DNA of 54,634 nucleotides, from contig JAJDOI010000160.1 in NCBI GenBank assembly GCA_022340245.1, positions 1-54,634 of the forward strand. Direction: 5' to 3'. Below, one piece after another: positions 1 to 54,634 of the stretch (its first letter is position 1; every line of letters starts with the position of its first letter). Both the position numbers and the translations under genes were made by a program. The stretch comes from Thiogranum sp. (GTDB taxonomy: Bacteria; Pseudomonadota; Gammaproteobacteria; DSM-19610). Below the pieces are notes generated by a model. It made no database searches and was not told the DNA's origin. It saw only the letters and a program-made list of their open reading frames with translations.

Positions 1-171
1 CGGATACCCTTCATCGAGGTGCACCTCTCCAACGTCCACGCCCGCGAGGATTTCCGCAAGCATTCCTATTTCTCGGATATCGCCGTAGGTGTGATCAGCG
101 GCCTGGGTCCGATCGGCTACGATCTGGCGCTGCAGGCGGCGCTGTCGTATCTTGACGACAACAGCACATAA
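1..171 (+). CDS. aroQ: 3-dehydroquinate dehydratase, type II (3' end only)
   Basis: This is the C-terminal 56 residues of the shikimate-pathway enzyme that dehydrates 3-dehydroquinate to 3-dehydroshikimate; the start lies outside the window. The frame opens at base 1 and stops at TAA 169-171. The segment reads [15 protein letters not shown], then [19 protein letters not shown], which is the conserved carboxyl part of the small dodecameric type II enzyme, including the EVHLSN substrate-binding stretch. aroQ immediately upstream of accB is a standard gammaproteobacterial arrangement, and a promoter-like sequence separates it from accB. The identification is firm because both motif and context agree. 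Confidence 0.92.
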
Positions 172-204
172 GAACTGTCCTTCGGCGAAATTCGGCGCAT
201 TTAG

Positions 205-234
205 CTGACATTTCTCTGCAAGTCGCGCTATACT
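205..234 (+). promoter_or_regulatory. candidate sigma-70 promoter for accBC
   Basis: CTGACA (205-210) and TATACT (229-234) are separated by 18 bp and precede accB by about 30 bp, in the gap after aroQ. This is read from the sequence only; no transcription start is known. Confidence 0.55.
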
Positions 235-264
235 CGCGCGCATTCACACGCCTGCAGGACGACA

Positions 265-729
265 ATGGACATTCGTAAGGTCAAGAAACTCATCGAATTG
301 CTGGAAGAATCCGGCGTCGCGGAAATCGAGATTCACGAGGGCGAGGAATCGGTACGCATCAGTCGCCAGAATTCAACCCCGCAAATGTTTACCCCCGCCC
401 AAATGGGCATGCCGTTCGGGGTGCCCATGGCCGCCCCTGGGGCGCCGCCGGCACCTGCCGTGGACGCCGGACCGGCCCAGCCCGAGATTCCGCCGGGCCA
501 CACCGTGGCCTCTCCCATGGTCGGCACCTTTTACCGGGCGCCGTCGCCGGGTACCTCAGCTTTTGTGGAGGTCGGCTCCCAGGTCAATGCCGGCGACACG
601 CTGTGCATCATCGAGGCGATGAAAATGCTCAACCAGATCGAGGCGGACAAGGCGGGCACCATTGCCGCGATCCTGGTGGAGAACGCCGAGCCGGTCGAAT
701 ACGGGCAGCCCCTGTTTGTCATCGAGTAG
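265..729 (+). CDS. accB: Biotin carboxyl carrier protein of acetyl-CoA carboxylase
   Basis: AccB carries the biotin that AccC carboxylates and the carboxyltransferase then uses to make malonyl-CoA, the first step of fatty-acid synthesis. The 154-residue protein has the expected layout: an N-terminal helical segment ([18 protein letters not shown]), a Pro/Ala-rich linker at about residues 45-75, and a C-terminal biotinyl domain with the EAMKM motif, where Lys120 is the biotinylation site. The length matches E. coli AccB (156 aa). An AGGA ribosome site precedes the ATG. accC follows after 35 bp, so the two are very probably co-transcribed from the promoter in front of accB. Confidence 0.97.
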
Positions 730-764
730 CGCCCGCGCGCGGCTCCTGCACATGTCCTTGATTT

Positions 765-2105
765 ATGTTAGATAAAGTTGTCATCGCCAACCGTGGCGAA
801 ATCGCCCTGCGCATTTTGCGCGCCTGCCGTGAAATGGGCATCAAGACGGTGGCCGTGCATTCGGTCGCCGATCGTAACCTCAAGCACGTGCTGCTGGCCG
901 ACGAGTCGGTGTGTATCGGGCCTGCGTCGTCAGTCGACAGCTACCTGAATATCCCGGTGCTGATCGCCGCGGCGGAAGTTACCGACGCCGTGGCCATTCA
1001 CCCAGGGTATGGTTTCCTGTCCGAGAACGCGGATTTTGCCGAACAGGTGGAAAAGAGCGGCTATGTTTTCATCGGGCCGCGCGCCGAGAGTATCCGCATC
1101 ATGGGCGACAAGGTGGCCGCGATCCGCGCCATGAAAGAGGCTGGTGTGCCGTGCGTACCGGGCAGTGACGGGCCGCTGGGCGATGACCCTGAAACCAACC
1201 TGCGGCTCGCCCGGGACATCGGTTATCCGATCATTATCAAGGCGGCTGCCGGGGGCGGTGGCCGTGGCATGCGGGTGGTTCACTCCGAGGCGCATCTGCG
1301 CGCGGCTGTTTCGCTGACCCGCACGGAGGCCCAGGCGGCGTTCGGCGACGGCACGGTATATATGGAGAAGTTCCTCGAAAGGCCGCGCCACGTGGAGTTC
1401 CAGGTGCTGGCCGATGGTGAGGGCAATGCCATTCACCTGGGGGAACGCGACTGTTCCATGCAGCGTCGCCACCAGAAAGTGGTGGAGGAGGCGCCCGCCC
1501 CGGGTATCAGCCTGGAGCAGCGTAAGGTCATGGGCGAGCGCTGTGCCGAGGCTTGCCGCAAGATCACCTACCGCGGTGCCGGAACGTTCGAGTTTCTTTA
1601 CCAGGACGGCGAGTTCTATTTCATTGAAATGAATACCCGTGTGCAGGTGGAGCACCCGGTCACTGAACTCGTCACCGGCGTCGATATCGTCAAGGAGCAG
1701 CTGAAGATCGCCGCAGGCGAGGGCCTGACCTACACCCAGGACGATATCCGCTGGACGGGGCACGCGGTGGAATGCCGTATCAATGCGGAAGATCCCAAGA
1801 ATTTCCTGCCGTCACCCGGCACCATTACCCAGTACCATGCCCCGGGCGGCCCCGGTATCCGCGTCGACACCCATATCTATAACGGCTATACGGTGCCGCC
1901 TTACTACGATTCAATGATTGCCAAGCTGATTGCGCACGGCGAAGACCGCGCTTCGGCCCTGGCGCGCATGCGCGGGGCGCTGTCGGAGATTGTCATCGAC
2001 GGTATCAAGACCAATATCGCCCTGCACCAGGACATTTGCAGCGATGCGGCTTTCGCCGCCGGCGGCACCGATATTCACTACCTGGAAAAGAAGCTCGGCC
2101 TGTGA
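765..2105 (+). CDS. accC: Biotin carboxylase subunit of acetyl-CoA carboxylase
   Basis: AccC uses ATP and bicarbonate to carboxylate the biotin on AccB. The 446-residue protein begins [20 protein letters not shown], as in the family, and has the ATP-grasp glycine-rich loop [14 protein letters not shown] near residue 160. It also has the [14 protein letters not shown] catalytic and metal-binding segment near residue 290. The length is close to E. coli AccC (449 aa). The ribosome site in front of the ATG is weak, which suggests translational dependence on accB. A pair of hairpin repeats follows 15 bp after the stop and may end the transcript. Confidence 0.98.
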
Positions 2106-2119
2106 GCCGACAAGCGCCC

Positions 2120-2192
2120 GTAGGTTGGGCTGAGCGCAGCGAAGCCCAACAACCCCGGCGACCGGTGGAGGCTTGCTGTTGGGCTTCAGGGG
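2120..2192. repeat. Hairpin repeat family 1, accC/prmA gap
   Basis: A full forward unit starts with GTAGGTTGGGCTGAGCGCAG and ends AGCCCAACA at about 2151. A partial inverted unit (TGTTGGGCTTCAGG) starts at 2177. Each unit is itself a hairpin with arms TTGGGCT / AGCCCAA around GAGCGCAGCG. This is one of 13 clusters in the window. Confidence 0.9.
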
Positions 2193-2229
2193 TTCATGAG
2201 CGGGTTTCCGGTCCCATGGGTTAGACGGT

Positions 2230-3147
2230 ATGACGTGGCAGCAACTGGCGGTTGATGCGGGTGATGTCGATCCGGATGCGCTGTCGGCTTTCTTTGAAAC
2301 GCACGGCGCATTGTCGGTCACCCTGGTCGATGCCGCTGACCAGCCCCTGTTCGAACCCGATCCCGGCACCACGCCGCTGTGGTCAGCCACCCGTGTTACC
2401 GGGCTGTTTGCCGACGACGTCGACCTTACGTCACTGAAACAGGCGCTTGCCGGGCGTTTCGGTGCGGCACTGGCGGCGCGCACGGTCGCCGAGGCGGTGG
2501 CGGACCAGGATTGGGAACGCGCCTGGCTGGACCGCTTTCAGCCTATGCGGTTCGGCGAGCACCTGTGGATCTGCCCCGCGGGACAACGCCCGCCCGTCGA
2601 GCCCGGCCAGGTGCTGATCGATCTGGACCCCGGGCTGGCATTCGGCACCGGCACCCACCCGACGACCGCGCTGTGCCTGGCGTGGCTTGACGGCCACCCG
2701 CCGGTTGACCGGCAGGTGCTGGACTTCGGCTGCGGGTCCGGCATCCTGGCGATTGCGGCGCTCAAGCTGGGTGCGGCCTCCGTCTGGGCGGTCGACATCG
2801 ATGAGCAGGCGTTATGGTCAAGCCGGGAGAACGCCGCTCGCAACCAGGTTGCCGGGAGGTTGCTGACCGGCCTGCCGGACGCATTGCCGGCGCAGCGTTT
2901 TGACCTGTTGCTGGCCAACATTCTCGCCAACCCCCTGATCGAACTTGCGCCGCGCCTCGCCGGCCTGCTGGACCCGGGCGGTCAACTGGTATTGTCGGGG
3001 ATCCTGTCGGAACAGGCCGCTGGTGTGCAGCAGGCCTATGAGCCCTGGTTCCGTTTTTCGCCCAGCGCCGAACAGGACGGCTGGGTGCGCCTTCAGGCGG
3101 TGCGGACGCAGGTTGAACCGCAAAGCGATGTCGGGCGGGGAAGGTAG
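2230..3147 (+). CDS. prmA: Ribosomal protein L11 methyltransferase
   Basis: PrmA trimethylates ribosomal protein L11 using S-adenosylmethionine. The 305-residue protein has the N-terminal substrate domain (MTWQQLAVDAGDVDPDALSA), a linker carrying the DPGLAFGTGTHPTT motif near residue 135, and the SAM-binding fold with DFGCGSGILAIAALKLGA near residue 165 and LLANILANPL near residue 225. The length is slightly above E. coli PrmA (293 aa). The extra residues are at the C-terminus, where the reading frame runs into a hairpin repeat and stops at the TAG of its GTAGG. The usual neighbours accBC and dusB-fis flank it. Confidence 0.96.
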   Translation: MTWQQLAVDAGDVDPDALSAFFETHGALSVTLVDAADQPLFEPDPGTTPLWSATRVTGLFADDVDLTSLKQALAGRFGAALAARTVAEAVADQDWERAWLDRFQPMRFGEHLWICPAGQRPPVEPGQVLIDLDPGLAFGTGTHPTTALCLAWLDGHPPVDRQVLDFGCGSGILAIAALKLGAASVWAVDIDEQALWSSRENAARNQVAGRLLTGLPDALPAQRFDLLLANILANPLIELAPRLAGLLDPGGQLVLSGILSEQAAGVQQAYEPWFRFSPSAEQDGWVRLQAVRTQVEPQSDVGRGR

Positions 3148-3249
3148 GTTGGGCGAGAAGGGTAGGTTGGGCTGAGGCACGAAGCCCAACAGATTCGAGC
3201 CGGGTTGCGCGTTGGTTGTTGGGCTTCGCTGCGCTCAGCCCAACCTACG
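3144..3249. repeat. Hairpin repeat family 1 overlapping the prmA stop codon
   Basis: A truncated forward unit at 3144 (GTAGGTTGGGCGAGAAGG) contains the prmA TAG stop at 3145-3147. It is followed by a forward unit from 3162 and a perfect inverted unit at 3217-3249. The inward-facing pair can form one long hairpin. Confidence 0.9.
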
Positions 3250-3354
3250 TGGTGTTCGTGATCTCGGCCCGGTCTGCGCCAGCATTAAGTTGTCGAACAG
3301 CGGGCCGTTGACGCATACAATACCGCGCCAGGGAAAACATTTTTCAGGGAATCC

Positions 3355-4266
3355 ATGTACGTAGCCTGCCCTTCCTGCAAATCGCTTTACGCTGTTTCGG
3401 CCGATCAGCTGCGCCTCGCCGACGGCCATGTGCGCTGTGGCCAGTGCCACACCCTGTTTAACGCGACGCATGCGGTATTCGCCGATCCGCACCAGGCGCT
3501 CGCGTTCGAGCGGCCACTGCACCAGGATCTGGCGCGCGAAATCGATGACCTGGTGGATCGCGCGCTGGACCAGGTGTCCGGCGCCACTGGTGAGCCCGCG
3601 GTCGAAGCGGGTGTTGCAGAGACCGCGCCGCCGGTGCCGGATACCGGCGAGGCTACTGTCGAACCGGTTGGTCTGTCGGCCGGTATGGATTTCTACGCGC
3701 AGCCGGTTGCCGGTGAATTCGTTCGCTCGCAGGCGGAAGAGGAACAGGTTTACGATCTGTCAGAAACGATGCTGTTTCATGACGAGTCGTTTCACGAGCC
3801 GCGGACCAGTTGGGGCGGGGTGGCGGCCGCGCTGTTGCTGACGCTGGTGCTGGTCGCGCAATATGCCTGGTGGGACCGCAATCGCCTTGCGCAGATCACC
3901 GCACTGCGCCCGGCGCTCGAGTGGCTGTGCAAACCTGTGAGCTGTGATCTGCCGCTGCGGCACGATCTGACCCAGGTGGAGATGGTCGAGCGCGAAGTAC
4001 GTGATCACCCTAACGTCGCCGATGCCTTGCTGGTCAGCGCGGCGTTCATCAATCGAGCAAGCTACCCGCAGGCTTACCCGGTGTTGCAGATTTCGTTTTC
4101 CGATACATCCGGTACGCCGGTTGCGGTGAGGCGCTTCATGCCGGAGGAATATCTGCACGACAAGAATCCGGCGCGCGGCATGGCGCCCGGCGAACAAACG
4201 CTGGTGATGCTGGAAGTGGTTGATCCCGGCGAACGTGCCGTGTCGTACCAGTTCGATTTCATGTAG
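3355..4266 (+). CDS. Zinc-ribbon membrane protein with DUF3426 domain
   Basis: The specific function is unknown. The 303-residue protein opens with an MJ0042-type zinc ribbon: Cys5 and Cys8 (CPSC) and Cys28 and Cys31 (CGQC). An acidic, low-complexity linker runs to about residue 145. One transmembrane helix follows (WGGVAAALLLTLVLVAQYAWW, about residues 153-175), and then a C-terminal periplasmic DUF3426 domain containing LRPALEWLCKPVSCDLPLR. This predicts a cytoplasmic metal-binding head and an outside domain. Its place between prmA and dusB-fis is conserved in many gammaproteobacteria. An SD-like CAGGGA precedes the ATG. The domain call is firm. Confidence 0.9.
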   Translation: MYVACPSCKSLYAVSADQLRLADGHVRCGQCHTLFNATHAVFADPHQALAFERPLHQDLAREIDDLVDRALDQVSGATGEPAVEAGVAETAPPVPDTGEATVEPVGLSAGMDFYAQPVAGEFVRSQAEEEQVYDLSETMLFHDESFHEPRTSWGGVAAALLLTLVLVAQYAWWDRNRLAQITALRPALEWLCKPVSCDLPLRHDLTQVEMVEREVRDHPNVADALLVSAAFINRASYPQAYPVLQISFSDTSGTPVAVRRFMPEEYLHDKNPARGMAPGEQTLVMLEVVDPGERAVSYQFDFM

Positions 4267-4386
4267 ATGCATGGCGCGGGAAAATATTTCATTGTTTCGC
4301 TCGTCAAGTCTTGACGTGCGTTTAACGCTATAAATAAAGCGCTTTGCGTGCTCAACGCGACACCCAAAAGAATTTTCCTGTAGTGC

Positions 4387-4415
4387 TTTTCCTCGGCGTA
4401 AACTGGGCGTATGAT
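4387..4415 (+). promoter_or_regulatory. possible promoter for dusB-fis
   Basis: TATGAT at 4410-4415 has a poor -35 (TTTTCC, 4387-4392) 17 bp upstream. A second AT-rich stretch with TATAAA at 4329-4334 lies further up. The 195-bp gap before dusB clearly differs from the GC-rich flanks, but which hexamers are used is a guess. Confidence 0.3.
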
Positions 4416-4461
4416 TAGCCCCCTTTCCGTTCGTAATTAACCGAGGAACTTTTTGCGCAGC

Positions 4462-5448
4462 ATGCGGATTGGGCCATACAAGTTGCGTAACCAATTGGTG
4501 TTGGCACCGATGGCGGGCGTAACTGACCGGCCATTTCGACAACTGTGTAAATCACTGGGCGCCGGGCTCGCTGTATCCGAGATGGTGTCCTGTAACTCGG
4601 CGCTGTGGGGCAGCAAGCAAACCCTGCGGCGTATGAATCACGACGGCGAGGTTGAACCCCGTTCCGTGCAGATTGCCGGCGCAGACCCCAAAATGATGGC
4701 CGAAGCGGCGCGTTTCAATGTTGAACGCGGCGCCCAGATCATCGACATCAATATGGGTTGCCCGGCCAAAAAAGTCTGTAATGTCATGGCGGGGTCCGCA
4801 TTGTTGCAGAATGAAAGTCTGGTCAGGCAGATCCTCGAGGCGGTCGTTACGGCTGTCGATGTGCCTGTGACTTTGAAGCTTCGCACGGGGTGGGACCCCG
4901 CGAACCGTAATGCACTCTCCGTGGCGCAGATCGCCGAACAGGCGGGCATACAGGCGTTGGCCATTCACGGGCGCACCCGCGCCTGCGGCTATAGCGGCGA
5001 GGCCGAATACCAGACAATTCGCAACGTGAAACAGGCTGTATCGATACCGGTGATTGCCAACGGCGATATCACCAGTGCCGAGAAAGCCCGACAGGTACTG
5101 GAGCAGACGGGCGCCGATGCCGTGATGATCGGACGTGCCGCACAAGGACGACCCTGGATTTTCCGAGAACTTGAACATTACATGTCCACGGGGCAGTTGT
5201 TGCCGGAGCCCGGGGCGAAGGAGATTCGCACCATCATGATTAACCATCTGAAAAATCTTTATGAATTTTACGGTGAATACACGGGCGTACGTATTGCCCG
5301 CAAGCATATTGGCTGGTACAGCAAGGGCCAGCGCAACGGCGCCGAGTTTCGCCGGCGCGTCAATCAGGTTGGCAGCGTTACAGAGCAACTCTCCATGACA
5401 CAGGCGTTTTTTGACGAACTGTGTGTCCGTTCGGAAATGGCCGCATGA
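4462..5448 (+). CDS. dusB: tRNA-dihydrouridine synthase B
   Basis: DusB is an FMN enzyme that reduces uridine in the tRNA D-loop. The 328-residue TIM-barrel protein starts [20 protein letters not shown], carries the FMN-phosphate segment and the signature [12 protein letters not shown] with its catalytic Cys, and has [13 protein letters not shown] near residue 230. I chose ATG 4462 because homologues begin MRIG. However, GAGGA at 4443-4447 is better spaced for an in-frame TTG at 4453, which would add three residues. The stop overlaps the fis start by four bases (ATGA), the classic dusB-fis coupling. Confidence 0.96.
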
Positions 5449-5741
5449 GTGCCGTTGCCATGCAAAGCACTCAGCCGACTACGGTCAGCCAGCTGACTCA
5501 CACCGAACGCCGCAAGCAGCCGCTGCGTGCCAGTGTTCAGTCTGCACTGGAGCGGTACTTCCGGGATCTCGACGGCCATGATGTCGATGGTGTTTACGAT
5601 ATGGTCATCGGACAGGTCGAGCAGGCCATGCTGGAAAGCATCATGCGGCATACCCGCAGCAACCAGACCAGGGCCGCCGACATGCTGGGGATTAACCGCA
5701 GTACGTTACGCAAGAAGCTGAAACTTTACGGTCTGCTTTAA
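5445..5741 (+). CDS. fis: DNA-binding protein Fis
   Basis: Fis is a nucleoid-bending factor that activates rRNA promoters and shapes chromosome structure in growing cells. The 98-residue product has the same length as E. coli Fis. Its C-terminal helix-turn-helix is complete ([20 protein letters not shown], then [12 protein letters not shown]), and the central dimer helices include [16 protein letters not shown]. The ATG at 5445 overlaps the dusB stop, indicating coupled translation. An alternative ATG lies at 5460. Earlier in-frame starts would lie inside dusB and are unlikely. A decayed cluster of hairpin repeats begins 15 bp after the stop. Confidence 0.96.
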
Positions 5742-5755
5742 ATTTCCGGTTCGCC

Positions 5756-5913
5756 GCAGGTTGGGCTGAGCACCGTAGCGTGGGCTTGGCACCGTAGATT
5801 GGGCTGAGCGCCAGCGAAGCCCAACACGTCGCCGCAGGCTCGGCTGAGCACCGCAGGTTGGGCTGAGCGTCAGCGAAGCCCAACCTGCGTACTGACCCTC
5901 AGCCCAACCTGCG
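5756..5913. repeat. Hairpin repeat family 1, degenerate cluster between fis and purH
   Basis: At least four diverged forward units (CAGGTTGGGCTGAGC and variants, including AGATTGGGCTGAGCGCC) are followed by an inverted end (CTCAGCCCAACCTGCGG). The spacing is irregular, and substitutions such as GCAGG for GTAGG are shared between units, which suggests local duplication. Confidence 0.85.
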
Positions 5914-5954
5914 GACTCCGCCGACGTTAGGTATCAACTTTTCAGGTAGTTATA

Positions 5955-7517
5955 ATGCCAGCTATTGAACGTGCGCTGATCAGCGTTTCCGACAAGACGG
6001 GTATCGAGGCGTTCGCCCGGCAGTTACACGCCCGCGGCGTGGAGATCCTTTCTACAGGCGGTACTGCCAGGCTGCTGGCGGACAACGGGATACCGGTCAC
6101 CGAAGTCTCCGATTACACCGGTTTCCCCGAAATGATGGCCGGCCGGGTGAAAACTCTGCACCCGAAAATCCACGGTGGCATTCTCGGGCGGCGCGGCACC
6201 GATGAGGCGGTGATGCAGCAGCACGCGATTCCTCCTATCGACATGGTGGTCGTCAACCTCTATCCCTTCGAACAAACCGTGGCTGATCCGGACTGCGACC
6301 TCGCCACCGCCATTGAGAACATCGATATCGGCGGGCCGACGTTGATCCGCGCGGCGGCCAAGAATCATGCGGCTGTTACCGTCATTGTCGACAGCGGCGA
6401 CTATCCCGGGGTGCTGGCGGAAATGGCCGACAACCAGGGGGCGGTCAGCGATGCGACGCGTTTCCGCCTGGCGGTGAAGACCTTCGAACATACCGCCCGG
6501 TACGATGGCGCTATTGCCAACTACCTCGGCCTGCTTGGCGAAACGGGTGAAAAACAGGCCTTTCCGCAGACCCTCAGCCTGCAATACAGGAAGGTCCAGA
6601 GCATGCGCTACGGCGAGAACCCGCACCAGAATGCGGCGTTCTATATCGAGCACGCGGGCGGTGAAGCCTCGGTGTCGACTGCCCGCCAGTTGCAGGGCAA
6701 GGAACTTTCTTACAACAATGTTGCCGACACCGATGCGGCGCTGGAGTGCGTCAAGCAGTTCAGCGATGCGCCCACCTGCGTCATCGTCAAGCACGCCAAC
6801 CCCTGTGGCGTGGCCGTGGGCGCCAGTCTGCTGGAGGCCTACGACCGGGCCTACAGCACCGATCCCGAATCCGCCTTCGGCGGCATTATTGCCTTCAACC
6901 GGGCGTTGGACGCGGAAACCGCTGCGGCGATTGTCGCGCGCCAGTTCGTCGAAGTGATTGTTGCGCCACAGATCAGCGACGCTGCGCTGCCGCTGCTGGC
7001 GGAAAAGAAAAATGTGCGCGTGCTGGCCTGCGGTGACTGGCCGCAAACGGCGGCCGCCCGCCTCGACTTCAAGCGGGTTAACGGTGGGCTGCTTGTGCAG
7101 GACGCCGATCTGGTGCTGCTGAACGAATCCAGGGTGGTTACCGAACGCGCACCGGATGACGCTGAAATGAAAGACCTGCTGTTCGCCTGGCGTGTGGCCA
7201 AGTTCGTCAAGTCCAACGCTATTGTTTATGCGAGCAATAACATGACCATCGGCGTCGGAGCCGGTCAGATGAGCCGCGTCAACAGTGCGCGCATTGCGGG
7301 CATCAAGGCCGAGCAGGCCGGGCTGCAAGTCAAGGGTTCGGTGATGGCCTCGGATGCGTTCTTCCCGTTTCGCGACGGTATCGACCAGGCTGCACAGGCC
7401 GGTATCAGCGCGGTGATACAGCCGGGCGGGTCCATGCGCGACGAGGAAACCATTGCCGCTGCCAACGAGCACGGCATGGCCATGGTGTTCACCGGCATGC
7501 GCCATTTCCGGCATTGA
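5955..7517 (+). CDS. purH: Bifunctional AICAR transformylase / IMP cyclohydrolase
   Basis: PurH performs the last two steps of IMP synthesis, formylating AICAR with 10-formyl-tetrahydrofolate and closing the ring. The 520-residue protein (E. coli 529) has the N-terminal cyclohydrolase domain ([42 protein letters not shown]) and the C-terminal transformylase domain ([40 protein letters not shown]). The start is supported by an AGG-containing site just upstream. A repeat cluster follows, and then purD, so the two purine genes sit together but are separated by about 300 bp of repeat-bearing DNA. Confidence 0.98.
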
Positions 7518-7569
7518 GCCCAGGCGCAGAAAGGTCAGCATGCAACCGCGGTGCGTAAATCGTTCCGCC

Positions 7570-7696
7570 GTAGGTTCGGCTGAGCGCAGCGAAGCCCAAC
7601 ATTGGGGTGGCCGTTACCGCGCCGGGTGGTTGTTGGGTCGAACGATTGTTGGGCTTCGCTGCGATCAGCGCAACCTACGCTCAGCGCAACCTGCGC
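7570..7696. repeat. Hairpin repeat family 1 between purH and purD
   Basis: A forward unit occupies 7570-7602 and an inverted unit 7647-7679. Diverged fragments (TTGTTGGGTCG; CTCAGCGCAACCTGCG) flank the inverted unit. Apart from this I see nothing in the 298-bp purH-purD gap. Confidence 0.88.
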
Positions 7697-7815
7697 TCGG
7701 ACCCATCTGTGTTCAGAGCGGTCTGCGCATGGATGTTCGGTATTGGTGCAAGAATCGATAAGTCATTTCCGGCTGTGCGCCGCTGCGCGCCTCGGTCGTG
7801 AAGAGAGCGATCACC

Positions 7816-9108
7816 ATGAAAATCTTAATCATCGGCGGCGGTGGCCGCGAACACGCCCTGGCCTGGAAGGCGGCCCAGTCCGCCCACGTGGAAAAGGTCT
7901 TCGTAGCCCCCGGCAACGCCGGCACGGCGGCGGAAGAGCGGGTGGAGAATAGTGCCGTCAGTGCCGAGGACGTCGACGGCCTGCTGGCGTTCGCGCAGGC
8001 TGAGTCGGTCGATCTGACCATCGTCGGACCCGAGGCGCCGCTGGTGCTGGGCGTGGTCGATCGGTTTCAGGGTGCGGGCTTGCGCATCTTCGGGCCCAGC
8101 CGGGCGGCGGCTGAGCTGGAGGGTTCCAAGGCCTTCACCAAGGATTTCCTCGCCCGGCACGGGATTCCCACCGCGGCCTACGGCAATTTCACCGACCTCG
8201 ATGCCGCCATCGCCTATATCCGGAAACAGGGCGCGCCGATTGTCGTCAAGGCCGACGGCCTGGCAGCGGGCAAGGGCGTTATTCTCGCGCAGACCGAACA
8301 GCAGGCCATCGACGCCTGTCGCGACATGCTGGCCGGGAACGCCTTTGGCGAAGCCGGTCACCGCGTGGTCATCGAGGAGTTCCTGCGGGGCGAGGAAGCC
8401 AGTTTTATCGTTATGGTAGACGGCGAACACGTCCTGCCGCTGGCAACCTCGCAGGACCACAAGGCGCGCGACGATGGCGATACCGGCCCGAACACCGGCG
8501 GTATGGGTGCCTATTCGCCCGCGCCGGTGGTCGATGCGGCCATGCACCGGCGCATCATGCAGGAGGTCATCGAGCCGACCGTGCGCGGCATGGCGGCCGA
8601 CGGCAGGCCCTACACCGGCTTTCTCTACGCCGGCATTATGATCGACCCGCAGGGTGTGCCGAAGGTGCTGGAATATAATGTGCGTTTCGGCGACCCGGAA
8701 ACCCAGCCCATTATGCTGCGCCTGCGTTCTGACCTGGTTGCACTGTGCGAGGCGGCAGTGGACCGGCGCCTGGACCAGGTCGGTGTCGACTGGGACGCGC
8801 GCGCCAGCCTGGGTGTGGTGATGGCCGCGGGCGGCTACCCGGACAGCTATCACAAGGGCGATATTATCCGCGGCCTGGATGCCGTGCAGGGCGAGGGCGT
8901 GAAGGTGTTCCATGCCGGCACGCAGTTCAGCGACGGTGCGGTTGTCACCAGCGGCGGGCGCGTCCTGTGTGTCTGTGCGCTCGGCGAGGATGTCGCGGCG
9001 GCCCAGCGGCGCGCCTACGCCGCCGTGGACAAGATCAGTTGGGACAAGGCTTATTATCGCCGCGACATCGGCCACCGCGCCATCGCCCGCCTGAAGCCCC
9101 AAAAATAA
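7816..9108 (+). CDS. purD: Phosphoribosylamine-glycine ligase
   Basis: PurD joins glycine to phosphoribosylamine using ATP, the second step of purine synthesis. The 430-residue ATP-grasp protein (E. coli 429) starts [19 protein letters not shown] and has [14 protein letters not shown] near residue 145, [20 protein letters not shown] near residue 213 and [12 protein letters not shown] near residue 285. An in-frame GTG at 7798 would add six residues, but the ATG start matches homologues exactly. The gene runs convergently toward rpiA, with a large repeat block between them. Confidence 0.98.
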
Positions 9109-9110
9109 TC

Positions 9111-9303
9111 GTAGGTTGGGCTGAACGCAGTGAAGCCCAACATTCCCCGGTGCAGTCCTCCCAATTCACGTCAGGCGGAGCTTGCGAAGCCCAACATCCC
9201 CCGGCGCGGCCCGCCGAATTCACGTCAGGCCGAGCTTGGGAAGCCCGAGCTGCCTTGTCCAGATCGGTAACGTTGGGCTTCGCTGTGCTCAGCCCAACCT
9301 ACG
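9111..9303. repeat. Hairpin repeat family 1 between convergent purD and rpiA
   Basis: A forward unit at 9111 (GTAGGTTGGGCTGAACGCAG) and an inverted unit ending near 9303 (TTGGGCTTCGCTGTGCTCAG) bracket an internal tandem duplication. The block fills nearly the whole gap between the two convergent genes. Confidence 0.9.
9136..9243 (+). repeat. 54-bp imperfect tandem duplication inside the repeat block
   Basis: Two 54-bp units (9136-9189 and 9190-9243) each run from CCCAACAT through CCGGNGC and AATTCACGTCAGGC to GAG. They differ at about nine positions. Each unit contains the AGCCCAA end of the hairpin repeat, so the duplication arose within the repeat itself. Confidence 0.85.
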
Positions 9304-9351
9304 GTTGGTTGTTAGCCGCCGGCCGCCCGAGTCTGTAGCAGCGACGATGAT

Positions 9352-10014
9352 TTATGGCGCGCTGCGGGTTTCCACACCCTTGCCGGTGCCGAGCAGCAAC
9401 ACGTCTGCCGGGCGGTTGGCGAAGATCCCCACGGTGACGATACCGGGAATATTATTGAGTTCGCTTTCCAGCTTGCCGGGCTCGAGGATTTCCAGATCCC
9501 TGACGTCGAGGATGATGTTGCCGTTGTCAGTGGTAAAACCCTGGCGCAGTTCCGGGCGGCCGCCGAACTTGACCAGTTCGCGGGCGACATAGCTCTGGGC
9601 CATGGGAATGACCTCGATGGGCAGCGGGAAAGTGCCCAGCACCTTGACCAGTTTGCTCTCGTCGCAAATGCAGACAAACTTGTCGCTGGCCCCGGCGACG
9701 ATCTTCTCGCGCGTCAGCGCGCCCCCGCCACCCTTAATCAGGTGCAGGTAGTCGTCGACTTCGTCGGCGCCGTCGACATACACCGACAACTGCCCGGCCT
9801 GGTTGAGGTCCATCACCGCGATGCCGTGGCTTTTCAGTCGATCGGCGCTGGCGACCGAACTGGCGACTGTGCCTTCGATCCGCCCCTTGATCCTGGCGAG
9901 GGCGTCAATGAAATAGTTCGCCGTCGAGCCGGTGCCGACACCGATAACGGTGCCCGTTTCGACATACTCGATGGCCGCTTCGGCCACCTGTTTTTTTAAT
10001 TCATCCTGGTTCAT
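9352..10014 (-). CDS. rpiA: Ribose-5-phosphate isomerase A
   Basis: RpiA interconverts ribose 5-phosphate and ribulose 5-phosphate in the pentose phosphate pathway, supplying PRPP for the purine genes nearby. The 220-residue protein (E. coli 219) begins [19 protein letters not shown] and has [15 protein letters not shown] near residue 25, the catalytic DGADEVD near residue 82 and [14 protein letters not shown] near residue 94. I took the ATG at 10014 because an AGGAG site lies just before it. The open frame upstream to 10179 has no homologous content and crosses the 77-bp palindrome. Confidence 0.97.
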
Positions 10015-10041
10015 TTTGTTCTCCTGCGGCAAATTTAGGGG

Positions 10042-10070
10042 ATCATAGGATTTTTTCGGGTGCGCGTCGA
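10042..10070 (-). promoter_or_regulatory. candidate rpiA promoter
   Basis: On the minus strand, TCGACG (10070-10065) and TATGAT (10047-10042) are 17 bp apart, about 28 bp before the rpiA start codon and upstream of its AGGAG. The call rests on sequence alone. Confidence 0.5.
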
Positions 10071-10100
10071 TTTTTTGGGCTGATGTTTTTGGCGGCGGCG

Positions 10101-10177
10101 GGGTTGAGGTGTGGCAGTGCCTCGACTGCTTAGGGTGCGAGCACCTGCGCTGTCGAGGCACGCCCACCCCCGAACCC
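10101..10177. repeat. 77-bp palindromic element, copy A (family 2)
   Basis: 26-bp arms flank a 25-nt core (10127-10151). The inner 10 bp of the arms are perfectly paired (GTGCCTCGAC / GTCGAGGCAC) and the outer 16 bp pair at about 11 positions. The core is the reverse complement of the copy B core with a few changes. I do not recognise the family. Confidence 0.75.
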
Positions 10178-10226
10178 AACGGATACGGTGCCAGGGAATT
10201 TCTCCGTGAAGAGTTACGCCACCCCA

Positions 10227-10303
10227 GGGGTTAGGCCGGGTACAACCTCGACGGTGCATGTGCTTGCACCCTAAGCCGTCGAGGTTGTACCCGGCCTAAC
10301 CCC
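10227..10303. repeat. 77-bp palindromic element, copy B (family 2), perfect hairpin
   Basis: This is a perfect inverted repeat: the left arm begins GGGGTTAGGCCGGG and the right arm ends CCCGGCCTAACCCC. The 26-bp arms, extended by 2 bp into the core, are fully complementary. The core at 10253-10277 reads GGTGCATGTGCTTGC then ACCCTAAGCC. The element lies 49 bp from copy A, between divergent rpiA and ilvA. No U-run follows on either strand, so it does not look like a terminator. Confidence 0.85.
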
Positions 10304-10383
10304 GGCCTACGGAGCGCCTGTTACAGTCCAACTACCACACCTGTACCGCCTCTGGATCGCAGGGCCGTTCCTGGCAGGTTTCC

Positions 10384-10415
10384 GTTGGGCTTCGCTACGC
10401 TCAACCCAACCTACG
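10384..10415. repeat. Hairpin repeat family 1, single inverted unit upstream of ilvA
   Basis: GTTGGGCTTCGCTACGCTCA is followed by ACCCAACCTACG. It is a lone inverted unit without a forward partner. Together with the two 77-bp palindromes and the two promoters it accounts for most of the 483-bp rpiA-ilvA gap. Confidence 0.88.
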
Positions 10416-10460
10416 GTGGTAATCCACGGGTGGGCGTACTTAACCTAAGCCGATTGCCCG

Positions 10461-10491
10461 TTGACTCCCACCCCGATGCTGCCTGTATGAT
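10461..10491 (+). promoter_or_regulatory. candidate ilvA promoter abutting the start codon
   Basis: TTGACT (10461-10466) and TATGAT (10486-10491) are 19 bp apart, a long spacing. The ATG of ilvA starts at 10498, just where transcription would be expected to begin, and no Shine-Dalgarno sequence is visible. Confidence 0.45.
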
Positions 10492-10497
10492 CTGCCG

Positions 10498-12015
10498 ATG
10501 GCCGATAATTATCTGAAAAAAATCCTGAATTCCCGTGTCTACGACGTTGCCGTCAAGTCGCCGCTGGACTATGCGCCGAACCTGTCGCGACGTCTTAATA
10601 ACCATGTCTGGCTGAAACGCGAAGATCTGCAGCCGGTATTTTCCTTCAAGCTGCGCGGCGCCTATAACAAGATTTCCGGCCTCAGCGAAGCCGAGTGCGC
10701 CAACGGTATTATCGCCGCGTCCGCCGGCAATCACGCCCAGGGCGTGGCGCTGGCGGCGAGACACCGCAAACTCAAATCGCTCATCGTCATGCCCCGGACC
10801 ACCCCGGGCATCAAGGTGAGCGCGGTCCAGGCGCTGGGGGGCAAGACGCTACTTTACGGCGATACCTACGACGAAGCGTGTGCGCACGCCCTGGCGCTGG
10901 CCGAGGAACGCGGAATGGTTTTCATCCACCCTTATGATGACCCGGATGTGATAGCGGGGCAGGGCACCATTGCAATGGAGCTGCTGCATCAGCACCGTGA
11001 CCCGCTGGACGCGGTGTTTGTGCCCGTCGGCGGCGGCGGACTTATCGCGGGTATCGCGACCTATATCAAGGCCCTGCGCCCGGAGATTCGTGTCATCGGC
11101 GTGGAGCCGGACGATGCGCCCAGTATGTATGAAGCCCTGAAGCGCAAGCGCCGCGTGGTGCTCGACCAGGTCGGCATCTTTGTCGACGGTGTGGCCGTTA
11201 GACAGGTCGGCAAGGAGACCTATCGGCTGGCGCGCCAGTACGTCGATGAGGTGATTCTGGTCAGTACTGACGAGGTCTGCGCGGCGACCAAGGATATTTT
11301 CGACGATACCCGCGCGATGGTGGAACCCGCCGGCGCGCTGGCGGTGGCGGCCATCAAGAAGTACGTCGAGCGCAGCGGCGTCGAGGGCGAGACGCTGGTG
11401 GCGATCAACAGCGGCGCGAATATCAATTTCGACCGCCTGCGTTACGTCGCCGAGCGTGCCGAGCTGGGCGAGCGGCGCGAAGCGCTGCTGGCGGTGACGA
11501 TTCCGGAACGCCCAGGCAGCTTTCTGCACTTCTGCAAGACCCTGGGCAGGCGCGGGATCACCGAGTTCAACTACCGTTACGCGGATGACGCTGACGCCCA
11601 GGTATTCGCCGGCGTGCAGTTGTCTGGCGGTGACGAGGAACGCCTGGAGCTGATAGAAACGCTGCGCGGCGAGGGCTACCCGGTCGTCGACATGACCGAT
11701 AACGAAATGGCCAAGACGCATATCCGTTTCATGGTCGGCGGTCATGCCAGGGGTATCCAGCACGAAGTGCTGTACCGCTTCGAATTTCCGGAGCGCCCCG
11801 GCGCGCTGCTCAAGTTCCTCTCCAGCATGGGCAAGGGCTGGAATATCAGCCTGTTCCATTACCGGAACCACGGTGCGGCCTACGGCCGCGTGCTGGTCGG
11901 GGTACAGGTGCCGGACGAGGACCGCAAACGCTTCAGGAGTCTTCTGGACGAGCTCGGTTATATCTACTTCGAGGAGCGCGACAACCCCGCCTATGGGTTG
12001 TTCCTCGGCGGCTGA
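10498..12015 (+). CDS. ilvA: Threonine ammonia-lyase (threonine deaminase), biosynthetic
   Basis: IlvA is a PLP enzyme that converts threonine to 2-oxobutanoate, the committed step to isoleucine. The 505-residue protein has the catalytic domain with the PLP lysine in PVFSFKLRGAYNK (about residue 52), the glycine-rich phosphate loop VPVGGGGLIAG near residue 178, and two C-terminal ACT-like regulatory repeats (AVTIPERPGSFLHF near 333; YRFEFPERPGALLKF near 427). The paired regulatory repeats predict isoleucine inhibition and valine activation, as in E. coli (514 aa). The start matches homologues but lacks an SD. It is transcribed toward the EVE gene, with a hairpin repeat between them. Confidence 0.97.
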   Translation: MADNYLKKILNSRVYDVAVKSPLDYAPNLSRRLNNHVWLKREDLQPVFSFKLRGAYNKISGLSEAECANGIIAASAGNHAQGVALAARHRKLKSLIVMPRTTPGIKVSAVQALGGKTLLYGDTYDEACAHALALAEERGMVFIHPYDDPDVIAGQGTIAMELLHQHRDPLDAVFVPVGGGGLIAGIATYIKALRPEIRVIGVEPDDAPSMYEALKRKRRVVLDQVGIFVDGVAVRQVGKETYRLARQYVDEVILVSTDEVCAATKDIFDDTRAMVEPAGALAVAAIKKYVERSGVEGETLVAINSGANINFDRLRYVAERAELGERREALLAVTIPERPGSFLHFCKTLGRRGITEFNYRYADDADAQVFAGVQLSGGDEERLELIETLRGEGYPVVDMTDNEMAKTHIRFMVGGHARGIQHEVLYRFEFPERPGALLKFLSSMGKGWNISLFHYRNHGAAYGRVLVGVQVPDEDRKRFRSLLDELGYIYFEERDNPAYGLFLGG

Positions 12016-12019
12016 TGTT

Positions 12020-12067
12020 TGTTGGGCTTCGCTGCGCTCAGCCCAACAAAGCAGCGAAGCCCAACAA
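12020..12067. repeat. Hairpin repeat family 1 between convergent ilvA and EVE gene
   Basis: An inverted unit starting TGTTGGGCTTCGCTGCGCTC is followed directly by a half unit (GCAGCGAAGCCCAACA). It begins 5 bp after the ilvA stop and ends 16 bp before the converging gene, so any transcript leaving either gene would contain the hairpin. Confidence 0.88.
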
Positions 12068-12082
12068 AACGGACCATCACGC

Positions 12083-12553
12083 TCAGACCGGTTTGTCTTC
12101 CAGTCCCAGCACAAAATCCCATTGCGGCTTGCTGATAGGCATGATCGACAGGCGGTTGCCCTTGCGCACCAGCGGGCAGTCTTGCAGCGCTTTGTAGCCC
12201 TTCAATTCACTGAGCGTGATGACGCGCCGCAGCTTGCGCTGGTACTGCACATCCACCATATACCAGCGCGGTTTGTCCGGATCGCTCTTGGGGTCGTAGT
12301 ACTTTGACTCCGGGTGGAACGCCGTGTGATCCGGGTAGCCTTCCCTGACGACCTTCATGATGCCGACAATACCGGGCTCGTCGCAGTTGGAATGATAGAA
12401 AAACACCAGGTCGCCCTTTTTCATGTCGTCGCGCATCATGTTGCGCGCCTGGTAGTTGCGCACCCCGTCCCAGTGCTCGGTTTTCTTCGGCATGGCCTTG
12501 AGGTGGTCGATACCGAAGACATCGGGCTCGGATTTCATCAGCCAGTAGTTCAT
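12083..12553 (-). CDS. EVE-domain protein
   Basis: This 156-residue protein consists of a single EVE domain, a PUA-like fold that binds modified bases in RNA or DNA. It begins MNYWLMKSEPDVFGIDHLKA and contains WDGVRNYQARNMMRDDMKKGD and VFFYHSN, the three signature stretches of the family. EVE proteins often lie next to genes of RNA maturation or nucleotide and folate metabolism; here the next gene is 5-formyl-THF cyclo-ligase. Substrate and role are not known for this member. The start is the only sensible Met, with a GGA-type site upstream. Confidence 0.93.
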   Translation of the reverse strand: MNYWLMKSEPDVFGIDHLKAMPKKTEHWDGVRNYQARNMMRDDMKKGDLVFFYHSNCDEPGIVGIMKVVREGYPDHTAFHPESKYYDPKSDPDKPRWYMVDVQYQRKLRRVITLSELKGYKALQDCPLVRKGNRLSIMPISKPQWDFVLGLEDKPV

Positions 12554-12590
12554 GCAACGTTGTCCTTGTGGTTATGCAGTGGCGTCTTGT

Positions 12591-13190
12591 TCATGCCGGT
12601 GCGGGAAACCGCTGCCAGCCGCTATCGGTTACCACCGCCGTCAGGGGCACGTCCCAGCTTTGTGCGGGTAACTGTGGCAGCTGCTGAAAGTCGTAAGCCA
12701 GACCGACCAGGTGCGGTTTGCGCCATGCCTGGCGTCTGAGCAGAAAGCGGAAGCTGCGGTCGTAAAAACCGCCCCCCATGCCCAGCCGGTTGCCGCCCGC
12801 GTCGAAGCCGACCAGGGGGGCCAGCACCAGATCGAGCGCCAGCGGCGCAATACGCTGCCGGTGCACCTGTTCCGGCTCGCCGATGCCGAAGCGGTTGTCC
12901 ACCAGGCGCGTGCCGGGTTTATAGCGGGCGAACCACAGGCGGTTATGCAGAAACGGCACCAGCACCGGCAGGTACACCTGTTTTCCCAGGGACCAGGCGC
13001 GATCGATAATCGCCGCGGTATCGACTTCGCCGTCGGCCGGCAGGTAGACGGCAATCCGCTGACTGTTATTGAACAGGGATTGCGTGAACAGCTGCCGGCA
13101 CAGGGCATTGGTGCGCTGCCGGCGTTCGTGATGACTGAGAGATCTGCGCTGTGCGCGCAGTTTTCGGCGTTGTTGTGGGCGGTCGCACAT
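12591..13190 (-). CDS. 5-formyltetrahydrofolate cyclo-ligase
   Basis: This ATP-dependent enzyme returns 5-formyl-tetrahydrofolate to the active one-carbon pool as 5,10-methenyl-THF. The 199-residue protein has the basic N-terminal helix (QQRRKLRAQRRSL), the substrate segment AVYLPADGEVDT near residue 47, and the ATP/metal motif RLGMGGGFYDRSF near residue 135. In E. coli the equivalent gene (fau, also ygfA) lies immediately downstream of zapA and 6S RNA, the same order as here. Folate supply also links it to gcvT, thyA, folA and purH in this window. Confidence 0.95.
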   Translation of the reverse strand: MCDRPQQRRKLRAQRRSLSHHERRQRTNALCRQLFTQSLFNNSQRIAVYLPADGEVDTAAIIDRAWSLGKQVYLPVLVPFLHNRLWFARYKPGTRLVDNRFGIGEPEQVHRQRIAPLALDLVLAPLVGFDAGGNRLGMGGGFYDRSFRFLLRRQAWRKPHLVGLAYDFQQLPQLPAQSWDVPLTAVVTDSGWQRFPAPA

Positions 13191-13255
13191 GGCGTAGTGT
13201 CACGGCTGCAACTGGCGTTTGCCCGCGCCGCGTGGCACGGAGATATTCCGAAAAA

Positions 13256-13442
13256 GCGCACCTTCCGCACATACCGTCGCGATTATTGCCCTTGAACCAG
13301 AGGTTCAGGTGGGAGTGAGTGACGGGCCTAAGGCTTTCCACACACGGCGGACATGCTCACTGGCCCGGCAAGCCGACTCCCGAGGACAATAATTAGGCTC
13401 AAGGAAGATCGTAACCGCTAACGCGCAGCGCAGAAGGTACGC
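13256..13442 (-). ncRNA. ssrS: 6S RNA
   Basis: 6S RNA mimics an open promoter and sequesters sigma-70 RNA polymerase in stationary phase. On the minus strand the roughly 187-nt element has a 5' end (GCGTACCTTCTGCGC) that pairs with its 3' end (GTGCGGAAGGTGCGC). It contains the conserved pieces GTGAGCATG, AAGCCTTA and the ACCTGAACC / GGTTCAAGGG hairpin found in E. coli 6S RNA in the same order. TATAAT (13453-13448) sits seven bases before the predicted 5' end, and a T5 run follows the 3' end. Its location between zapA and 5-FCL is the conserved one. Exact ends are estimates. Confidence 0.92.
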
Positions 13443-13513
13443 CTGTTATTATACAAAATATTCGAGGGCGTCTGTGGACTTTTTTGCCGCTGGTTAGCAG
13501 TCGTGCGCCGAAC

Positions 13514-13589
13514 GTAGGTTGGGCTGAGTCCCGCGAAGCCCGACGTCTGGGGGCGGACTGTTGGGCTTCGTTCCTCAGCCCAACCTACG
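13514..13589. repeat. Hairpin repeat family 1 between 6S RNA and zapA
   Basis: A forward unit starts GTAGGTTGGGCTGAGTCCCG and an inverted unit ends TCAGCCCAACCTACG, making an inward-facing pair. With the 77-bp element copy C it fills part of the 370-bp gap between the 6S promoter and zapA. Confidence 0.88.
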
Positions 13590-13680
13590 GGACGCTGACA
13601 TCGACGTCGGGGTTTTCACAAGGTTTGGTTCAATCCGGCAGGAAAGCAGAGCCTGCGGCGAAAATCGCTCTCCGCCCCCC

Positions 13681-13757
13681 AGGGTGTGCTTTGGCAATGC
13701 CTCGACGGTGCATGCGCTCGCGCCCTAAGCCAAAAACCCTATCCCGGCCCGGCGTCG
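13681..13757. repeat. 77-bp element, copy C (family 2), decayed
   Basis: The 25-nt core at 13707-13731 (GGTGCATGCGCTCGC then GCCCTAAGCC) matches copy B at all but three positions. The left arm keeps GGCAATGCCTCGAC, as in copy A. The right arm has lost GTCGAGG but keeps ATCCCGGCC, as in copy B. Long pairing is gone; a short TTTGGC / GCCAAA pairing (13690-13695 with 13729-13734) remains. Confidence 0.65.
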
Positions 13758-13812
13758 TTTAAAGGATGTCGGGTCACGGCGACAGTGCCGTTTCCCATTT
13801 CTGGTGAGGCTG

Positions 13813-14127
13813 CTAGAGTTCCAGCTGGTTGCCGTTGTTCAGCGCCAGGTCGATCTTGTCCTGTAACGCGCGGATGCGTTTGCTGACATTCAGCTGGTAT
13901 TCGTCGCGGGTGTACTTCTGCTCGAGCAGGTCGTGCGCCATGTTCAGCGCGGCCATGACGGCAATACGGTCAGCGCCGACAATCTTGCCGGTATCGCGGA
14001 TTTCCTTCATTTTTTCCGTCAACAACTCGGCGGAGGCGAACAGCGCCTCGCGTTCGTTGTCTGGACAGGCCACCAGGTACTCCTTGTCCAGGATGTGTAT
14101 CCGCATGGGCTTGGTTTCCTTGTTCAT
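13813..14127 (-). CDS. zapA: Cell division protein ZapA
   Basis: ZapA bundles FtsZ filaments at the division ring. The 104-residue protein (E. coli 109) has the small N-terminal globular domain (MRIHILDKEYLVACPDNERE, with the typical ALFASAELLTEKM following) and a long C-terminal coiled coil with IAVMAALNMAHDLLEQK. An internal Met at residue 8 (MRIHIL) is a possible alternative start. Its start overlaps the stop of the ZapB-like gene by four bases, so the two are translationally coupled. It reads toward 6S RNA, as in E. coli. Confidence 0.95.
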   Translation of the reverse strand: MNKETKPMRIHILDKEYLVACPDNEREALFASAELLTEKMKEIRDTGKIVGADRIAVMAALNMAHDLLEQKYTRDEYQLNVSKRIRALQDKIDLALNNGNQLEL

Positions 14128-14357
14128 GCGCCGTGTTCCATTGCCTTCAAGCGGTTGATCATGGCCTCGACACGGGTTCGGGCCAGTTCGTTCTTCTCTA
14201 TCAGGTTAGCGCGTTCCGTCACCAGGTTGTCCTGCTGGTTGCGAAGCGACCGGTTTTCTTCCTTGAGACGCTCGATACTGTGCACCAGTTCTTCCAGGCG
14301 GACTTCCAGTTTGCGCAGTTCCTGCTCGGTTACGGATTGGGGTGTAGAGTTCGACAT
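14124..14357 (-). CDS. ZapB-like coiled-coil protein (TIGR02449 / DUF904 type)
   Basis: This 77-residue product is almost entirely a predicted coiled coil (LRKLEVRLEELVHSIERLKE, then ENRSLRNQQDNLVTERANLI) with heptad leucines and no globular domain. Small proteins of this type sit directly upstream of zapA in many gammaproteobacteria, and a division role by association is likely but not shown here. I start it at MSNSTPQ (14357); a Met eight residues earlier (14381) is also possible. It diverges from ygfB across a short promoter region of about 60 bp. Confidence 0.85.
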   Translation of the reverse strand: MSNSTPQSVTEQELRKLEVRLEELVHSIERLKEENRSLRNQQDNLVTERANLIEKNELARTRVEAMINRLKAMEHGA

Positions 14358-14418
14358 GGGCTCACTATAGTGAAGGGCCAAAAATGCGTCAATCTCGACG
14401 CTGTGCGATAATCATACA

Positions 14419-14982
14419 ATGTCTGAAAATCAACGTCTTGACTATTACGAGCTCGGCGACACCCTGGCCCGGGCGCAGGTGGCTGCGGACGCGGCCGATT
14501 GCCATGGCCTGCTCACGGGCCTGGTTTGCGCCGCGGGGTTCGCTGACCCGAAGGTCTGGATGTTGCAGGTTTTCGATGACTACAACCCCAGGGACGTGCT
14601 GCAGGCGGAGGCGGCGAAACAGCTTCAGGCCGTCTACGAGGACACGCTGGCGCGCCTGAACAGTCCGGATCTCGACTTCGAGCCGCTGTTGCCCGATGAT
14701 GAAGACCCGCTGCGCGAGCGCACCGAGTCCCTGGGCAGCTGGTGCGGGGGATTTCTGTCCGGTCTCGGACTGGGCGGGTTGCCCGACCCGTCGCGTTTGC
14801 CCGAGGAGGTCGCGGAACTGCTGGACGACCTGGGGCAGATTGCCCGGGTGGATTTCGAGCTGGACGATGCCGACGAGCAAGAGCAGGCCGCCTTCGCCGA
14901 GGTGGTCGAATATGTGCGTGTCGGGGTGCTGCTGATCAACGAAGAGCTGCAGCCCTCCAAAGCGCCGCCCCTACTGCAATAG
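14419..14982 (+). CDS. YgfB / UPF0149 family protein
   Basis: The molecular function of this conserved family is not settled. The 187-residue acidic protein begins with the family's DCHGLLTGLVCAAG segment near residue 30 and has SLGSWCGGFLSGLGLGG near residue 109, both diagnostic for UPF0149. The C-terminal part (ELLDDLGQIARVD, then EEYVRVG-like EVVEYVRVGVLLINEEL) also matches. It is the first gene of the conserved ygfB-pepP-ubiH-ubiI operon, with pepP five bases downstream. Homologues of this length are usual. Confidence 0.92.
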   Translation: MSENQRLDYYELGDTLARAQVAADAADCHGLLTGLVCAAGFADPKVWMLQVFDDYNPRDVLQAEAAKQLQAVYEDTLARLNSPDLDFEPLLPDDEDPLRERTESLGSWCGGFLSGLGLGGLPDPSRLPEEVAELLDDLGQIARVDFELDDADEQEQAAFAEVVEYVRVGVLLINEELQPSKAPPLLQ

Positions 14983-14987
14983 AGACC

Positions 14988-16292
14988 ATGGACCAGAAAG
15001 AATTCGCCCGCCGGCGCAAGCAGCTTATGCACATGATGGGGCAGGATGCGATCGCTATTCTGCCCACCAACCCAGTGCGTCCGCGCAATCGTGACGTCGA
15101 TTACCCGTTCCGCCCCGACAGCGATTTTTTCTACCTTACCGGGTTCCCGGAGCCCGAGGCGGTGGCCGTGCTGGTGCCGGGCCGCCCGCACGGGGAATAC
15201 CTGCTGTTCTGCCGCGACCGGGACCTGGAAAAAGAAACCTGGAACGGGCGGCGTGCCGGACTCGAAGGGGCGGTCGAGCGCTTCGGGGCCGATGACGCTT
15301 TTCCCATCGGCGATATCGACGACATCCTGCCCGGGTTGCTCGAAAGCCATGAACGGGTCTTCTACACCATGGGCGCGACCCCGGATTTCGACCAGCGCGT
15401 GATCGGCTGGGTGAACCGCATCCGCAGCCAGTCGCGTGCCGGCAAGCAGACGCCGGACGAGTTCGTATCGCTGGAGCACTTTGTCCATGATATGCGCCTC
15501 TACAAGAGTCGCGCGGAGGTCAAGGTGATGCGCCAGGCGGCCAATATCGCCGCGCGCGCCCACAAGCGCGCCATGCAGGCCTGTCGACCCGGCATGATGG
15601 AGTACGAGCTGGAAGCGGAGTACCTGCACGAATTCCGCCGGGCCGGTGGTGAGCCGGCCTATCCCTCCATTGTCGGTGGCGGTGAAAACGCCTGTGTCCT
15701 GCACTACACGGAAAACAACGCCGAACTCAACGGTGGCGACCTGGTGCTGATAGACGCCGGCGTCGAGCACCAGTGCTACGCCTCGGATATCACCCGCTGT
15801 TTCCCCGTCAACGGCCGCTTCAGCAAAGCCCAGCGTGCCATCTATGAGCTGGTCCTGGACGCCCAGCTGGCGGCCATCGAGGAGGTCTACCCCGGTAACA
15901 ACTGGAACGCCCCGCACGACGCCGCGGTCAAGGTTATCACCCGTGGCCTGGTGAAGCTGGGTCTGCTCAAGGGCCGCACCCCGTCGCTGGTCAAGGAGCA
16001 GGCCTTCCGGAAGTTCTACATGCACCGCACCGGCCACTGGCTCGGCATGGATGTGCACGATGTCGGTGAGTACAAGGTGGGCGATGAGTGGCGCGTGCTG
16101 GAGCCCGGCATGGTGCTGACCGTGGAGCCGGGTATCTACATCGCCGCCCGCAGCAAGGGTGTGGCCCGCAAATGGTGGAACATTGGCGTGCGCATCGAGG
16201 ATGATGTGCTGGTAACGCGCGCAGGTTACGATGTGCTCAGCAAGAACGTGCCCAAGACGGTGGAAGAGATCGAGGCCCTGATGGCCTCCTGA
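14988..16292 (+). CDS. pepP: Xaa-Pro aminopeptidase P
   Basis: PepP removes N-terminal residues that precede proline; it is a dinuclear manganese M24 peptidase. The 434-residue protein (E. coli 441) has an N-terminal creatinase-like domain (RRKQLMHMMG, FRPDSDFFYLTGFPEPEA) and a catalytic pita-bread domain. Metal ligands are visible in VLIDAGVEHQCYASDITRCF (two Asp), HRTGHWLGMDVHDVG (His), LTVEPGIYIA (Glu) and VRIEDDVLVT (Glu). The ATG at 14988 follows ygfB by five bases; the frame is open further upstream only inside ygfB. Confidence 0.97.
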   Translation: MDQKEFARRRKQLMHMMGQDAIAILPTNPVRPRNRDVDYPFRPDSDFFYLTGFPEPEAVAVLVPGRPHGEYLLFCRDRDLEKETWNGRRAGLEGAVERFGADDAFPIGDIDDILPGLLESHERVFYTMGATPDFDQRVIGWVNRIRSQSRAGKQTPDEFVSLEHFVHDMRLYKSRAEVKVMRQAANIAARAHKRAMQACRPGMMEYELEAEYLHEFRRAGGEPAYPSIVGGGENACVLHYTENNAELNGGDLVLIDAGVEHQCYASDITRCFPVNGRFSKAQRAIYELVLDAQLAAIEEVYPGNNWNAPHDAAVKVITRGLVKLGLLKGRTPSLVKEQAFRKFYMHRTGHWLGMDVHDVGEYKVGDEWRVLEPGMVLTVEPGIYIAARSKGVARKWWNIGVRIEDDVLVTRAGYDVLSKNVPKTVEEIEALMAS

Positions 16293-16410
16293 GCAGCAGG
16301 AGCGGCAAGCGCGATGGTGACAGTTGCAGGCGGTTCCACCGGCCGATCCGGCCCCCCGATCGAAACGCGCGCTGCCGAGCGCAGCGCTATGGATACCGGC
16401 TGGAACCTGT

Positions 16411-17640
16411 ATGCAGGGTGAATTCGACGTTCTGATTATCGGCGGCGGTCTGGTGGGCGCCAGCCTGGCCTGTGCGCTTGGGCAGGCCGGTGTGCGCACC
16501 TGCGTGGTTGAAGCCTCGCCGCTGGGAGGCGGCCAGCAATCCGGCTATGACGAACGCAGTATCGCGCTTGCCCAGGGTTCACAACGGATTTTTGCCGGCC
16601 TGGGTCTGTGGTCCGCACTGCAACCGGAAGCCTGTCCTATTCATACCATCCACGTTTCCGACCGCGGGCATTACGGTTTTACCCGCTTGCGCCGCGAACA
16701 GGAAGGGGTGGCGGCGCTGGGTTATGTTGCCACGGCGCGGGTGTTGGGCAAGGTGCTGGTGGAAGGACTGCAACGGCTGGATGCGGTTCAGGTGCTGGCG
16801 CCTGCGCAACTGACCGCTTTTCATATCGACGCCGACGCTGTGCACGCCGATATCGAGCACCGGGGTGAAACTCTGCGCTGCACTGCCGGCCTGCTGGTTG
16901 CGGCCGATGGCGCCCAGTCGGCGGTTCGCCGGCAACTGGGTATCGAGACCACGCGGCGCGACTATGAACAGACGGCGATTATCGCCAACGTCAGTACCGA
17001 TAAGCCGCACAACAATGTCGCGTTTGAACGCTTTACCGACAGCGGGCCACTGGCGCTGCTGCCCATGACCGGCGCGCGCTCGGCGCTGGTGTGGACGGTG
17101 CGCGCTGACCAGAGCGAGGAAGTCATCGCGCTGGACGATGCGGCGTTCCTCGAACGCCTCCAGCAGCGCTTCGGTTATCGTCTTGGTCGATTTACCCGGG
17201 TGGGCAGCCGCAATGCTTTTCCCCTGCAGTTGTTACAGGCCAGCGAATCGGTACGCCCGCGTCTGGCGCTCATCGGCAACGCGGTACATACCCTGCACCC
17301 GATTGCCGGCCAGGGTTTCAACCTGGGTTTGCGTGATGTGGCCGCGCTGGTCGACGTGATCCTGGACGCGCGCCGCAGTGGCCAGGATATCGGCAGCCTC
17401 GCGTTATTGCAGCGCTATGCCGAATGGCGGCAGGCCGACCAGCGTCGCGTGGCACTGTTTACCGACAGCATGGTGCGGCTGTTCGGCCAGTCGCTGCCGC
17501 CGGTGGCCTGGCTGCGCGACGCGGGCATGCTGGCGCTCGATGCGTGCCCGCCCGCCAAGCGATGGTTCGGGCGCATGACCATGGGCCGCGCGGGACGCCT
17601 GCCGCGCTTGGCGCGCGGACTGAGTATCGCGGATGAATAG
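16411..17640 (+). CDS. ubiH: 2-octaprenyl-6-methoxyphenol hydroxylase-type FAD monooxygenase
   Basis: UbiH hydroxylates the benzoquinone ring during ubiquinone synthesis. The 409-residue flavoprotein has the FAD dinucleotide motif VLIIGGGLVGASLACALGQAG at its N-terminus, the mid-domain LVAADGAQSAVRRQLGI (DG motif, about residue 165), and IGNAVHTLHPIAGQGFNLGL (GD-like motif, with N in place of the usual D) near residue 288. I used the ATG at 16411; a TTG at 16324 would add 29 unconserved residues. The last eight bases overlap ubiI. The operon matches E. coli pepP-ubiH-ubiI. Confidence 0.93.
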   Translation: MQGEFDVLIIGGGLVGASLACALGQAGVRTCVVEASPLGGGQQSGYDERSIALAQGSQRIFAGLGLWSALQPEACPIHTIHVSDRGHYGFTRLRREQEGVAALGYVATARVLGKVLVEGLQRLDAVQVLAPAQLTAFHIDADAVHADIEHRGETLRCTAGLLVAADGAQSAVRRQLGIETTRRDYEQTAIIANVSTDKPHNNVAFERFTDSGPLALLPMTGARSALVWTVRADQSEEVIALDDAAFLERLQQRFGYRLGRFTRVGSRNAFPLQLLQASESVRPRLALIGNAVHTLHPIAGQGFNLGLRDVAALVDVILDARRSGQDIGSLALLQRYAEWRQADQRRVALFTDSMVRLFGQSLPPVAWLRDAGMLALDACPPAKRWFGRMTMGRAGRLPRLARGLSIADE

Positions 17641-18811
17641 CGCAGATTATGACGTAGTGATTGTTGGTGCCGGTCTGGTTGGCCTGTCGCTGGCCGCTGT
17701 GCTGGGAGACGCCGGCTTCAGGGTCGCGATTGTCGAGGCGCGCGAACCGCAGCTCGACTGGGCCGAAGGCAGCGTGGACCTGCGTGTCTACGCCATCAGC
17801 CGCGCTTCGGAGAATCTGTTGCGCGCGGCGGGCGCCTGGCCGGCCATCGAGCCCGCGGCCTGTGCCTACCAGGATATGCGCGTCTGGGATGCGGGCGGCA
17901 GTGGCGACATCCACTTCGACAGCGCGGAACTCGGCGAGCCCGGCCTCGGCTATATCATCGAGTCGCGCGTCATCGAAAAGGCCCTGGTGGCAGCGCTCGC
18001 GCAACTGCCCGCGGTCGAGCGCTTCTGCCCGGTCGACATAGCCGCCTTCACCGATACGCAGGATGCGCGCTGCGTCGAACTCGAAGACGGGCGCAGGCTC
18101 TCGGCCCCGCTGCTGGTGGGCGCCGACGGCAGGCACTCGCGGGTGCGCGACTACGCGGGCATTCACGCCAGGGTGTCGGACTACGGGCAGCGCGCGCTGG
18201 TGGCGGTGGTGGCCTGCGAACGTCCGCACGCCCACACGGCCTGGCAGCGTTTTCTGCCCTCCGGTCCGCTGGCGTTTTTGCCCCTGTGCGACGGGCGCTG
18301 CTCGATTGTCTGGTCCGCTACCAGCGAGGAAGCCGAGCGCCTGCTGGCGCTTGATGACGCGGCTTTCTGCGAGGCGCTCGGCGAAGCATTTGACCACCGG
18401 CTGGGCGATATCCTCAGCGTGGGCGAGCGCGTGCTGTTCCCGTTGCAGCGCCAGTATGCCGACCACTACATCGCCCCGCGCATCGCGCTGGCGGGCGATG
18501 CCTTGCACGTGATTCACCCCCTGGCGGGACAGGGGGTCAACCTCGGCTTCAAGGACGTGCGTGAACTCGCCGACGTGTTGATGGATGCGCGCCGGCGGGG
18601 GCGCGACCCTGGCGCGTTCTCCGTGCTGCGTCGCTACGAGCGCGCGCGCAAGGGCGACAACATCGCCACCATGCTGGCGATGGACGGCTTCAAGCAGCTG
18701 TTCGGCAGCCGGGTGCCGCCGGTGCGCTGGCTGCGCAACGCCGGGCTTGATCTGGTCGATGCCGCCACGCCGGTGAAAAATCTCATTATGCGTCTGGCGA
18801 TGGGTCTGTAG
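17633..18811 (+). CDS. ubiI: UbiI/VisC-type ubiquinone hydroxylase
   Basis: This second FAD monooxygenase of ubiquinone synthesis is 392 residues long (E. coli UbiI 400). Its FAD-binding start is YDVVIVGAGLVGLSLAAVLG, followed by VDLRVYAISRASENLLRAAG, LLVGADGRHSRVR near residue 160 and LAGDALHVIHPLAGQGVNLG near residue 283. It overlaps the ubiH stop by eight bases, so the two hydroxylases are made together. Because family members share motifs, which ring position it modifies (C5 versus C6) is inferred from context. The 3' end overlaps the convergent GST gene by 26 bases. Confidence 0.92.
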   Translation: MNSADYDVVIVGAGLVGLSLAAVLGDAGFRVAIVEAREPQLDWAEGSVDLRVYAISRASENLLRAAGAWPAIEPAACAYQDMRVWDAGGSGDIHFDSAELGEPGLGYIIESRVIEKALVAALAQLPAVERFCPVDIAAFTDTQDARCVELEDGRRLSAPLLVGADGRHSRVRDYAGIHARVSDYGQRALVAVVACERPHAHTAWQRFLPSGPLAFLPLCDGRCSIVWSATSEEAERLLALDDAAFCEALGEAFDHRLGDILSVGERVLFPLQRQYADHYIAPRIALAGDALHVIHPLAGQGVNLGFKDVRELADVLMDARRRGRDPGAFSVLRRYERARKGDNIATMLAMDGFKQLFGSRVPPVRWLRNAGLDLVDAATPVKNLIMRLAMGL

Positions 18812-19406
18812 CCGCGCGTTGATACGCCGGACGTTGCTGCAGGCGTTCGCTGTAGGCAAGCAGCGCCGGGTGGTTCTGCAGCATGTCCGGCAGCCACATC
18901 AGCGTTGAGCCCAACAGAATATCGGCCGTGGTGAACTGTTCAGCGGCGATATAGTCGCGGTTTTCCAGTTCCCTGTTCAGTATTTTCAGCACACTGCGGT
19001 AACCTCGCGTCGCCCAGGGCACCATGTCCGGCACCCGCTGCTCCTCCGGCAACAGCATGCTGTGCAGCAGAATCTGGAAGGCCAACGGTTCGAGGGTGCC
19101 GGGTACGTAGAAGACCCATTGCTCATAAGCCATGCGTGCGGGGCTGTCGAGTTCCGGCGCCAGCTGTTTTTCCGGATAGCGGTCGCTCAACCAGTGACAC
19201 ATGGCGCAGGATTCGATCATGACGCTACCGTCGATCTCCATGGCCGGTACCGAGCCGTGCGGGTGAATCCGGCGGTATTCGGCGCTGCGGCCTTCACCGC
19301 CAAACAGATCGATGGGGTGCAGTCGGTAGGGTAGCTCGAGTTCCTCGAGCAGCCAGCGAGGCCGCAGGGCGCGCGTGCGATGGGTGTAGTACAGGGTGAT
19401 ATCCAT
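18786..19406 (-). CDS. Glutathione S-transferase family protein
   Basis: The 206-residue protein has the thioredoxin-like N-terminal GST domain (ITLYYTHRTRALRPRWLLEE; PHGSVPAMEIDGSVMIESCAM, with the cis-Pro and the glutathione-binding ESCA replacing ESxA) and the helical C-terminal domain (ENRDYIAAEQFTTADILLGS). Members of this class conjugate or reduce small electrophiles; the substrate is unknown. The start at MDITLYY has a GAGGTGG site. The gene overlaps the end of ubiI on the opposite strand. The upstream region contains hairpin repeats and, beyond them, the broken HxlR gene reading away from it. Confidence 0.92.
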   Translation of the reverse strand: MDITLYYTHRTRALRPRWLLEELELPYRLHPIDLFGGEGRSAEYRRIHPHGSVPAMEIDGSVMIESCAMCHWLSDRYPEKQLAPELDSPARMAYEQWVFYVPGTLEPLAFQILLHSMLLPEEQRVPDMVPWATRGYRSVLKILNRELENRDYIAAEQFTTADILLGSTLMWLPDMLQNHPALLAYSERLQQRPAYQRAATDPSPDA

Positions 19407-19495
19407 TGGCCACCTCGTTGCTTTTGTTTTGCAAGTGACTGGAGCTTGGAGTCCCCGATAGGGGGGCTGTAGACCGCTCGCCTTCAGGCGACGGG

Positions 19496-19628
19496 CAGGT
19501 TGGCGCAGAGCGCAGCGAAGCCCAACACACACAAATCCGGTGTCGAAGCGTCGGATGGCCGGGCAGCCGGGAACTCAGGGTGATCGGGTCTCGCTGTTGG
19601 GCTTCGCTGCGCTCAACCCTACCTACGG
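19496..19628. repeat. Hairpin repeat family 1 between GST and HxlR remnant
   Basis: A forward unit of the CAGGTTGGCGCAGAGCGCAG subtype starts at 19496. An inverted unit (TGTTGGGCTTCGCTGCGCTC) lies further on and the cluster ends near 19628. The forward unit and about 30 bp of flank resemble the copy inside the neighbouring HxlR remnant. Confidence 0.88.
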
Positions 19629-19662
19629 TGTTAATCGGCCGCATGGCCGATTAACAAATAAC

Positions 19663-20058
19663 ATGTTTTTGACTAGAATGCGATTATGCGAGCCGTCCAA
19701 AGCCGTGAAAATCCTGCCTGGCTGCAAACGTTCGGTTTGCGGTGTGGCCTCTGCAGGCGGTGGGCAGGTTGGCGCTGAGCGCAGCCAAGCCCCACACACA
19801 AAGCCCGGGGGCATTCCCACAAATATTCTTGCCGACCGGCTCAGGAAACTGCAGGCCGAAGGTATTGTCGATCGCGCTGTTTACCAGCAGCGACCACGGC
19901 GTTTCCGCTACCACCTTACCGACAAGGGCAAGGATCTGCTGCCCGTGCTGCGCAGCATGGTGCGCTGGGCCAACAAGCACGTGCCGGGCACCCTGGCGCT
20001 GGCCATGGCCGAAAAACTCATCAAAAAGACGCTGACATCATGCAAGTCACCGAGCTGA
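19663..20058 (+). pseudogene. HxlR-type transcriptional regulator remnant, middle replaced by a repeat
   Basis: The reading frame is open, but the protein is damaged. Its C-terminal half is a good HxlR winged-helix end: GIPTNILADRLRKLQAEGIV, then YQQRPRRFRYHLTDKGKDLL and VRWANKHVPGT. Intact members have, just before GIPTNIL, the segment with CPxAxxLDxxGDKWTLLxxRDL that forms the first helices of the DNA-binding domain. Here the KRSVC that should begin it is followed instead by about 23 residues encoded by a family 1 hairpin repeat (19765-19797) and its flank. The product should not fold as a normal regulator. The next gene overlaps its end by 19 bp. Confidence 0.8.
19765..19797 (+). repeat. 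Hairpin repeat family 1 unit inside the HxlR remnant
   Basis: CAGGTTGGCGCTGAGCGCAG followed by CCAAGCCCCACAC is a single forward unit of the same subtype as the one 265 bp upstream. It is the only family 1 copy in the window lying inside a recognisable coding sequence. Confidence 0.85.
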
Positions 20059-20840
20059 ATATCTATCCCGTCAAGTCCACCCGCCGTATTGCCTTGAGCG
20101 AAAGCGAAGTGCTGCCGCGCGGCCTGCCCTGGGATCGCCGCTGGATGCTGGTCGACGCGAGCGGCAAGTTCATCACCGGGCGTCAGCACCCCGGGCTTGC
20201 CACCGTGCAGACAGAAATCGGCGACAATGTGTTGCACATCCACGCAGACGGCCGCGACTCGCTGAGTCTGCCGCTGATGCCCCGAGAGCGGCGGGTTGTC
20301 GAGGTTACGGTCTGGAAGGACAGCGTCGACGCGCTGCTGGCCGGTAGCGAGGCCGATGCCTGGTTTTCGGATTTTCTTGGCCTGGGCTGCCGTCTGGTGC
20401 AGATGACCGACGACATTTTCCGTGGTGTGAATCAGGACTACGGTCGGGCCGGCGACCCGGTCAGTTTCGCCGATGGTTTTCCCCTGCTGCTGATCTGTGA
20501 AGCGTCGCTCGCCGATCTCAACAGCCGGCTCGATCAGCCCGTCGAGATGCGCCGTTTCCGGCCCAACCTGGTCATCGACGGTGACCTGCCCTACGCCGAG
20601 GACGGCTGGCGGCGCATCCGGGTCGGCGCGGTCGAGTTCGAGGGGGTCAAGAACTGTTCACGCTGCGTGTTCACTACCATCGACCCGGACACGGGTGTGA
20701 AAAGCCCGGACATGGAACCGCTGCGTACCCTCAGCAGCTACCGTCGCCGACCCGAGGGGGGCGTGTACTTCGGTCAGAACCTGATTCCCCGCAGCGCCGG
20801 CGTGATTCGTGTCGGGGACCCCGTGACGGTGCTCGACTGA
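20040..20840 (+). CDS. MOSC-domain protein with N-terminal beta-barrel (YcbX-like)
   Basis: The 266-residue protein has the MOSC N-terminal barrel (MQVTELNIYPVKSTRRIALS, DRRWMLVDASGKFITGRQHP) and the MOSC domain itself (FRPNLVIDGDLPYAEDGW near residue 178, and VKNCSRCVFTTIDPDTG near residue 203, with the Cys that can bind molybdenum cofactor). YcbX-type proteins reduce N-hydroxylated compounds using molybdenum cofactor with a redox partner. No ferredoxin domain is fused here: the protein ends after the MOSC domain, whereas E. coli YcbX has an extra 2Fe-2S domain. The partner must be separate. The start overlaps the HxlR remnant. Confidence 0.92.
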   Translation: MQVTELNIYPVKSTRRIALSESEVLPRGLPWDRRWMLVDASGKFITGRQHPGLATVQTEIGDNVLHIHADGRDSLSLPLMPRERRVVEVTVWKDSVDALLAGSEADAWFSDFLGLGCRLVQMTDDIFRGVNQDYGRAGDPVSFADGFPLLLICEASLADLNSRLDQPVEMRRFRPNLVIDGDLPYAEDGWRRIRVGAVEFEGVKNCSRCVFTTIDPDTGVKSPDMEPLRTLSSYRRRPEGGVYFGQNLIPRSAGVIRVGDPVTVLD

Positions 20841-20966
20841 AACCGGCTCAGTTCTGGTGATCCGGCAGGTGGCAGTTTGCACCGAAGCGTAGGGACTGCG
20901 GAAAATTCCAGGCATGTGGCGGCTGACAACCACAACAGGCGGACCTCTGGGCGGGGTGTCAGACGT

Positions 20967-21043
20967 GTAGGTTGGGCTGAGGAAGGAAGCCCAACAGGCA
21001 GCCGTTGATTGTTGGGCTTCGCTGCGCTCAGCACCAACCTACG
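20967..21043. repeat. Hairpin repeat family 1 between MOSC gene and gcv leader
   Basis: A forward unit begins GTAGGTTGGGCTGAGGAAGG and an inverted unit starts TGTTGGGCTTCGCTGCGCTC, forming an inward pair. It lies between the MOSC stop and the gcv promoter and could end MOSC transcription. Bases 21044-21240 show nothing I recognise. Confidence 0.88.
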
Positions 21044-21243
21044 GGGATGGCTAATATGCTCCACCGCACCTGAAGCTGTCGTCTGCCGGGAGGCGGCGGC
21101 CTGCGCTGAAGCCCGAGGACCAGGATGCGGTCCGGCGCTCATAGCTGCGATTCGGCCGGTCGCGGTGTTTGCCGCCAGTGCGGATCGCGGAAAGGGCGGC
21201 ACCGGTTTTCAGCGCCGCTGTTGGGGGAATACCCGCCTGGCGC

Positions 21244-21272
21244 TTGGCGCGACTCGGCGCGCACGGTATAGT
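21244..21272 (+). promoter_or_regulatory. candidate promoter of the gcv operon
   Basis: TTGGCG (21244-21249) and TATAGT (21267-21272) are 17 bp apart and end about 17 bp before the first riboswitch helix, the expected arrangement for a leader transcript. Confidence 0.6.
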
Positions 21273-21288
21273 CAGCCCTCAATCCCGT

Positions 21289-21477
21289 GCTGCTGCGGGA
21301 GAGCGCCGGCATCGCCGGCCGCCGAAGGCGCAACTCGCTCGGAATCGCTCAGGCAAATGGACCGTAGCAGCAGGCTTTAGCCGGATTGACTCTGGAGAGC
21401 GGCGGGGCGGCAGGCCCGGCCCACCGAAGGGGAAGGTCGCGCACCGTGGCCTACACTCTCAGGTTACCGGACAGAGG
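21289..21477 (+). promoter_or_regulatory. Tandem glycine riboswitch upstream of gcvT
   Basis: Two glycine aptamers lie in a row. Aptamer 1 (21289-21371) is closed by GCTGCTGCGG / CCGTAGCAGC and contains GGGAGAG, GCCGAAGGCGCAA and CTCAGGCAAATGGACCG. Aptamer 2 (21390-21477) is closed by CTCTG / CAGAG and contains GGAGAG, CCACCGAAGG, ACTCTCAGG and CCGGACAGAGG. These are the defining conserved pieces of the class, joined by an 18-nt linker. A GC hairpin (GCGGCGG / CCGCCGC, 21479-21501) follows and may be part of the switch. Tandem glycine riboswitches normally turn on gcv genes when glycine is plentiful, and gcvT starts 76 bp downstream. Confidence 0.93.
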
Positions 21478-21553
21478 AGCGGCGGTTTTTCCGGCCGCCG
21501 CCCTGCATTGTCCGGGCGGCGTAATACGCAACCTTCGACAGCACAGAGTCACG

Positions 21554-22648
21554 ATGGGAAACAAGACCCCGCTTTATAACGCACACCTCGCCATGGGCGC
21601 CAAGCTGGTGGATTTTGCCGGCTGGGACATGCCGATCCACTACGGCTCCCAGATCGAGGAACACCACGCCGTGCGCCGCGGCGCCGGGATGTTCGACGTT
21701 TCGCACATGACCGTGGTCGACCTGATCGGCGAGCAGACGCGCGCCTTTCTGCGTTATCTGCTGGCCAACGATGTCGACAAGCTCCACGACAGGGGCAAAG
21801 CGCTGTACAGCTGCATGCTCAATGCCGACGGCGGCGTCATGGACGATCTGATTGTCTACTTCCTCGAAGAAACCTGGTTCCGTCTGGTGGTCAACTCCGC
21901 CACACGCGGTAAGGATCTGGCCTGGATTCAGCAACAGGCCGCCGCGTTCCATATCGAAGTCATCGAGCAGCCGGACTTGGCCATGATCGCCGTGCAGGGC
22001 CCCGAGGCCAGGGACAAGGTCCTGCCGTTGCTGGACCCTGCGGCGCGCGACGCCGCTGCCGCGCTGCGGCCCTTCTTTGGCCTGGAGATCGAGGACTGGC
22101 TGGTGGCGCGTACCGGCTATACCGGCGAAGACGGATTCGAAGTCATGCTGCCGGGCAATGAGGCGGAAACGTTCTGGAACGCGCTCGCAGCAGCCGGTGT
22201 CAGTCCCTGCGGACTGGGCGCACGTGACACACTGCGCCTGGAAGCCGGCATGAATCTCTACGGAACGGACATGGATGAATCGGTGTCGCCACTGGTTTCC
22301 GGCCTTGGCTGGACCGTGGGCTGGGAACCCGGGGAGCGTGATTTCATCGGCCGCGCGGCGCTGGAACGCGAACGCGGGGCGGGACCGGCGGCGCGCTTTG
22401 TGGGCCTGCTGCTGGAGGACAAAGGCGTGCTGCGCAATCACCAGAAGGTGCTTGTAGAGGGCCTCGGCGCAGGCGAAATCACCAGCGGCAGTTTTTCCCC
22501 GACACTGGGACGTTCCATCGCACTGGCGCGCGTGCCCGCGGGTACCGGCGATCACTGCCAGGTCGAAATTCGCGGCAAGTTGCTCGCGGCGCGCGTGGTC
22601 AAGCCACCCTTTGTGCGTAACGGTAAGCCGCAGATAGAGATGGATTAG
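21554..22648 (+). CDS. gcvT: Aminomethyltransferase (T protein) of the glycine cleavage system
   Basis: GcvT moves the one-carbon unit from aminomethyl-lipoyl GcvH to tetrahydrofolate, releasing ammonia. The 364-residue protein (E. coli 364) begins [20 protein letters not shown], includes [20 protein letters not shown] and GMFDVSHM, and has the folate-site [18 protein letters not shown] near residue 192 and [17 protein letters not shown] near residue 230. The ATG at 21554 is the only start compatible with the family; the frame upstream runs through the riboswitch. It is the first gene of gcvT-gcvH-gcvPA-tpx-gcvPB. Confidence 0.98.
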
Positions 22649-22678
22649 TTCGGTATGAATTGCCAGAGGATATAGAGC

Positions 22679-23068
22679 ATGAACGAAACGCCAGACGATC
22701 TGAAATACAGCAAAAGTCACGAGTGGGTGCGCGTCAACGACGACGGTACCGTGACCATCGGTGTCACCGATCACGCGCAGGCGCAGCTGGGTGACCTGGT
22801 GTACGTCGAGGTGCCCGACGAGGGCCGCGAACTGGAAGCCGAGGAGGCCTGCGCGGTGGTCGAGTCGGTGAAGGCGGCCTCTGATGTGTACGCACCGCTT
22901 GCGGGCACCGTGGCTGCTGCCAACGAAGCCCTGGCGGATACGCCGGAGGCGGTCAACAACGATGCCTACGGCGATGGCTGGCTGATCCGGCTCAAACCCG
23001 CCGATGCCGCTGCGGTCAATGCCCTGATGAGCGCGGCGGAATACCAGGCGTTCGTGGAGTCCGAATAA
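22679..23068 (+). CDS. gcvH: Glycine cleavage system H protein
   Basis: GcvH is the lipoylated shuttle that carries the aminomethyl group between P, T and L proteins. The 129-residue protein (E. coli 129) has [20 protein letters not shown] at the start and the lipoylation site in [14 protein letters not shown], where Lys65 carries lipoate. [13 protein letters not shown] near residue 95 is also typical. It lies 30 bp after gcvT and three bp before gcvPA, so it is within the same transcript. Confidence 0.98.
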
Positions 23069-23071
23069 GTC

Positions 23072-24469
23072 ATGCCCTTCGTTCCACACACGGAGCAGGA
23101 CGTACGCGACATGCTGGGCGTGATCGGTGTCCCCGACATCGAAACCCTGTTCGACGAAATTCCTGCTGCGCTGCGCTGCGGTGAGCTGAACGGCGTGCCC
23201 GAGGCGCACAGCGAACAGCAGGTGAGCCGCCTGATGAGCCGCCGCGCGGCTGCCGATGGTGAACCGTTGTGTTTTATCGGCGCCGGCGCCTATGAGCACC
23301 ATATTCCCGCGGCGGTATGGCAGATCGTTACGCGTGGCGAATTCTACAGCGCCTACACGCCCTACCAGGCCGAGGCCAGCCAGGGGACGCTGCAACTCAT
23401 TTACGAGTTCCAGAGCATGATGACAGCGCTGACGGCGATGGACGTGTCCAACGCCTCGCTGTATGACGGTGCCTCGGCGCTCTCCGAGGCGCTGCTGATG
23501 GCGGTGCGCAGCAATCGCAAGTCCAGCTCCCGGCGCGTCCTGATGCCCGTGAATGTACACCCGGCCTACCGCAAGACGGCGCACGCCATCGTCACCAACC
23601 AGGACATAGACCTGGTCGAGGTGGCCTACGACCCGCTCGGCGGGCATACCGCCCTCGACAGTCTCAAGGCGCACGCGGGGGAAGACATCACCGCACTGGT
23701 AATCCAGCAACCGAATTTTTTCGGTGTGCTGGAAGAGGTCGATGAGCTTACCGACTGGGCGCACGCCAACGGCGCACTGGTTATCGCCGTGGTGAACCCG
23801 GTCGCGACGGCATTGCTCAAGCCGCCGGGCCGTTGGGGTACCGAGGGTGCGGATATCGTTGTCGGCGAGGGTCAGCCCCTGGGGGTGCCGCTGTCTTCCG
23901 GCGGTCCTTACTTCGGTTTCATGTGCGCCAGGCAGCAGCATGTGCGGCAGATGCCCGGGCGTATCGTCGGCCGCACGGTGGATCGCGATGGCCGCACCGG
24001 TTACACACTCACGCTGCAGGCGCGTGAGCAGCATATACGCCGCTCCAAGGCGACATCGAATATCTGCACCAACCAGGGACTGCTGGTGACCGCCGCGACC
24101 ATCCACATGGCCCTGCTCGGCGGTGAAGGCTTGCGCCGCGTGGCGCTGGCCTGTCACGCCAACACGCGTGCGCTGGTGGAAAAGCTCGGCAACGACTATA
24201 TCCGGCCGCGTTTCAACCGCCCGTATTTCCACGAAGCGGTTATGAGCAGCGCCCTGGCCTTGCCGCGCCTGCTGCGGCCACTGTATGCACACAATCTGCA
24301 GCCGGGTTACGAACTGGCGGGCGACTATCCGGAGCTGGCCGATTGCCTGCTGGTATGCGCCACCGAAACCAAGACCGAGGACGACCTGAACCTTTACCGC
24401 GACCACCTGGCACGCGTCATCGAAAAGCAGACGTCGGCCGGTTGTCCGGTACAACCGAAGATGGCCTAG
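23072..24469 (+). CDS. gcvPA: Glycine dehydrogenase (decarboxylating), subunit 1
   Basis: In this organism the P protein is split in two; this 465-residue subunit corresponds to the N-terminal half of the single-chain enzyme and lacks the PLP lysine. It opens [20 protein letters not shown] and has [18 protein letters not shown] near residue 69, [18 protein letters not shown] near residue 91 and [11 protein letters not shown] near residue 328, all characteristic. It needs gcvPB to form the active alpha2beta2 decarboxylase. gcvPB is not immediately next: tpx and a repeat pair lie between. Confidence 0.97.
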
Positions 24470-24496
24470 TACAAATCAACCGCAAGGAGATGTGAC

Positions 24497-24994
24497 ATGG
24501 CGACAATTACTCTGCAAGGCAACGAGATTCACACCAACGGTGAACTGCCCGCCGTTGGTGACCGGGCACCGGACTTCCACCTGGTCGACGGCGAGCTGAC
24601 TGACCGGCACCTGGCCGACTATGCCGGCAAGAAGAAGCTGCTCAACATCGTGCCCAGCCTGGATACGCCGGTTTGTGCGACCTCTACCAGGAAGTTCAAC
24701 GAGGCGGCCGCGGCGCACGCGGGTACGGTCATGCTGGTGATCTCCGCTGATCTGCCGTTCGCCCAGGGCCGGTTCTGCGGTGCGGAAGGTACCGACAAAG
24801 TTATTCCGTTGTCGATGATGCGTTCGCGCAATTTCGCCAAGGACTACGGCGTGCTGATCGAGGACGGCCCGCTGGCCGGTATTACGGCACGCGCCGTGGT
24901 GGTGCTGGACGAGAATGACAAGGTTGTCTATACGGAACTGGTGCCGGAAATCGGTCAGGAACCGGACTACGATGCGGCGCTGGCCGCGCTGTAG
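24497..24994 (+). CDS. tpx: Thiol peroxidase (Tpx)
   Basis: Tpx is a periplasmic or cytoplasmic two-cysteine peroxiredoxin that reduces lipid and alkyl peroxides using thioredoxin. The 165-residue protein (E. coli 168) has the peroxidatic Cys60 in [15 protein letters not shown] and the resolving Cys94 in RFCGAEG, the spacing typical of atypical 2-Cys Tpx. No signal peptide is visible, so it is probably cytoplasmic. An AAGGAG site lies just before the ATG. It stands between gcvPA and gcvPB on the same strand, 27 bp after gcvPA, and is likely made with the glycine cleavage genes. Confidence 0.96.
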
Positions 24995-25036
24995 GAATCA
25001 CAGGTTATTTCCGGCCGTGCATATGCCGCGAACACC

Positions 25037-25128
25037 GTAGGTTGGGCTGAGCGCAGCGAAGCCCAACGATTTGACTGCCAACTCAACAGCCGCTTGTTGG
25101 GCTTCGCTGCGCTCAGCCCAACCTACGG
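25037..25128. repeat. Hairpin repeat family 1 between tpx and gcvPB
   Basis: This is a near-perfect inward-facing pair: the forward unit starts GTAGGTTGGGCTGAGCGCAG and the inverted unit ends AGCCCAACCTACG. It interrupts the gcv gene string and could lower transcription into gcvPB or protect the upstream message. Confidence 0.9.
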
Positions 25129-25206
25129 GCGGGTGTTTTGCGGCATTGCAGACATCGACCGCAAGTGGGTAGCTTAGCCGACATCGCTGTAACGGGTTAG
25201 ATTCAG

Positions 25207-26658
25207 ATGCTGATATTCGAACATTCAAAACCAGGGCGTCGCGCCACCGCGCAGGCGCCGTTTGGTGAACCCGCGGCTGATGATCTCCCCGCGGCGTTGT
25301 TGCGTGACGATGTGCCTGCGCTGCCCGAGGTTTCCGAAATGCAGGCCGTGCGTCATTACACCCGGCTGTCGCAGAAGAATTTTTCCATCGATACGAATTT
25401 CTACCCGCTGGGTTCCTGCACCATGAAGTACAACCCGCGGGCCTGCAACTCGCTGGCCATGCTGCCGGGTTTTCTGGCCCGCCATCCGCTGGCGCCCGCC
25501 AGCGAAGGCCAGGGGGTACTGGCCTGCCTGTATGAGTTGCAGGAAATGTTGAGGGATGTCACCGGCATGAAAGCCGTGTCGCTGACCCCCGCGGCGGGCG
25601 CGCAGGGCGAATTCGCCGGTGTGGCCATGATTCGCGCCTACCATCAGGCGCGCGCCGACACGGCGCGCAACGAAATCCTGGTGCCGGACGCCGCGCACGG
25701 TACCAACCCCGCGACTGCGACCATGTGCGGGTACAAGGTGCGCGAAATTCCTACCGACCGCAACGGCGATGTCGACATCGAGGCGCTGCGCGCTGCAGTC
25801 GGACCGCACACCGCGGGCATCATGCTGACCAACCCGTCTACCCTGGGCGTGTTCGAACGTCGTATCAAGGAGATTGCCGGTATCGTGCACGACGCCGGCG
25901 GCCTGCTTTACTATGACGGCGCCAATCTCAACGCCATTCTCGGCAAGGTTCGCCCCGGGGACATGGGTTTCGATGTCATTCACATGAACCTGCACAAGAC
26001 GTTTTCCACGCCGCACGGCGGTGGCGGACCGGGCGCCGGGCCGGTGGGCGTGAGCGAGCGCCTGCAGCCCTTCCTGCCCGTGCCGCTGGTGGCCTTCGAT
26101 GGCGACGAGTACCGCTGGGTTACCGAACAGGACCTGCCGCAGAGCATCGGCCGGCTGTCGGCGTTCATGGGCAATGTCGGCGTACTGTTGCGCGCCTACG
26201 TTTACGCGCGTTTACTCGGGCGCGATGGCATGCGGCGCGTCGCCGAGTTCGCTACGCTGAATGCCAACTATCTGATGAAACAGCTGCAAAACGCCGGTTT
26301 CGACCTGGCCTACCCGAATCGGCGCGCCACCCACGAGTTTATCGTCACGCTCAAGCGCCAGGCGCGCGAGCAGCACGTGACGGCCATGGATTTTGCCAAG
26401 CGCCTGCTGGATTTCGGGTATCATGCCCCGACCACGTATTTTCCCTTGCTGGTGCCCGAATGTCTGTTGATAGAGCCGACCGAAACCGAAACGCGCGAAG
26501 AACTGGATGGCTTTGTCGAGGCCATGAAGCAGATTCAGGAAGAGGCCGAGACCAATCCCGCCCTGCTGCACGAGGCGCCACACACCCAACCGGTGCGCCG
26601 GCTCGACGAAGTGCGCGCGGCGCGCGAGCTGGACGTGCGCTGGAGCAACGATCGCTGA
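25207..26658 (+). CDS. gcvPB: Glycine dehydrogenase (decarboxylating), subunit 2
   Basis: This is the PLP-binding half of the split P protein, which decarboxylates glycine. The 483-residue subunit begins [20 protein letters not shown] and contains [14 protein letters not shown] near residue 67, [13 protein letters not shown] near residue 124, [10 protein letters not shown] near residue 162 and the PLP lysine in [17 protein letters not shown] near residue 263. It pairs with gcvPA. A 212-bp gap with hairpin repeats separates it from tpx, so an additional promoter is possible; I see no strong candidate. Confidence 0.97.
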
Positions 26659-26664
26659 TCTGCA

Positions 26665-27027
26665 ATGGCTAAGGCCGGCAACACAGGCATCAGGCGGATT
26701 ATTCGTGCCGGGTGCTACTCGTGGAGAGGTTTCAAGGCCTGCTTCAAGAATGAAGCGGCCTTCCGCCAGGAGTTGGCGCTGACCGTGGTGTTGCTGCCAT
26801 TGGCCTTCTGGCTGGGCGAGACCGCGCTGCATCGCGCGGTGATGATCGGCGTGTGGTTGATCGTGCCGACCGTGGAGTTGCTCAACTCCGGTATCGAGGC
26901 GGTTGTCGACCGTATCAGCGACGAACACCATCCGTTGGCCGGGCGCGCCAAGGATGTCGGTTCCGCGGCGGTGTTTCTGGCCATTACCAATGCGTCGGTG
27001 GTGTGGGCGGTGTTGTTGTTTACATGA
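26665..27027 (+). CDS. dgkA: Diacylglycerol kinase
   Basis: DgkA is a small inner-membrane kinase that phosphorylates diacylglycerol, recycling the by-product of membrane-derived glycan or lipid modification. The 120-residue protein (E. coli 122) has an amphipathic start (GIRRIIRAGCYSWRGFKACF), the EAAFRQE motif, three membrane helices (about residues 35-50, 56-75 and 98-118), and ELLNSGIEAVVDRIS, the catalytic signature. It starts six bases after gcvPB, but its function is unrelated. Confidence 0.96.
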   Translation: MAKAGNTGIRRIIRAGCYSWRGFKACFKNEAAFRQELALTVVLLPLAFWLGETALHRAVMIGVWLIVPTVELLNSGIEAVVDRISDEHHPLAGRAKDVGSAAVFLAITNASVVWAVLLFT

Positions 27028-27043
27028 AATTGGAGGGGAGCCT

Positions 27044-27985
27044 ATGTCGGCACTGATCTGCGGTTCGTTTGCTTATGACACTATTATGGTGTTTCAGGAT
27101 CACTTCAAGAACCACATCCTGCCGGACAAGGTGCACATTCTGAATGTCGCCTTCCACGTGCCGGACCTGCGCCGCGAGTTCGGCGGTTGTGCGGCCAATA
27201 TCGCCTACAATCTCAAGCTGCTGGGTGGCAGGCCTTTGCCCATGGGCACCGTCGGCAAGGACTTCGCGCCGTACGCGGAATGGCTGGACAGGCACGCTAT
27301 ACCGCGCAACCATATCAAGCAGATCGAGAGCGCCTACACCGCGCAGGCCTTCATTACCACCGACCAGGACGACAACCAGATCACTGCTTTTCACCCGGGT
27401 GCCATGGACTTCTCCCACGAGGTCACGGTGGACGAGGCGGATGGTGTGACCATCGGCATGGTCTCCCCGGACGGCCGACAGGGCATGATTGAGCACGCCG
27501 AGCAGTTTGTCGAAGCCGGGATCCCCTTCATTTTCGATCCGGGCCAGGCTATGCCGCTGTTTACCGGTGACGACTTCAGGCAGTTTATCGAGCAGGCGAC
27601 CTGGGTTTGTGTCAACGACTACGAGTCGCAATTGCTGCAGGACCGCACCGGCTGGTCGCCGCACGAGATTGCCGGGAAGGTCGAGGCACTGATCGTTACT
27701 CTCGGTGGCAAGGGTTCGTACATCTATCACTCGGAAAGACGTATCGACATTCCGCCGGCGCCCGTCAGCGCAATCGTCGATCCCACCGGCTGCGGCGACG
27801 CGTTCCGTGGCGGGCTCCTGTACGGCCTTATGAACGGTCTGGACTGGGAAGTGACCGGGCGCATCGCCGCGCTCATGGGCGCCATTAAAATAGAACAACA
27901 CGGCACGCAAAACCACACGTTCACCGCAGACGAATTCCGCGATCGCTACCAGGCCGCTTTCGGCCAACCGCTGGAGGCGCCTTGA
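27044..27985 (+). CDS. PfkB-family kinase, adenosine-kinase-like
   Basis: The 313-residue protein belongs to the ribokinase/PfkB fold. It opens MSALICGSFAYDTIMVFQDH, has the glycine-rich substrate segment FGGCAANIAYNLKLLGG near residue 46, and ends with the catalytic DPTGCGDAFRGG, where Asp252 would be the base. Proteins with this particular start are commonly annotated as adenosine kinase in sulfur-oxidising and related proteobacteria, and I infer adenosine as substrate. The GGAGGGG site sits well before ATG 27044. Its stop overlaps the start of a methyltransferase by four bases (TTGA), a tight translational link. Confidence 0.85.
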   Translation: MSALICGSFAYDTIMVFQDHFKNHILPDKVHILNVAFHVPDLRREFGGCAANIAYNLKLLGGRPLPMGTVGKDFAPYAEWLDRHAIPRNHIKQIESAYTAQAFITTDQDDNQITAFHPGAMDFSHEVTVDEADGVTIGMVSPDGRQGMIEHAEQFVEAGIPFIFDPGQAMPLFTGDDFRQFIEQATWVCVNDYESQLLQDRTGWSPHEIAGKVEALIVTLGGKGSYIYHSERRIDIPPAPVSAIVDPTGCGDAFRGGLLYGLMNGLDWEVTGRIAALMGAIKIEQHGTQNHTFTADEFRDRYQAAFGQPLEAP

Positions 27986-28827
27986 GCGCAGGGCCCGACG
28001 CTGCACAACAAAAGCAGGCCGTTCAACAGGTCTTTGACAAGGTCGCCGCGGGATACGATAACCCCGCGACACGGTTTTTCCCTTTCTGCGCCGATCGGCT
28101 GGTGAACTTTGTCAAACCCGGCCCCGGTGCGCGCGTGCTCGACGTCGCCACCGGTACCGGTGCAGCTGCGGTTCCCCTGGCCCAGGCTGTAGGTCCCCAG
28201 GGGCGTGTGCACGCCATCGATATTTCTCCCGGCATGCTCGATCGCGCCGCAGCCAATATCGCCACGATGGCCCTGGAGAATGTCGACCTGCACGCGATGG
28301 ACGCGGAGCGGCTCGACTTCAGATCCGACTACTTTCATACCGTTGTCTGCTCTTACGGTCTGTTCTTTATCCCGGATATGCAGGCTGCGCTCGGCGACTG
28401 GGTGAGAGTGTTGCGCCCCGGTGGCAAGCTGGCGTTTACCTGCTTCGAGCAAAGCGCTTTCCAGCCGATGCTGGATAATTTCGTGGAGAATCTACGGGTG
28501 TTCGGCGTGCAACTGCCCGATGGACCGTTCGGTTCAAGGCGTATTAGCTCGCTGGACCACTGTTGCGAATTGCTGGAAACCGCGGGGCTGGAAGCCATCG
28601 AGACCGAGCTGGTACAGGTCGGGTACCACTTGAAGGATGAAACCGAGTGGTGGGACGTGGTGCACAACACCGCCATGCGTGGCTTGTTTGAACAGGTACC
28701 CGGCGAACGGCAGGCCGACTTCCGGGCCGAACACCTGGCCTTCGTTGCTGCGCAGAAAACGGCCGACGGTCTGTGGATGGATGTAGGCACCCGGTTCGCC
28801 GCAGGTATCAAGCCCACAGCTGGCTGA
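27982..28827 (+). CDS. SAM-dependent methyltransferase, UbiE-like
   Basis: The 281-residue class I methyltransferase has the SAM-binding motif I VLDVATGTGAAAVPLAQ near residue 49, an acidic motif II AIDISPGMLDRA near residue 76, and VLRPGGKLAFTCFE near residue 138. It resembles the UbiE/Coq5 family in the N-terminal VFDKVAAGYDNPATR, but it lacks the full signature of ubiquinone UbiE, so the substrate is unknown. The start is a TTG overlapping the kinase stop, preceded by CTGGAGG, the only plausible site. Pairing with an adenosine kinase suggests recycling of adenosine from S-adenosylhomocysteine, an inference. Confidence 0.82.
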   Translation: MSAGPDAAQQKQAVQQVFDKVAAGYDNPATRFFPFCADRLVNFVKPGPGARVLDVATGTGAAAVPLAQAVGPQGRVHAIDISPGMLDRAAANIATMALENVDLHAMDAERLDFRSDYFHTVVCSYGLFFIPDMQAALGDWVRVLRPGGKLAFTCFEQSAFQPMLDNFVENLRVFGVQLPDGPFGSRRISSLDHCCELLETAGLEAIETELVQVGYHLKDETEWWDVVHNTAMRGLFEQVPGERQADFRAEHLAFVAAQKTADGLWMDVGTRFAAGIKPTAG

Positions 28828-28851
28828 GCCTTATGCCAATGGCGAATATTC

Positions 28852-28930
28852 GCAGGTTGGGCTGAGCGTAGCGAAGCCCAGCGTTTGGGAGCCTGGCCCG
28901 TTGGGCTTCGTTCCTCAGCCCAACCTACGG
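28852..28930. repeat. Hairpin repeat family 1 between convergent methyltransferase and DUF255 gene
   Basis: A forward unit (GCAGGTTGGGCTGAGCGTAG) and an inverted unit (TTGGGCTTCGTTCCTCAGCC) face each other. This is the last family 1 cluster in the window; I find none in the following 25 kb. Confidence 0.88.
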
Positions 28931-28991
28931 GAATCACCGATTCACCAAATTATGCAAGGCTCATCAAGAACTCCTCCCGGGTCAGGCGGCG

Positions 28992-31064
<2,073 letters not shown>

Positions 31065-31156
31065 GAGTTTGCGGCTGGCTGGGGGGTTGGCGCTTTACTA
31101 TAGCCGAATCGAACTGCTCTGTCGTTCCACTAACCCAGAAAAAGACGAGGGTTTTC

Positions 31157-31969
31157 ATGGAGTTTTCCATTGTCGTGCCGGTTTTTAACGAGGCCGGTAA
31201 CGTCCGGCCGCTGGTCGCGGAAGTCAGCCGCGCGATGGCGGGACGCCATGCCTGGGAAGTGGTTTGTGTCGACGATGGCAGTGACGACGGTACCCGCGCG
31301 GAGTTGCAGGCAGCCATGGCGGACTCTCCTGTGTTGCGGGTATTGCACCACTCGCGGCGCTGCGGTCAGAGCAGTGCGCTGCTGACCGGTGTGCGCGCCG
31401 CCCTCGCGCCCTGGATCATCACGCTGGATGGCGATGGTCAGAATGACCCCGCGGATATTCCCCTGCTGGTCGAGCGCCTGCGGCTCGAGAACGCCGCTGC
31501 CGGGTCGCTGATGCTGGCCGGTCACCGTACCCGCCGCTGTGACAGTATCGCAAAGCGGTTTTCCTCCCGCATCGCCAATGCGGTGCGCAGCCGGCTGCTG
31601 AAAGATGCAACCCCGGATACCGGCTGCGGCATCAAGGTGTTCGGCCGCGAGGCATTTCTGGCGCTGCCGGCATTCGATCATATGCACCGCTTTCTGCCGG
31701 CACTGATGCAGCGCCAGGGCGTACACGTCATTTCTGTCCCGGTTCGCCACCGCGCGCGCGGGCAGGGCATATCCAAATACGGCGTGCACAATCGGCTGTG
31801 GGTGGGGCTGGTGGATCTGGCCGGTGTCATGTGGTTGCAGCGCCGGCGGCTCGGTGGAGCGCCGTCGGCACACGGGCAGTTATCGCACCTCGGCGACAGC
31901 CTGGGGGTGGCCTGGCTGCAGCGGCGCGCGTGCCGCGCCGCTGCAGAGGAGGATATGCTCAATGTTTGA
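31157..31969 (+). CDS. Family 2 glycosyltransferase, polyprenyl-phosphate type
   Basis: The 270-residue protein has the GT-A start MEFSIVVPVFNEAGNVRPLV, the nucleotide-sugar VVCVDDGSDDGTRAEL near residue 36 and the DGDGQNDPADIP acidic motif near residue 95, as in dolichyl-phosphate mannose synthases. It lacks the C-terminal pair of membrane helices of some members, so membrane attachment may be weak. It likely loads a sugar onto undecaprenyl phosphate for the ArnT-like enzyme two genes downstream. Its end overlaps the LAB_N gene by eight bases. Confidence 0.88.
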   Translation: MEFSIVVPVFNEAGNVRPLVAEVSRAMAGRHAWEVVCVDDGSDDGTRAELQAAMADSPVLRVLHHSRRCGQSSALLTGVRAALAPWIITLDGDGQNDPADIPLLVERLRLENAAAGSLMLAGHRTRRCDSIAKRFSSRIANAVRSRLLKDATPDTGCGIKVFGREAFLALPAFDHMHRFLPALMQRQGVHVISVPVRHRARGQGISKYGVHNRLWVGLVDLAGVMWLQRRRLGGAPSAHGQLSHLGDSLGVAWLQRRACRAAAEEDMLNV

Positions 31970-32246
31970 TCAACCTGTCGGGTGGCTGGTATTGGGGTTC
32001 GCCGGTCAGGCTTTGTTCTCTGCGCGCTTCCTGGTGCAGTGGGTGTACAGCGAGCGTCACAAACAGTCGCTCATCCCCACGGCTTTCTGGTACTTCAGCC
32101 TCGCCGGCGGCGCCACGCTGTTTACTTACGCGCTGCACATCGGGGATCCCGTTTTTGTTCTCGGGCAGTCGGTGGGCGTGCTGATCTATTCGCGCAACCT
32201 TTACTTTATTCACAAGCAAAGACGACAGCTGGCGGGTATCGAATGA
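31962..32246 (+). CDS. Small membrane protein with lipid A biosynthesis N-terminal (LAB_N) domain
   Basis: This 94-residue protein is a free-standing LAB_N domain. It has three hydrophobic segments (about residues 6-24, 40-58 and 63-80) and the family signature LVLGFAGQALFSARFLVQWV followed by SERHKQSLIPTAFWYFSLAG. Such proteins accompany a GT2 sugar transferase and an ArnT-like glycosyltransferase in lipid A or cell-envelope modification clusters, but their own role is unclear. The start at 31962 has GAGGAGG in the right place and overlaps the upstream gene. Confidence 0.9.
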   Translation: MFDQPVGWLVLGFAGQALFSARFLVQWVYSERHKQSLIPTAFWYFSLAGGATLFTYALHIGDPVFVLGQSVGVLIYSRNLYFIHKQRRQLAGIE

Positions 32247-32401
32247 GTGCATCGTCGTTCGGTTTGCCCTGCGAGGAGAGACCCGGGCGTCGGCGTGAAC
32301 GTCCATGACACCTGCCCGCGCGGCCGTGACCGACCGCTGTATCGGTCGGTTTTCGCCTTGCGCAACCTGGCGCTGCACCGGTGCCCTTCGGCGCTGTGAA
32401 A

Positions 32402-34009
32402 ATGATTGAAAACCGCACCGGCTGGCCATTGCTGATCGCCGCCGTCCTGCTGCTTGCCGCGTTGCAGCTGTGGCTGCGCCCGCTGCTGCCCGTCGACGAA
32501 ACCCGCTACCTCAGCGTCGCCTGGGAAATGTGGTCACGCAGCGATTTTCTCGTGCCCTGGCTCAACGGCGAGGTCTATAGCCAGAAGCCGCCGCTGCTGT
32601 TCTGGATGATTCACGGCCTGTGGGCGGTATTCGGCGTCGCCGAACTACCGGCGCGCCTGATCACAGTGGTGCTGAGCCTGCTGGCGCTGTGGTGGTCGGC
32701 GCTGCTTGCCGGCCGCCTGTGGCCGGAGCATGCAGCGGTGGTCAGATCGCTCGCGCCCTGGTTGCTGTTCGGCAGTGTCTTCTGGATGAATTTTTATACG
32801 CTGGTGCAGTTCGACCTGCTGGTGGTGCTCGCGGCGCTGGGCGCCTGGCTGGGTGTCTTGCGCGCCCGGCAGCGCCCGCTGTCGGGCTGGAGCATGGTCG
32901 GCGTCGCGATCGGCCTGGGCGTGTTGTCCAAGGGGCCGGTAATCCTCCTGCCGGTGTTACCGGCGATGCTGCTTGCGCCCTGGTGGCTGGGGGGCGCACA
33001 GCCGCTGAGCTGGTGGCGCTGGTACCTGGGCGCCTTCAGCGCCGTGCTGCTGGGCGCGACGATCGCCCTGGCCTGGGCGATTCCCGCGGGCCTGGCGGGT
33101 GGGGAGGCCTACCGGCAGGCGATATTCTGGGGTCAATCCGCGGGGCGACTGGTGCAATCGTTTGCTCATCGCAGTCCCTGGTGGAGTTACCTGCTGTGGT
33201 TGCCGTTGTTGGGCCTGCCCTGGCTCCTCTGGCCGCCGCTGCTGCGCGGCGTGCGGCGCCTGTCGCTGCAGGATCAAGGCGTGCGCTTCTGTCTGGCGGT
33301 GCTGGTCCCGGCGTTGGTGTTGTTCAGCCTGATCAGTGGCAAGCAGGCCAAGTACCTGCTGCCGCTGTTGCCGCTGCTGGCGCTACTGGCGGCGCGGGCG
33401 CTGGCGGACCCGCAGGCCGCGCAGTCCCGCTTCCGACTGTGGCCCGCGGGCGGCTTGCTGGCCGTGGTCGGGGTGGCGCTGACCGCGTTGCCCTGGTGGC
33501 CGCAGGGGCCGGACTGGCTGGTGCAGGTTCAGCCCGTGTGGGGCCCCGCGCTGCTGCTCTGGTCAGCCCCGTTTTTCCTGCTGCGCCTGCGGCCAGCGTC
33601 TGCCGTTCGCGCCACCGTCGCCGCGGTGTGGCTGGCGACCGCGACCGTCTACCTGGGGGGGGTCGACCTGGTGGCGCCGCAGTACCAGCTTGGCCCACTG
33701 GCGGGGCGCCTGGCGGGTCTGCAGCGCAGCGGCCATGAGCTCGCGTGGCTGGGTCGTTACCATGGCCAGTTCCAGTTTCTCGGGCGCCTGCGCGAGCGTA
33801 TCGAACCGCTGACCGGGCAGCACCAGCTGCGCGCCTGGTTGACGGCGCACCCGCAGGGGTACCTGCTGGTGAGCTATCCTGGTGTGAACCCGCATGTGCC
33901 GGTATCGCTGGCGGTGCAGCCGTACCGCAGCGGCAGCCTGGTGCTGTGGCCTGCACGTGAGCTGTTGCGGGCCCCCGCTCAACTCGACGCAATCGCGGGG
34001 AACGCGTAA
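32402..34009 (+). CDS. ArnT-like membrane glycosyltransferase (GT83)
   Basis: The 535-residue polytopic protein is rich in hydrophobic helices (about ten to twelve) and has the PMT/ArnT-type periplasmic loop signature LLPVDETRYLSVAWEMWSRS, with the catalytic Asp-Glu, and PWLNGEVYSQKPPLLFWMIH near residue 50. ArnT-type enzymes move a sugar from undecaprenyl phosphate to lipid A; which sugar is not predictable here. With the GT2 and LAB_N genes it forms a three-gene cassette. I start at ATG 32402; a GTG at 32381 is an alternative. A 155-bp gap after LAB_N shows no gene. Confidence 0.87.
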   Translation: MIENRTGWPLLIAAVLLLAALQLWLRPLLPVDETRYLSVAWEMWSRSDFLVPWLNGEVYSQKPPLLFWMIHGLWAVFGVAELPARLITVVLSLLALWWSALLAGRLWPEHAAVVRSLAPWLLFGSVFWMNFYTLVQFDLLVVLAALGAWLGVLRARQRPLSGWSMVGVAIGLGVLSKGPVILLPVLPAMLLAPWWLGGAQPLSWWRWYLGAFSAVLLGATIALAWAIPAGLAGGEAYRQAIFWGQSAGRLVQSFAHRSPWWSYLLWLPLLGLPWLLWPPLLRGVRRLSLQDQGVRFCLAVLVPALVLFSLISGKQAKYLLPLLPLLALLAARALADPQAAQSRFRLWPAGGLLAVVGVALTALPWWPQGPDWLVQVQPVWGPALLLWSAPFFLLRLRPASAVRATVAAVWLATATVYLGGVDLVAPQYQLGPLAGRLAGLQRSGHELAWLGRYHGQFQFLGRLRERIEPLTGQHQLRAWLTAHPQGYLLVSYPGVNPHVPVSLAVQPYRSGSLVLWPARELLRAPAQLDAIAGNA

Positions 34010-34040
34010 GCTTCACCCCTGCATTTTCCGGTCGGGGTTT

Positions 34041-35252
34041 ATGAATACAGTTTCAGTCACCGAGCCGCTGGCACCGCTGCGGTTGAAAAAGAACGAAGAA
34101 CGGCGTCTGCGCGCCGGCCACCTCTGGGTGTACAGCAACGAGGTCGACATTGCGGCGACGCCGCTGAAAGCCTTTGCGCCCGGTCAGCAGGTGCAGCTGC
34201 TGGCTCACAGCGGCAAAAGCCTGGGTACCGCCTACGTCAACCCCAACTCACTGATCTGCGCGCGCCTGGTGAGTCGCGACGCCCGCTTTCTGCTTGACCG
34301 CTCGTTGCTGGTCCATCGGCTGAATGTCGCGCTGGCGCTGCGCGAGCGCCTGTTTGACACGCCCTTTTATCGACTGGTCTATGGCGAGGCGGACCAGCTG
34401 CCGGGCCTGGTTATCGATCGTTACGGTGACGTCTGCGTGGTGCAGTGCACCACCGCGGGTATGGAGGCGGTCAAGGAGCAGGTGCTGGAGGCACTCGACA
34501 AGGTGCTGCGGCCCAGCGGCATCCTGTGGCGCGCAGACAGCCCGGTGCGCAAACTCGAAGGCCTGGACAGTTATCGCGAAGTGCACGGCGTGGTCCCCGA
34601 GCAGACCGAAATCATCGAGCACGGTGTCAGGTTCAGTGTGTCCCTGCTGGAGGGACAGAAGACCGGCTGGTTTTACGACCAGCGCATGAACCGTGCGCGG
34701 CTGCGCGACTATGTTCCCGGTCGGCGTGTGCTGGATGTGTACAGCTACGTCGGCGCCTGGGGTCTGCAGGCCGCGACTGCCGGTGCCGGTGCGGTGGTGT
34801 GTGTCGATGCGTCGGAGAACGCGGTCGACCGGATTCACACCAACGCCGCGGCCAACGGCCTGGGGGAACGCGTGTCCACCATCCAGGGGGATGCCTTCGA
34901 GGTGCTCAGTCAGCTGCGCGTCGACCAGGAAAAATTCGATGTCGTGGTGCTCGATCCGCCGGCGTTCATCAAGCGCAGGAAAGACACCAAGGCCGGCGAG
35001 CAGGCGTATCACCGCCTCAATCAGCTGGGTATGCAGGTGCTGGCCAGAGACGGCATTCTGGTGTCGGCGTCCTGTTCCCAGCACCTCTCCGAGTCCGAGC
35101 TGCAGAATATCCTGCTGCAGTCGTCACGGCACCTGGACCGCAGCCTGCAGCTACTTGAGCGTGGTCACCAGGCGCCGGATCACCCGCTGCACCCCGCGAT
35201 TCCGGAGACCGGTTATCTGAAAGCGTTGTTTTGTCGCGTTCTGCCCGCCTAG
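34041..35252 (+). CDS. rlmI: Class I rRNA methyltransferase, RlmI-like
   Basis: RlmI makes m5C1962 in 23S rRNA. The 403-residue protein has an N-terminal PUA-like domain (LRLKKNEERRLRAGHLWVYS), an EEHAD-like middle domain (GEADQLPGLVIDRYGDVCVV) and the SAM domain with GWFYDQRMNRARLRDYVPG near 213, DVYSYVGAWGLQAA near residue 235 and VLDPPAFIKRRKD near 302. The catalytic Cys is in SASCSQHLSESEL. E. coli RlmI is 396 aa. Assignment within the RlmI family is likely but the rRNA site is inferred. Confidence 0.88.
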   Translation: MNTVSVTEPLAPLRLKKNEERRLRAGHLWVYSNEVDIAATPLKAFAPGQQVQLLAHSGKSLGTAYVNPNSLICARLVSRDARFLLDRSLLVHRLNVALALRERLFDTPFYRLVYGEADQLPGLVIDRYGDVCVVQCTTAGMEAVKEQVLEALDKVLRPSGILWRADSPVRKLEGLDSYREVHGVVPEQTEIIEHGVRFSVSLLEGQKTGWFYDQRMNRARLRDYVPGRRVLDVYSYVGAWGLQAATAGAGAVVCVDASENAVDRIHTNAAANGLGERVSTIQGDAFEVLSQLRVDQEKFDVVVLDPPAFIKRRKDTKAGEQAYHRLNQLGMQVLARDGILVSASCSQHLSESELQNILLQSSRHLDRSLQLLERGHQAPDHPLHPAIPETGYLKALFCRVLPA

Positions 35253-35332
35253 GAATCTGTCAGCGATGACCGGAGATATTTACAGAGTTGCTGTCCGTGG
35301 GCAGCATTTTGCCGACGTAGAGACAATTGAAT

Positions 35333-36166
35333 ATGTTGACTTACCCTGACATCAGCCCTGTCGCGATCTCTCTGGGGCCGTTGGCCATTCACTGGTACGG
35401 TCTTACCTACCTGGTCGGTTTTATCGGCGTGTGGGTGCTCGGCGGCGTCCGCGCGCGCAAGCCGGATTCCGGCTGGAAGGCGGAAGAAATTCCGGACATG
35501 CTCTTCTACGGCGCGCTGGGCGTGATACTGGGAGGCCGCATCGGTTATATGTTTTTCTATCACTTCGACTTGCTGCTCGACGATCCGCTGGTGCTGTTCC
35601 GTATCTGGCAGGGTGGCATGTCTTTCCACGGCGGCATGCTGGGCGTGTTTATCGCCATGTGGCTGTATGGGCGCAAGACCGGACGCGGTTTCTTCGAAGT
35701 GACGGATTTCATGGCGCCGTTTGTGCCGATCGGCCTGGGTGCGGGGCGCATCGGCAATTTCATCAACGGCGAGCTGTGGGGACGGCCCACGGACCTGCCC
35801 TGGGGCATGGTGTTTCCCTTTGTCGACAACCAGCCGCGGCACCCGTCGATGCTCTACGAGGCGTTTTTCGAGGGCCTGGTGCTGTTCATTATCCTGTGGC
35901 TGTATTCATCCAGGCCGCGGCCGACGCGCGCAGTGTCCGGTATGTTTATGCTGGGTTACGGGGTGTTCCGTTTTGGCGTCGAATTCGTGCGCCAGCCCGA
36001 CGCCCATATCGGTTACATCGCCTTCGGCTGGTTGACCGAAGGGCAGATACTCTCGGCGCCGATGATTCTGTTTGGCGTCTATCTGCTGGTCGTCGCCTAC
36101 CGATCCGGCGAGAAACGCGATGCCGGGCGTTTTCCGCCGGCGCCGCGGAACAAGGGGTCCCAGTGA
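35333..36166 (+). CDS. lgt: Prolipoprotein diacylglyceryl transferase
   Basis: Lgt attaches a diacylglyceryl group to the lipobox cysteine of prolipoproteins. The 277-residue membrane protein begins [20 protein letters not shown] with the family's HWYG just after, has MSFHGGMLG with the essential His near residue 100, and the Lgt signature [15 protein letters not shown] near residue 140. About seven membrane helices are expected. I used ATG 35333; TTG 35327 would add two residues. The stop overlaps the thyA start (GTGA), as in E. coli and many relatives. Confidence 0.97.
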
Positions 36167-36957
36167 AGCAATATCTCGATTTGATGCAGCACGTGCTCGA
36201 CCGGGGCGTGCGCAAGGAGGATCGCACCGGAACAGGCACGCTGAGCGTGTTCGGTTACCAGATGCGCTTTGATCTCGCTGCGGGTTTTCCCGCCGTGACC
36301 ACCAAGAAGCTGCACCTGCGCTCCATCATCCATGAATTGCTGTGGTTCCTCAGCGGGGATACCAATATCAGGTATCTGCGCGACAATGGCGTGTCCATCT
36401 GGGACGAGTGGGCGGACGAAAACGGCGACCTCGGGCCGGTCTATGGTTACCAGTGGCGCTCCTGGCCGGCGGCCGGTGGCAGACATATCGACCAGATTTC
36501 ACAGGTGCTCGATCAGCTGAGGAACAACCCGGATTCACGCCGGATCATTGTCAGCGCCTGGAACGTGGGCGACATCGACAATATGGCGTTACCGCCGTGC
36601 CATGCGTTTTTCCAGTTCTATGTCGCCGGGGGCAGGCTGTCGTGCCAGTTGTACCAGCGTAGTGCGGATATTTTCCTTGGTGTGCCGTTCAACATCGCCT
36701 CGTATGCGCTGTTGACCATGATGATGGCGCAGGCCGCCGGGCTTGAGCCGGGAGAGTTTGTGCACACCCTGGGCGATGCGCACCTGTACGCCAACCACCT
36801 GGAGCAGGCGCGCATTCAGTTGCAGCGTGAACCGCGGCCGCTGCCGACCATGAAGATCAACCCGGATGTCAAAGATCTGTTCGCCTTCGGCTTTGGGGAT
36901 TTCGAACTGCTTGACTACGATCCGCACCCGCACATCAAGGCGCCGGTTGCGGTGTGA
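36163..36957 (+). CDS. thyA: Thymidylate synthase
   Basis: ThyA methylates dUMP to dTMP using methylene-tetrahydrofolate. The 264-residue protein has exactly the E. coli length. It starts at GTG, reading (M)[15 protein letters not shown], with the catalytic Cys in [12 protein letters not shown] near residue 146 and [20 protein letters not shown] just after. FHDR-equivalent contacts appear in [13 protein letters not shown]. The GTG start overlaps the lgt stop by four bases, and its own stop overlaps the folA start, so lgt-thyA-folA is one coupled unit. Confidence 0.98.
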
Positions 36958-37460
36958 TGCGTGTCTCGCTGATTGCGGCGCTTGCCGCCAACGGTGTCAT
37001 CGGACGCGAAAACCGCCTGCCCTGGCGGCTGTCGGCCGATCTGCAGCGCTTCAAGCACCTGACCATGGGCAAGCCTCTGGTCATGGGCCGCAAGACTTGG
37101 GAGTCCATCGGCAAGCCGCTGCCGGGGCGCAGCAATATCGTCGTGACCCGCGATGCGGGGTTCAGCGCCGAGGGTTGTATCGTGGTGCACGGTATCGAAC
37201 AGGCGCTGGATGCCGCGGGTGATTGCGACGAAGTCATGGTGATGGGTGGCGCCAACCTGTACCGGCAAATGCTGCCGCGGGCCGACCGGCTCTACCTCAC
37301 CCGGGTGAGGGCCGATGTCGAGGGTGACACCCGGTTCCCGCCTTTCGATGCGAACGAGTGGGTGGAAGTGCAGCGCGAATCGCACTGCGCCGATGAAAGG
37401 AATCAATACGACTATGATTTTGTCGTGCTCGATCGGCGCCGGCCGCCGAACCGGGCCTGA
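36957..37460 (+). CDS. folA: Dihydrofolate reductase
   Basis: FolA regenerates tetrahydrofolate from the dihydrofolate that ThyA releases. The 167-residue protein (E. coli 159) begins [19 protein letters not shown], followed by LPWRLSADLQRFKHLTMGKP with the substrate Asp, VMGRKTWESIGKPLPGRSNI near residue 43, and VMGGANLYRQMLPRAD near residue 96. The start may be the GTG at 36954 or the ATG at 36957; both overlap the thyA stop. It converges with apaH, leaving only 13 bp between the stop codons. Confidence 0.97.
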   Translation: MRVSLIAALAANGVIGRENRLPWRLSADLQRFKHLTMGKPLVMGRKTWESIGKPLPGRSNIVVTRDAGFSAEGCIVVHGIEQALDAAGDCDEVMVMGGANLYRQMLPRADRLYLTRVRADVEGDTRFPPFDANEWVEVQRESHCADERNQYDYDFVVLDRRRPPNRA

Positions 37461-37473
37461 ACGGCGCAGCGTT

Positions 37474-38304
37474 TCATTTCTGTCCCGGCGTGGCCGCCCC
37501 CGGACAGGGATACTCGATGCGCTCGGCGTCCGCGCTATCCAGTCGCAGCGCGGTTAACTGCCCGCCCCACAGGCAGCCGGTGTCGAGCGCATGAATACCC
37601 GGCGCGTCATAGGCGCCAAGCGTCGACCAGTGTCCGAAAAGAATATTCATATTGCGGCTTTTGCGGCTATTCCACTCAAACCAGGGTTTGAGATGCTTCG
37701 GCTGGGTGTCCGGAGGGCCTTTCTCTTCCAGCGCCAGTCGGCCGCTGCTGTCGCAGTAGCGCAAACGGGTGAAACAGTTGGTGATGAAGCGCAGGCGCTC
37801 CCAACCTGTAAGCGCCGGCGTCCAGACGTCCGGTTTGTTGCCGTACATGGCGTTGAGGAACTCGACGTAGCCATCGCCGCGCAATACCTGTTCCACCTCT
37901 ACGGAGCAGGCTCTGGCCGTTTCCAGGTCCCACTGGGGCGGCAGGCCGGCGTGAACCAGCGTATAGCCCAGCGTCGTGTCATGATGCAGCAGCGGCTGAT
38001 GGCGCAGCCAGTCCAGCAGTTGTGCGGCATCGGGGGCGTCGAGAATGTGCGTCAGCGTGTCCTTGCGTTTGCGCCGTCCGGGGATGTGTGCGCTGGCGAG
38101 CAGGTGCAGATCGTGATTGCCGAGCACCGAGACGGCGTTCAGGGAGCTGATAAAACGCAGTACTTCCAGCGACTTGGGGCCCCGATTAACCAGGTCGCCC
38201 GCAAACCATAGCTGGTCCGGGCCTGGCTTGAAGTCGATCAGTTCGAGCAGGTACTGCAGTTCGTCGAAGCAACCCTGGACGTCACCGATGGCGTAGACAG
38301 CCAT
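37474..38304 (-). CDS. apaH: Bis(5'-nucleosyl)-tetraphosphatase, symmetrical
   Basis: ApaH splits Ap4A into two ADP and removes Np4N caps from RNA. The 276-residue metallophosphoesterase (E. coli 280) shows GDVQGCFDELQYLL at the start, AGDLVNRGPKSLE near residue 36, LGNHDLHLLA near residue 62 and HAGLPPQWDL near residue 117, which hold the metals. It lies directly downstream of apaG with a 9-bp gap. In E. coli apaGH follows rsmA in the lptD operon; here they are separated from rsmA. Confidence 0.97.
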   Translation of the reverse strand: MAVYAIGDVQGCFDELQYLLELIDFKPGPDQLWFAGDLVNRGPKSLEVLRFISSLNAVSVLGNHDLHLLASAHIPGRRKRKDTLTHILDAPDAAQLLDWLRHQPLLHHDTTLGYTLVHAGLPPQWDLETARACSVEVEQVLRGDGYVEFLNAMYGNKPDVWTPALTGWERLRFITNCFTRLRYCDSSGRLALEEKGPPDTQPKHLKPWFEWNSRKSRNMNILFGHWSTLGAYDAPGIHALDTGCLWGGQLTALRLDSADAERIEYPCPGAATPGQK

Positions 38305-38313
38305 GGGCGCGGC

Positions 38314-38694
38314 TCAATGCAGGATGCGCGGCATGGACAGGGTGAACTGGGGGATGTCGGCTTCGAACTCGACACCGTCATCGGCAATCATCAGATAGCT
38401 GCCGCGCATGGTGCCGACGGGGGTCTCCAGCATGGTGCCGCTGGTGTACCGGTAGCTTTCGCCGGGTTGCAGGTGCGGTTGCTCGCCGACCACGCCTTCT
38501 CCCTTGACCTCCTGAACCTTGTTGTTGGCGTCGGTGATCACCCAGTGGCGGCGCAGCAGCTGTGCCGGCACCTCACCGTTGTTGTGAATCGTTATGGTGT
38601 AGGCGAACACGAAGTGATCCTGGTCCGGTAGGGACTGCTCGGCGATGTATTGGGTTTGGACTTCGACCTTGATGTTGTAAGTGTTGCTGGACAT
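38314..38694 (-). CDS. apaG: ApaG
   Basis: ApaG is a small all-beta protein whose bacterial role is not settled; its fold resembles the C-terminal domain of F-box protein 3. The 126-residue protein (E. coli 125) contains VFAYTITIHNNGEVPAQLLR followed by RHWVITDANNK and VGEQPHLQPGESYRYTSGT, the core motifs. The start lies in a divergent region shared with the 72-residue gene. apaG-apaH form a two-gene unit here, cut loose from the rsmA operon where they belong in E. coli. Confidence 0.96.
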   Translation of the reverse strand: MSSNTYNIKVEVQTQYIAEQSLPDQDHFVFAYTITIHNNGEVPAQLLRRHWVITDANNKVQEVKGEGVVGEQPHLQPGESYRYTSGTMLETPVGTMRGSYLMIADDGVEFEADIPQFTLSMPRILH

Positions 38695-38832
38695 GCCTGG
38701 GCTCCGGGTAAGTGCGCTAGGATACTGGGTTTTCGCGGGCAGGTATAGTTTACCCCCGCAAACCGCAGGGCAGGCGGACTGCCCGAAACCGGTCTATATT
38801 TTTAGCGAAGGCAAAAAAACAAGGAGACGGCC

Positions 38833-39051
38833 ATGTATATGCGAGACAAGGCGAGCGGCGATCTGGTCGAAGTGCTGGATGTGGTGGCCATGGTTGACCC
38901 GTGCAGTGCAGATGTGCAGGGACGGTTTCACGCCGGAGAAGAATTGCAGGACGTTGCCCGGTTTGCCAAGGCCGGTCTCGAGTTTCCCTCCGGTGAAGCG
39001 CTGCCGCGCTGCTGGCTGGACGCTGCTTATCGGACGGCCACGGCCCGCTGA
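38833..39051 (+). CDS. Small conserved protein of unknown function
   Basis: I do not know its function. The 72-residue protein is acidic, has no signal peptide or membrane helix, and contains VEVLDVVAMVDPCSADVQGR followed by FHAGEELQDVARFAKAGLEF and PSGEALPRCWLDAAYR. The start is well supported by AAGGAG seven bases before the ATG. Similar short proteins occur in other gammaproteobacteria as far as I recall, so it looks like a real gene. The conserved-looking FHAGEELQD and PSGEALPRCW stretches are the best handles. It is divergent from apaG; the following 400 bp have no clear gene. Confidence 0.7.
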   Translation: MYMRDKASGDLVEVLDVVAMVDPCSADVQGRFHAGEELQDVARFAKAGLEFPSGEALPRCWLDAAYRTATAR

Positions 39052-39456
39052 CAGAACAGACAGTTATGCCGGCGCCCCCGGGTGGTCGGCTGGCGGCACA
39101 CCGGATTCCGCCCTATGGTCGAAGCGCTTGGCCTGGTCAGCCCCCGGACAAGCGCCGCTGTATACCGGTTCCACCCGGTGAGAGTCCTGTCCCGACCGGC
39201 GCAAGCGCCGCGCACCAGACGTATTCATCGTATTTAACAGCCAGTTGCAGGCGATTTCTGTGCGCTGCCAGGGCGCGCACATCCCCGGGCTTAAGTTAGC
39301 CGCGACCCTGCCGCTAGCAAAACACTGGGGAAGCGTATCGTGGATGAGTAACCTTCAGGAAATGCCCATATTGCGACGTGGGTAACAGTAACTCCGCTTC
39401 ATATTTACAAGAATAAAACCACGCCTTCGGGCGCGGGATATTTGAGCGGTGCGTCT
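39052..39456. other. Gene-free stretch of about 400 bp
   Basis: I recognise no gene, tRNA or riboswitch here. There are GC-rich hairpins (GGCGCAAGCGCC; CGCCTTCGGGCG with a UUCG loop just before the next gene) and an AT-richer patch (CATATTTACAAGAATAAAA) that may hold the promoter of the exported protein downstream. The composition resembles non-coding DNA, not a decayed gene I could name. Confidence 0.6.
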
Positions 39457-39867
39457 ATGACTGTCAAAACAACATCTTATCGTAAGCCGGATCTGCTGCT
39501 ACTGCTGACCTTTTGCGTCGCTATGGGCTCACTGCTGAGCGGTGTGGCACAGGCTGCCAATATTTCCGGCATGGCTTCCTCGTCGAAAGACAGTCGCGAG
39601 GTTGCCGGCTCGGAAAAATGGTGGCAATCGATCTGGGGTCTGGATCTCGCCCGCAAGCTGAAAGAATGGCGGCCGAAGGTGACAGTGCAGGAGGACGGCG
39701 AAGGCTTCAACCTCGCCCGCCCCTTCGGCAAGTCGGGTCCCACCGTTCAGTGTTCTTCGTCCTTGCCGGATTCGGTGTGGCGCGGTCTGCGTGCCGGTGC
39801 CGCCGGCCAAACCGGCCCTCTCGCTGGTGATACCGACGTTTTCCTGTTTCTGCAGAAGCGCTGGTAA
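39457..39867 (+). CDS. Predicted exported protein of unknown function
   Basis: The 136-residue protein has a convincing Sec signal peptide: a basic N-region (MTVKTTSYRKPD), a hydrophobic core (LLLLLTFCVAMGSLLSGV) and an AQA cleavage site near residue 33. The mature part of about 103 residues has WWQSIWGLDLARKLKEWRPK, then VTVQEDGEGFNLARPFG, which I cannot place in a family. One Cys (QCSSS) follows. A TTG at 39442 would give five more residues. It converges with the universal stress gene with one base between stops. Location would be the periplasm; function unknown. Confidence 0.62.
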   Translation: MTVKTTSYRKPDLLLLLTFCVAMGSLLSGVAQAANISGMASSSKDSREVAGSEKWWQSIWGLDLARKLKEWRPKVTVQEDGEGFNLARPFGKSGPTVQCSSSLPDSVWRGLRAGAAGQTGPLAGDTDVFLFLQKRW

Positions 39868-39868
39868 A

Positions 39869-40306
39869 CTAATCTTTCACACGCACGGCCAGCACGTCGC
39901 AGGGCGCACCGTGCAGCACCGCATTGGCGGTCGATCCGAGCAGTAACTGGATGCCCGAGCGTCCGTGGCTGCCAATAACGATCAGGTCTACCCCCTCCTG
40001 CTCGGCAAGGCTGAGTATTTCGCGCTTGGTGCTTCCCTGGCGCACATGGCATGCCTTGTCGGCGAGTCCGTGCCGCTTGACGAGTTCCTGCAAACGGGTC
40101 TCCGCCAGTGCGAGCAGTTCCTGGTCAAGTTCGAGTTCCTGTGGCATGACCAGTTCGTTGGACAGATCGACCTGGGCGAACTCGACGACGTGCACCAGGC
40201 TGGCGCGCGCCTCAAAGGCCGCGGCCAGCGTCAGCCCCTTGCTAATAACCTCGTCGGTGTTTTTTGAGAAGTCCACGGCCAGCAGCAGATGGGTGTAGGT
40301 GGGCAT
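39869..40306 (-). CDS. Universal stress protein (UspA family)
   Basis: The 145-residue single-domain Usp begins MPTYTHLLLAVDFSKNTDEV and has the nucleotide-binding end GSHGRSGIQLLLGSTANAVL followed by HGAPCDVLAVR, including the G-2x-G-9x-G-S/T signature of ATP-binding members. Expression is typically raised by starvation or stress. It starts 13 bp after the rsmA stop on the same strand, so it appears appended to the lptD-surA-pdxA-rsmA operon in the place where apaGH lies in E. coli. Confidence 0.93.
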   Translation of the reverse strand: MPTYTHLLLAVDFSKNTDEVISKGLTLAAAFEARASLVHVVEFAQVDLSNELVMPQELELDQELLALAETRLQELVKRHGLADKACHVRQGSTKREILSLAEQEGVDLIVIGSHGRSGIQLLLGSTANAVLHGAPCDVLAVRVKD

Positions 40307-40319
40307 GGGTGTGTCCTCG

Positions 40320-41102
40320 CTAGTTACGATGTGCCAGCCGGTTGGCCAGAGCGGCGTACTGTTGCAGCGTCAGCGTTTCCGGGCGCGCCGCGGGATCGCT
40401 GCCACTGGTACGGATTTCCTCTTCACTGAGTAGCCCTTTCAGTGTATTGCGCAGTGTCTTGCGGCGTTGGCCGAAGGCTTGCCGTACCACGGTAGCCAGG
40501 CAGGTGTAGTCATCAACGGCAACGGGCGCCTGCGGCCAGGGTGTCAGCCGGACGAACGTCGACTCGACCCTGGGCGCGGGCCTGAACGCGCCGGGGCCGA
40601 TACCGAACAGCGGTGCCACCCTGCAGTGGTACTGGATCATCAGTGACAGGCGACCGTAGTCACCGCTGCCCGGCTGCGCGGCCATGCGTTGCACCACCTC
40701 TTTTTGCAGCATGAAGTGCATGTCTTCAATATAGTCCGACTGTGTGAGCAGGTGAAACAACAGCGGCGTGGAAATATTGTAGGGCAGGTTGCCTATCACG
40801 CGCAGTTTTTCTTGCTCGGCCAATGCCGAAAAATCGAACTGCAGCGCATCCGCCTGGTGAATAATGAGCTTGCCCAGGCCCGCGGCTTTGTTTGCCAGCG
40901 GTTCAACCAGATCGCGATCCAGCTCCACGACGTCCAGCTGCCCGCAGGCGCGCAGCAGTGGGAGTGTTATGGCTCCCTGACCGGGGCCGATTTCAACCAG
41001 CCGCTGTCCGGGTTGCGGGCTGACGGCCTGGATGATGCGACGGATGACGCCGGGATCGTGGAGAAAGTTCTGGCCGAAGCGTTTGCGTGCGCGGTGGCTC
41101 AT
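40320..41102 (-). CDS. rsmA: 16S rRNA dimethyladenosine transferase
   Basis: RsmA (KsgA) dimethylates two adjacent adenosines near the 3' end of 16S rRNA. The 260-residue protein (E. coli 273) begins [20 protein letters not shown], and has [15 protein letters not shown] near residue 36 and the catalytic [15 protein letters not shown] near residue 105. The C-terminal part [14 protein letters not shown] also fits. Its start overlaps the pdxA stop by four bases, so translation is coupled. An open frame extends upstream inside pdxA, but the chosen start matches homologues. Confidence 0.97.
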
Positions 41103-42073
41103 GAAATCATATCGATCGCGCAACGAATCGCAGCATTGAGGCTGCCGCCGTCGGCCTCGCCGGTGCCGGCCTTGTCCAGCGCGGTACCGTGGTCGACCGA
41201 AGTGCGCACAAATGGCAGCCCCAGGGTAATGTTGACAGCGCGTCCGAAGCCCAGGTACTTGAGTACGGGCAGGCCCTGATCGTGGTACATCGCCAGTACG
41301 GCATCGGCCTCGGCCAGCAGCGGCGGCGTGAACAGCGTATCGGCGGGCAGGGGCCCGGTCAGCTGCAGGCCTTCGCTCCGAAGCTTTTCGACTACAGGCT
41401 GGATGATGTCGCGCTCCTCGGTACCGAGGTGACCACCCTCGCCGGCGTGCGGATTGAGGCCCGCCACGAGGATGCGTGGTCGGGGTATGTCGAATTTGTC
41501 CTGCAGGTCGTGGTGGAGGCAGCGTATCACCGCTTCCAGACCCTGCGCAGTGATGGCCGCGGCTACCCGGGCCAGTGGCAGGTGGGTGGTGGCCAGTGCC
41601 ACCCGCAGGCCGGGCGCGGCGAGCATCATTACGACCTGCGCGGCGTGGCACTTTTCCGCCAGGTATTCTGTGTGACCGGTAAACGGGATGCCCGCGTCGT
41701 TGATGACGGCCTTGTGCACCGGGGCGGTGACCAGCGCCTGAAATTCACCGTTCAGACAGCCGTGTATCGCCCGGTCGAGGGTTTGCAGCACGTAGCGGGC
41801 ATTGGCGGGGTCGGGCTGGCCGCTGACGACTTTCGCGGCCAGCTCGACGCATTCAACACAGACGCGTCCGGCTTGCGGCGGTGTTTCCGGCTGGTAGGCC
41901 GGCAAATCGACGCGGTGACCCAACTCAAGGGCGCGGGCTTTCAGCAGTGCCGGGTCGCCGATCAGCACCAGCTCGGCCTGGGCAGCGCAGCCCGCCAGTG
42001 CGAGACACAGATCCGGACCGATGCCGGCCGGCTCGCCGGTCGTGATCGCGAGGCGGGGTATCACTGCCGGCAT
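41099..42073 (-). CDS. pdxA: 4-hydroxythreonine-4-phosphate dehydrogenase
   Basis: PdxA oxidises 4-phosphohydroxythreonine in vitamin B6 synthesis. The 324-residue protein (E. coli 329) has [16 protein letters not shown] at the start, the substrate and metal motifs [11 protein letters not shown] near residue 132, [15 protein letters not shown] near residue 206 and [17 protein letters not shown] near residue 261. It lies 20 bp downstream of surA and overlaps rsmA by four bases, preserving the E. coli order lptD-surA-pdxA-rsmA. Confidence 0.97.
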
Positions 42074-42093
42074 ATCAATGCGGCGTGTCGTGC

Positions 42094-43368
42094 TTACTCG
42101 TCATCGAGGTGGTACTCGACGTACGATTCGTCGCGCAGGCGCCGCAGCCAGATTTCCAGTTCCTCGTCGGTTTTGCGCTGGCGAATCGATTCGCGGGCCC
42201 GCGTGCGGCGGTATTCGTCGGTGTTGTCCTGTTCCCTCCGGTCCAGTACCTGTATGAGGTGCCAGCCGAAGCGGGTTTTCACCGGTTCGCTGACTTCACC
42301 GATTTTCAGGGCGTCCATGGCTTTTTCAAACTCCGGGACCATCTGGCCGGGTGTGACCCAGCCGAGGTCGCCGCCCTTGCTGCCCGAGCCCGGGTCCTGT
42401 GAGTTCGCGCGCGCCAGGGTGGCGAAGTCCTCACCCTGCTCGATGCGGTCACGCAGCTGCTGGAGGCGGGTCTTCACCGCTGCTTCCGAGTTCAGCGTGT
42501 CCGGCCGCAACAGGATATGTCGCGCCTTGGTCTGTTCGATCACATGCCGCTCGTCACCGCGAATGTCGACGATCTTGATCAGGTGAAAGCCGCTCGGGGT
42601 GCGGATCGGATCGCTGACCTGGCCTTTTTGCAGCTGGCCGACGACATCTGAAAAAAACGACGGTAACTGCCCGGTCTTGCGCCAGCCCAGGTCGCCGCCG
42701 GAAAGGGCTTGCTGCCCGTCCGATTCGGCGATTGCTACCTGGGAAAAATCAGCGCCGCCCTTGAGGCGTTTGAGGATATCGTCAATCCGCTGCTGCGCGG
42801 CCTGGACTTGCTCGGGACTGGCGGCCTCGGGAACCGAGACCAGGATATGCGCCAGGTGGTACTCCTTGTTCTGGTCCTTGAACGAAGCGGCGGTTTCAAG
42901 CAGGTGATCGACTTCCTGTTCGGTAACTTCCACGCGGCTGTCCACCATCTGCTGACGGACGCGGTTCATGGTCAACTGGTTGCGGAACTGCTCGCGGAAG
43001 GCGACGTAGTCGTAGCCGTCTTTTTCCAGAAACTGGCGAAACTGGTCCAGGGTCATATGATTCTGCTCGGCCAGATTCAGGAGATTCTTATTCAGCGTGT
43101 CGTCGTCTATACGGATACCGCTGCGCTCGGCCATCTGTAACTGCAGGTTTTCGATAATCAGCCGGTCGAGCACCTGCTTCTTCAGCGCGGCTTCCGGCGG
43201 CAACCGGGTCTGTTGCTGTTCGAGCTGGGACGTGACGACCACCACGCGGTTGTCGAGCTCGCTCTGCATGATGACATCATCGTTGACCGTGGCGACAATG
43301 CGGTTCAGCGGCGTGTTCGCCAGCGTGATGACCGGCAATACCAGAAGGATAAAGAGGAATCTATACAT
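42094..43368 (-). CDS. surA: Periplasmic chaperone and peptidyl-prolyl isomerase SurA
   Basis: SurA escorts outer-membrane proteins, LptD among them, through the periplasm. The 424-residue protein (E. coli 428) has a signal peptide ([17 protein letters not shown]), an N-terminal chaperone region ([18 protein letters not shown]) and two parvulin domains ([13 protein letters not shown] near residue 170; [11 protein letters not shown] near residue 285). The start may be ATG 43368 or a GTG at 43377, which sits against the lptD stop. It follows lptD without a gap, so the client and its chaperone are made together. Confidence 0.96.
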
Positions 43369-43377
43369 CGTTCGCAC

Positions 43378-45627
43378 TCATTGTTCGGGGCGTTCTGAAT
43401 AGCCTAGGATACCATCTTCCAGTACAGACTCGATTTTGCTGCCGAAAGTTGCCAGTCCCTTTAGGACAATTTGTGCCATGTAGACGCGGTTATTGGTTCT
43501 GTTGGTGCTGTCAACATAGTCGCGGGTGACGAAGCGCACGCCCCAGCAGCAGCTGTCGTATTCTACCCCCACGAGTGTTTCCAGCTGCTTCGAATCGCGG
43601 AGATCATAATACCAGCGGCCAATGACCTGCCAGGAGGGCGACAGCGGCCAGAGAATGGATGCGTCGATCTGGCTCTGCTCGCCGTTCAGGTAGCGGTAGG
43701 AGAGATTGGCGATTTTGCGAAATCCCGGGTGATACTGGATGCGCGCATTGGCGCGCTGGGTGCTGCCGTTTTGCGGATCCCAGATAAGGTCTGCCTTGCC
43801 CGACCAGGACCGCGATAGCGCCATTTCCAGTTCGCCGGCGATATTGGAGTTCGAGTCCGTTTCAGGTCCGCTGTTATTCAGGGTAACGTTGCGGTTTTCA
43901 AAATAGAACAGTTGCCCAACCGAGGCGTGCAGCCTTTCGGCGCCGGTGTCCGGGTCGATCAGTCGGCTGGTGACGGCAAGCGCGGCCTGGTTTGCGTCAC
44001 CCATGCGGTCGGCGCCGTTGAAGCGGTTTTCTTCGAACAGTTCGCGGTAGCTGAAGGTCGGCTCGCTGGTATCGAACAGCGGCAGGTTTTGCTGGTTCTC
44101 GCCTTTCACATAAAGGTAAAACACGCGCGGTTCCAGGGTCTGTGTGTAGCGGTGGCCGATAAGCGACAGGTCGCGCTCGAGATAGACGGTATTGTCCAGG
44201 CTGAAGAACGGCGTGGTGCGGGTCGGATTGCTGGACTGACCAGCGGCCTGGTTATCCAGTTTGTAGCCGGTATAGCGCAGGCCGATTTTGGGGGTGCTGT
44301 CCAGGGCGGCGGCGCGGTATGGCCAGCTGATGCTGGGCCACACATCGACCCTGTCGGCGGTGACCCGTTGGCTGGCGTCGAAGCGCACGGCCTCCGAGGT
44401 CAGTTGTGACTCGATGCCTCCCGGGGTCAGCGGTGACACAGCTTCGAAAGTCAGGCGTGGCAATCGTTGATAGGGGAGGTTTTGCCGGGTGATGGTTTTG
44501 TCGATCGTCTGATAGTCGTCCACCTGCACCCCCGCGTTCCACCAGTTGGTCGTGTAATCAACCTTAGCGGTGCGCCGCAGGTGGGTCACACTGGCCAGAC
44601 TGAGTGAATCGCCGAGGTCAGTGAGATAGTTCGAGTCGGAAACGCGGTCATAGTCGATATTGGCGGTAAGGTTGGGATTGAAGCGCATTTGATCGCGTAC
44701 CACGATGCGGCTGCGCTGGTCTTCGGTAATTTTGTCCTTGTGCAGATATTCGAGCCGCATCAAGCCTTCCTGAAAGGATTGCAGAAAGCGAAACTCGGTG
44801 TTCATCTGGGTGCCCCGGTCTGCCAGGTAGCGCGGCGTGATCAAGGCATCGTAGTTGGGAGCGATATTCCAGTAAAAGGGTGTTTTTATCTCGACGCCGG
44901 AGTTCTCGGACGAGCCGAAACTGGGAATCAGTAAACCCGTCTTGCGCCGGTCATCGATGGGAAATGACAGGTAGGGCGTGTACAGGATCGGCACGTCCTT
45001 GATATTCAGGCGGGCGTTGCGGGCGACACCGACGCCCGTGTTCTTGTCCAGCACCACTTTGGTCGCCCGCAGGCTCCAGGTGTTGCTGCCCTGCGGGCAG
45101 GTGGTATACATCACCTTCTTGAAACGGGTCACGCCGGGTCTCAGCACGTAGGCCTTCCTGGCGTCGCCGCGGCCGTGGCGATCATAGAACCAGAAATGGG
45201 TAGTGAACAACTCGCCGCGGTGCTCGTTCAGCCAGAACTTGCCGTCGCTACCGCTGATGTTGAGCGAAGGCTCGTCATATACGACGTCTTCGTCAGCCAC
45301 GACGGTTGCATCGACTTCGTCGTAGATAATGTGATTCGCACGCAGTCGCTGGGCGCCGCGCTGCACCTGGGCATTGCCAAAAAGCTTGAGTTTGCGATCG
45401 CCGCTTCGCTCTGCGAGCTTGCCTTCGAGGTATATGGGGGCCTGCTCGGGGTCGCCGCTGAATGTCAGGTCATAGTCCCGGTCCGGTGGTGGCGGGCACA
45501 CCGCCCAGGCGGAGACCGGAGCGAAGGGGTCGGCGAGGGGGGCCGCCGGGGGCACTGGTTGCTCGGCACTGCTTTCCCCTGTCATCACGAGCAAGCTGGC
45601 AAGCAGGGCTAAGTGTCTAATATTCAC
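43378..45627 (-). CDS. lptD: LPS-assembly outer membrane protein LptD
   Basis: LptD is the beta-barrel that inserts lipopolysaccharide into the outer leaflet. The protein is about 749 residues (E. coli 784). I take GTG 45627 because it gives a signal peptide at once (NIRHLALLASLLVMTGESSA); an ATG at 45711 would add 28 residues that look unlike a leader, and no strong SD precedes either. The jellyroll domain (GNAQVQRGAQRLRANHIIYD) precedes the barrel (from about residue 200). All four disulfide cysteines are present: Cys44, the Cys of TTCPQGSNTW, and the pair in YDSCCWGV. The region upstream is divergent with amgK. Confidence 0.95.
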   Translation of the reverse strand: MNIRHLALLASLLVMTGESSAEQPVPPAAPLADPFAPVSAWAVCPPPPDRDYDLTFSGDPEQAPIYLEGKLAERSGDRKLKLFGNAQVQRGAQRLRANHIIYDEVDATVVADEDVVYDEPSLNISGSDGKFWLNEHRGELFTTHFWFYDRHGRGDARKAYVLRPGVTRFKKVMYTTCPQGSNTWSLRATKVVLDKNTGVGVARNARLNIKDVPILYTPYLSFPIDDRRKTGLLIPSFGSSENSGVEIKTPFYWNIAPNYDALITPRYLADRGTQMNTEFRFLQSFQEGLMRLEYLHKDKITEDQRSRIVVRDQMRFNPNLTANIDYDRVSDSNYLTDLGDSLSLASVTHLRRTAKVDYTTNWWNAGVQVDDYQTIDKTITRQNLPYQRLPRLTFEAVSPLTPGGIESQLTSEAVRFDASQRVTADRVDVWPSISWPYRAAALDSTPKIGLRYTGYKLDNQAAGQSSNPTRTTPFFSLDNTVYLERDLSLIGHRYTQTLEPRVFYLYVKGENQQNLPLFDTSEPTFSYRELFEENRFNGADRMGDANQAALAVTSRLIDPDTGAERLHASVGQLFYFENRNVTLNNSGPETDSNSNIAGELEMALSRSWSGKADLIWDPQNGSTQRANARIQYHPGFRKIANLSYRYLNGEQSQIDASILWPLSPSWQVIGRWYYDLRDSKQLETLVGVEYDSCCWGVRFVTRDYVDSTNRTNNRVYMAQIVLKGLATFGSKIESVLEDGILGYSERPEQ

Positions 45628-45856
45628 AGAATATTTTGGGTTTAAAATAAAATGCCACCGACCCGGCAGGTGCGGTTCCCGGGTGCTGGCGGCTGGCCCG
45701 TAAAATCGCATAGAATAATTTTATATTCAATGGTTTCGTGGGTTCGCGGTGAAACATACCCGATTCCGGCACGGCGCCTGCCGCCGGCGCGCGGGCATTG
45801 CCGGTGTTCAGGCGCGGGGATAGCCGCTCCCTCGGTCTCGCACTCGCCGGCACCGC

Positions 45857-45862
45857 TATAAT
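45857..45862 (+). promoter_or_regulatory. candidate -10 element for amgK
   Basis: TATAAT lies 39 bp before the amgK start codon. The -35 region is poor (around CTCGGT). It lies in the divergent lptD-amgK gap; an AT-rich patch (45706-45735) nearer lptD may serve the other strand. Confidence 0.4.
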
Positions 45863-45900
45863 GCCCGGCATTTCGTCAATAACACGGCAAGGTCAATCAG

Positions 45901-47549
<1,649 letters not shown>

Positions 47550-47552
47550 CTC

Positions 47553-48986
47553 ATGGGCGATGAGATCGCACACAGCCATTTCAGTGCGGCGGACTTCATG
47601 GCGTTCGAACAGCGCCTGGAGGCCGAAACGCACTTGCTGGGCGACTGGTTTCGGGACAGGGTATTTTCGTCACAGGTGCCGGTGTGTGGCCTGGAACTGG
47701 AAGCCTGGCTCATCGACCGGGACGCCATGCCGGCGCCGCGCAACCAGGCGTTCCTGGAGAAAATGAATGATCCGCTGGTGGTACCGGAACTGGCGCGTTT
47801 TAACGTTGAACTGAATGTCGATCCGCAACCCTTGCACGCCGGCGCACTGAGCCGCCTGCAAGAGGATTTGCAGCGCACCTGGGGCCGTTGCGGCGCCATT
47901 GCTGCGGACCTCGATACACGTCTGGTAATGATCGGTATCCTGCCCAGTGTGGCGCAATCCGATCTGAGCCTGGCGAACATGTCCGAGCTGAAGCGTTACC
48001 GCGCACTCAACGAACAGGTGTTGCGCCTGCGTGATGGTGCACCCCTGGCGCTGGAAATTCATGGCCGGGAACACCTGAATATTGAGCACAAGGATGTGAT
48101 GCTGGAATCCGCAGCCACTTCTTTACAGCTGCACCTCAAGGTGGCCGTCGACAACGCGGTCCGCTACTACAACGCGGCGCAGATAGCCGCCGCCCCAATG
48201 GTCGCCGCAGCGGCCAATTCACCGTTCCTGTTCGGCCGCGATCTCTGGGATGAAACCAGAATTCCGTTGTTCGAACAGGCGGTCGAAGTGGGCGGATTCG
48301 CCGGCGCCAGTCGCGGTCCCGTACGCCGTGTCAGTTTCGGAACGGGGTATGCAAAGGAGTCGCTGTTCGAGTGTTTCGTCGAAAACCAGCAGCATTTTCC
48401 CGTGCTGCTGCCTATTGTTTTTGACGCGGCCGAAAAGGATATGCGCCACGTGCGGCTGCACAACGGCACGATCTGGCGCTGGAACCGCCCCCTGATCGGT
48501 TATGATGATAATGGCACGCCGCATCTGCGCATCGAGCATCGCGTACTGCCGGCGGGGCCTACTGTCGTCGACAGTATCGCCAGCGCCGCCTTCTTCTACG
48601 GTCTGGTGCACGCGCTGGCCATGCGCGACACCGTTCCTGAGTACGAGCTGCCTTTCGCCACGGCGCGTGATAATTTCTATGCGGCGGCGCGCGATGGACT
48701 GGATGCCCAGATCACCTGGCTGGATGGTCGCAGGTTGCCGGTGCAGACGCTGTTGCTCGATCAGCTGATTCCGCTGGCTCGCTACGGTCTGGGCCTGCTG
48801 GAAATCGATGCGCAGGATCGCGACCTCTATCTGGGCATTGTGAAGGATCGTATACGCAACGCCTGTACCGGATGCAACTGGCAGCGCGCCTGGGTGGCCC
48901 GCCATGGCCGGGACATGCAGGCGCTCACCGAGGCATACTACGAGAGACAGCAACGTGGTGAGCCGGTACACAACTGGGGCAGCTGA
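47553..48986 (+). CDS. GCS2-family carboxylate-amine ligase (glutamate-cysteine-ligase-like)
   Basis: The 477-residue protein belongs to the GCS2 branch of glutamate-cysteine ligases. It shows the first acidic motif VCGLELEAWLID near residue 46, ELARFNVELNVDPQPLHAGA near residue 80, YYNAAQIAAAPMVAAAANSP near residue 205, and IWRWNRPLIGYDDNG followed by HLRIEHRVLPAGPTVVDSIA near residue 330. The family activates a carboxylate with ATP and couples it to an amine. The actual partners are unknown, and this is probably not the main glutathione enzyme. It starts three bases after murU and ends four before a zinc hydrolase, which implies one operon. Confidence 0.85.
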   Translation: MGDEIAHSHFSAADFMAFEQRLEAETHLLGDWFRDRVFSSQVPVCGLELEAWLIDRDAMPAPRNQAFLEKMNDPLVVPELARFNVELNVDPQPLHAGALSRLQEDLQRTWGRCGAIAADLDTRLVMIGILPSVAQSDLSLANMSELKRYRALNEQVLRLRDGAPLALEIHGREHLNIEHKDVMLESAATSLQLHLKVAVDNAVRYYNAAQIAAAPMVAAAANSPFLFGRDLWDETRIPLFEQAVEVGGFAGASRGPVRRVSFGTGYAKESLFECFVENQQHFPVLLPIVFDAAEKDMRHVRLHNGTIWRWNRPLIGYDDNGTPHLRIEHRVLPAGPTVVDSIASAAFFYGLVHALAMRDTVPEYELPFATARDNFYAAARDGLDAQITWLDGRRLPVQTLLLDQLIPLARYGLGLLEIDAQDRDLYLGIVKDRIRNACTGCNWQRAWVARHGRDMQALTEAYYERQQRGEPVHNWGS

Positions 48987-48990
48987 AAGC

Positions 48991-50010
48991 ATGGCCAGCC
49001 TGTTACGCCAGTACCACGAATTGCCGGCCGGTCTGCTCGATGCGGCCCCCGCGCAGCTTGCCGAGCTTCTGGGTGGGCCATCGCTGATTCATCTGCCGGG
49101 CCGGCGCGAACAACCGTTGTTCCTGTCGCTGTTGCTGCATGGCAATGAAACCACCGGCTTCCGCGCGCTGCAGGCTCTGTTGAAGAACTACCGCGACAGG
49201 GAGTTGCCGCGCGCACTGAGTTTTTTTATCGGCAACGTCGAGGCCGCGCGCGACGGCCTGCGGCGCCTTGCCGGGCAGCCGGATTACAACCGCGTCTGGC
49301 CCGGTAGTGATTATGCCGATAGTCCCGAGAAGCGCATGATGGCGGAGATCGTGGATATCATGCGCGAACGGCGGCCGTTTGCCAGTGTCGACATACACAA
49401 CAATACCGGCATCAATCCACACTACGCGTGCATCAACCGCATCGACCACCGCTTTATGCACCTCGGTGGTCTGTTCAGCCGGACGCTGGTGTATTTCATA
49501 CGCCCGGCGGGTGTGCAATCGATGGCTTTCGCCGAACTGTGCCCCGCGATCACGGTTGAATGCGGCAAGGTGGGACAGAGCGCCGGCGACCACCATGCGC
49601 TGGAGTTCATCGATGCCTGTCTGCACCTGAGCGAGATACCCGACCACCCGGTAGCCGCGCACGATATCGACCTGTTCCACACTGTGGCTATCGTGCGGGT
49701 GCCGCGCGCCTACAGCTTCGGCTTCGGCGACAATCCGGTCGACATCTGTTTTATCGATGACCTCGACCACCTCAATTTCCGTGAGTTGCCGCCGGGCACA
49801 ACCCTGGCGTACGTCGATGGCATCGACGCGTTGCCGCTCGAGGCGAGCGACGAACAGGGCGTTGAAGTGGGTGGGCGCTATTTTACGCTGGACGACAATA
49901 CCCTGCGTACCACGCGTAGCTTGATGCCGTCCATGTTCACGCTCGATGAGCGGGTTATCAGGCAGGATTGTCTGGGCTATTTGATGGAGCGCTACCCTTT
50001 GCCGGCCTAG
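48991..50010 (+). CDS. M14-family zinc hydrolase, AstE/aspartoacylase-like
   Basis: The 339-residue protein resembles succinylglutamate desuccinylase and aspartoacylase. Zinc ligands are His50 and Glu53 in LLHGNETTG and His136 in VDIHNNTG; Glu190 in ITVECGKVG would be the catalytic residue. Family members cleave N-acyl amino acids or related amide bonds; the substrate here is unknown. It lies four bases after the GCS2-type ligase, so a bond-forming and a bond-breaking enzyme are made together downstream of MurNAc recycling. E. coli AstE is 322 aa and part of an arginine-degradation operon, which is absent here. Confidence 0.87.
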   Translation: MASLLRQYHELPAGLLDAAPAQLAELLGGPSLIHLPGRREQPLFLSLLLHGNETTGFRALQALLKNYRDRELPRALSFFIGNVEAARDGLRRLAGQPDYNRVWPGSDYADSPEKRMMAEIVDIMRERRPFASVDIHNNTGINPHYACINRIDHRFMHLGGLFSRTLVYFIRPAGVQSMAFAELCPAITVECGKVGQSAGDHHALEFIDACLHLSEIPDHPVAAHDIDLFHTVAIVRVPRAYSFGFGDNPVDICFIDDLDHLNFRELPPGTTLAYVDGIDALPLEASDEQGVEVGGRYFTLDDNTLRTTRSLMPSMFTLDERVIRQDCLGYLMERYPLPA

Positions 50011-50041
50011 TACTCCGTCAATATCATGTTGAAGGAGTACT
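50009..50041. terminator. possible bidirectional terminator hairpin
   Basis: AGTACTCC (50009-50016) and GGAGTACT (50034-50041) are a perfect 8-bp inverted repeat with a 17-bp loop, starting at the stop codon of the M14 gene and facing the end of cpdA. A GC hairpin (CCGCCGG / CCGGCG) follows. There is no T-run, so a terminator role is uncertain. Confidence 0.4.
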
Positions 50042-50069
50042 GGCGCCGCCGGTGCTGTCCGGCGCGGCG

Positions 50070-50876
50070 TCAGTATCCGCTGGCGTCGAGGTCGATACTG
50101 CCCGGTATTGCGGCCAGACGCTCCACGCCGGTCGAAAAGTGCCCGTCGCTGTACAGATCGAACCAGCGATACCCCGGGGCGACACGGTCGATCGCGAAGT
50201 CCTCACTGTTTGGCAGAAACTGTATACAGGTTGAAGGTGTTGCCAGCAGGCGGATGGCCTTGTGGCGGCGCTCGAAGCACTGGTGGACGTGCCCCCAGAC
50301 GATTGCGCGCACCTGCGGGTACCGGTCGATGATTTCGAAGAACGCTCCCGGGTTGTCGACGGCCATGGTGTCGAGCCAGCGACTGCCGATACTCACCGGC
50401 TGGTGATGCAGCCATACCATTGCCGGACTGCCGGGGGATCCAGCCAGTGCATTGTGGAGCCTGTCCAGTTCCTGTTCGCCGAGGTGGCCGCCTTCGCTGC
50501 CGCTGACCGTGGAATCCATAAACAACATCTGCCAGTCCCCGATCTGCAGGCAGGGTACGCTGTGGCAGGGTTCGTCGTTCATGTTGTTGCGCAGCGCAGT
50601 CGCTTCGTCGTGGTTGCCGGGCAGGCAGTAAACCGGTACGCCAAGTTGGCTGAAACACCGGCGCACCATTTGATAGGCAGCCGCTGACGCGTCGTGGGTC
50701 AGGTCGCCGGTGGCGACCGCCAGGTGGGGTCGGCGTTGTGCGACCAGCTCGATCACCTGTTGCAGGCAATGGCGGGTATTGAGCCCCAGGAGTTCTCCGT
50801 CGGGGTCTGCGTACAGGTGCGTATCCGTGATCTGGGCGATGCGCAGGGCAGGCGTGTCGGTCGCGTATGAGGGCAC
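50070..50876 (-). CDS. cpdA: 3',5'-cyclic AMP phosphodiesterase
   Basis: CpdA hydrolyses cAMP, lowering the Crp signal. The 268-residue metallophosphoesterase (E. coli 275) has AQITDTHLYADPDGELLG at the start, ATGDLTHDASAAAY near residue 55, PGNHDEATALR near residue 85 and WGHVHQCFERR near residue 195, which bind two metals. The start is a GTG whose first base is the last base of the argA stop (TAGTG), so translation is likely coupled. No adenylate cyclase or crp is in this window. Confidence 0.92.
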   Translation of the reverse strand: MPSYATDTPALRIAQITDTHLYADPDGELLGLNTRHCLQQVIELVAQRRPHLAVATGDLTHDASAAAYQMVRRCFSQLGVPVYCLPGNHDEATALRNNMNDEPCHSVPCLQIGDWQMLFMDSTVSGSEGGHLGEQELDRLHNALAGSPGSPAMVWLHHQPVSIGSRWLDTMAVDNPGAFFEIIDRYPQVRAIVWGHVHQCFERRHKAIRLLATPSTCIQFLPNSEDFAIDRVAPGYRWFDLYSDGHFSTGVERLAAIPGSIDLDASGY

Positions 50877-52201
50877 TAGTCGATCGCCTTGATGAACACC
50901 CTGGAGTTGCGCTGGTAGTTATACAGGCTGCGTTTGCGGACCGGCAACGACGACAGGTCGGCGCGTTCGAAACCACGCTCGCGGAACCAGTGCGAGGTCT
51001 GGGTGGTGAGCACGAACAGCCGCCGGATGCCGTTGTGGCGGGCGCGCTGTTCGATGGCGCGCAGCAGACTGTCGCCGCGGCCGTGTGACCGATAATCGGG
51101 GTGCACTACCAGGCAGGCCAGCTCGGCAACCTCGCGCTCGTAGGTGTACAACGCTGCACAGGCGATAATCATGCCGTCGCGCTTTACCACCAGGAAATAG
51201 CCGATTTCCATTTCCAGCAATTCACGCGAGCGTTTCACCAGTACACCCTGTTCTTCCAGCGGTGCAATCAGTTTCAGGATGCCGCCGACGTCGTCGATGC
51301 TGGCCGCGCGCAGGCCCTCGTAGAGCTCCGCACTGACGAGGGTGCCAATGCCATCGCGGGTGAACAGCTCCAGCAGCAGCCCGCCGTCGTGACCACGGGC
51401 AATGAGGTGGGTGCGCCTGACGCCGCGCCGGCAGCTGTCCACGGCGTTTAGCAGGTGGCGCCGCCATTCCTCGCCAAGTTTGCGCCGCGAGCGCAGCAAT
51501 TGTTCGGCTTCCAGTAGCGACAACTGGTGAATAAAGTGTCGCCTGCTGTCGCGCAGGCCTTCGCCTTCGACCAGCAGCACCAGCTTGTCGGCGTGCAGGG
51601 CGACGGCTGCAGCGGTGGCAATTTCTTCGGCGCTGAGGTTGAAGATTTCACCGGTGGGCGAATAACCGATCGACGACAACAGTACAATACGCCCGGCATC
51701 CAGCTGCTGGTGGATGCCGGCAGAGTCTATCCGCCGCACTTCGCCCGTATGGCAATAGTCCACACCATCGCGTACGCCCAGCGGTCTGGCGATGACGAAG
51801 TTACCCGTTGCGATACCGATCCGGGCGCCCGCGACCGGTGCGTTGACAATGCCCATGGACAGCTTGGCTTCGATGTCAACGCGCAGGCTGCCAACGGCAT
51901 CCTTGACGCTGACCAGCGCCTCGTCGTCGGTGACGCGCAGGCCGTTGACGTAACGAATTTCCGCACCACGCTGTTTCAGGCGCTGTTCAATCTGGGGTCT
52001 GGCGCCGTGCACCAGCACCAGGCGCAGCCCCAGTGTGTTGAGCAGGGTGATATCGTTGACCAGTTCGTCAAAGCCATCGCCCAGCGCCTCGCCGCCGAAG
52101 GTAATGACAATCGTCGTGCCGCGGTGCGCCTTGATGTAGGGCGCCGCCTGGCGAATGTTGGCCACGAAAGTATGCGGGTCTTTGTTCTGCTTATTGGGCA
52201 T
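50876..52201 (-). CDS. argA: Amino-acid N-acetyltransferase (N-acetylglutamate synthase)
   Basis: ArgA acetylates glutamate with acetyl-CoA, the first step of arginine synthesis and its point of feedback inhibition. The 441-residue protein (E. coli 443) has an N-terminal amino-acid-kinase-like regulatory domain (YIKAHRGTTIVITFGGEALG, LVLVHGARPQIEQRLKQRGA) and a C-terminal GNAT domain with the acetyl-CoA loop VVHPDYRSHGRGDSLL near residue 370. I start at 52201 because TAGGG precedes the ATG; an upstream Met (52228) is possible. Its stop overlaps the cpdA start by one base, and argE follows in the same direction upstream. Confidence 0.96.
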   Translation of the reverse strand: MPNKQNKDPHTFVANIRQAAPYIKAHRGTTIVITFGGEALGDGFDELVNDITLLNTLGLRLVLVHGARPQIEQRLKQRGAEIRYVNGLRVTDDEALVSVKDAVGSLRVDIEAKLSMGIVNAPVAGARIGIATGNFVIARPLGVRDGVDYCHTGEVRRIDSAGIHQQLDAGRIVLLSSIGYSPTGEIFNLSAEEIATAAAVALHADKLVLLVEGEGLRDSRRHFIHQLSLLEAEQLLRSRRKLGEEWRRHLLNAVDSCRRGVRRTHLIARGHDGGLLLELFTRDGIGTLVSAELYEGLRAASIDDVGGILKLIAPLEEQGVLVKRSRELLEMEIGYFLVVKRDGMIIACAALYTYEREVAELACLVVHPDYRSHGRGDSLLRAIEQRARHNGIRRLFVLTTQTSHWFRERGFERADLSSLPVRKRSLYNYQRNSRVFIKAID

Positions 52202-52312
52202 AAGCCCTAGATTACCAATAAAAGTCAAAGCAATACCAGCATTGCGACGTGGCGGCCGGCAACCGGAGCCGCGCGCTGCCGCTATCGGTAACCGTGACCT
52301 CCCGGGGCCTGT

Positions 52313-53482
52313 TCAGTCGCCGTTGGACGGTGGCTGGACGCAGAACCGGTCAATCAGTTTGCGCAGGAGATCAAGTGTCGGGCCGATGCGTGCTTCTTCG
52401 AGATATTCGTCGGGCTGATGAGCCTGTTCGATGTCGCCGGGGCCGAGTACCACGGTATCGATACCCATCTGGTTGAAGTAGGGGCCCTCGGTGCCGAACG
52501 CCACGGCCATGGCGCTGTAGCCGGTGAGTGATTCGGTAGCGCGGACGATGTCGGACGTCGCCCGCGTCTCCATGGCCGGCGTGCCCTCGAACAGCGGGCG
52601 GCAGGTCAGCTGCAGACCCGTCCCCTTGATGGCCTGCTCGATGCGCCGTTGCAGGATGTGGCGCAGCTCGCCGAGGTCCATGCCGGGCAAGGGGCGCAGG
52701 TCGATGTGCAATTCGCAATCGGCGCAGATGCGGTTGGGATTGTCTCCCCCGTGGATATGGCCGAGGTTCAGGGTCGGAACGGGTACATGGAACAGCGGAT
52801 TGACATGTTGCGCCTGGAGTTCGGCACGCCAGCGCACCAGTTCGTCCAGTACCAGGCGCATACCCTCCAGGGCACTGTTGCCGAGCGCCGGATCGCTGGA
52901 GTGGCCGGATCGGCCCCGCAGGTGAATGCTTTCCATCATGACGCCTTTGTGCAGGCGCACCGGGCGTAGCCCCGTTGGTTCACCGATCACGGCATAACGC
53001 GCCTGCGGACGCCCGACGCTGACCAGGGTCTGCGCACCGGCCATCGAACTTTCCTCATCCGCAGTCGCCACCAGTATCAGCGGCTCCTTGAAGCGGGCCG
53101 GTGAAAAGCTGCTGGCCGCCTCGATAGCCAGCGCGAGAAAGGTTTTCATGTCGCAGGTGCCAAGACCGTAAAGGCGGCCGCCCTGTCGCGTCAGTTTGAA
53201 CGGATCGTGTTGCCAGCGGCCCGGGTCGTAGGGGACGGTATCGGTATGTCCGGCCAGTACCAGGCCCCCGGGGCCGTTGCCGAGTGTTGCGACCAGGTTG
53301 GCCTTGTCGCTGCCGTCGCCTATCGGCATGATTTCCACCCGCCAGCCGAGTGCGCTCAACCAGCCTGCCAACAGGTCGATGACGGCACGGTTGCTCTGAT
53401 CGAAATCGGGGCTGACGCTGCTGACCGACGGGGTCGATATCAGCGCGTCGATCATCTCCAGGAGTGGTGGCGGTTTCTGCAT
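52313..53482 (-). CDS. argE: Acetylornithine deacetylase
   Basis: ArgE removes the acetyl group from N-acetylornithine. The 389-residue M20 peptidase-fold protein (E. coli 383) begins PPPLLEMIDALISTPSVSSV, and has LVLAGHTDTVPYDPGRW near residue 75, GLGTCDMKTFLALAIEAA near residue 106, ATADEESSMAGAQTLV near residue 139 and EPTGLRPVRLHKG near residue 167, which bind the two zincs. It lies beside argA in the same direction, with 111 bp between. Possessing both ArgA and ArgE implies a linear, not a cyclic, acetyl route, though argJ could lie elsewhere. Confidence 0.95.
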   Translation of the reverse strand: MQKPPPLLEMIDALISTPSVSSVSPDFDQSNRAVIDLLAGWLSALGWRVEIMPIGDGSDKANLVATLGNGPGGLVLAGHTDTVPYDPGRWQHDPFKLTRQGGRLYGLGTCDMKTFLALAIEAASSFSPARFKEPLILVATADEESSMAGAQTLVSVGRPQARYAVIGEPTGLRPVRLHKGVMMESIHLRGRSGHSSDPALGNSALEGMRLVLDELVRWRAELQAQHVNPLFHVPVPTLNLGHIHGGDNPNRICADCELHIDLRPLPGMDLGELRHILQRRIEQAIKGTGLQLTCRPLFEGTPAMETRATSDIVRATESLTGYSAMAVAFGTEGPYFNQMGIDTVVLGPGDIEQAHQPDEYLEEARIGPTLDLLRKLIDRFCVQPPSNGD

Positions 53483-53633
53483 GGCCGGGCGGGCTCGTCT
53501 TCTGGTTGGGGCCTTGGCCTGATTATGGACAAGGCCGACCCGAATTGCGATGGGGTGACGCGGCAGCTAACAGAAACAGCTGGTACTCGCCGTGCCGCTG
53601 GTGAAAGCCTGGGGCACCTCGCGGGCCGGCGTC

Positions 53634-54634
53634 TCAGCCCGCCCGGCCGACCGACTGCAGGCCATATGTTTTGAGTTTGCGGTACAGGGTGCGCTCGCTG
53701 ATCCCCAGGATCTGGGCGACTCTGGAGCGCTTGCCCTGGTGTTCGGCCAGCAATTCGGCGATGTATTGTGACTCCAGACCCCTGATGGACGGTTCCTGGC
53801 CGTCCGCGTCCTGCATCGCGATCCCGGCGCTCGACGAGCCGTGGACCGGTTGCCGGTCAATATGTATTTCTGCTGCGGTGACGATGCCGTTGGTGCTAAG
53901 CGCGGCGGCGCGCTGCAAAATGTTGCCCAGTTCGCGAACGTTGCCCGGGTAGTCGTAATCGATCAGGGCATCGGTGGCGTCGGCGGTCAGTTGGTAGCTG
54001 CGGTTGACGCTTGCGCCGATGCGTCCGAGCAACGCGTTGGCGAGCAACGGGATGTCGCTGCGCCGCGTGCGCAGGGTCGGGACCTCGCAGATGATGCCTG
54101 CCACCCGGTAATACAGGTCGGCACGAAACCGGTTCGAGGCAACCAGTTGTCGCAGGTTGCGGCCGGTGGCGCAGACGATTCGCACATCGGCGCTGAGTAA
54201 CTCGCGCCCGCCCACGCGGCGGAATCTGCCGCTCTCCATGGCGTTCACCAGGCGTCCCTGCAGCGACTGCGGCAGGTCAGCGATTTCGTTCAGAAAGAGT
54301 GTCCCACCGTCGGCCTGCTCGAAGAGGCCGTGGCGGCGCCCGATGCAACCGGTAAATGCGCCGCGCTCGTGGCCGAAGAGCTCACTTTCGAAAACCGTTT
54401 CAGATACGGCGCTGCAATCCACCATGACGAAACCGCGTTCGTTGCGGTTTGAGCGTCGGTGAATGTACCTGGCTGCCAGGTCCTTGCCGACGCCACTTTC
54501 GCCAGTCACCAGGGCGGGGGCATCGACCTCGGCGGCGCGCGTAAGATGTTCGATACACTGCTGGAATGCCTTGGACTGACCGATCATGCGCTGCTGGTCA
54601 CCGGCGAGGTCTTCGCTGCGGGCCAGCGGAAAAA
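53634..54634 (-). CDS. Sigma-54-dependent transcriptional activator with altered ATPase motifs (5' end outside window)
   Basis: The reading frame runs to the window edge, so the N-terminal sensory region is missing. The visible part contains a sigma-54-type AAA+ domain: Walker A GESGVGKD, the sigma-54-contact GAFTG loop (SELFGHERGAFTGCIGRRHG) and arginine fingers in FRADLYYRV. It ends with a Fis-type helix-turn-helix (KRSRVAQILGISERTLYRKL). Three conserved positions differ. The Walker B Asp is Asn (FLNEIADL, codon 54290-54288), the sensor I Asn is Gly (CATGRNL, codon 54164-54162), and the switch Asn is Asp (VMVDCSAV). ATP hydrolysis may be weak or altered. Target genes are unknown; argE lies next downstream. 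Confidence 0.88.
   Translation of the reverse strand, partial: FPLARSEDLAGDQQRMIGQSKAFQQCIEHLTRAAEVDAPALVTGESGVGKDLAARYIHRRSNRNERGFVMVDCSAVSETVFESELFGHERGAFTGCIGRRHGLFEQADGGTLFLNEIADLPQSLQGRLVNAMESGRFRRVGGRELLSADVRIVCATGRNLRQLVASNRFRADLYYRVAGIICEVPTLRTRRSDIPLLANALLGRIGASVNRSYQLTADATDALIDYDYPGNVRELGNILQRAAALSTNGIVTAAEIHIDRQPVHGSSSAGIAMQDADGQEPSIRGLESQYIAELLAEHQGKRSRVAQILGISERTLYRKLKTYGLQSVGRAG

Follow-up and report, generated by a model that had tools for sequence, protein, structure and literature searches.

Short interspersed hairpin repeats confined to a Thiogranum-like genus: a family probably spread in trans, its arms probably homogenised by template switching

The window—the whole 54,634-nucleotide stretch of Thiogranum sp. 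DNA analysed here—is contig C46 of genome G000, a 3.41 Mb draft in 238 contigs. Within it, rpiA on the minus strand and the threonine dehydratase gene, ilvA, on the plus strand diverge from a common spacer, correctly described in the initial annotation as a divergent promoter region, and this spacer holds two 77-bp palindromes. Copy A (10101–10177, minus strand, core AGCGCAGGTGCTCGCACCCTAAGCA) and copy B (10227–10303, plus strand, core GGTGCATGTGCTTGCACCCTAAGCC), both hairpins of the beta-like type described below, are real and lie where they were originally placed. Their arms pair at 21 of 26 positions in A and at all 26 in B—28, a perfect stem, if the GG/CC of the core is counted—and their folding z-scores against shuffles are −5.1 and −11.8, respectively. 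Scored with a covariance model, A reaches 77.1 bits and B 93.8 bits, the top match of the genus. The conserved core next to CCTCGAC also holds up: with up to three mismatches allowed, core plus CCTCGAC occurs twice in the window versus never in 100 shuffles. The absence of a named family for this core was borne out as well, for none was found, Rfam included. In Rfam 15 the gathering score was reached by 6S RNA and glycine riboswitches alone, and a supposed likeness to the skipping-rope RNA motif was dropped for lack of a match there.

The A/B site is empty in a second genome, G002. A stretch (10107–10449) that takes in the whole of B and the greater part of A is absent from the orthologous rpiA–ilvA spacer of G002, and the alignment score climbs from 156 to 299 once window positions 10106 and 10450 are joined. 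The edges of this stretch are uncertain by about 10 bases, and it also holds a repeat of the GTTGGGCTTCGC type.

The 25-nt core, first described as a loop, is indeed conserved, but it is not a single loop. Each unit consists of a variable outer stem of 26–33 bp, an asymmetric internal loop (GGTGCAT / CCTAAGCC), and an apical stem of 3–6 bp that co-varies (GTG/CAC, GCG/CGC, CTG/CAG) around a small loop and has six pairs in most G002 copies. Alignment of the copies resolves the core of B (10253–10277, plus strand) into GGTGCAT, then GTG CTTG CAC, then CCTAAGCC, and a T.G pair at the loop edge of the core is nearly constant. Among 13 aligned copies, 90.1% of pairs are standard and changes on both sides occur at 27 of 32 pairs; no shuffle of 500 matched any of these measures.

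Two types make up most of the hairpins of G002: alpha (..GGTTTTT core AAAAACC..) and beta (..CTCGAT core ATCGAG..). There they occur as 19 alpha–beta pairs, 99–180 bp from core to core, forming a composite of roughly 245 bp. Alpha is flanked by AAAG...CCTGCACC and beta by GAGG...TGGGTCTGG; the conserved flank is CCTGCACCGA 3′ of alpha and TGGGTCTGG 3′ of beta, and similarity is lost some 10–20 bp outside the composite. A helix joining the two ends of the composite was considered and rejected, weak and poorly supported pairs being all that was found. The two cores are oriented (+,−) in 11 pairs, (+,+) in four, (−,+) in two and (−,−) in two; relative to the commonest arrangement, then, cores are inverted in 8 of the 19.

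Covariance-model searching, as the initial annotation had proposed, turned up many more copies with co-varying arms. Matches number 78 in G002, 35 in G011 and 8 in G000 (both-strand duplicates included), with two each in G004, G005 and G014. Copies come to about 70 in G002, about 25 in G011, and eight in the draft genome G000. G011 has a diverged sister core, and the cores of G011, G005 and G008 are related to the one described above but different (GCGCCTTGCG...GCGCC..GAAGC); G008, from a class-wide sample, has one weak copy. In that sample of 274 genomes the family is absent outside the Thiogranum-like genus, an order-level search added no further genomes, and exact matches to the core in named genomes were confined to two contigs of a Thiogranum MAG. 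Long hairpins of this family are present in the sampled stretches of G000 and G002, and absent from those of G008, G001 and G016. A phage or plasmid origin was rejected because a plasmid search with the A/B region gave no match and because, among the viral matches inspected, seven in number, none was palindromic; the G011-type core, too, is absent from viral contigs.

Palindromes can be made by contigs that fold back on themselves during assembly, and two copies located at the starts of G002 contigs (L276 and L277) do fold back for more than 40 bp, far past the stem. These two very long fold-back palindromes we take as assembly artefacts that mimic long palindromes. As an account of the family, such an artefact is scarcely credible: most copies lie mid-contig with different genes on either side, and several occupy orthologous sites in independent assemblies.

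A third copy, C (13681–13757, plus strand), was originally considered decayed. Its core is intact; its arms pair at only 7 of 26 positions, and it folds no better than shuffles do. Simple decay does not describe it, however, for it is a hybrid of the two hairpin types, with a beta-type left arm, the core, and an alpha-type right arm, and hence no palindrome. Since the orthologous place in G002 is occupied by an alpha+beta pair, upstream of 6S RNA, copy C reads as a collapsed pair. (The 6S RNA lies at 13258–13439 of the window, on the minus strand, adjoining zapA and the gene for 5-formyltetrahydrofolate cyclo-ligase.) L288, L293, L004 and L005/L006, too, combine an alpha-type arm with a beta-type arm, and hybrids of this kind fit deletion between two cores. 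Other rearrangements were seen as well. In the hybrid at about 960–1011 of L065, another repeat, GGATTCCGGCCTGCGCCGGAATGACGG, stands in place of the alpha side, from which it appears that distinct repeat families insert side by side; and at 4476–4650 of L071, an alpha hairpin precedes a beta half (GGCGCCCTAAGCCATCGAGGGACTACCCGACGGG) that is rearranged or truncated and lacks its left part.

The initial annotation observed that arms differ between copies and yet pair within each, and this is true on a large scale. In 60 full palindromes of G002, 96.3% of arm pairs are Watson–Crick, yet comparing left arms of the same type across copies gives an identity of only about 65%. Of the departures from the consensus, 318 are matched on the opposite arm and 45 are not. 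The same imbalance appears at orthologous sites, where the counts need no assumption of new insertion: matched changes outnumber unmatched ones by 4:1 (G004/G014), 8:1 (L092/C130) and 14:1 (the alpha hairpin of L090/L060).

Compensatory evolution by way of G-U intermediates would be expected to show a bias towards transitions and many residual wobble pairs. Instead, 176 of the matched changes are transversions and 142 transitions, and wobble pairs number only 21 among 1560. Template switching between the arms of an inverted repeat, on the other hand, homogenises the arms and inverts the spacer (PMC8604942), and earlier bacterial data noted in the same work found it to favour transversions. Arm homogenisation and spacer inversion are both found in this family. 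Because matched changes are mostly transversions, one-sided intermediates are rare, and cores are inverted, we infer that the arms are copied by template switching, which is the best reading of them and fits better than classical compensatory evolution. Co-variation had been said to indicate either a mobile hairpin element or selection on structure; the first is favoured by the many copies and variable sites, whereas co-variation is no proof of the second in the face of this signature of template switching.

Template switching explains the paired arms, but not the near-invariant internal loop. Between alpha copies, identity is 99% in the core loop, 94% in the six innermost arm bases, and about 53–59% in the rest of the arm; the loop needs either selection or recent common descent. 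Nor does template switching alone predict a bias among mismatches on the core strand, of which 37 are G.T and 10 are A.C (p about 1e-4, the apical mismatches not all being independent). Together with the nearly invariable T.G pair noted above, the G.T excess suggests that the folded core strand is recognised as single-stranded DNA or RNA.

Which of these it might be is informed by where the copies lie. They are intergenic, mostly at the 3′ ends of genes: none of 46 sites surveyed falls inside a predicted gene (genes being called by a simple codon-usage score), and between genes 16 are convergent, 21 codirectional and 4 divergent. This distribution is what might be expected of cis-acting RNA structures—3′ UTR hairpins that protect, process or terminate transcripts, and whose arms are held together by selection with compensatory changes—as are the excess of G.T over A.C on the core strand and the retention of several sites across species. 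We nevertheless consider this unlikely. Where a single hairpin lies between codirectional genes, its core is sense in 6 cases and antisense in 7, a balance that speaks against a strand-specific mRNA element and favours DNA over RNA as the form in which the core strand is recognised. No T-run follows the stem; among matched changes, transversions are commoner than transitions, and there are few wobble pairs; one genome has about 70 copies versus 0–2 in congeners; and A and B themselves sit in a divergent spacer. An intrinsic terminator, specifically, was rejected because no T-run lies directly 3′ of the stem, and it is A-runs that follow the stems of G011.

Some sites are shared between genomes and others are not. 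Four sites of G000 are filled in G002, too: L090 (L060 in G002), L091 (L065), L092 (matching the broken ends of C130 and C26), and copy C (the pair upstream of 6S RNA). Three that are filled in G002 are empty in G000, namely L065_6949, L071_4476 and the spacer of a glycine riboswitch, in which G011 also has a hairpin (L085). In the window the tandem glycine riboswitch lies at 21286–21484 (plus strand), and the spacer preceding it, which contains family hairpins in G002 and G011, contains none. A further site is common to G004 and G014 and absent in G000. Shared and species-specific sites together imply old, inherited copies plus lineage-specific gains or losses, and the number of sites common to species implies that movement is not frequent in all lineages. 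Empty sites could be losses, and the spacers are too diverged between species for exact junctions or target duplications to be read.

Sites common to species, and a core loop 99% identical between alpha copies despite variable arms, might also mean that the hairpins are chromosome-organising or protein-binding sites, as proposed for REP/BIME, that are not mobile but are kept for the benefit of the host. This is quite unlikely, we think, given that some sites are species-specific and that copy number varies from about 70 to 0–2 in congeners of good completeness, an unevenness that makes an essential role improbable.

The REP (Y1) transposase suggested in the initial annotation does not track the element. 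G000 and G002 have one Y1_Tnp gene each, but none was found in G004, G014, or G011, which has about 25 copies (G011 is 88% complete, and a gene could have been missed), and several congeners without copies possess one. Y2_Tnp (IS91) genes occur in most carriers, but are absent in G004 and present in several non-carriers, a distribution that points neither way. The idea that a REP-associated Y1 transposase (RAYT) moves the family in the manner of a REPIN draws on the inverted hairpin pairs with spacer, which recall REP dimers, and on the presence of Y1_Tnp in both G000 and G002. It is very doubtful in view of this distribution, the absence of a GTAG or CGTC tag, stems of 26–33 bp versus 5–13 bp in REPs (PMC3733652), and the different repeat, AAATAGGGGTCAGAG, that rings the Y1 gene of G000. 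That gene, the only RAYT-like Y1_Tnp gene of G000 (L300, in G000:C38, about 950–1930), has copies of AAATAGGGGTCAGAG and of the inverse of that repeat all around it, and AAATAGGGGTCAGAG is probably its cognate repeat. A second palindromic repeat, GTAGGTTGGGCTGAGCGCAGCGAAGCCCAAC, is frequent as well; it starts with GTAG, as known REPs do, often forms inverted pairs, and occurs in the window at 2120, 3144, 9111, 9292, 13514, 13578, 20967, 25037, 25116, 28918 and elsewhere.

Known systems resemble the family in part. REP sequences, of the GTAG and CGTC super-families, have stems of 5–13 bp, loops of 2–20 nt and the tag for which each is named (PMC3733652). Like them, these are multi-copy, intergenic, hairpin-forming palindromes, often paired and patchy between species; unlike them, their stems are 26–33 bp, it is the tip that is conserved and the stem that varies, and there is no tag. 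REPINs and BIMEs with RAYTs (PMC3116915, PMC2817692) likewise comprise two hairpins and a spacer, with no gene inside, and are presumably moved in trans; here, though, a single unit already forms a long hairpin, the two types are unlike each other, cores may face either way, and copy number is not tracked by Y1 genes. The ends of IS200/IS605 elements and the miniature elements derived from them have subterminal hairpins, one strand of which is recognised, whereas hairpin orientation varies in this family, copy number again does not follow Y1 genes, and we saw no element with a Y1 gene between such hairpins. As in MITEs, the units are small, non-coding and repeated, at sites that are empty in relatives; no autonomous partner was seen, and junctions are unreadable at this divergence. 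Mitochondrial double-hairpin elements (mentioned in PMC2800124) are also GC-rich, two-hairpinned and mobile-looking, but they are organellar. Integron attC sites keep structure while stem sequence varies, but conserve the outer boxes and vary the loop, the reverse of what is found here; attC itself (RYYYAAC ... GTTRRRY) was rejected because only copy B has GTTAGGC/GCCTAAC ends, in reverse order, and other copies do not share them. The family works like a REP/MITE element, then, yet fails the defining REP tests.

On balance we think it probable that these hairpins are an undescribed, genus-restricted family of short interspersed repeats of the REP/MITE kind, spread in trans, with arms homogenised by template switching. 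A candidate tip-recognising enzyme, probably acting on single-stranded DNA, would spread the alpha–beta composite in trans. After insertion, DNA-polymerase template switching would repeatedly make the arms identical and occasionally flip the core, so that arm sequences could drift freely while remaining paired, and deletions between cores would convert alpha–beta pairs into hybrids of the kind seen in C. Alternatively, movement itself might generate new arms and cores in either orientation, by way of a hairpin-ended single-stranded DNA intermediate that copies itself in rolling-hairpin style; this would be an enzyme class new for such a role in bacteria, and we hold it to be decidedly improbable.

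The family carries a warning. Co-variation is normally taken to prove that an RNA structure is under selection; in these hairpins a different cause is likely, the copying of arms by template switching, and palindromes should not be read as functional RNA from co-variation alone. With about 60 full hairpins in one genome, all with a fixed tip and with arms that change freely and yet match, nature has provided a series for measuring template switching and for seeking the enzyme that recognises the tip.
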